Source of the DNA: a bacterium
GTDB lineage: Bacteria > UBP7 > UBA6624
DNA: 27,312 bases
Assembly (NCBI GenBank): GCA_014384545.1
Contig: JACNFQ010000038.1
Span: forward strand, 1 to 27,312
Direction: 5' to 3'
A program made the translations under genes and the position numbers. Of the stretch, positions 1-27,312 are shown one piece after another. Positions within the stretch are counted from its first letter, which is position 1. Each line of letters begins with the position of its first letter. The notes beneath the pieces were generated by a model that was not told where the DNA came from, searched no databases, and was given only the letters and a program-made list of their open reading frames with translations.

Positions 1-998
1 TCTTCTAGATGGTATTGGAGCGAGAGTACCGGCTCTGATTGAGGAGCCAACCCTTCCACAGTGCCATCATTCAAGGCAGTATGAGTGACGGATAAACCTG
101 TTGCCTCAAGGGAATCAGGGTCTACAGCATATCCATGGTTTTGGGTGGTAATAACGACCCGACCGGTTCGTTCGTCACGCACGGGGTGGTTTCCCCCACG
201 ATGACCAAACTTCATCTTGAATGTGTCCCCACCCAGAGCGAGGGCTAAGAGTTGATGTCCTAAACAGATGCCAAAATAAGGTCTTGATTTGGCCAAAATC
301 CCCACCGTTTCAATCAATGCCCCCGTCACCTTAGGGTCACCCGGTCCAGGACTGACAACGATACCAGCAGGGTCATCTCTGAGAATCTCGGATGGAGGAG
401 TCCATGCAGGATACTGAACGACTTCCATTCCTTGTGCTAGGAGGTATTGAATGATACTCCTCTTGACCCCACAATCCAAGAGAGCAATGGGTGGACCCTC
501 TCCCCTATGCACAATCGGTTCTTGGGTGCTGACACCAGTCACCAAGTCCAAAGTCTCAATAGGAGGAGCATTCTCCACGCCATCAAGAAGTTCTTGGGGG
601 GAGAGTTCGGTGGATAGGGCACCTGGAACAACACCCTCACCACGAATACGTTGCGTCAAAGAGCGTGTATCAATCCCTTCAATACCCGTAATGCCTCGAC
701 GCACCAGCCAATCTTGGAGACCTTCTCTTCCTCGCCAGGGTGCACCATGAAACTCCTTTACCACCAGCCCCTTTGTGGCCGAACGCTCTGATTCGTTCGC
801 TTCCTCATCCGTTCCATAGTTCCCCACAAGGGGATACGTATAGGTCACAATCTGTCCCGCAAACGAAGGATCTGTAAGCACTTCTTGATACCCGGTCATG
901 TTGGTCGTAAATACGACCTCACCATAGACAGTGCCCGTGGCACCGATTCCTTCTCCTTCAAGAACCGTTCCATCAGCAAGAGCGAGGATTGCTTTCAA
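1..998 (-). CDS. carA: Carbamoyl-phosphate synthase small subunit, 3' end off window
   Basis: This is the glutaminase subunit of carbamoyl-phosphate synthase. It releases ammonia from glutamine for the large subunit, feeding pyrimidine and arginine synthesis. The N-terminal half reads like CarA (ATGTVYGEVVFTTNMTGYQE, then YTYPLVGNYG). The class I glutamine amidotransferase half follows with FGICLGHQLLALALG, nucleophile Cys245, then KFGHRGGNHPV and TTQNHGYAVD. The catalytic His330 and Glu332 sit at the very edge in YHLE; most relatives have YHPE. About 332 codons are visible, so roughly 30-45 C-terminal residues are missing. The start is a TTG sharing TTGA with the pyrC stop, with GGGGGAG about 7 nt upstream inside pyrC, so translation is probably coupled. 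carB would be expected just beyond the left edge (inference). Confidence 0.95.
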   Translation of the reverse strand, partial: MKAILALADGTVLEGEGIGATGTVYGEVVFTTNMTGYQEVLTDPSFAGQIVTYTYPLVGNYGTDEEANESERSATKGLVVKEFHGAPWRGREGLQDWLVRRGITGIEGIDTRSLTQRIRGEGVVPGALSTELSPQELLDGVENAPPIETLDLVTGVSTQEPIVHRGEGPPIALLDCGVKRSIIQYLLAQGMEVVQYPAWTPPSEILRDDPAGIVVSPGPGDPKVTGALIETVGILAKSRPYFGICLGHQLLALALGGDTFKMKFGHRGGNHPVRDERTGRVVITTQNHGYAVDPDSLEATGLSVTHTALNDGTVEGLAPQSEPVLSLQYHLE

Positions 999-2272
999 AG
1001 GAGTTCTCCCCCACGCCCAACGAGAGAACCTTGTCGGATTCGAGCTTTGATTCGCCCTGTCAAGGTCCAACCCAACCAAGGGACATTCCTCCCCTTTGAC
1101 AAGAGGTCTTCTTCGGCAGGAATCCAGCTCTCTATGGGGTCTACAAGGAGTAGATTGGCCCTCATTCCAGGAAGAATCCTCCCCCCATTCTGCCCCAAGA
1201 GTTCCGAAGGCTGTGTCGTTGCCCAAGGGAGCAAGCGCCAGAAAGGAATCCCGCGCTTATGTGCCAATGTGCTCAACAGCGAAAAGGTCAGGTCGGCACT
1301 TGAAAGCCCAAAAGGAGCCTCCTCTAATGTCGCTCCTTCCTTTCGTCGCCCGTGGGGAGCATGATCGGTAACCAACGCATCGATCGTTCCATCAACCAAT
1401 CCTTCCCACAAGGCATCTTGATCATCCTGTTCTCGGATGGGGGGGTTGACCTTCCAACGAACGGGGTTCTCCGATACATCTCTTTGACCCACGAGTAGAT
1501 GATGATAGGTGGTATCTGCAGAAACCCTAGACCCCCGTGCCTTCGCCTCCCTGACCATCCCAACGGCGTTCTTTGATGAGAGATGAGTCAAGTGGGTCCA
1601 AACCCCTTTTTTCTCGCCCCATTCAATATCCCGTGAGACCATCACATCCTCTCCTTCTCTTGGCCAGCCCTGCCCTTCTCCTCCTACGCACCCCTCCGGC
1701 AGGTGAAGGGGGCCTCCCGATGTGAGTTGGGGCTCTTCGCTGTGGCAAAAATGGATACCCTTCGACCCTAATGCATCAAGGACTTTGGGGAGAATCTGGG
1801 TAGGAACGGAGTCGCCATCATCGGTAAAAAAGCGAACTCCTCTTGACAGATTCCCCTGAATATGGGGGCTGACATCCTCTCCCTTACGAAGTGCTGTACA
1901 GACGGGCGCCACATAGATGTCAATGCCATAGTCCTTCCCAATCTGACTCTGTTGCGATACCAAATCTGGGTCTTCAAGAGGAGGTGTTGTATTGGGCATG
2001 ACCAAGACGGTCGTTACCCCGCCATTCCATAGGGCTCCACATCCTGAATCCATCGTCTCTAACGATTCCCCTCCAGGAACCCTGAGATGGATGTGGGCAT
2101 CCACCAGAGTAGGTATCAGGTGGAGTCCCCTGCCCTCCAAGACCTCTTCTTGGGGTTGGGGATGTAGTTTTCCCGTTTCAGAAACGACCCCATCCACGAT
2201 TCGGCAACACCCTTTGACGGGTGGGATGCCGGGATCAGCCAGAAGAGCATCTCGAATGAAGAGGTTACCCAA
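995..2272 (-). CDS. pyrC: Dihydroorotase, type I
   Basis: Cyclises carbamoyl-aspartate to dihydroorotate, the third step of pyrimidine synthesis. It belongs to the amidohydrolase superfamily and has 425 residues, normal for type I. Visible metal and active-site motifs are HIH at 60-62 in DAHIHLR, FTDDG at 149-153, CHSEE with His177, THLSS with His230 and TDHAPH with Asp303. The residue after HLR is Val65, where the family usually has Asp or Glu (HLRDPG/HLREPG); the codon is a clear GTT. The start is TTG at 2272, overlapping the pyrB end by 8 nt, with GAGGA about 8 nt upstream. The 3' end overlaps carA by 4 nt. The order pyrB-pyrC-carA matches the core of the Bacillus pyr operon. Confidence 0.96.
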   Translation of the reverse strand: MGNLFIRDALLADPGIPPVKGCCRIVDGVVSETGKLHPQPQEEVLEGRGLHLIPTLVDAHIHLRVPGGESLETMDSGCGALWNGGVTTVLVMPNTTPPLEDPDLVSQQSQIGKDYGIDIYVAPVCTALRKGEDVSPHIQGNLSRGVRFFTDDGDSVPTQILPKVLDALGSKGIHFCHSEEPQLTSGGPLHLPEGCVGGEGQGWPREGEDVMVSRDIEWGEKKGVWTHLTHLSSKNAVGMVREAKARGSRVSADTTYHHLLVGQRDVSENPVRWKVNPPIREQDDQDALWEGLVDGTIDALVTDHAPHGRRKEGATLEEAPFGLSSADLTFSLLSTLAHKRGIPFWRLLPWATTQPSELLGQNGGRILPGMRANLLLVDPIESWIPAEEDLLSKGRNVPWLGWTLTGRIKARIRQGSLVGRGGELL

Positions 2273-3128
2273 GGGATAGTTCCTCGATGAGCGCCATCCT
2301 TCCCGCCAAACCCCATCTGACTTGATCCAGAATCAACGAAGCTGAATCTAGGAGCAATCCCTTAGCAATATCCACACCCGGAAGAGTTGGACCAGGTGCC
2401 ATTAGGAACTGTCCGGGTCGAATCGTATCTACTCGCCACGGAGCCATCTCTTTCTGTAGAGCTTTCCCCGAAAGAGGCTTAGCCCACCGCTCCACTTGTG
2501 GGCGAAGAAGATAAAGAACCTCTGCCCATTCCGAAGCTTCCTCCAAAGTAGAAAAAAGCGTATCAGCTCCATCAACAGTTCCTTCTCCATGGGGGTAAAC
2601 GCCGATCTGTACACCGAGCTTTGGCCAAAGAGCAAGGAGAGAGTGGGCGACCCGACTGTGGGCTACATCCCCCACCAAGGCGATTCGCCTCCCTTCTACA
2701 CCTCCATGAGCCATCAAGGTAAAGGTATCTCCCAAGGCTTGTGTGGGATGTTCACCATCTCCATCCCCCGCATTCACAATCCAAAGAGAGGGATCCAACG
2801 CTCTCTGTTCTTCAGGAAGCCCCTTTATCGGCGTACGAATAACGACTCCACTAAAGTCCATCGCCGAGAGATTCAGGATCGTCTCTTCCATCGTCTCTCC
2901 CTTATCAAGAGAACTCCCTGTTTCTCCCAAGTCTCTCGTCCACCCCCCCATACGGTGGACCGCTTCGGCAAAGGAGATGCGCGTTCGGGTGCTGGGTTCG
3001 GTAAAGATGAGCGCGACGGGCCCGGGTGTTTGGAGGGGCATCCCTCCGTCCTTTAGCTCCTTTGCTCGAGAAAACAAACGGGCAATCTGTCCGGCGTTAC
3101 ATTCATCCGCCCTGACAAGCCCTTTCAC
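2265..3128 (-). CDS. pyrB: Aspartate carbamoyltransferase catalytic subunit
   Basis: Condenses carbamoyl phosphate with aspartate, the committed step of pyrimidine synthesis. The carbamoyl-phosphate site is intact: STRTR at 46-50, SLDKGE at 73-78 and HPTQ at 127-130. SRVAHS and LRPQVER cover the middle and aspartate-binding parts. The C-terminal loop that normally reads like HPGPVNRGVEI is here APGPTLPGVDI, so both the His and the Arg of that loop are replaced. At 287 residues it is slightly short, mainly at the N-terminus. The start is GTG, one nucleotide after the hppA stop, so no pyrimidine-responsive leader can lie between the two genes. No pyrI regulatory chain is seen. Confidence 0.94.
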   Translation of the reverse strand: MKGLVRADECNAGQIARLFSRAKELKDGGMPLQTPGPVALIFTEPSTRTRISFAEAVHRMGGWTRDLGETGSSLDKGETMEETILNLSAMDFSGVVIRTPIKGLPEEQRALDPSLWIVNAGDGDGEHPTQALGDTFTLMAHGGVEGRRIALVGDVAHSRVAHSLLALWPKLGVQIGVYPHGEGTVDGADTLFSTLEEASEWAEVLYLLRPQVERWAKPLSGKALQKEMAPWRVDTIRPGQFLMAPGPTLPGVDIAKGLLLDSASLILDQVRWGLAGRMALIEELSLG

Positions 3129-3129
3129 C

Positions 3130-5181
3130 CTAGCTCTCTGCCATAGCGATAAAGGGGGCGATGACCAAACTGACGACTGCCATCAGTTTTAGGAGGATAT
3201 TCAAAGAAGGTCCTGCTGTATCTTTGAAAGGGTCTCCCACCGTATCTCCGACAACGGAAGCCTTATGGGCATCAGAACCTTTCCCACCATGTGCCCCCCC
3301 CTCAATATACTTCTTGGCATTGTCCCAAGCACCCCCTGCATTCGCCATAAAGATAGCCATCATGACACCACTGGCAAGGGAACCCGCCAAGAGACCACCC
3401 AACATAGAAGGTCCTCCTGTAAACCCAACCACGATGGGAGCAAAGATCGCTAAAAGACCCGGACCGACCATTTGACGGAGTGCACCTTGGGTTGAGATAT
3501 CGACGCAACGGGCAAAATCTGCTTGTCCTGTTCCGTCCATCAGCCCAGGAATCTCCCTAAACTGTCTCCGTACTTCTTCAACCATTGCAAATGCCGCTTT
3601 TCCGACAGCTGTCATCGCAAAGGAAGAAAAGAGGAAGGGAAGCATCCCCCCTATGAGGAGCCCCACAAGTGTCCTGGGTTCAAAGACATCGATTCCTTCG
3701 ATATTTGTGACAGAAACATACCCTGCAAAGAGAGCAAGAGCGGTGAGTGTCGCACTCCCAATAGCGAACCCTTTTCCGACCGCCGCTGTGGAATTTCCTA
3801 CAGCATCCAACTTATCTGTCCTCTCTCTCACTTCGGGGGGTAGTTGTGCCATTTCGGCGATGCCCCCCGCATTATCAGCGATCGGTCCGTAAGCATCAAC
3901 AGCTAACTGGATGCCCAAAGTGGCTAACATCCCAACAGCAGCCAAGGCGATTCCATACATCCCCATAAGGGAATGGGACGCCAAGATACCACCACCAATG
4001 ACCAGGATAGGCCATGCGGTGCTCTTCATCCCCAAAGCTAATCCCGAAATAATATTCGTGGCTGCACCTGTCAAGGAGTCTTCGGCAATGCCCCTTGCAG
4101 GAGCAGCGGATTCACTTGTGTAATGCTCGGTTATCTTCCCCACAGCGATTCCAACACCCAATCCCACAACGACCGTCCAAAACAGGCTTTGAGCATTCTC
4201 TCCACCCATCAGATTCGTTTTCCACCAAGCGAGAGCTACAAAGACAGCTCCAGCGGAAAAAGAGCCTCTATCAAGAGCTTTCTGGGGGTCTCCATCATCA
4301 TTCGTTTTGACCAGAAAGGTCCCCACCATACTCGCCAAGATGCCCGCCCCAGCTAGAGCGAGTGGTAAGAGGAGCAATCCTTGATTGACATCTCCCCCAT
4401 CAGCATGGGCAACAGCGAGAATCATCGCACCGATAATGGCACCGACATAAGATTCAAAGAGATCCGCCCCCATCCCGGCGACATCACCCACATTGTCACC
4501 CACATTGTCGGCGATCGTGGCTGGGTTTCGGGGGTCGTCTTCGGGGATATCCATCTCGACCTTCCCCACCAAATCCGCACCCACATCAGCCGCTTTCGTA
4601 TAGATACCGCCACCCACTCTGGCAAACAGAGCGATTGAAGAGGCGCCCAAGGAGAATCCCAAAAGGATATCTAGGACTTGGTCATAGGATCTCGCCTCCC
4701 CCCCCGAAGACAACCAAAAGTAAAGGAGCCCCAACCCCAAGAGGGCAATGCCCACCACATTCATCCCCATCACAGACCCACCAGAGAAGGCGACACTCAG
4801 AGCCTCATTCAAGCTGTTCCGTGCAGCGGCAGTCGTTCTAACATTCGCCGATGTTGCGACACGCATACCTAAGAACCCAGCAAGGGCAGATGCGACTGCA
4901 CCCAAGAGAAAGGGGAGTGCAATCAACTCCGTCCCTGCACCCTGTCTTTCGTAGAGGAAATAGAGGAGAATCCCGACGACAACGACGAATCCTCCCAATA
5001 GCCGGTATTCGGTTCGTAGAAAAGCCATCGCTCCGTCAGCGATATGTCCCGCCAACTCTTTCATACGGTCGGTACCAGCATCCTTGCTGTTTACCTTTTT
5101 GGCTTGCCAAGACGCAAAAAGGATAGCCAGCCCTCCAATCGCTGCTGCCATCAGGGGTACCGGAACACCAAATATATCCAT
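3130..5181 (-). CDS. hppA: Membrane-bound ion-pumping pyrophosphatase
   Basis: Integral membrane enzyme that hydrolyses pyrophosphate and pumps H+ or Na+ across the cytoplasmic membrane. It has 683 residues and about 16 predicted hydrophobic segments, standard for the family. Signature motifs are [44 protein letters not shown] and [18 protein letters not shown]. The segment [10 protein letters not shown] has Ala at about residue 466 where K+-independent enzymes carry Lys, so it should be K+-dependent; pumped-ion specificity cannot be fixed by eye. AAGGAG sits about 9 nt before the ATG, within the 3' end of dgt; the genes are 3 nt apart. Placement among PPi-producing functions (tRNA charging, nucleotide metabolism) is plausible for energy recovery but is inference. 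Confidence 0.96.
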
Positions 5182-5184
5182 AAC

Positions 5185-6252
5185 CTAATCTCCTTGGAGG
5201 GATTCAAGTTCCCCTGAGGGCAATCCCCAGCGGTCCATTCCACCCTGATAAATCTCTCTATGACGCGCTAATGCGAAAGCATCTGTCATCCCCGCAATCC
5301 AATCAGCAACCCTACGGGGTGAAGGGGGGAATCCATCCACTTTGAATCCGTGCTCTTCAAACTTACTATTGTAAACCCCCTGATACAGATCTTCAACAAT
5401 CTGGGATACACGTTGAGCCAACTTCTCCTGGGGTAATGAGAGATAGACATTCTGAAATAGGAATGTCTTCATCCCGTCAAGGGCACTTTCCATCGACGCC
5501 GACAACCCTATCTTTCCTCCCTGACTGGAAAGAACGACATCTTCTACCAACCGACCCACCCGTTCGCCATGGCTATCACCCAATCTCTCAATGAGATCTT
5601 TGGGAATCTGACTCTGCATCAACAACCCTCCACGCAAGGCATCATCCAAATCGTGATTCACATAGGCGATTCGGTCGCTTAGTCGAACGATACACCCTTC
5701 TGCAGTAAAGGGCAATGGCGCATCCATAGATAGATCATGGGACCCCTTACTATGGAACTCTATCCCATTGATTGTGGCTAGGGTAAGATTGAGTCCTTTC
5801 CCTTCCTTTTCCAACTCTGTGACCACGCGCACGGATTGGACAGGGTGCCTAAACCGTTCCCCATAAACCTGTAAGACCTCGTCCAATGCGCGTTCTCCAG
5901 CATGGCCAAAAGGTGTATGCCCTAGGTCATGCCCTAACCCAATCGCCTCGGTCAAGTCTTCGTTCAGCCCCAGCGCTCGGGCAATCGTTCTCCCAATCTG
6001 AGTCACCTCAAGAGTGTGCGTCAATCTCGTGCGGTAATGGTCTCCCTCGGGGGCAATGAAGACCTGCGTCTTTCCCTTGAGCCGACGAAACGCTTTCGTA
6101 TGGAGAATACGGTCGCGGTCAAGTTGGTACGCCGTCCTAAGACGGTCTGGTTCTTCCTCTTGGAGACGTTGTGCTTGAGAAGAGAGTGCCGCTAGGTTTG
6201 AGAGGCGGGTGCTCTCTCCCCTTTCCCAAACCGCTCTGGGAGTTAGGGCCAG
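5185..6252 (-). CDS. dgt: dGTPase-like HD-domain dNTP triphosphohydrolase, non-standard start
   Basis: HD-superfamily enzyme that splits dNTPs to deoxynucleoside and triphosphate. Conserved segments are LDRDRILHTKAFRRLKGKTQ, TRLTHTLEV (His79), GHDLGHTPFGHAGE (His108-Asp109) and LSDRIAYVNHDLDDAL (Asp193), giving the complete H...HD...D metal set. Numbering assumes a CTG start at 6252. The first ATG, GTG or TTG in this frame is TTG at 6024, inside the conserved THTLEV motif, which would delete the DRDRILH region. The frame is open upstream only to a stop at 6295-6297 and offers CTG (6252) or ATT (6270). GGAAGA precedes the CTG by about 11 nt. The gene therefore overlaps the glyS end by about 10 nt. 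Family and reading frame are sure; the exact start is not. Confidence 0.88.
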   Translation of the reverse strand: MALTPRAVWERGESTRLSNLAALSSQAQRLQEEEPDRLRTAYQLDRDRILHTKAFRRLKGKTQVFIAPEGDHYRTRLTHTLEVTQIGRTIARALGLNEDLTEAIGLGHDLGHTPFGHAGERALDEVLQVYGERFRHPVQSVRVVTELEKEGKGLNLTLATINGIEFHSKGSHDLSMDAPLPFTAEGCIVRLSDRIAYVNHDLDDALRGGLLMQSQIPKDLIERLGDSHGERVGRLVEDVVLSSQGGKIGLSASMESALDGMKTFLFQNVYLSLPQEKLAQRVSQIVEDLYQGVYNSKFEEHGFKVDGFPPSPRRVADWIAGMTDAFALARHREIYQGGMDRWGLPSGELESLQGD

Positions 6253-7547
6253 AACGGTTTTTCTTCCAATGCCTTCGTTATTCCATCGTGAAGGTCAGAA
6301 ATCTCCAAACGAATCTGTTCGCCACGATCACGGAACCTTAGAGTCACCGTACGATCTACCGCGGTCTGACCATCCACAGTGATTGCCAAAGGAGTGCCTG
6401 CTTCATCCTCGCGGAAATACCGTTTCCCAATCGACCCACGACTCTCTACCTTGGTCCGGAACTTCTCCCCCAACAAGGAGGCAAGCTCCAGAGCTCGTTC
6501 GGGCATGCCCTCCTTGCGCACCAAGGGGAACAGTGCGACTTCGTGTTCCGCCAGCCGAGGGTGAATCCGAAGAATCGTGTGCTTGGGATCAGTCGTATCC
6601 AAAGCGTCAGAAATCACCGTCAAGAAGGTACGGTCTAGCCCTGCAGATGCCTCAACGACCGCAGGAACGAATTTCCCTTTTTCTGGATGAGACAGAGTTA
6701 GGTTTTTTCCTGTCTTTGCCGCATGTTGGTCTAAATCCCAAGTTCCCCTATCCGCAACACCCTCAAGTTCTCTTCTCCCAAAAGGAAAGTCATACTCCAC
6801 ATCGATGCAGGACTGGGCATAATGAGCAAGTTCAGAGTCGTTATGGATGCGTGTATGGAGATGTTTTGAACGAATCCCCAGAGTCTTTGAATAAAACGCC
6901 ATTCTCTTCTCTACCCAACTGTTGAAGAGATCTTGGGACTCTTCTGGATGACAGAAAATCTCCACTTCCATTTGGGTAAATTCCCTCACCCGGAAAAGGA
7001 AGTTTCGGGGCGTTATCTCGTTTCTGAACGCTTTCCCAACTTGAGCAATCCCGAACGGAATAGGGAGCCTAGATAGGCGTGCTACTTGAATCGCATTGAC
7101 GAAGATGCCCTGAGCAGTTTCGGGGCGGAGGTAGGCGCGTGTTGCGGAGTCTTCCATCGCCCCCACCTGAGTGGACAACATGAGATTGAACTGCCGTGGG
7201 TCGGTCCAATCGGTTGCTCCACAAGAACAACTCTTCTTGCTGTCAAAGTCCTCAGCCTTTAGCCTCGCTTTACAAGCCCGACAGTCCACCATGGGATCAC
7301 TAAAGTTCTCTTCATGACCACTCGCTTGCCAAACGGGGGGAGGCATCAGAATCGCCGCATCTAATCCCACGATATCGCTGTTCTTCTCTACCACTTCTTG
7401 CCACCAAAGGGACTCAATTCTCCGCTTGAGGGCAGTCCCAGCAGGTCCATAATCCCAACACCCTGAAAGACCACCGTGGAGTGAACTTCCCGGAAAAACG
7501 AGTCCGCGTCGCCCACAGAAGGCGACGATCTGGGACAGGTCAGCCAT
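6243..7547 (-). CDS. glyS: Glycyl-tRNA synthetase, single-chain type
   Basis: Charges tRNA-Gly. This is the homodimeric class II enzyme of the archaeal/eukaryotic and some bacterial type, not the glyQ/glyS tetramer. The N-terminus has GSSLHGGLSGCWDYGPAG. Four cysteines at about 88-110 (CRAC then CSC) look like a metal-binding insert. Motif 2 is FRNEITPRNFLFRVREFTQM, and motif 3 contains EASAGLDRTF. The C-terminal anticodon-binding domain (ALFPLVRKEGMPERALELAS) is present. It has 434 residues, a little below the usual 450-500. The ATG shares one base with the rpsT stop (TAATG), indicating coupled translation. Confidence 0.96.
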   Translation of the reverse strand: MADLSQIVAFCGRRGLVFPGSSLHGGLSGCWDYGPAGTALKRRIESLWWQEVVEKNSDIVGLDAAILMPPPVWQASGHEENFSDPMVDCRACKARLKAEDFDSKKSCSCGATDWTDPRQFNLMLSTQVGAMEDSATRAYLRPETAQGIFVNAIQVARLSRLPIPFGIAQVGKAFRNEITPRNFLFRVREFTQMEVEIFCHPEESQDLFNSWVEKRMAFYSKTLGIRSKHLHTRIHNDSELAHYAQSCIDVEYDFPFGRRELEGVADRGTWDLDQHAAKTGKNLTLSHPEKGKFVPAVVEASAGLDRTFLTVISDALDTTDPKHTILRIHPRLAEHEVALFPLVRKEGMPERALELASLLGEKFRTKVESRGSIGKRYFREDEAGTPLAITVDGQTAVDRTVTLRFRDRGEQIRLEISDLHDGITKALEEKPFWP

Positions 7548-7843
7548 TACGCTTCCGTTGAGGTTTCAGTAGGTGGTTTTGGAGCGATACCTTGGAGCCG
7601 TTTCATCAATCGTGAAGCTGTCCGTCCAGCCTTGTTCTTATGAATGACTCCTTTACTCGCCGTCTTTGCGGCGATACGACAGGCGTGCCGAACAGCTTGC
7701 TCAGCCGACTCGTCTCTTGATTCAACAGCTTCCAGTGCTTTGCGAACCGCAGAACGAAAGGCAGATTTCAACTTCTTATTCCCCTCTCTTCTCTTATGAG
7801 CCTGTCGGGCTCGCTTATTCAATGCACCAATCGGTTTTGCCAT
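7547..7843 (-). CDS. rpsT: 30S ribosomal protein S20
   Basis: Small-subunit protein that binds 16S rRNA. It is 98 residues long and very rich in Lys and Arg. The hallmark C-terminal stretch is KGVIHKNKAGRTASRLMKRL, and the N-terminus MAKPIGALNKRARQAHKRR fits S20. A short acidic/Thr tail (TETSTEA) extends the usual end. It starts with ATG, 13 nt after the acyl-CoA dehydrogenase stop, with only a weak Shine-Dalgarno. A TAGAAT 10 nt before the ATG could be its own -10 box. rpsT is usually transcribed alone, so its place inside a long metabolic gene train is uncommon. S20 is a bacterial-only protein, which fixes the domain of the host. Confidence 0.97.
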   Translation of the reverse strand: MAKPIGALNKRARQAHKRREGNKKLKSAFRSAVRKALEAVESRDESAEQAVRHACRIAAKTASKGVIHKNKAGRTASRLMKRLQGIAPKPPTETSTEA

Positions 7844-7856
7844 AACGGGAACTATT

Positions 7857-9002
7857 CTACCTTGAACCGAAGGCGTCTACGCCCGTCACCAACCGACCAA
7901 TGAGGAGCCTCTGAATTTCGCTCGTCCCTTCGAAGAGAGTCAGGACGCGAGCATCCCTAAAAAACCTCTCCGCAGGAAACTCGCTACTATACCCATAACC
8001 TCCATGCACCTGAACACATCGATCCGCCGCGTGCATCGCGGCTTCACTGGTGAAGAGTTTAGAGATAGATGCCTCTTTGGTGTATCGCCCCTTTTCTCTC
8101 GCTTCTAATGCGCACCTAAGCAAGAGGCGTCCTGCCTCATAATCCGTAACGACATCCGCAATCATCTCTTGAATCAGTTGGAACCCTGCAATGGGGCGTC
8201 CGAATTGTTCTCTTTCTTGAGCATAGCGAATCATCTCATCCCTTGCCGCACGGTGAATCCCCAATGAGACTGCGGAGATTCCCAACCTACCCCCATCCAA
8301 AGCCTCCAAAGCGATGGCGTGTCCTCGACCGATTTCTCCCAACCGATGGCTATCTGGAATCCTGACATCCTTTAGAACCAGAGCAGCGGTATCTGATGTC
8401 CTAATCCCCAACTTGCCCGAGATCTTCTCAGAAGAGAAACCCTCTGTCGTATGGGGAACGACGAACGCCGTAATCCCTTTCTCTACCCCATCCACCTCGG
8501 CTAGGGCATAGAGAACTGAAAGGTCCCCATTGGCACCTGAAGTAATCCACATCTTTTCGCCATTTAGAACCCACTCGTCTCCCTTCTTCTTCGCTGTCGT
8601 TCTGATGCGTGATGGATCGCTTCCGGCATCAGGTTCTGTCAAAGCATAGGCGACGAGCGCTTTCCCTGTTGCCATCTGAGGAAGCCACTCTTCATGAATC
8701 TCTATTGAACCATATTTTATGATGACATTTCCAGCCAATCCACTATGGACGGACAACGCAACAGCGATCCCCGCATCGACAGCGGCAATCTCTTCTATTG
8801 CTGACAAGAAAAGAGCGTAGGGCAGCTCCATCCCCCCAAATGCTTTTGGGAAATGGAGAGCAGCAATTCCCTTGGAGCAGATTGCCTCAAAAGAATCGCG
8901 ACGAAAAACCTCCGTTTTGTCGGCATCTTCCACACCCTCGTGGAGGGATTGGGCAAGTTGTGCAGCAAGCCCCCTTATCCGCTCAGAAAACGCATTCGTC
9001 AT
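7857..9002 (-). CDS. Acyl-CoA dehydrogenase
   Basis: FAD enzyme that oxidises an acyl-CoA to the 2-enoyl-CoA, passing electrons to ETF. It has 381 residues, typical of short/branched-chain family members. Domain order is the N-terminal helical domain, then the middle beta domain with YALTEPDAGSDPSRIRT and WITSGANGD, then the C-terminal helical domain with REQFGRPIAGFQLIQ and QVHGGYGYSSEFPAERFFRD. The catalytic base is Glu358 in FEGTSEIQR, the position used by short-chain and branched-chain enzymes. Substrate chain length cannot be told by eye. No ETF, enoyl-CoA hydratase or CoA ligase gene is nearby. The ATG lies 31 nt downstream of tsaB, with AGGA about 8 nt upstream. Confidence 0.95.
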   Translation of the reverse strand: MTNAFSERIRGLAAQLAQSLHEGVEDADKTEVFRRDSFEAICSKGIAALHFPKAFGGMELPYALFLSAIEEIAAVDAGIAVALSVHSGLAGNVIIKYGSIEIHEEWLPQMATGKALVAYALTEPDAGSDPSRIRTTAKKKGDEWVLNGEKMWITSGANGDLSVLYALAEVDGVEKGITAFVVPHTTEGFSSEKISGKLGIRTSDTAALVLKDVRIPDSHRLGEIGRGHAIALEALDGGRLGISAVSLGIHRAARDEMIRYAQEREQFGRPIAGFQLIQEMIADVVTDYEAGRLLLRCALEAREKGRYTKEASISKLFTSEAAMHAADRCVQVHGGYGYSSEFPAERFFRDARVLTLFEGTSEIQRLLIGRLVTGVDAFGSR

Positions 9003-9033
9003 GACTTCTATCCTAGTCGCCGGTGGGAGATTT

Positions 9034-9624
9034 TCAATCTAGGAATAAAGGTTTTAGGGATTGAGGAGCAGATGGCGAACTCCTCTTTACAACAGACCAC
9101 ATCGCTTCAAACTGAGGCAACGAGCCCTCTTGAAGCGTAGCTCTCCCGGGCTCCTTGACCAAATCAGGAGGAAGGTACCCCGTCCACAGAGGTCCGTGCT
9201 TTTGAGCACGGCTTACTCCGTCCCTCTCCGATAGAAGAAAAGGAGGGCCACCCCTTGAAAGAGCGATTCTTCCCCGAACGATTTTCTGGGCTGTCCAATG
9301 CTCCCGTCCTTTCTCTTCGCCCCCCCACTCACGAAGAACCTGATGGGCATCGACCCCCTTGAGGAGCAACTCCTTTGAAGCGCCTCGCGCCCAGGCGACA
9401 GCGATTCGCCCTCCCATCATCGACCCTGGACCCACCACCACCGCTACGCCCTCAAAGGAAGGAACAGAAAGAACTTCGCTCAGGTCCTTTACCCCCCTCG
9501 ATAACCGCTCTAAAAGGCTCTTTCCTGAACAGACAAAGGAAGCGAGAACATCCTCTTGTTGGGCGATTGCCAAACCAGCTAGGGGTCCAGTGGGATCGAT
9601 GAGCAACCAAACTCCTTTATTCAT
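9034..9624 (-). CDS. tsaB: TsaB, t6A tRNA modification factor (divergent)
   Basis: Likely TsaB, the inactive partner that with TsaD, TsaE and TsaC makes threonylcarbamoyladenosine at position 37 of ANN-decoding tRNAs. The N-terminus LLIDPTGPLAGLAIAQ matches the ASKHA-like beginning, and VVVGPGSMMGGRIAVAWARG fits the TsaB GPGSFTGLRVG motif, though changed. At 196 residues it is slightly short, and its second half is poorly conserved. The call leans on synteny: it overlaps tsaE by 8 nt, after thiL, as in Bacillus subtilis thiL-tsaE-tsaB. rimI and tsaD, which follow there, are absent here. Confidence 0.8.
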   Translation of the reverse strand: MNKGVWLLIDPTGPLAGLAIAQQEDVLASFVCSGKSLLERLSRGVKDLSEVLSVPSFEGVAVVVGPGSMMGGRIAVAWARGASKELLLKGVDAHQVLREWGGEEKGREHWTAQKIVRGRIALSRGGPPFLLSERDGVSRAQKHGPLWTGYLPPDLVKEPGRATLQEGSLPQFEAMWSVVKRSSPSAPQSLKPLFLD

Positions 9625-10021
9625 GGCGAATGATCTTGATGCCCCTTTCCATACCTCCTTTATCCGTAAAGTGGACTTCCCAACATGGAAAAGGGGGGGC
9701 TTTTCCCCATTCCACCACCAAGAGTGTGGGCTCTTCCTCTAGGAACGCCTCCAACCACTTGACCTTCTCCTCGGGAAAACCCTGTCGGCGATAGAGGTCG
9801 GCATGGAGCACACAACCGAGGGGGGTTTCATAGGGGATCGCTCCTAAATAAGTGGGTGACACGACTTCGCTGGGATCTCCCCCCATCCCTGATACCACGC
9901 CCCTAACAAAGACCGTCTTTCCGGAACCCATCTCACCCTCCAAGATGAGAACGCTCCCTTTAGGAAGTTCTCTCGCTAACTTCATCCCTACCTCTTCGGT
10001 CTCCTTGGGCGAGCGACTCAT
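9617..10021 (-). CDS. tsaE: TsaE, t6A biosynthesis ATPase
   Basis: Small P-loop ATPase that drives the TsaB-TsaD complex in tRNA t6A synthesis. Walker A is GEMGSGKT at about residues 28-35. The family signature SPTYLGAIPYETP is followed by LHADLYRR and VVEWGKAP. It has 134 residues from the ATG at 10021, near the family's usual 140-160. I chose this ATG because it sits in a TAATG overlap with the thiL stop, is preceded by GGAAGAG at good spacing, and gives the normal family N-terminus. A longer in-frame version from 10132 lies wholly within thiL and would add 37 unrelated residues. Confidence 0.93.
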   Translation of the reverse strand: MSRSPKETEEVGMKLARELPKGSVLILEGEMGSGKTVFVRGVVSGMGGDPSEVVSPTYLGAIPYETPLGCVLHADLYRRQGFPEEKVKWLEAFLEEEPTLLVVEWGKAPPFPCWEVHFTDKGGMERGIKIIRHE

Positions 10022-10914
10022 TATCTCTTCCAATCGATTTCGCTCCCCTTCCCCCACCAAGAAGGTGCACCTTGGCGTGCGACAGTTCCCAGGGAGGACA
10101 ACTCCGTCTTTCCTTCCCTGGCCAACTGACACGCAGCATCCCAGTCCTTCTCCCCGATCGTCAAGAGGAGCTCATAATCGCCCCCCTCAGCCCATAATCC
10201 TTCTGGCGTGGTGTGGCACTTTGAAGCCCAGCTGCTCAGCTCGTCGTTCCAAGGAGGAGGGTTCTCTTCCTTTATCCCCCATCCAGCACCACCCAAGAAC
10301 CGCGACAAATCCAACCCCAGTCCGTCTGTGATATCCATCATCGCAGTCGCTAGGGGGGCCAACTCTCTTCCGACCCTAAACGGAGGATGGGGCATCAGTG
10401 CATCTTCTACCCACGGGTGATCAATCTCTTGGAGTGCCATCGCCCATCCCAACGGGCGTTTGCCTGGAATTCCTGTCACAGCGACAATATCCCCTTCTTC
10501 CATTCCCTTTCTTCCGGGTCCAATCGCCTCTATTCCCCAACCGGTAACTGAGAGCATTCCTTCTCCTGTGGCACGCCCCAAGTCGCCCCCGAGTACTTTG
10601 ATCCCAAATCTCTTTTCTGCTGCCAACAACGAATCCACGACTTCTTGGAACTTCTGCTCACCAAACCCTGAGGGTAATGCGTATGCCGTAAGAACGCCCC
10701 AGGGCTTGGCACCGACTGCCCCCAAATCACTAACGACCCTTGCCACACTATGCCAAGCACCCTCTGCCCATCCGTGAGGGCGTTGGGGCAAAAAGTGACG
10801 ACCGGGCAAAGAGAGGTCTGTTGAGACAGCGATGCCTCCAGCCGTCCAGTAGGCATCGTCTCCTATCAGAGGGAACGCAGATGAGAGAGAAGCGAGTGCT
10901 TCTCGCTCTTTCAC
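10021..10914 (-). CDS. thiL: Thiamine-monophosphate kinase
   Basis: Phosphorylates thiamine monophosphate to the active cofactor thiamine diphosphate using ATP. The family motifs run in order: IGDDAY near residue 18, STDL and GRHF, ARVVSDLGAVGAKPWG, VLGGDLGRATGEG, DITDGLGLDLSRFL and GGDYELLLTIG near the C-terminus. These supply the Asp ligands for Mg2+ and nucleotide. It has 297 residues, slightly short. It starts with GTG in a GTGA overlap with the stop of the SRPBCC gene and ends in a TAATG overlap with tsaE, so both junctions suggest coupling. No other thiamine synthesis gene and no TPP riboswitch is visible. Confidence 0.95.
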   Translation of the reverse strand: MKEREALASLSSAFPLIGDDAYWTAGGIAVSTDLSLPGRHFLPQRPHGWAEGAWHSVARVVSDLGAVGAKPWGVLTAYALPSGFGEQKFQEVVDSLLAAEKRFGIKVLGGDLGRATGEGMLSVTGWGIEAIGPGRKGMEEGDIVAVTGIPGKRPLGWAMALQEIDHPWVEDALMPHPPFRVGRELAPLATAMMDITDGLGLDLSRFLGGAGWGIKEENPPPWNDELSSWASKCHTTPEGLWAEGGDYELLLTIGEKDWDAACQLAREGKTELSSLGTVARQGAPSWWGKGSEIDWKR

Positions 10915-11363
10915 AAGACAGCAGAAAGAGCGTCTAGGAGAGCTTGGAGGTTTTCTGCAATCAACTTCCTAAGCAACTTTTTGACAATCGCACCCACCAA
11001 AGGGATGCCTGCGTCATATTCAAGGGTGAGGGTCGTCAATGTCCCTTCTCCTTCAGGTGCGAAAGTCCAAACGCCCTTGTAGACTTTGAAAGACCCTTCG
11101 GTTTGCTCAAATGTGCACCTTAGGGGCTCTTGGGTCCAAAGGTCCTTCTCAATCCAAACCATCACCTTTCTTATCGGACCCGCCTCAATAACCCCTTTCC
11201 ACTTGACGGATTGGACGATTTCGTGGGGTCCCCCTTTCTTAGAGAGGATTGACACCTCTTCAACACCCGGCATTTCGGATGCCAGTAGGTGGGGTTGCAT
11301 CGCCGTTTCCCACGCCTTTTGGGGTGTTGCATTTAGTTCTTTGCAAACTGTGATGGTGTCCAT
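10911..11363 (-). CDS. SRPBCC/START-like ligand-binding domain protein
   Basis: A 150-residue protein that looks like a single SRPBCC (polyketide cyclase/Coq10/RatA-like) fold. It has an initial strand (TITVCKELNATPQKAWETA), a helix, a run of strands including IVQSVKWKGVIEAG, RCTFEQTEG, and GTLTTLTLEYDAGIP, and a long amphipathic C-terminal helix (about 125-150). That arrangement forms a hydrophobic ligand pocket in known members. The ligand is unknown. Its ATG lies inside the tnaA C-terminus, so the two genes overlap by 31 nt in different frames, with GAGAGG just upstream. Its stop overlaps the thiL start by 4 nt. No signal peptide is seen. Superfamily assignment is moderately sure; function is not. 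Confidence 0.7.
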   Translation of the reverse strand: MDTITVCKELNATPQKAWETAMQPHLLASEMPGVEEVSILSKKGGPHEIVQSVKWKGVIEAGPIRKVMVWIEKDLWTQEPLRCTFEQTEGSFKVYKGVWTFAPEGEGTLTTLTLEYDAGIPLVGAIVKKLLRKLIAENLQALLDALSAVL

Positions 11364-12688
11364 AAGAACCTCTCAAAGGTAGACTGAAAATGGCGGAGGG
11401 AAGGTGATTCCTTTGCCAACAAGATGGGAGGAATGCTCTCCCTGCACTCCGCAAGAATGCGGAACGCTTCCGAAACGAAATATCGGTGCCCCGCTGTATA
11501 GGTGCGACGAGGAATCGCCAACCGAGTGTATTCGCCATGGGCATCAATCTGCTCCCCCGATAAATCCCTCCCAGCTAATAGAGATCCAATCTCAGAAGAC
11601 CGAATCCCTGCAACTAAGTAGAGAGCGAGTGCTAGGCTCTGCCCCGGAAAGTCGGTTGGCTTGAGGTGGGGCAACCACGCCCCCGCATCCACGAAGACGG
11701 CGTGTCCTCCAGGAGAGACCATAGGAACATCCCATTCTGCGAGACGGTCGTGGAGATCCCTAACTTCGCCAATACGGTGCGTCAAATACCTCTCGTCCAT
11801 CGCTTCCCATAACCCCACAGCCAAAGACGCCATACCCCTGCCAGACATCCCCCCGTAGGTGGGGAAACCTTCCGAGAGAATCCCTCTTTCAGCGAGTTCT
11901 TCGTAATGTTCGCCGTGTCGTAAAGCGATAAAACCTCCCATATTGACCAATCCATCTTTCTTGGCACTCATCCACCCCCCATCCATCAGATCACACGTTG
12001 CTTTGGCACACGCTAAAGGGCTTTCACCCTCACCTGCTTTCCACTGAAAGTAACTATTCTCGGCGATTCGAGCCATATCGACCCACAACCTGATATGGTG
12101 AGCACGGGCGATCTCGTAGACCGCTCGGAGGTTCTTCAGGCTGACGGGAAGACCTCCTGTACTATTGCAGGTTACTGTAGCCACCAGCAAGTCCACATTT
12201 CCTTCCCTAATCTGGTTTTCTAGCAAACCCAAGTCAAAGTTGCCCCCCCACAAGCCCTCTTGAACGACACACGCCTTCGTTTCCATCCCCACATGATGGG
12301 CGTGGGCAGTCGTTGTATCAAAGAGATGGTTGCTGACGACCACCCCTCCCTTGCGGCCAAAGGTACCAAAGAGGATCTCCTCGGCAGCACGCCCTTGGTG
12401 TGCAGGGAGGATACGGTGGAACCCAAAGATCTCCCTAACCGATTTTTCCAGTTGGTGAAAAGACCGACTTCCTGCATAGGATTCGTCCCCTTCCATCAAT
12501 GCTGCCCATTGAGATTGGCTCATTGCCCCTGTTCCCGAATCGGTCAACAAGTCAACGGTAACGGCATGAGAGGGGAGATGGAAGAGATTCCCCTGAGCCT
12601 TCTCCAATGCAGACACTCTCTCCTCAGATGTGGGTGCCGGTACTGGTTCAACCCCCTTGATACGCCATGGGGGGATGGGCAGGCTCAT
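11333..12688 (-). CDS. tnaA: Tryptophanase (tryptophan indole-lyase)
   Basis: PLP enzyme of the beta-eliminating lyase family, splitting tryptophan to indole, pyruvate and ammonia. It has 451 residues. Landmarks are LLTDSGTGAMSQSQW, GDESYAGSR, PAHQGRAAEE, TCNSTGGLPVSL and the PLP lysine in MSAKKDGLVNMGG (probably Lys244). Three positions favour tryptophanase over tyrosine phenol-lyase: Asp124 in FDTTTAH, EIG after GIRSS where phenol-lyases carry an Arg, and RHF near the C-terminus rather than Phe. It starts at ATG in an ATGA overlap with the 111-aa gene and overlaps the SRPBCC gene by 31 nt. No tnaC-like leader and no tryptophan permease is present. Confidence 0.9.
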   Translation of the reverse strand: MSLPIPPWRIKGVEPVPAPTSEERVSALEKAQGNLFHLPSHAVTVDLLTDSGTGAMSQSQWAALMEGDESYAGSRSFHQLEKSVREIFGFHRILPAHQGRAAEEILFGTFGRKGGVVVSNHLFDTTTAHAHHVGMETKACVVQEGLWGGNFDLGLLENQIREGNVDLLVATVTCNSTGGLPVSLKNLRAVYEIARAHHIRLWVDMARIAENSYFQWKAGEGESPLACAKATCDLMDGGWMSAKKDGLVNMGGFIALRHGEHYEELAERGILSEGFPTYGGMSGRGMASLAVGLWEAMDERYLTHRIGEVRDLHDRLAEWDVPMVSPGGHAVFVDAGAWLPHLKPTDFPGQSLALALYLVAGIRSSEIGSLLAGRDLSGEQIDAHGEYTRLAIPRRTYTAGHRYFVSEAFRILAECRESIPPILLAKESPSLRHFQSTFERFLWTPSQFAKN

Positions 12689-13020
12689 CGGGATCGCGTG
12701 CGCCGAGTGTGCCCCGAGGCAGCGACAGCTAAATACTGCCCGAAGAGAACCTCAATGCTCTCCGAAGAGGTAATCGTAGTCGTCCGACTGACCAAGGGAC
12801 CAAATGAGGTCTGAATCACTTGGTCAAGGTTGGTGAGAGACTTGCTTCCCTTGGTTAGTTCCGCCCGAGCCATAGACGCAAAGATATCTCGATGCCTCAA
12901 AAGGAGAGATTTCTGTTCGGGGTCCTCTCCTATAACGCCTGAAAACTCAAAGTCTGCTCCCTCGTGAAGTCTTCGGTATTCAATGACATACCGGTTCCGG
13001 ATTTCCTTTCTCCCACGCAT
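12685..13020 (-). CDS. Unrecognised 111-aa protein upstream of tnaA
   Basis: I do not recognise this gene. It encodes 111 residues, mostly predicted helical, with a charged N-terminus (MRGRKEIRNRYVIEYRRLHE), a polar middle rich in Ser and Thr, and a basic tail ending HTRRTRSR. There is no signal peptide, membrane segment or cysteine. Evidence that it is real: its stop overlaps the tnaA start by 4 nt (ATGA), and a TATAAT box sits exactly 6 nt before its ATG. It lies 7 nt after the peptidase gene. With tnaA and the SRPBCC gene it forms a tightly overlapped trio, so a role linked to tryptophanase is possible but unproven. Confidence 0.65.
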   Translation of the reverse strand: MRGRKEIRNRYVIEYRRLHEGADFEFSGVIGEDPEQKSLLLRHRDIFASMARAELTKGSKSLTNLDQVIQTSFGPLVSRTTTITSSESIEVLFGQYLAVAASGHTRRTRSR

Positions 13021-13026
13021 AGATTA

Positions 13027-13032
13027 ATTATA
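13027..13032 (-). promoter_or_regulatory. Probable -10 box for the 111-aa gene / tnaA trio
   Basis: TATAAT followed by exactly 6 nt (TAATCT) and then ATG on the minus strand. This spacing would place the transcription start at or next to the A of the start codon, giving a leaderless mRNA. There is no Shine-Dalgarno in the 7-nt gap. No clear -35 is seen. It lies within the 3' end of the peptidase gene and could give the tnaA block its own transcript. Confidence 0.55.
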
Positions 13033-14113
13033 TGGCTAGAAACTCCCGAGGAACACCATCTCCCAAGACAGAATCCTCTCTCCCTACGACCACGGTATCT
13101 TCAATGCGAACCCCCATCTGTCCAGGAAGGTAGATTCCAGGTTCAATGGTAATGACCATCCCCGATTCTAGGTTCATCTCCTCCTTCTGTGAGACATGGG
13201 GAGACTCGTGACACTCTCGACCCAATCCATGCCCCAGAGAATGACCAAATGCCTCGCCATACCCCGCACCACCAATCAGATCGCGTGATGCTCCGTCTAC
13301 ATCTTTGCAACGAGCGCCTGGTTCTGCACGTTCAATCCCCAACAATAGGGCATCAAGAACGATATGGTGTATCTCGGTCGCCAATCCTGACGGAGGAGCT
13401 CCCGGCACAGCCCAAGTCCTCGTCATATCGCTCGCCCATCCATCCACCATCACACCCAAGTCAACTGTGAGAGGTTCGCCACCACCAATTACTCTATCGG
13501 TGAAGCAAGCGTGGGGACGGCTGGAAAGGGGTCCCGAGGCTACGATGGGATCAAATGCCATACTTTCTGCACCCTCCTCAAGGGCAAATCGGACAACCTC
13601 GGAAGCGAGTTTTCTCTCGGAAACTCCGGGGGCAATAAGCCCCATCAGATGGCGAAAGAGAGCAGCATTCAATCGAGCACTTTCCCTAATTCCCTCTTCC
13701 TCATTGGGGGACTTGACCGCACGAATCCTAAGGACCCATTGATCTGCAGATACGATCTCTTGGGCGATGGTATCTGCCCAGCGACTTTCCACTTCGCCCG
13801 ATACAAAACGGGGCAGATACCCGATTGGTCCCTCTCCCAAAGAGGGTGAAGCAACCTCAAGAGCAGTCTTGAGTAAGTTCCCAGCCAAGGGCGCCTCTAC
13901 AACGGCTAACCCTTCGCCACTCATCTTCCCAGCCACCTCTCCATACCTTGAATCTACACAAAGGAAAGCGCCTTGGACCGTTACTAAGAGAACGCCTGCA
14001 GAACCCCTGAATCCCGTCAACCAAGAAAGATGCGGGGGGTCGTTGACAAGGAGAGCCGTCGCATTCTCACGGTGCAGACGCTCTGCAACTCGTTTCCATT
14101 CGCCTTGGGGCAT
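13028..14113 (-). CDS. M24 metallopeptidase, Xaa-Pro aminopeptidase/dipeptidase-like
   Basis: Cytoplasmic dinuclear-metal peptidase removing residues next to proline. The N-terminal creatinase-type domain has LLVNDPPHLSWLTGFRGSAG. The catalytic pita-bread domain carries the five metal ligands: Asp in VDLGVMVDGW, Asp in ASDMTRTW, His in GHSLGHGLG, Glu in ITIEPGIYLP and Glu in GVRIEDT. It has 361 residues from the ATG at 14113. I prefer this start to the ATG at 14173 because TACAAT sits exactly 6 nt before it and because family proteins begin near WKRVAERLHRE. The longer form would add a 20-residue stretch with three cysteines not typical of the family. Confidence 0.9.
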   Translation of the reverse strand: MPQGEWKRVAERLHRENATALLVNDPPHLSWLTGFRGSAGVLLVTVQGAFLCVDSRYGEVAGKMSGEGLAVVEAPLAGNLLKTALEVASPSLGEGPIGYLPRFVSGEVESRWADTIAQEIVSADQWVLRIRAVKSPNEEEGIRESARLNAALFRHLMGLIAPGVSERKLASEVVRFALEEGAESMAFDPIVASGPLSSRPHACFTDRVIGGGEPLTVDLGVMVDGWASDMTRTWAVPGAPPSGLATEIHHIVLDALLLGIERAEPGARCKDVDGASRDLIGGAGYGEAFGHSLGHGLGRECHESPHVSQKEEMNLESGMVITIEPGIYLPGQMGVRIEDTVVVGREDSVLGDGVPREFLAI

Positions 14114-14119
14114 AGGGGT

Positions 14120-14125
14120 ATTGTA
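14120..14125 (-). promoter_or_regulatory. Probable -10 box of the peptidase gene
   Basis: TACAAT, then 6 nt (ACCCCT), then ATG at 14113 on the minus strand. It has the same geometry as two other gene starts in this window and would give a leaderless transcript for the whole minus-strand gene train. The -35 region is weak. Confidence 0.55.
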
Positions 14126-14289
14126 GAAGGCGGGACATCCCCTCTTTACGCAATCTTCGGCACAGGGGTTCATGGTGGGCAGGAAGGAGACCGAGTTGTC
14201 CCCATGGATAAACCCCTCGGCAGAGAATCGTGATCACTCTCCACCTCGTGCCCATCCACTCGTATCACGAAAGAACCGAGGTATGGGGA
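14126..14289. other. Divergent intergenic region
   Basis: About 165 bases between the two outward-facing -10 boxes. It contains the palindrome GTGATCAC (14230-14237) and a 7-bp inverted repeat, TCGTGAT (14228-14234) with ATCACGA (14264-14270), upstream of the plsY promoter. These could be an operator, but they are short enough to be chance. Both neighbouring genes have in-frame extensions into this region that do not resemble their families. Confidence 0.35.
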
Positions 14290-14295
14290 TACGAT
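14290..14295 (+). promoter_or_regulatory. Probable -10 box of plsY-gpsA
   Basis: TACGAT, then 6 nt (GCCCCT), then the plsY ATG at 14302. The motif and spacing match the divergent peptidase promoter. No Shine-Dalgarno precedes the ATG at normal spacing, which fits leaderless initiation. Confidence 0.55.
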
Positions 14296-14301
14296 GCCCC
14301 T

Positions 14302-14958
14302 ATGGTTGCTGTCCTCTTAGCGTGTTTGGTTGCTTTCTTGTGCGGCTCTATTCCTTTCGGCTATATCTTGGTAAAGAAGAAGACCGGAAAGGACATTCGT
14401 GACTTCGGTTCGGGGAATATCGGTTCCACCAATGTAGCTCGTGTCCTTGGGGGGAAATGGGGGTATGTCGTCCTGTTCTTTGATATCCTGAAGGGAGTAG
14501 CTGGTATTGGATTGGCTATTCTCATTCTTGAGAACGGTTCCTCCTTTTCCACCCCTGCATCACTTCTTGAAGATACCCTTACCGACTTGATTCCTTTTTT
14601 CGCTGTAGCTGGGCACTGTTTTTCCCCTTGGTTGGGTTGGAAAGGGGGTAAGGGGGTCGCTACCATGTTTGGGATCACCATCGCCGTCTTGGGGTGGTGG
14701 TTTCTCGTTCCACTCTTCGTCTATCTCCTCGTTTCTAAGGGATTTAGAGCTGTCTCTATAGGTTCGTTACTCGCTTCTCTTTCTCTCCCCTTTATAGCTG
14801 CTTTTTCCCAAGGAACTCAAGCCACTATCCCCTCTTGGGGATTTGCTCAAGATCAACTCTCGTTACCGATGTTTCTACCGATTACGATCCTTGTTTGGTG
14901 GCAACATAGGAAAAACATCCAGAGGTTGGTCCAAGGAAAGGAGAGAAGAATATCGTAA
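14302..14958 (+). CDS. plsY: Acyl-phosphate:glycerol-3-phosphate acyltransferase PlsY
   Basis: Membrane enzyme that transfers an acyl group from acyl-phosphate to glycerol-3-phosphate, the first step of phospholipid synthesis. All three family motifs are visible: GSGNIGSTN at 36-44, KG at 64-65 in DILKGVAG, and GHCFSPWLGWKGGKGVAT from about 104. Several hydrophobic segments fit the seven-helix family fold. It has 218 residues from ATG 14302, typical. An upstream GTG at 14230 would add 24 hydrophilic residues before the first membrane helix; I reject it because of the TACGAT box exactly 6 nt before 14302. It is followed after 1 nt by gpsA, which supplies its substrate. Confidence 0.93.
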   Translation: MVAVLLACLVAFLCGSIPFGYILVKKKTGKDIRDFGSGNIGSTNVARVLGGKWGYVVLFFDILKGVAGIGLAILILENGSSFSTPASLLEDTLTDLIPFFAVAGHCFSPWLGWKGGKGVATMFGITIAVLGWWFLVPLFVYLLVSKGFRAVSIGSLLASLSLPFIAAFSQGTQATIPSWGFAQDQLSLPMFLPITILVWWQHRKNIQRLVQGKERRIS

Positions 14959-14959
14959 G

Positions 14960-15934
14960 ATGAGAATTGAGGTCGCTGGTTTTGGTGCTTGGGGGCTCGC
15001 AGTAGGGTCTCTATTTGCGCGTCAGGGAGCCACCGTTACTTTCCTTACGGCTCCTCATGAAGACGCTGACAGATTCAACCAAACCCACCTCCATCCTCTT
15101 TTCCCTCAAGTTGAACTTCCTCCTACACTTCGTGCCCGGGGTAGAGAAAAGAGAGGAAATGCGGATTATTTGCTGTGGGCAGTCCCCGGAAAGTTTAGTG
15201 CCGATTGGGCCACTGCTTTGGAACACCATGCAGCTCGCCCCATCCTCGTTCTATCTAAGGGATTAGCGCCCAGTGGGTTTGAATCCGTTGCCCGTTGGTT
15301 GCGACGAACGCGTTCGGTACCCGTTTCCGTCCTTTCTGGCCCCAACTTTGCAGCTGAAGTTCTTGCGCGTTTGCCTGCTGCATCCGTAATCGCTGGTGAT
15401 CTCGCGCCCTTTTTATCTCTTATTTCACGGATTGAGGGGGGGGGTCTACGCCTCTATCCCAGTTCGGACTTTACGGGGGTTGCCCTAGGCGGTATGTTGA
15501 AGAACGTATACGCTATAGGTGCGGGTATGTCTGATGGAGCCGCATTGGGCGAAAACGCTCGGACTGCTTTACTCACGAGAGCCTTGGCGGAAATGGGGCG
15601 TCTATTTCGGTCACAGGGTGGTCAGGAAGAAACGCTCTTGGGGCTTGCTGGCGTGGGGGATCTTTTCTTGACCGCTTCAAGCCCCCAAAGTAGAAACTGG
15701 CAGTTTGGGAATGCTCTCGCCAAGGGCATCAACGCAAAAGGGGCACATAAGGGCGTTGTAGGTGAAAGTGAGGGGTCAAGGACGGTAGAGGGATTGATAG
15801 AGCTCTCTAACCGGGAGGGGATCGATCTTCCGCTGGCTCAGGCGATTCATCGCGTCATCCATGGCGAGATTGATGTCAGGGGTGCTGTTGGTGTTCTCTT
15901 AGCCCGACCCCCCAAGCCCGACGAACGCTCCTAG
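14960..15934 (+). CDS. gpsA: Glycerol-3-phosphate dehydrogenase [NAD(P)+]
   Basis: Reduces dihydroxyacetone phosphate to glycerol-3-phosphate for phospholipids. It has 324 residues, normal for GpsA. The dinucleotide motif is GFGAWG at 7-12. LSKGLAP and SVLSGPNFAAEV follow. The catalytic lysine is Lys181 in GGMLKNVYAIGAGMSDG, and GLAGVGDLFLTASSPQSRNW is a GpsA signature. The start ATG is 1 nt after the plsY stop (TAAGATG); AAAGGAGAG lies about 14 nt upstream, so coupling to plsY is likely. A run of nine G at 15436-15444 (residues 159-162) is slippage-prone but is in frame here. Confidence 0.96.
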   Translation: MRIEVAGFGAWGLAVGSLFARQGATVTFLTAPHEDADRFNQTHLHPLFPQVELPPTLRARGREKRGNADYLLWAVPGKFSADWATALEHHAARPILVLSKGLAPSGFESVARWLRRTRSVPVSVLSGPNFAAEVLARLPAASVIAGDLAPFLSLISRIEGGGLRLYPSSDFTGVALGGMLKNVYAIGAGMSDGAALGENARTALLTRALAEMGRLFRSQGGQEETLLGLAGVGDLFLTASSPQSRNWQFGNALAKGINAKGAHKGVVGESEGSRTVEGLIELSNREGIDLPLAQAIHRVIHGEIDVRGAVGVLLARPPKPDERS

Positions 15935-16014
15935 CCACCCCCGCTCCAAGAACCCGTTAGGTCGGGGTGTGTGGCTCTCCAAGCCACCATGTCGGGTGTT
16001 CCAGGCACAGAGCC

Positions 16015-16034
16015 GGACGCAAGCGTCCTTCTCT
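16015..16034 (+). terminator. Possible gpsA terminator hairpin
   Basis: GGACGC-AA-GCGTCC stem (in practice a 5-bp stem with a 4-nt loop) followed by the pyrimidine stretch TTCTCT on the plus strand, 80 nt after the gpsA stop. The U-tract is imperfect, so this is a weak terminator candidate. Confidence 0.35.
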
Positions 16035-16157
16035 AGCCTCCGTCCCTCATGTCCATCCCCCCGACGCATATGGCAAGGCGTGGAATCTCTGCCCTAGCGG
16101 AAAGGGATGCCTCAGGTAGACGTTGGGCGGATCGCCATTAGGGAGGACACCCTTTGT

Positions 16158-16177
16158 GGGGGGGCAATTGCCCCCCC
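16158..16177. terminator. G7/C7 palindrome, possible bidirectional terminator
   Basis: Perfect inverted repeat GGGGGGGCAA/TTGCCCCCCC with no central spacer, starting 8 nt after the giant gene's stop codon (minus strand). There is no T-run on either side, so a classical intrinsic terminator is not certain. Position between convergent genes supports a terminator or transcript-end stabilising role. Confidence 0.45.
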
Positions 16178-16184
16178 TCGTCTC

Positions 16185-16920
16185 TTAGTTGATGATACAG
16201 GTATCGCGCTGGAAGAAGACTTCATCGGAGACATTCCCCCTCCGGTTGTCTGTCCAGAACGAATAAATCTCATCCCCATAGAAGGCAACAGCAGGGGAAT
16301 GTTGTTTCGTAGGCGAAGCGACAAAGTCGCCCAAGGGGACATCTGTCAGTTGCCATACTGGATCGTTGAACCCGAGGGGTGGCAAATCTTCAGTACATCC
16401 ATAATAGATACGCTCGGCTCCATCCCTGAAATCAGTCCAAACGAGCGCAAGGAGCGCAGCATCGAATTTGTCTAATCGCAACGCGACCGAAGGGTATATA
16501 GATGAGACCGTATTGAGGATATTGTTGACCTGCACCGTCGTTCGCCACGAGCGTCCCAAATCGATAGAAGTCTTGTTATAGACATTATCGCTGTTGAAAA
16601 ACCCAATGTGGAGGCTTGTTCCAGGAGCACCAACCGATTGTGACTCATCCGCCAGACTGGGCCGGATACCCGCACCTAATGTAGTGGAGCTTCGACACAA
16701 TGTACTTGAACCAGTGTTGCAGGCACCGTCTCCCGCTGTTGTGGAGAATCCGAAAGAATGAACCGTATTATTTGCCTCACTTTGGGGTTGATCTTCAAAG
16801 TTGAGGTCAAACCAACCGCCATTGACGGCATCGGGCACATGGACCATCCGTGAATGGTAAATCCGATGAACGGGGTTGCCTGGCGGCAACGAGTCGAATG
16901 TCGTCATCCAAGTTCCTGAA
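16185..16920 (-). other. C-terminal Asp-box/BNR propeller segment
   Basis: Residues about 3465-3708. About four blade-like repeats are visible: TWMTTFDS...RIYHSRMV, LHIGFFNSD, ALVWTDFRDGAERIYYG and IYSFWTDNRRG...VFFQRD. An Asp box, SIDLGRSW, lies at 16545-16568. The motifs resemble the internal segment strongly, as if the two are halves or duplicates of one fold. Confidence 0.65.
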
Positions 16921-19900
16921 CCCGCCAAAGCACCATCTGTTCCACCACTGACAGTCACATTGGCATTGCGGTCATCCGAATCCAAAAGGGTGGGGAGAGG
17001 GTATGTGGAAATCAACGGATGGTTATCTGGTCCCCAACCGAAGAGATTCGCACCAGGTGAGCCACCTGAACTATGGATTTGACCACCATGGGTAGCGACT
17101 GCTGTCGTTTCAATATTACCGACATATCCATCAGTTCCGACCACAAACATCTTCATTCCCTCTTGGGTCTTTAGTGTTCCAGTCGCATGGCGGATATAGG
17201 TCGTTCCTGCAGGAGGAGGGCTACCAAGGAAAGAGTAGTGGAGATAGATACGGCTCTTGTCACCATTCGGTAGGTTTGAACGGATATCCACGATATCACA
17301 GATTTGACCAGATAAGTAGACTTGTCCCGAGTTAATATCAAAGATCTGTGCCGTCTCACCCAAACTGTAGAACGCAGCATCCGCATCATCCACCAAGAAG
17401 ACAGCTTCGTCACCGTCTTGTTGCGGCGAAGCGGCTTTGCAGTCGCCCGAAGCGAATATAGGGTAGTTCAAGATACCGATATCTACGGGTCCCAAATCAC
17501 AAGAGTAGCTGATTCCAAGGTCTTCATCAAAGCAGCTGCTTGAACCTGCAGCAGATTGAATCATTGCATTGTGGTTCCCCGTCGTAATAGCCCTTAGACC
17601 GAAACGCCAGATTCCCGCACCATCAATCTGATAGCTATCCATGGTGAAAGCATTTGTGCTGAAGTCATGACGGTTCAAGTCTCCATCACCACCCGACACA
17701 TCATCAGAACCACCCCAGTAGTTACTGCGGGAATACATACCGTCCCACTCGTAACCTGTGGTGCTACCAAAGCTACCTTGATCCGACAACGGGTCACCAT
17801 CGGGGTCATAGAAAGAAGGAGTAAATCCAACCGTCATAGGCGTAATGCCAAAAAGGTCTCCTGTCGTTTGAGTGATCTGAACCTGAGGAGGATTGTTCAC
17901 AGTAAGCGGGGCGCCTGCACCACCTAATGTGGGGGAGTTATCGTTAGCACAGACTTGATCCATAGTGCGGATACTTACGGGGTCGCTGCTATAGGTAGCA
18001 AATTCCAAACAAGACTCCAATGAGAACCCTTCATCAGAAGGATCGTTATCGAAGAGGTATAGAGAAGGGCGCAAAGCCGATCCGGGTACCGTTACGGTAC
18101 ACGTTAGTCTGTCGGCGTTGGAATCTGGCATACCCGGCTGCGGATAGGTACAACCAACATCATCCGACCAACAATAGTCGGTGTGGTCATCTCCTCTAGA
18201 TGGTCCACCCGGCTGTCCAGGCTTCGCCAACCGATACCCTTCCACATTATCCCAAACGATCTTGTCGTTGGTGCCGTTGAAGGGTTGGTCATAAGGCCAA
18301 CCACCCGTATCATTACAGGACCATTGGGGCTGGAAATCCTCAAACTGTTCTGTGGGGTCGGGGGGATCGGCACTGGGCAAAGCGACACCTTCCGAGAACC
18401 GAATGGGGTCACCATCGGGGTCCCACGAACCCGCGTTCATCAATGTAAAAGTATGAACCGCATTGCTGAAGACATTCCCCGACTGAATCCCCAAATGGGC
18501 AAGCGGGATACGGTTTCTCCATACAGTCATATCGTAGGCATCTGAAACGGGTAGTCCTGCTGGACAGCCCACACCGATATCGGTTTGACAACCGCGAATA
18601 GCGACTCTTCGCTTGATACGCCAATCTCCGTCATTCAAGGGGGGTGTATTGAGCCACAAACCGACCCCCGAAACCTCGTTCAAACACTGGTGCTCCCAGA
18701 AAGCAGGGTTCGCACCATCTTGGGTATCCCCCGAGAAATCGGAAGCGAAGTTGACTCCGTCATAGTCACAATCCACCTCAACGAATAGATTACGTCCATA
18801 GGGGTCATGGCTACGGGAAGCATCGAGGTGGATTAGGGAACTGAATGCACCTGAATCGGGGTCACAATTGGGAAGGATCCCCGCTGGACACTCCCCGGGG
18901 AAGGGTTGGAATCCACCATCTCCTTGATCAAAGAGATAAACCCCATCCGCAATGACATCCAATAGAGTCGCATCGGGCGTCCGGAGTGTTCCGGAATCCC
19001 AATCCAACTGTTGATCCACAGCGCTTGACGGGTAAATACCGATTTGTGGTGGGAGCTGTCTAACAACCCTCACATTGACACTATGGGTGTCTTGGAGACC
19101 AAATGTATCAGTCGCAGTAAGTGAGACAGTAAACTGCGGAAACCCGCCCACGATATCGAGTCCATCGCCAATCCCGTTATAGGTACAAGTCGTCGTTGGC
19201 CCTGCCCCGCCTCCAGTGCCTCCACCACAATCCCAATTGAAACTCAGGGATTGGCCCTCAGGATCCGACGAATTATGGCTAGAGAAAGAGACGACAAAGT
19301 CGTCTGTGCTAGGGTCAAGAATGCTGACCCAAAGGATATGGTCTTCGGTATCTGGGTCGGTATCATCGGGACCCGATGCGACAGCGTGTGGCGCCCTGTT
19401 AACCATATTCCGAACCGGGACTTGGTTGAACTCTGTTTCACCAGCGGCACAACCCAATTCACAACTACCTGGTTGGACATGGGGATCATCGATTCTCAAG
19501 TTGATAGGGGCTACCGAATAGGGAATACCTGGCGTTTGGTTCGCAGGGTATTGGCATCTGTCCTCTTGGAAAGCAAAAGGTGAGAAAGGAGGATCGGTAT
19601 AGGTATTCCAAGTGTCGCCACAATCAAAAGTGAATTGGGAACTATTTAGTTCACTTTCCAAGTCCACGGAGAGATCAGCGACGAGGAGTATGTTTCTCTG
19701 GGAGGCACTACTGTCTACGACCTGAATAAAATCGGTTTGAGGGTCGATATATACCACCGGCATAGGGGGTGTATTCGTAATGCGTGCAATATTATGTGTA
19801 TCTACCACATTCAAAGTAGTGGCGTTGTTGTTACCAGCATCGCTAACCTGTAATGTCACACCAGGTCGCCCCACATCATTATGGGAGCAGGATTCCGTAC

Positions 19901-22900
19901 TTAGTGTTCCCGCCAAAGCACCATCACACCACCATTGGTAAGAGATGGTATCCCCATCGGGGTCCCAAGCCAAGTATCCCACTGCGGGTTCGGATGGGGA
20001 GTGCCAGTTGGAAGTGCTACCTACTGGAAGAACCCAGTCAGACCCATTTTCTGTAGCGACAGCGATAGGCGCACGGTTCTGCCAAACCTCAAAGGCCACA
20101 TACTCCGTGTCAAGAATCGCATTCTCTTGAGCTGTAGCACCATTCGCGACGAGGAGGTCCTCAAGGAGAGGCTCAGGGAAACTCAAGAGATCCCCCACAC
20201 AATCATCCACAGTAGCGACTGTTACCTTGGCGGAACCAGAGACTTCAAAGAGACGCACTTGGTCCCCGCGGGAAATTCCAAGATTGGCACAGCCACCGCC
20301 AATGAGCTGAACCGATGTATCACCCGCCGTTCCACTCACCGCAAAACTGCTCTTCGTATCAATCGCAATTCGTGCTTGGAGCGCGGTCAAGTAATTATCT
20401 GCCAAAGGACTCAAGTTGTCGATAAAGATCCGGTCAAGGAGACTGACCACACGGGCGTTATCAATCGTTTCGTAATCATCCGCCAATCCCAAATTGATGT
20501 TCAAGCGATCGTCACCCAATGCACCACCTCCCGTAATACAGGAAGCGACCGTCGTTGTCGTAGCACCAATCGTCATGGCATCATCCTCAATACGGACAGG
20601 ATTGCCAGCTTGGTATGCCTCTGCGGCACATTGTCCTACCCCAATATCGACGAAAGTGTCAGCAGCTGTTGCATCCGAACTGATCGGATCAATGATGTCA
20701 GTGGCGTCACAGAGGGTTACTGTAGAGAAAGTATCCGTTGTACCACCGCCGTTATCAGTGACACGAACAGCCGTTCCTGGCACATAGCCTCCCACACAAA
20801 CACCATCCGCCACATCGACCCAATCATTACCAAACGCACCATCTCTAATCAAGAGGTTTTGGTCGGCAACACAAGAGCCACTTGACCCAAATGTAAACCC
20901 ATCCCCGTCTGACAAATCACAAACTTCATAAGTAACGGTAAAAGTATCTGGACCCGCTGGATAGGGGTCGGCAAACTGACAAGTAAATGTGGGTGTAAGG
21001 TGATTGCCCGCATTCGTCTGCCCGTTACCACAGTCAATAGCATATTCCAGAGCCGACCCATCTGGGTCAAAACTATCACTCAAATCAATCTCCACGGCGT
21101 GGAATCCACTCCCAATCGCATCACCACTGTTATAGGAAGCGATCGCAACGGGGCGTTGGGGTTGACCTGGGTCATTCACCCAAACGACGACGACGCGCAC
21201 ATCCTGTGCCTCAGCCCCATTCGGATTCGCCTGAGGATTTCCTTGGTCATCATCCTCTACACGAATCGCAATCAAGTTAGGTCCATCCGGGGGTGCAGCA
21301 CAGAAATCACTACTAGACGAAACAGCGTAAGAGGGCAAACCAATATCCCAATCACAATCAATCTCAAACTGGGAAATACCATTGTTGACGAGCAACTCAC
21401 CATCCAAATCCCTAGAGTCAGAAGCGACCCACGAGATTGGCTGACCAGAAGGATGGTTCACATAAGGACCCGTAATCCTCAGTACACCTTGTGGTCTTTG
21501 GTTGTGCTCCGAAACATATACATCAAGAGATGAAGTATGTGAGAGAAGAGTGCCACCTGGTCCCCCATCATCCTCAACCGTCAAATCAACGGTGTAACCA
21601 GTAGGTAGGACAGCTGGCAAAGTGTATTCGCATGTCCAAGTAGCGTCACTAGACCCTGTCCAGTTCGTTAGGGTACCACCTGTACAGGCGGGCGTATAGG
21701 TAGTAATAACACCATCTAGATCGTGGGAACGGGAGCCATCAAAGTCCACACCAAAGATTCCCGAAGGGGGAATATCACCCAAATCCTCGGTACCCGAAGC
21801 CAAAACGAAAAAGGCGATCGGTCCGCGGTTCCGAGAAAGATCATCGCAAGGTGTGCCATCATTAGGACAGTCCCCCACATAAATCGTCGTCGTTACAACC
21901 TTAGAGGCCCCTTCGGCATCCGTTACGGTCAGTTCCACGGTGTAATCATGCTCATCTGAATAAGTGACTGCAGGGGGCGATATGCCTGTGGAGGTAGCAG
22001 GTGTGGCACCACCGAACGCATCGGCATCAAAGTCCCATGCGTAGGTGCATCCATCACAATCGGTTGGGTCAGCCAAAGTGACATCATCAGAGTCAACAGC
22101 AACAGCCGTAAACGCAACAGTCGTACCACTAGGGAAATCGCCTACAAAGGGTGTCGCTTGAATCGCTGCCTGAGGAGGCTCATTCTCCGGGGGCAAAACC
22201 CGTACCGTAATCTGATGATACCCCTTTACTCCCAGATTGTCAAAGACCCGAAGTCCAACGACTCCTTCTCGGTAACAGTTCAAATCTGTTCCAGCCGCAT
22301 TACATGCTCCCGAAACACCACCCGAAGAAACAGGCAATCCAAAGGTATCTCCGACAATCGCAGAAAGGAGACCATCCGCCAACCCATCATCATCATCTTG
22401 GTCTGTGAGTGTAAAGTTTGCAGGTACACCATCCCAAGTCCCCGTCAAATCCCATTCACAAGATTGGGTCAAATCCCTTTGGACATGACCATCAGGGTCT
22501 ACACTGGAACGACAATCTAGACTGAGTGTCGCTTCCCATATCAAGTTGTCCACGTATTCAGGAACAATCGGCCCCAAAGTAAACGCTGCTTCTGGGGCTT
22601 GATTCCCCGCTAATGGGTCGTGGTCATACCCGGGATCGATAGCGGCATCATCCGCGTACCCCAAAGAGATAGTTATATCTTTCGTCCCAACCTCGCCTTG
22701 GTTATCGGTTAGCGATAGCCTCACAGTCCAATCACCGACCGAGGAATATGTACAGAACGCTGTCCCATCACTATTGGTGAATAGTGTAGGAGCAGTCGTG
22801 TCTGGATCAGCCGACAAGTTATCCGCATCACAATTCCAGACCGCAGTCGCCGCAGGGTTGAAGCCAGCTCCATCCTCACGATCAAAAGAAGCTCTTCCAT

Positions 22901-25900
22901 CTAGACAGATAGAGAAAGAAGGGGTCGTTGCTGGGTAAGAAGAATGGTCCAAGACACCAGCAGTTTCTGTGCTTGTACAAGCCCCAAAGCCCAAGTCTGG
23001 ATATCCCAGCTTGATGAAGGCTTCAGGAGCATCATTTCCATAATCATCCAGATAAAACTCCGATGTAATCACAGGAGAACAGTTCGCCGGTTCAATCGTG
23101 TCACAAGCGCGCATCCAAATGCGGGGGCGGTAATCACCTGAGTTATATCCAAGGGGGTTATTCAAGGTAAGTCCCACCGAAGTGCCATTAGCAGTGGGCA
23201 ACCAATTGGCAGGGTTTTCGTCCCAGTCCACCATCCATTCACAGGAGACCGTATTCGAAGCACCACCACCGCCACCCGGACCATCGGGATCCCAAGTACC
23301 CCGTGTGTTAAACCCTACGGTCCATTGGCACTGTGCGGTTACATTCATCGAACCGACCAAACTATCAAGTTCACCCAAAGCCCTACCCGACTGCCCGGGT
23401 TGCGATGTGGCGTTCAAAAGACGCATAGCAGGAACGGGAGGTCGGTTTGTGTCGGTATCAATTGCCAACCACAAAACGGCACAATCAACACCACCATCCA
23501 CATCCGTTACTCTTAGACCGACCCGCTTCAATCCAGGGGTGGAATAAGGACCAGCCACGACAACACCCAAACCACTACCATCAGCAAAGGCTCCAGACAA
23601 ACAGGACTCCTTGGGGTCGCCAGCACCATCTAAATCCGTTTCATAATTGAAGTCATAAGCACAAGTCAAAGGAATCCCTGCAGGGACATCAGGATCAATA
23701 GAATCAAGGAGTCCCAATCCCACAAAATCGGTATCACCCAAACAAGAGAGATTAAAGGTATCACTATTTACAGAACCACTAGTGGGCTGTGCAGGATCCA
23801 ATGTCAAAATCGCTTGCGGAGCGTTGTTCAATCGGGTCGAAAAGGTATTATCTTCAACCCACTCACCATTGTCACAGATGCCGTTGGGACCTACATCGCA
23901 CATAGCGTGATACATCTTAGCCAAGCCACCACTTGACTCCTCAAAGACCACATGCCAGAACCCGTCAAACATGAGACCCGTTCCAGCGGGTTCAATCGAT
24001 AGAGCGGGACCATCTTGGACACCAGGTCCGCTCCCGTGGATCGCTGAAGGCACTGTGGTAGGTGCACCCCAAGTTACGCCCTTATCCGTTGATTCGACCC
24101 ACCAAATATCTTGGTCGCCTGTGTTGTCATCAGAGTAGAAAACGACGAGGTGATCGCCAAGAGGGTCGTTAGGATCAATCACCAAATCCGGGCTCGTAGC
24201 CGAAGAAGAACAGGGGGAAAGATGTGAGATATTCATCGGAGTTGGGTCCCAAGTGACATCGCCCGTAAAACCAAAATCAATATCCGCATGGTGGAAATAG
24301 ATTTGGCTTTGACCCAACGCGCACTCGTGGTCGTCAGACCACACAGCGAATAAGTGGTGCCCATCACTTGATACTTCAAGAATCTGTTGACCGGGACCAT
24401 TCGTGGAAGCGTTCGTTGCTGGGGGGTCATTACCAGAGATGAGTTGGTCGGTGCCCACCGTCAAGGGAACCTCCAAAACGCTTTGGGGCTCTCCTTCAAC
24501 ACAGGCAACAGGTGTCCAGTTAGAAGAAACAGGGTCTTCCACATCCAAACAGACAGGCGAACCTTGGGTCCCTTCGGCGTCTGTCGCTTTGACAGCGACA
24601 CGGAATTGCCCCGCTGCAGGGAAAACAAAACCCTGACCATCCACGCCCGTACCCGTGAGGGAATTCGCTTCCCACTGAACCTTGTTCATCGTCGTGGGGT
24701 CCGAGCAATCATTCCCTGGATCATTCGGAGGAAGAACGGTCGTTGCGCCTGTTAGATCTTCTGAAAGATCCGTAAAAAAAGCCGAACCATCATAGGAGAA
24801 GTCCCACCTGAGGGTAGATAGGGAATCGTCATCACAAATGGAGACACCAAAACCGACGAGCCCGCCCGTAGCTGGGTCAACCAATGGAGTTCCCCCACCA
24901 TTCTTAGGATCAATCAAAGTTTCATCGTCAAGTAGGGCTGTGAAAGCGCCTTGGGGCGGTGTATCAACTCCATATATCCAGAGTAGAGAAATCTCGGGGG
25001 CTGTATTGGCAGTGACCGTTACAAAAGAAATATCGTCATCCTCAACCAATCCGTCTGATACTTTCACGGCGGCAACATAAGATGCTAGATTGGTTGTATA
25101 GGTGTGGTTAAGGGTAGGCGTTGCCGTGGATTGCTCGGTATTGAAAATACTTACCTTCGCACCTTGGACGGTTGTGTAATTGTCAAGTAAGGGATCATTT
25201 AGGTTCAGTTGCCCAGCAGGAGCACAACTGATCGCAGTCGTTACAGTCGGTGTGGTGGTGATGTTGTCATCCACCTCAACTCTCTCTCCCCCCACCACAT
25301 TGGAACAATCACCCACGAGGACAAAGGGGTCGTTGAGATTACCATCCGATAGAAGAATAGGCTCTTCATACGCAAAGTCCCAGTCAAATACGAGCGTAGC
25401 GTTGGGGCTTGTATCTGTATCAAAGGAACCACTTGCATCAAACTGAACTTGGAAAGCGGAGGGATTGGGGTCAATCACCGTAAAAGCTAAGTCTGCAATG
25501 GGAGGAATGTTCTCACTGACCGTTACAGGAGCCGTTCGCGTATTACAAGCCAACTCGCCCGGATGAGGATCCACATCCGGCAAATCACAGTTGTCGTCCA
25601 ATACGGATACAGACAAGGTGACCGCCTGAGATCCTGTCCCAGGAACCAATGAACCCGCCTCCCAAGAGATATCCGCAAAAACGGTAGGACCACCGAAATC
25701 AATCTCAACACAGACCGGATTGCCCGCACCACCCGTACCCGGCTCGCAGAAGCGCCCCTCGTCCATTGTGCTAACCAAACCACCCAATATCTCATCCACA
25801 CTTACATCTAATGGATCGGCAACCACCAAAGTTCCAGTAGGAATACCTGCCGTACAAGAAACGACAGTCGTCCTATTATTCACCAATGATTCACCAGGAT

Positions 25901-27312
25901 TGTGGGGCCATACTGGGCGCCCATCAAAAAGACCACTACAAGAGCCAACCGGAATCGTCGAAGAACCCACAGGCGCACTCCCAAAACCTGAACCATCAGA
26001 GACAGTTGTTTCCACATGGGCGTCAGGACCAGGAGGGCCACCATAGTCTCGTAGAGCATCCCAAACATATTCCATGGTGTGTGTGCCATAACCAGGACCA
26101 TCCGAATCCGTTGCTTGGACCGACACATCAGACGCTGTCGTTTCTACAAGGCTAGATGGCGTCGCAGTCGGTCCTGCCGTTATCGTAGGGGGGTTGTTCA
26201 AATCGGGAGCAGCCAAAACGACTGTCATCAACGCAGAATCCGACGTATCACAATCTATCGTCCAGTTAGTAAATGGGGTGGAGTGGTCTTCAGCCAGACC
26301 CCCCAAGTCGCAGGAGAGGAAGCGATACCCCTGACCGTTCTTGAAGAGTGGACCCGGGTCTCCAACTGCGTTGACAAGGGGGCTCCTCAAAGTAATAGTA
26401 TCCTCTGTAGCTGTTCCTACAACACCTACACCAATAATATCTTGGGGGGTTGCAGGGGACGCATCGATACTCCAAACGACCCATTGCATCCCGCGCACTC
26501 GGGCACTGTTGGTGGTTAAATAGTCGTCTGCCAAAACGAACCCAGATTGGAGAGATACGATAAACGTATCGGGATCACAAGACGCAATCTTGGCGTAAGT
26601 GGGTACCGAAAGAGGGTCACTGTCCATCACCTGAATCCAACGATTCGTTTCCATCCCCAAACAGCTATTTACAGCCACCTGACTAGCACCAACAAAAGCA
26701 CCCGCCGTCAATGGTGTTTCTACGGAATCTTGCACACCGTGGGTCGTTACAAACGAGCCACTATCTGATTGTAGTGTTGAAGCACTATCACCAACAACAG
26801 TCTGTGTAGCCGTGCCCTGACCTTTGTCATCACCCACCGAAACGACAACAGGCATCTCACAACGAGCTGTTAGGCGAGCACCATCAGCGACTTGGAGGTT
26901 TTCGAGCAAGTCAGTATCCAACCGAACCACGCCAGGCCCCGCAATACCACATTCCGCAGTATCAAAAATAGCATCAGCATTGCCATCACACTCAACGACC
27001 AAACCATCAGTAGGTCCTTGCCCCGCTAATGTCCCCATATTGTCATCCATCGCTCTAACAGGCAACCCCGCACCAAATGCCAGAAGATTCATAACCTGAA
27101 CTTCGTCCTGCCCTGTTCCCCCATTCGCATCAGCAAAGAAGAAACTTTGAGCAGTGGAATCCAACAGTCCCGGCGTACCGCCCGCCACATCAAACTCTGG
27201 ACCAACCGTTTCGGCATGATCGCCCTGAGACACGCCATCACCCAATCCAAAGGGGGAAGGAATAAAGTCCCAGTTAGAACTCCCAAAAAGACCAGGACCG
27301 CCTCCCGTCAAA
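16185..27312 (-). CDS. Giant PKD-repeat extracellular protein, 5' end off window
   Basis: One uninterrupted frame of about 3,708 codons that reaches the right edge without a convincing start, so the protein is longer. It is acidic, rich in Asp, Gly, Ser, Thr and Pro, and has no long hydrophobic segment. About 17 PKD/cadherin-like units are separated by linkers such as NRAP, NQAP and NEPP and contain strands like YAWDFDAD and YTVELTVTDAEG. Many carry an added Cys pair. Two Asp-box (sialidase/BNR-like) propeller segments lie at about residues 979-1158 and 3465-3708. Eight copies of a further, usually cysteine-paired module are inserted. Together these suggest a secreted or surface-anchored adhesin or carbohydrate-binding protein; this is inference, as no signal peptide or anchor is visible. 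The C-terminus ends at RDTCIIN with no sorting motif that I recognise. Confidence 0.9.
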   Translation of the reverse strand, partial: LTGGGPGLFGSSNWDFIPSPFGLGDGVSQGDHAETVGPEFDVAGGTPGLLDSTAQSFFFADANGGTGQDEVQVMNLLAFGAGLPVRAMDDNMGTLAGQGPTDGLVVECDGNADAIFDTAECGIAGPGVVRLDTDLLENLQVADGARLTARCEMPVVVSVGDDKGQGTATQTVVGDSASTLQSDSGSFVTTHGVQDSVETPLTAGAFVGASQVAVNSCLGMETNRWIQVMDSDPLSVPTYAKIASCDPDTFIVSLQSGFVLADDYLTTNSARVRGMQWVVWSIDASPATPQDIIGVGVVGTATEDTITLRSPLVNAVGDPGPLFKNGQGYRFLSCDLGGLAEDHSTPFTNWTIDCDTSDSALMTVVLAAPDLNNPPTITAGPTATPSSLVETTASDVSVQATDSDGPGYGTHTMEYVWDALRDYGGPPGPDAHVETTVSDGSGFGSAPVGSSTIPVGSCSGLFDGRPVWPHNPGESLVNNRTTVVSCTAGIPTGTLVVADPLDVSVDEILGGLVSTMDEGRFCEPGTGGAGNPVCVEIDFGGPTVFADISWEAGSLVPGTGSQAVTLSVSVLDDNCDLPDVDPHPGELACNTRTAPVTVSENIPPIADLAFTVIDPNPSAFQVQFDASGSFDTDTSPNATLVFDWDFAYEEPILLSDGNLNDPFVLVGDCSNVVGGERVEVDDNITTTPTVTTAISCAPAGQLNLNDPLLDNYTTVQGAKVSIFNTEQSTATPTLNHTYTTNLASYVAAVKVSDGLVEDDDISFVTVTANTAPEISLLWIYGVDTPPQGAFTALLDDETLIDPKNGGGTPLVDPATGGLVGFGVSICDDDSLSTLRWDFSYDGSAFFTDLSEDLTGATTVLPPNDPGNDCSDPTTMNKVQWEANSLTGTGVDGQGFVFPAAGQFRVAVKATDAEGTQGSPVCLDVEDPVSSNWTPVACVEGEPQSVLEVPLTVGTDQLISGNDPPATNASTNGPGQQILEVSSDGHHLFAVWSDDHECALGQSQIYFHHADIDFGFTGDVTWDPTPMNISHLSPCSSSATSPDLVIDPNDPLGDHLVVFYSDDNTGDQDIWWVESTDKGVTWGAPTTVPSAIHGSGPGVQDGPALSIEPAGTGLMFDGFWHVVFEESSGGLAKMYHAMCDVGPNGICDNGEWVEDNTFSTRLNNAPQAILTLDPAQPTSGSVNSDTFNLSCLGDTDFVGLGLLDSIDPDVPAGIPLTCAYDFNYETDLDGAGDPKESCLSGAFADGSGLGVVVAGPYSTPGLKRVGLRVTDVDGGVDCAVLWLAIDTDTNRPPVPAMRLLNATSQPGQSGRALGELDSLVGSMNVTAQCQWTVGFNTRGTWDPDGPGGGGGASNTVSCEWMVDWDENPANWLPTANGTSVGLTLNNPLGYNSGDYRPRIWMRACDTIEPANCSPVITSEFYLDDYGNDAPEAFIKLGYPDLGFGACTSTETAGVLDHSSYPATTPSFSICLDGRASFDREDGAGFNPAATAVWNCDADNLSADPDTTAPTLFTNSDGTAFCTYSSVGDWTVRLSLTDNQGEVGTKDITISLGYADDAAIDPGYDHDPLAGNQAPEAAFTLGPIVPEYVDNLIWEATLSLDCRSSVDPDGHVQRDLTQSCEWDLTGTWDGVPANFTLTDQDDDDGLADGLLSAIVGDTFGLPVSSGGVSGACNAAGTDLNCYREGVVGLRVFDNLGVKGYHQITVRVLPPENEPPQAAIQATPFVGDFPSGTTVAFTAVAVDSDDVTLADPTDCDGCTYAWDFDADAFGGATPATSTGISPPAVTYSDEHDYTVELTVTDAEGASKVVTTTIYVGDCPNDGTPCDDLSRNRGPIAFFVLASGTEDLGDIPPSGIFGVDFDGSRSHDLDGVITTYTPACTGGTLTNWTGSSDATWTCEYTLPAVLPTGYTVDLTVEDDGGPGGTLLSHTSSLDVYVSEHNQRPQGVLRITGPYVNHPSGQPISWVASDSRDLDGELLVNNGISQFEIDCDWDIGLPSYAVSSSSDFCAAPPDGPNLIAIRVEDDDQGNPQANPNGAEAQDVRVVVVWVNDPGQPQRPVAIASYNSGDAIGSGFHAVEIDLSDSFDPDGSALEYAIDCGNGQTNAGNHLTPTFTCQFADPYPAGPDTFTVTYEVCDLSDGDGFTFGSSGSCVADQNLLIRDGAFGNDWVDVADGVCVGGYVPGTAVRVTDNGGGTTDTFSTVTLCDATDIIDPISSDATAADTFVDIGVGQCAAEAYQAGNPVRIEDDAMTIGATTTTVASCITGGGALGDDRLNINLGLADDYETIDNARVVSLLDRIFIDNLSPLADNYLTALQARIAIDTKSSFAVSGTAGDTSVQLIGGGCANLGISRGDQVRLFEVSGSAKVTVATVDDCVGDLLSFPEPLLEDLLVANGATAQENAILDTEYVAFEVWQNRAPIAVATENGSDWVLPVGSTSNWHSPSEPAVGYLAWDPDGDTISYQWWCDGALAGTLSTESCSHNDVGRPGVTLQVSDAGNNNATTLNVVDTHNIARITNTPPMPVVYIDPQTDFIQVVDSSASQRNILLVADLSVDLESELNSSQFTFDCGDTWNTYTDPPFSPFAFQEDRCQYPANQTPGIPYSVAPINLRIDDPHVQPGSCELGCAAGETEFNQVPVRNMVNRAPHAVASGPDDTDPDTEDHILWVSILDPSTDDFVVSFSSHNSSDPEGQSLSFNWDCGGGTGGGAGPTTTCTYNGIGDGLDIVGGFPQFTVSLTATDTFGLQDTHSVNVRVVRQLPPQIGIYPSSAVDQQLDWDSGTLRTPDATLLDVIADGVYLFDQGDGGFQPFPGECPAGILPNCDPDSGAFSSLIHLDASRSHDPYGRNLFVEVDCDYDGVNFASDFSGDTQDGANPAFWEHQCLNEVSGVGLWLNTPPLNDGDWRIKRRVAIRGCQTDIGVGCPAGLPVSDAYDMTVWRNRIPLAHLGIQSGNVFSNAVHTFTLMNAGSWDPDGDPIRFSEGVALPSADPPDPTEQFEDFQPQWSCNDTGGWPYDQPFNGTNDKIVWDNVEGYRLAKPGQPGGPSRGDDHTDYCWSDDVGCTYPQPGMPDSNADRLTCTVTVPGSALRPSLYLFDNDPSDEGFSLESCLEFATYSSDPVSIRTMDQVCANDNSPTLGGAGAPLTVNNPPQVQITQTTGDLFGITPMTVGFTPSFYDPDGDPLSDQGSFGSTTGYEWDGMYSRSNYWGGSDDVSGGDGDLNRHDFSTNAFTMDSYQIDGAGIWRFGLRAITTGNHNAMIQSAAGSSSCFDEDLGISYSCDLGPVDIGILNYPIFASGDCKAASPQQDGDEAVFLVDDADAAFYSLGETAQIFDINSGQVYLSGQICDIVDIRSNLPNGDKSRIYLHYSFLGSPPPAGTTYIRHATGTLKTQEGMKMFVVGTDGYVGNIETTAVATHGGQIHSSGGSPGANLFGWGPDNHPLISTYPLPTLLDSDDRNANVTVSGGTDGALAGSGTWMTTFDSLPPGNPVHRIYHSRMVHVPDAVNGGWFDLNFEDQPQSEANNTVHSFGFSTTAGDGACNTGSSTLCRSSTTLGAGIRPSLADESQSVGAPGTSLHIGFFNSDNVYNKTSIDLGRSWRTTVQVNNILNTVSSIYPSVALRLDKFDAALLALVWTDFRDGAERIYYGCTEDLPPLGFNDPVWQLTDVPLGDFVASPTKQHSPAVAFYGDEIYSFWTDNRRGNVSDEVFFQRDTCIIN
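17173..17417 (-). repeat. Inserted module copy 8, divergent (residues ~3299-3380)
   Basis: EAVFLVDDAD, GETAQIFDINSG, LSGQICDIVD and SRIYLHYSFLG...GTTYIRHATG follow the same strand order with only one clear internal Cys. It sits between the last PKD unit and the C-terminal region. Confidence 0.45.
20121..20327 (-). repeat. Inserted module copy 7 (residues ~2329-2397)
   Basis: TSVQLIGGGC, GDQVRLFE, VTVATVDDC and LSFPEPLLEDLLVANGATA fit the module. Copies 5, 6 and 7 form a tandem block inside one PKD unit, between YEVCDLSDGDG and YVAFEVWQNRAP. Confidence 0.7.
20328..20663 (-). repeat. Inserted module copy 6 with doubled tail (residues ~2217-2328)
   Basis: The clearest copy: FVDIGVGQC, GNPVRIEDD, TTTTVASC, LNINLGLADDYETIDNARV. 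It is followed by a second tail-like segment, IDNLSPLADNYLTALQARI, suggesting internal duplication of the module end. Confidence 0.7.
20664..20831 (-). repeat. Inserted module copy 5, shortened (residues ~2161-2216)
   Basis: WVDVADGVC, GTAVRVTDNGGG and FSTVTLCDATD match the first two thirds of the module. The usual closing tail is replaced by DPISSDATAADT, which runs straight into copy 6. Confidence 0.65.
23840..24378 (-). other. Internal Asp-box/BNR propeller segment
   Basis: Residues about 979-1158. It has three blade-like repeats, LFAVWSDD...QIYFHHAD, LVVFYSDDNTGDQDIWWVES and WHVVFEESSGGLAKMYHAM. An Asp box, STDKGVTW, lies at 24069-24092. This is the repeat found in sialidases and related beta-propellers. 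No sialidase Arg triad can be recognised, so a binding role is as likely as catalysis. Confidence 0.65.
25143..25334 (-). repeat. Inserted module copy 4 (residues ~660-723)
   Basis: FVLVGDC, GERVEVDDN, VTTAISC and LNLNDPLLDNYTTVQGAKV fit the pattern closely. It lies inside one PKD unit, after VFDWDFAYEE and before LNHTYTTNLASYVAAVKVSDG, so it occupies a loop of that domain. Confidence 0.7.
25767..25967 (-). repeat. Inserted module copy 3 (residues ~449-515)
   Basis: IPVGSCSG, GRPVW, RTTVVSC and LVVADPLD fit the module, with a more divergent tail (DEILGGLVST). It interrupts a PKD-like unit between its YVWD strand and the later ADISWEAG and VTLSVSVLDD strands. Confidence 0.6.
26496..26690 (-). 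repeat. Inserted module copy 2 (residues ~208-272)
   Basis: VAVNSC opens the module, IQVMDSD occupies the G-x-x-V-R-x-x-D position, IASCDPD gives the second Cys, and LADDYLTTNSARV closes it. Cys-to-Cys spacing is about 35 residues, consistent with an internal disulfide. Confidence 0.65.
26865..27107 (-). repeat. Inserted module copy 1 (residues ~69-149)
   Basis: Matches the pattern G-x-x-V-R-x-x-D-D, a later Cys, then V-R-L-D-x-x-L-L-E-N-x-x-x-x-x-G-A-R-L. The tail LLENLQVADGARL is the same as that closing the other copies. The first half is longer than usual and carries its cysteines in VECDGNAD and TAECGIAG. Confidence 0.55.

Follow-up and report, generated by a model that had tools for sequence, protein, structure and literature searches.

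A giant gene in the analysed DNA encodes seven copies of one common module, which is, by structure prediction, a small beta-barrel of about 70-80 residues. The DNA analysed (the window, 27,312 nucleotides) is an entire contig of a 1.39 Mb draft genome. The account favoured here, to which we assign a probability of about 0.62, is that a barrel of the rider type has been multiplied in a giant lipoprotein gene, where it sits in loops of PKD or Ig-like domains and once within itself.

The giant host protein

The giant PKD/Ig-like protein is encoded at 16185..27311 on the minus strand as a single open frame of 3708 amino acids with matches to PKD_4 and PKD; the frame runs off the contig, and the N-terminus lies beyond the contig end. 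Orthologues of about 4137 amino acids occur in two genomes that share the family of the source genome, apparently in candidate phylum UBP7, but belong to another genus; in them the full-length genes are located at L018:1073-13486 and L019:5688-18098. A gene of this size is very large for such small genomes (about 0.9-1.3 Mb, as incomplete drafts). The window protein and an orthologue are 43% identical across the aligned part, and a gpsA-like gene adjoins the giant gene both in the window and in the one orthologue genome that was checked. The orthologue N-terminus reads as a putative signal peptide of the lipoprotein type, ending in FSAC, and the giant protein appears to be exported. Its C-terminal region gave no match in a Pfam search, and no relative of the full giant protein was found in the viral contigs searched.

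Two Asp-box (BNR-like) motifs, STDKGVTW (24069-24092, minus strand) and SIDLGRSW (16545-16568, minus strand), are separated by about 2,500 residues, a layout also seen in the orthologue; the STDKGVTW segment gave a weak BNR_2 match. The two segments possibly belong to a single beta-propeller that the PKD array divides, or to two distinct propellers. Elsewhere in the window, a membrane pyrophosphatase-like protein of 683 amino acids (3130-5181, minus strand), named by eye only, lies beside pyrB/pyrC/carA-like genes.

Seven copies of one module

The copies, all on the minus strand, were evaluated by a leave-one-out procedure in which the held-out copy was removed before re-alignment and model building. 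The re-alignment matters, as a joint alignment that includes the left-out row lets shuffled sets reach E 1e-12. All seven copies (M1-M7) were recovered: copy 1 at 26859..27125 (residues 63-151; E 6e-8), copy 2 at 26484..26711 (residues 201-276; E 3e-9), copy 3 at 25764..25982 (residues 444-516; E 3e-7), copy 4 at 25143..25340 (residues 658-723; E 2e-10), copy 5 in two halves at 20685..20849 (front, residues 2155-2209) and 20355..20435 (back, residues 2293-2319; E 1e-13 for the copy), copy 6 between these halves at 20436..20678 (residues 2212-2292; E 2e-15) and copy 7 at 20121..20342 (residues 2324-2397; E 4e-9). The best of 420 shuffled sequences reached E 1.2e-4, and the best of 420 other segments of the giant protein, which may include true PKD paralogues, E 4e-7. 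The module model finds copies 1, 3, 6 and 7 in the orthologues, in which copy 5 is marginal, the correspondence of copy 2 is ambiguous and copy 4 is absent from both. By pairwise score, copy 6 is closest to copy 4; a tree of the copies gave no resolved branching order, and a search among them for a DNA-level trace of duplication found none.

The initial annotation had described eight copies sharing one pattern. Seven of these stand (E 3e-7 to 2e-15), and the tail sequences quoted for them were found in place, whereas the eighth, given as 17173-17417 and evaluated at 17169..17435 (minus strand), is at noise level and not supported: its leave-one-out E was 0.014, and it scored 1.5 bits where shuffles of it scored as high as 3.4. 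A stretch after copy 2 (26304-26483, minus strand), considered as a divergent barrel (TITLRSPL...GQGYRFLS), was also at noise in the leave-one-out procedure.

The copies might instead have been ordinary long PKD loops whose likeness is due to chance or composition: the giant protein has many Asp/Thr-rich loops, and random segments of it sometimes match one another. This reading is already refuted for the seven copies, all of which pass the controls; against it also stand a confidently predicted independent fold and the exact presence or absence of 66 residues at copy 4, both described below.

Both conserved cysteines are present in six of the seven window copies, in agreement with the earlier description of the module as usually cysteine-paired, and in ten of the twelve distinct copies when those of one orthologue are included; the exceptions are the two versions of copy 1. 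In the window, copy 1 keeps the second conserved cysteine and lacks the first, and carries a further cysteine, within a long insertion close to the second one, which from its position could be an alternative partner. In the orthologue, neither conserved cysteine is present in copy 1. Because the giant protein appears to be exported, the conserved pair probably forms a disulfide.

Insertion into PKD domains and into the module itself

Copy 4 interrupts a PKD domain. It is an exact 66-residue insertion and the sole insertion of at least 15 amino acids in the window protein relative to the orthologue in the reliably aligned part; the beginning of the alignment is unreliable, as the N-terminus is missing from the window protein. 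The insertion point lies shortly past the WDF signature strand: the N-terminal half of the host (25341..25514, minus strand) ends at WDF...SDG, and the C-terminal half (25002..25142, minus strand), delimited by the alignment and the PKD_4 tests, begins with NHTY. The uninterrupted domain of the orthologue matches PKD_4 with E 2.2e-9; the host segment of the window has no match in its native form and, once the module is removed, matches PKD_4 weakly (E 0.054). As compared without an outgroup, the difference between the genera may be either a gain or a loss. In the class of insertion barrels an independent barrel interrupts a host domain; copy 4 does so, as judged from the empty site in the orthologues and the predicted fold.

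Copy 6 is nested inside copy 5, a feature that had not been noticed in the initial annotation. With its halves joined, copy 5 scores 35.9 bits; the front half scores 19.6 on its own and reached at most 24.5 bits when joined to each of 500 random stretches. The same nested order recurs in the orthologues, where copy 5 is weak. The block of copies 5-7 likely interrupts a PKD domain as well: the part of the Ig/PKD-like host that precedes the modules (20850..21164, minus strand) gives a weak PKD_4 match (E 0.005) when the modules are left out, and its presumed last strand, proposed from the sequence pattern, follows copy 7 (EYVAFEVWQNRAP; 20067..20120, minus strand). The structure predicted for copies 5-7 as one block was of low confidence (pLDDT 51) and was not used. 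Of the interruptions claimed earlier, that by copy 4 is therefore established by its empty site and that by copies 5-7 is likely, whereas a Pfam search gave no confirmation that copy 3 interrupts a PKD domain.

A further step from these insertions is that the barrel repeatedly inserted itself into loops of one gene, its own copies included, and that one insertion was caught filled and empty between genera; this is possible, if on balance doubtful.

Fold, relationship to the rider barrel and possible role

An AlphaFold2 model of copy 6 (14 alignment rows) has a pLDDT of 93.8 and consists almost wholly of beta strands, with a single short helix. This prediction of a confident, independent barrel speaks against the alternative that the segments are ordinary PKD strands; the module copies match no PKD model, and the predicted fold differs from that of the PKD domain (PF18911/PF00801), although the host of copy 4 is such a domain. 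With Foldseek, the best PDB match of the copy 6 model was K1 lyase (E 5e-4, TM up to 0.80 by query). In VIA comparisons the model matched residues 144-231 of K1 lyase (7W1C) with a Z of 12.1 and an rmsd of 1.9 Å over 79 residues, and residues 289-370 of LKA1gp49 with a Z of 8.7; the latter region coincides with the published insertion domain of LKA1gp49 (283-370; PMC5701251). Barrels of GH110 galactosidases gave a Z of about 7, and generic small barrels (EF-Tu, ATPases) 5-6.

For comparison by sequence profile, a rider profile was made from seven homologous phage sequences together with the K1 lyase gene; each of them matches the Pfam family K1-lyase_Rider (PF24149). The module aligned with this profile end to end in hhalign (75 columns, score 32), whereas 200 column shuffles scored at most 15 and non-module slices of the giant protein at most 20; the match, which is the evidence for remote sequence homology to PF24149, depends on the window rows, the orthologue rows alone giving none. 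The identity between module and riders is 18-24%, and no copy matches the Pfam model at its 27-bit cut-off. Of the features of PF24149, the small barrel fold with a short helix is found in the AlphaFold2 model and the VIA comparison; insertion into a beta-helix depolymerase is not, the host of copy 4 being a PKD domain.

A convergent, lineage-restricted small barrel without common ancestry with the phage riders would also account for a module that shows no detectable single-sequence similarity to catalogued families and is confined to three related genomes of 386 sampled, and small beta-barrels recur in unrelated proteins, which was counted against rider kinship. Convergence is nevertheless considered quite unlikely, given that the profile match is in register from end to end and well above the shuffled and internal controls, and that the rider is, by a clear margin, a closer structural match than generic barrels (Z 12.1 vs 5-6). 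The predicted fold and a kinship to the rider are together held with good confidence, so that the module would be a variant of a known insertion barrel and a distant cousin of the rider. The likeness to a small beta pattern known from phage proteins, noted in the initial annotation, is borne out by the structure and profile matches. Its proposal of an undescribed mobile domain is partly upheld: no sequence model of Pfam, NCBIfam, PHROGs or the PDB detects the module, but the fold itself, that of the rider barrel, is known.

The module and K1-lyase_Rider (Klebsiella phage NTUH-K2044-K1-1; PDB 7W1C/7W1D) share the barrel fold and the strand order over 75 columns, and both interrupt a loop of a larger, beta-structured protein. 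In the rider this host is a beta-helix, whereas that of the module is PKD/Ig-like, and the module differs further in its seven copies per protein, its conserved cysteine pair and its one nested copy. The LKA1 insertion domain is likewise a six-stranded barrel that interrupts its host domain, but it is a single copy in an enzyme, has a beta-helix host and helps form the catalytic groove. The small beta-barrels of GH110 galactosidases are similar and lie beside a beta-helix core; unlike the module, they contribute to dimerisation around the active site, and their match is weaker.

Searches of the copies against Pfam, PHROGs and PDB sequences gave no match, and the whole giant protein gave no relevant match against NCBIfam. 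Among 386 diverse genomes the module occurs in three related genomes, in each only in the giant gene; no copy outside that gene was found in these three carriers, all incomplete drafts of 62-86%. A candidate copy in contig C19 of the source genome was discarded as noise (E 0.3, with a stop inside). The plasmids searched gave no hit, the best match in the phages searched was insignificant (E 4), and nothing was found in 195 genomes of another phylum, a search run without a positive control. The mobility suggested earlier is thus supported within one gene only.

In the favoured account, the barrel would have been multiplied inside one gene, probably via internal duplication. Its ends, which presumably lie close together, would permit insertion into a loop without breaking the host, and one cysteine pair, probably as a disulfide, would hold the barrel. 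In K1 lyase, the rider is a beta-barrel that protrudes from the beta-helix; it contributes to trimer stability and to the binding of sugar (PMC8822698). By analogy, the side-barrels may protrude from and stiffen a rod-like PKD array, and may, like the rider in K1 lyase, add surface for contact with sugars or adjoining chains; this combined role is put forward tentatively, at somewhat less than even odds.

By the same analogy, the barrels could mainly be repeated carbohydrate-binding sites with the PKD units as spacers, as the inserted barrel helps form a sugar-binding groove in K1 lyase, LKA1gp49 and KP34gp57 (PMC8822698, PMC5701251, PMC10653864) and the giant protein contains BNR-like segments. 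The grooves of those enzymes are, however, built with a beta-helix, which was not detected in the giant protein, and a mainly sugar-binding function is regarded as rather unlikely.

Under the favoured account, the rider or insertion barrel, reported chiefly from phage tailspikes and glycosidases, would now have a cellular example, in many copies and nested in itself, in the giant lipoprotein of a bacterium from a candidate phylum. Insertion domains built as such barrels have been described before in tailspikes and GH110 enzymes; distinctive here are the cysteine pair, the self-nesting and the PKD-loop setting, and PKD loops are a new host for the barrel. The copies provide a seed for a protein family missing from Pfam, and copy 4, its site filled in one genus and empty in another, offers a clean natural pair for testing how one domain tolerates the insertion of another. 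If repeated self-insertion is true, the giant gene would be a natural system for studying the insertion of domains into domains.
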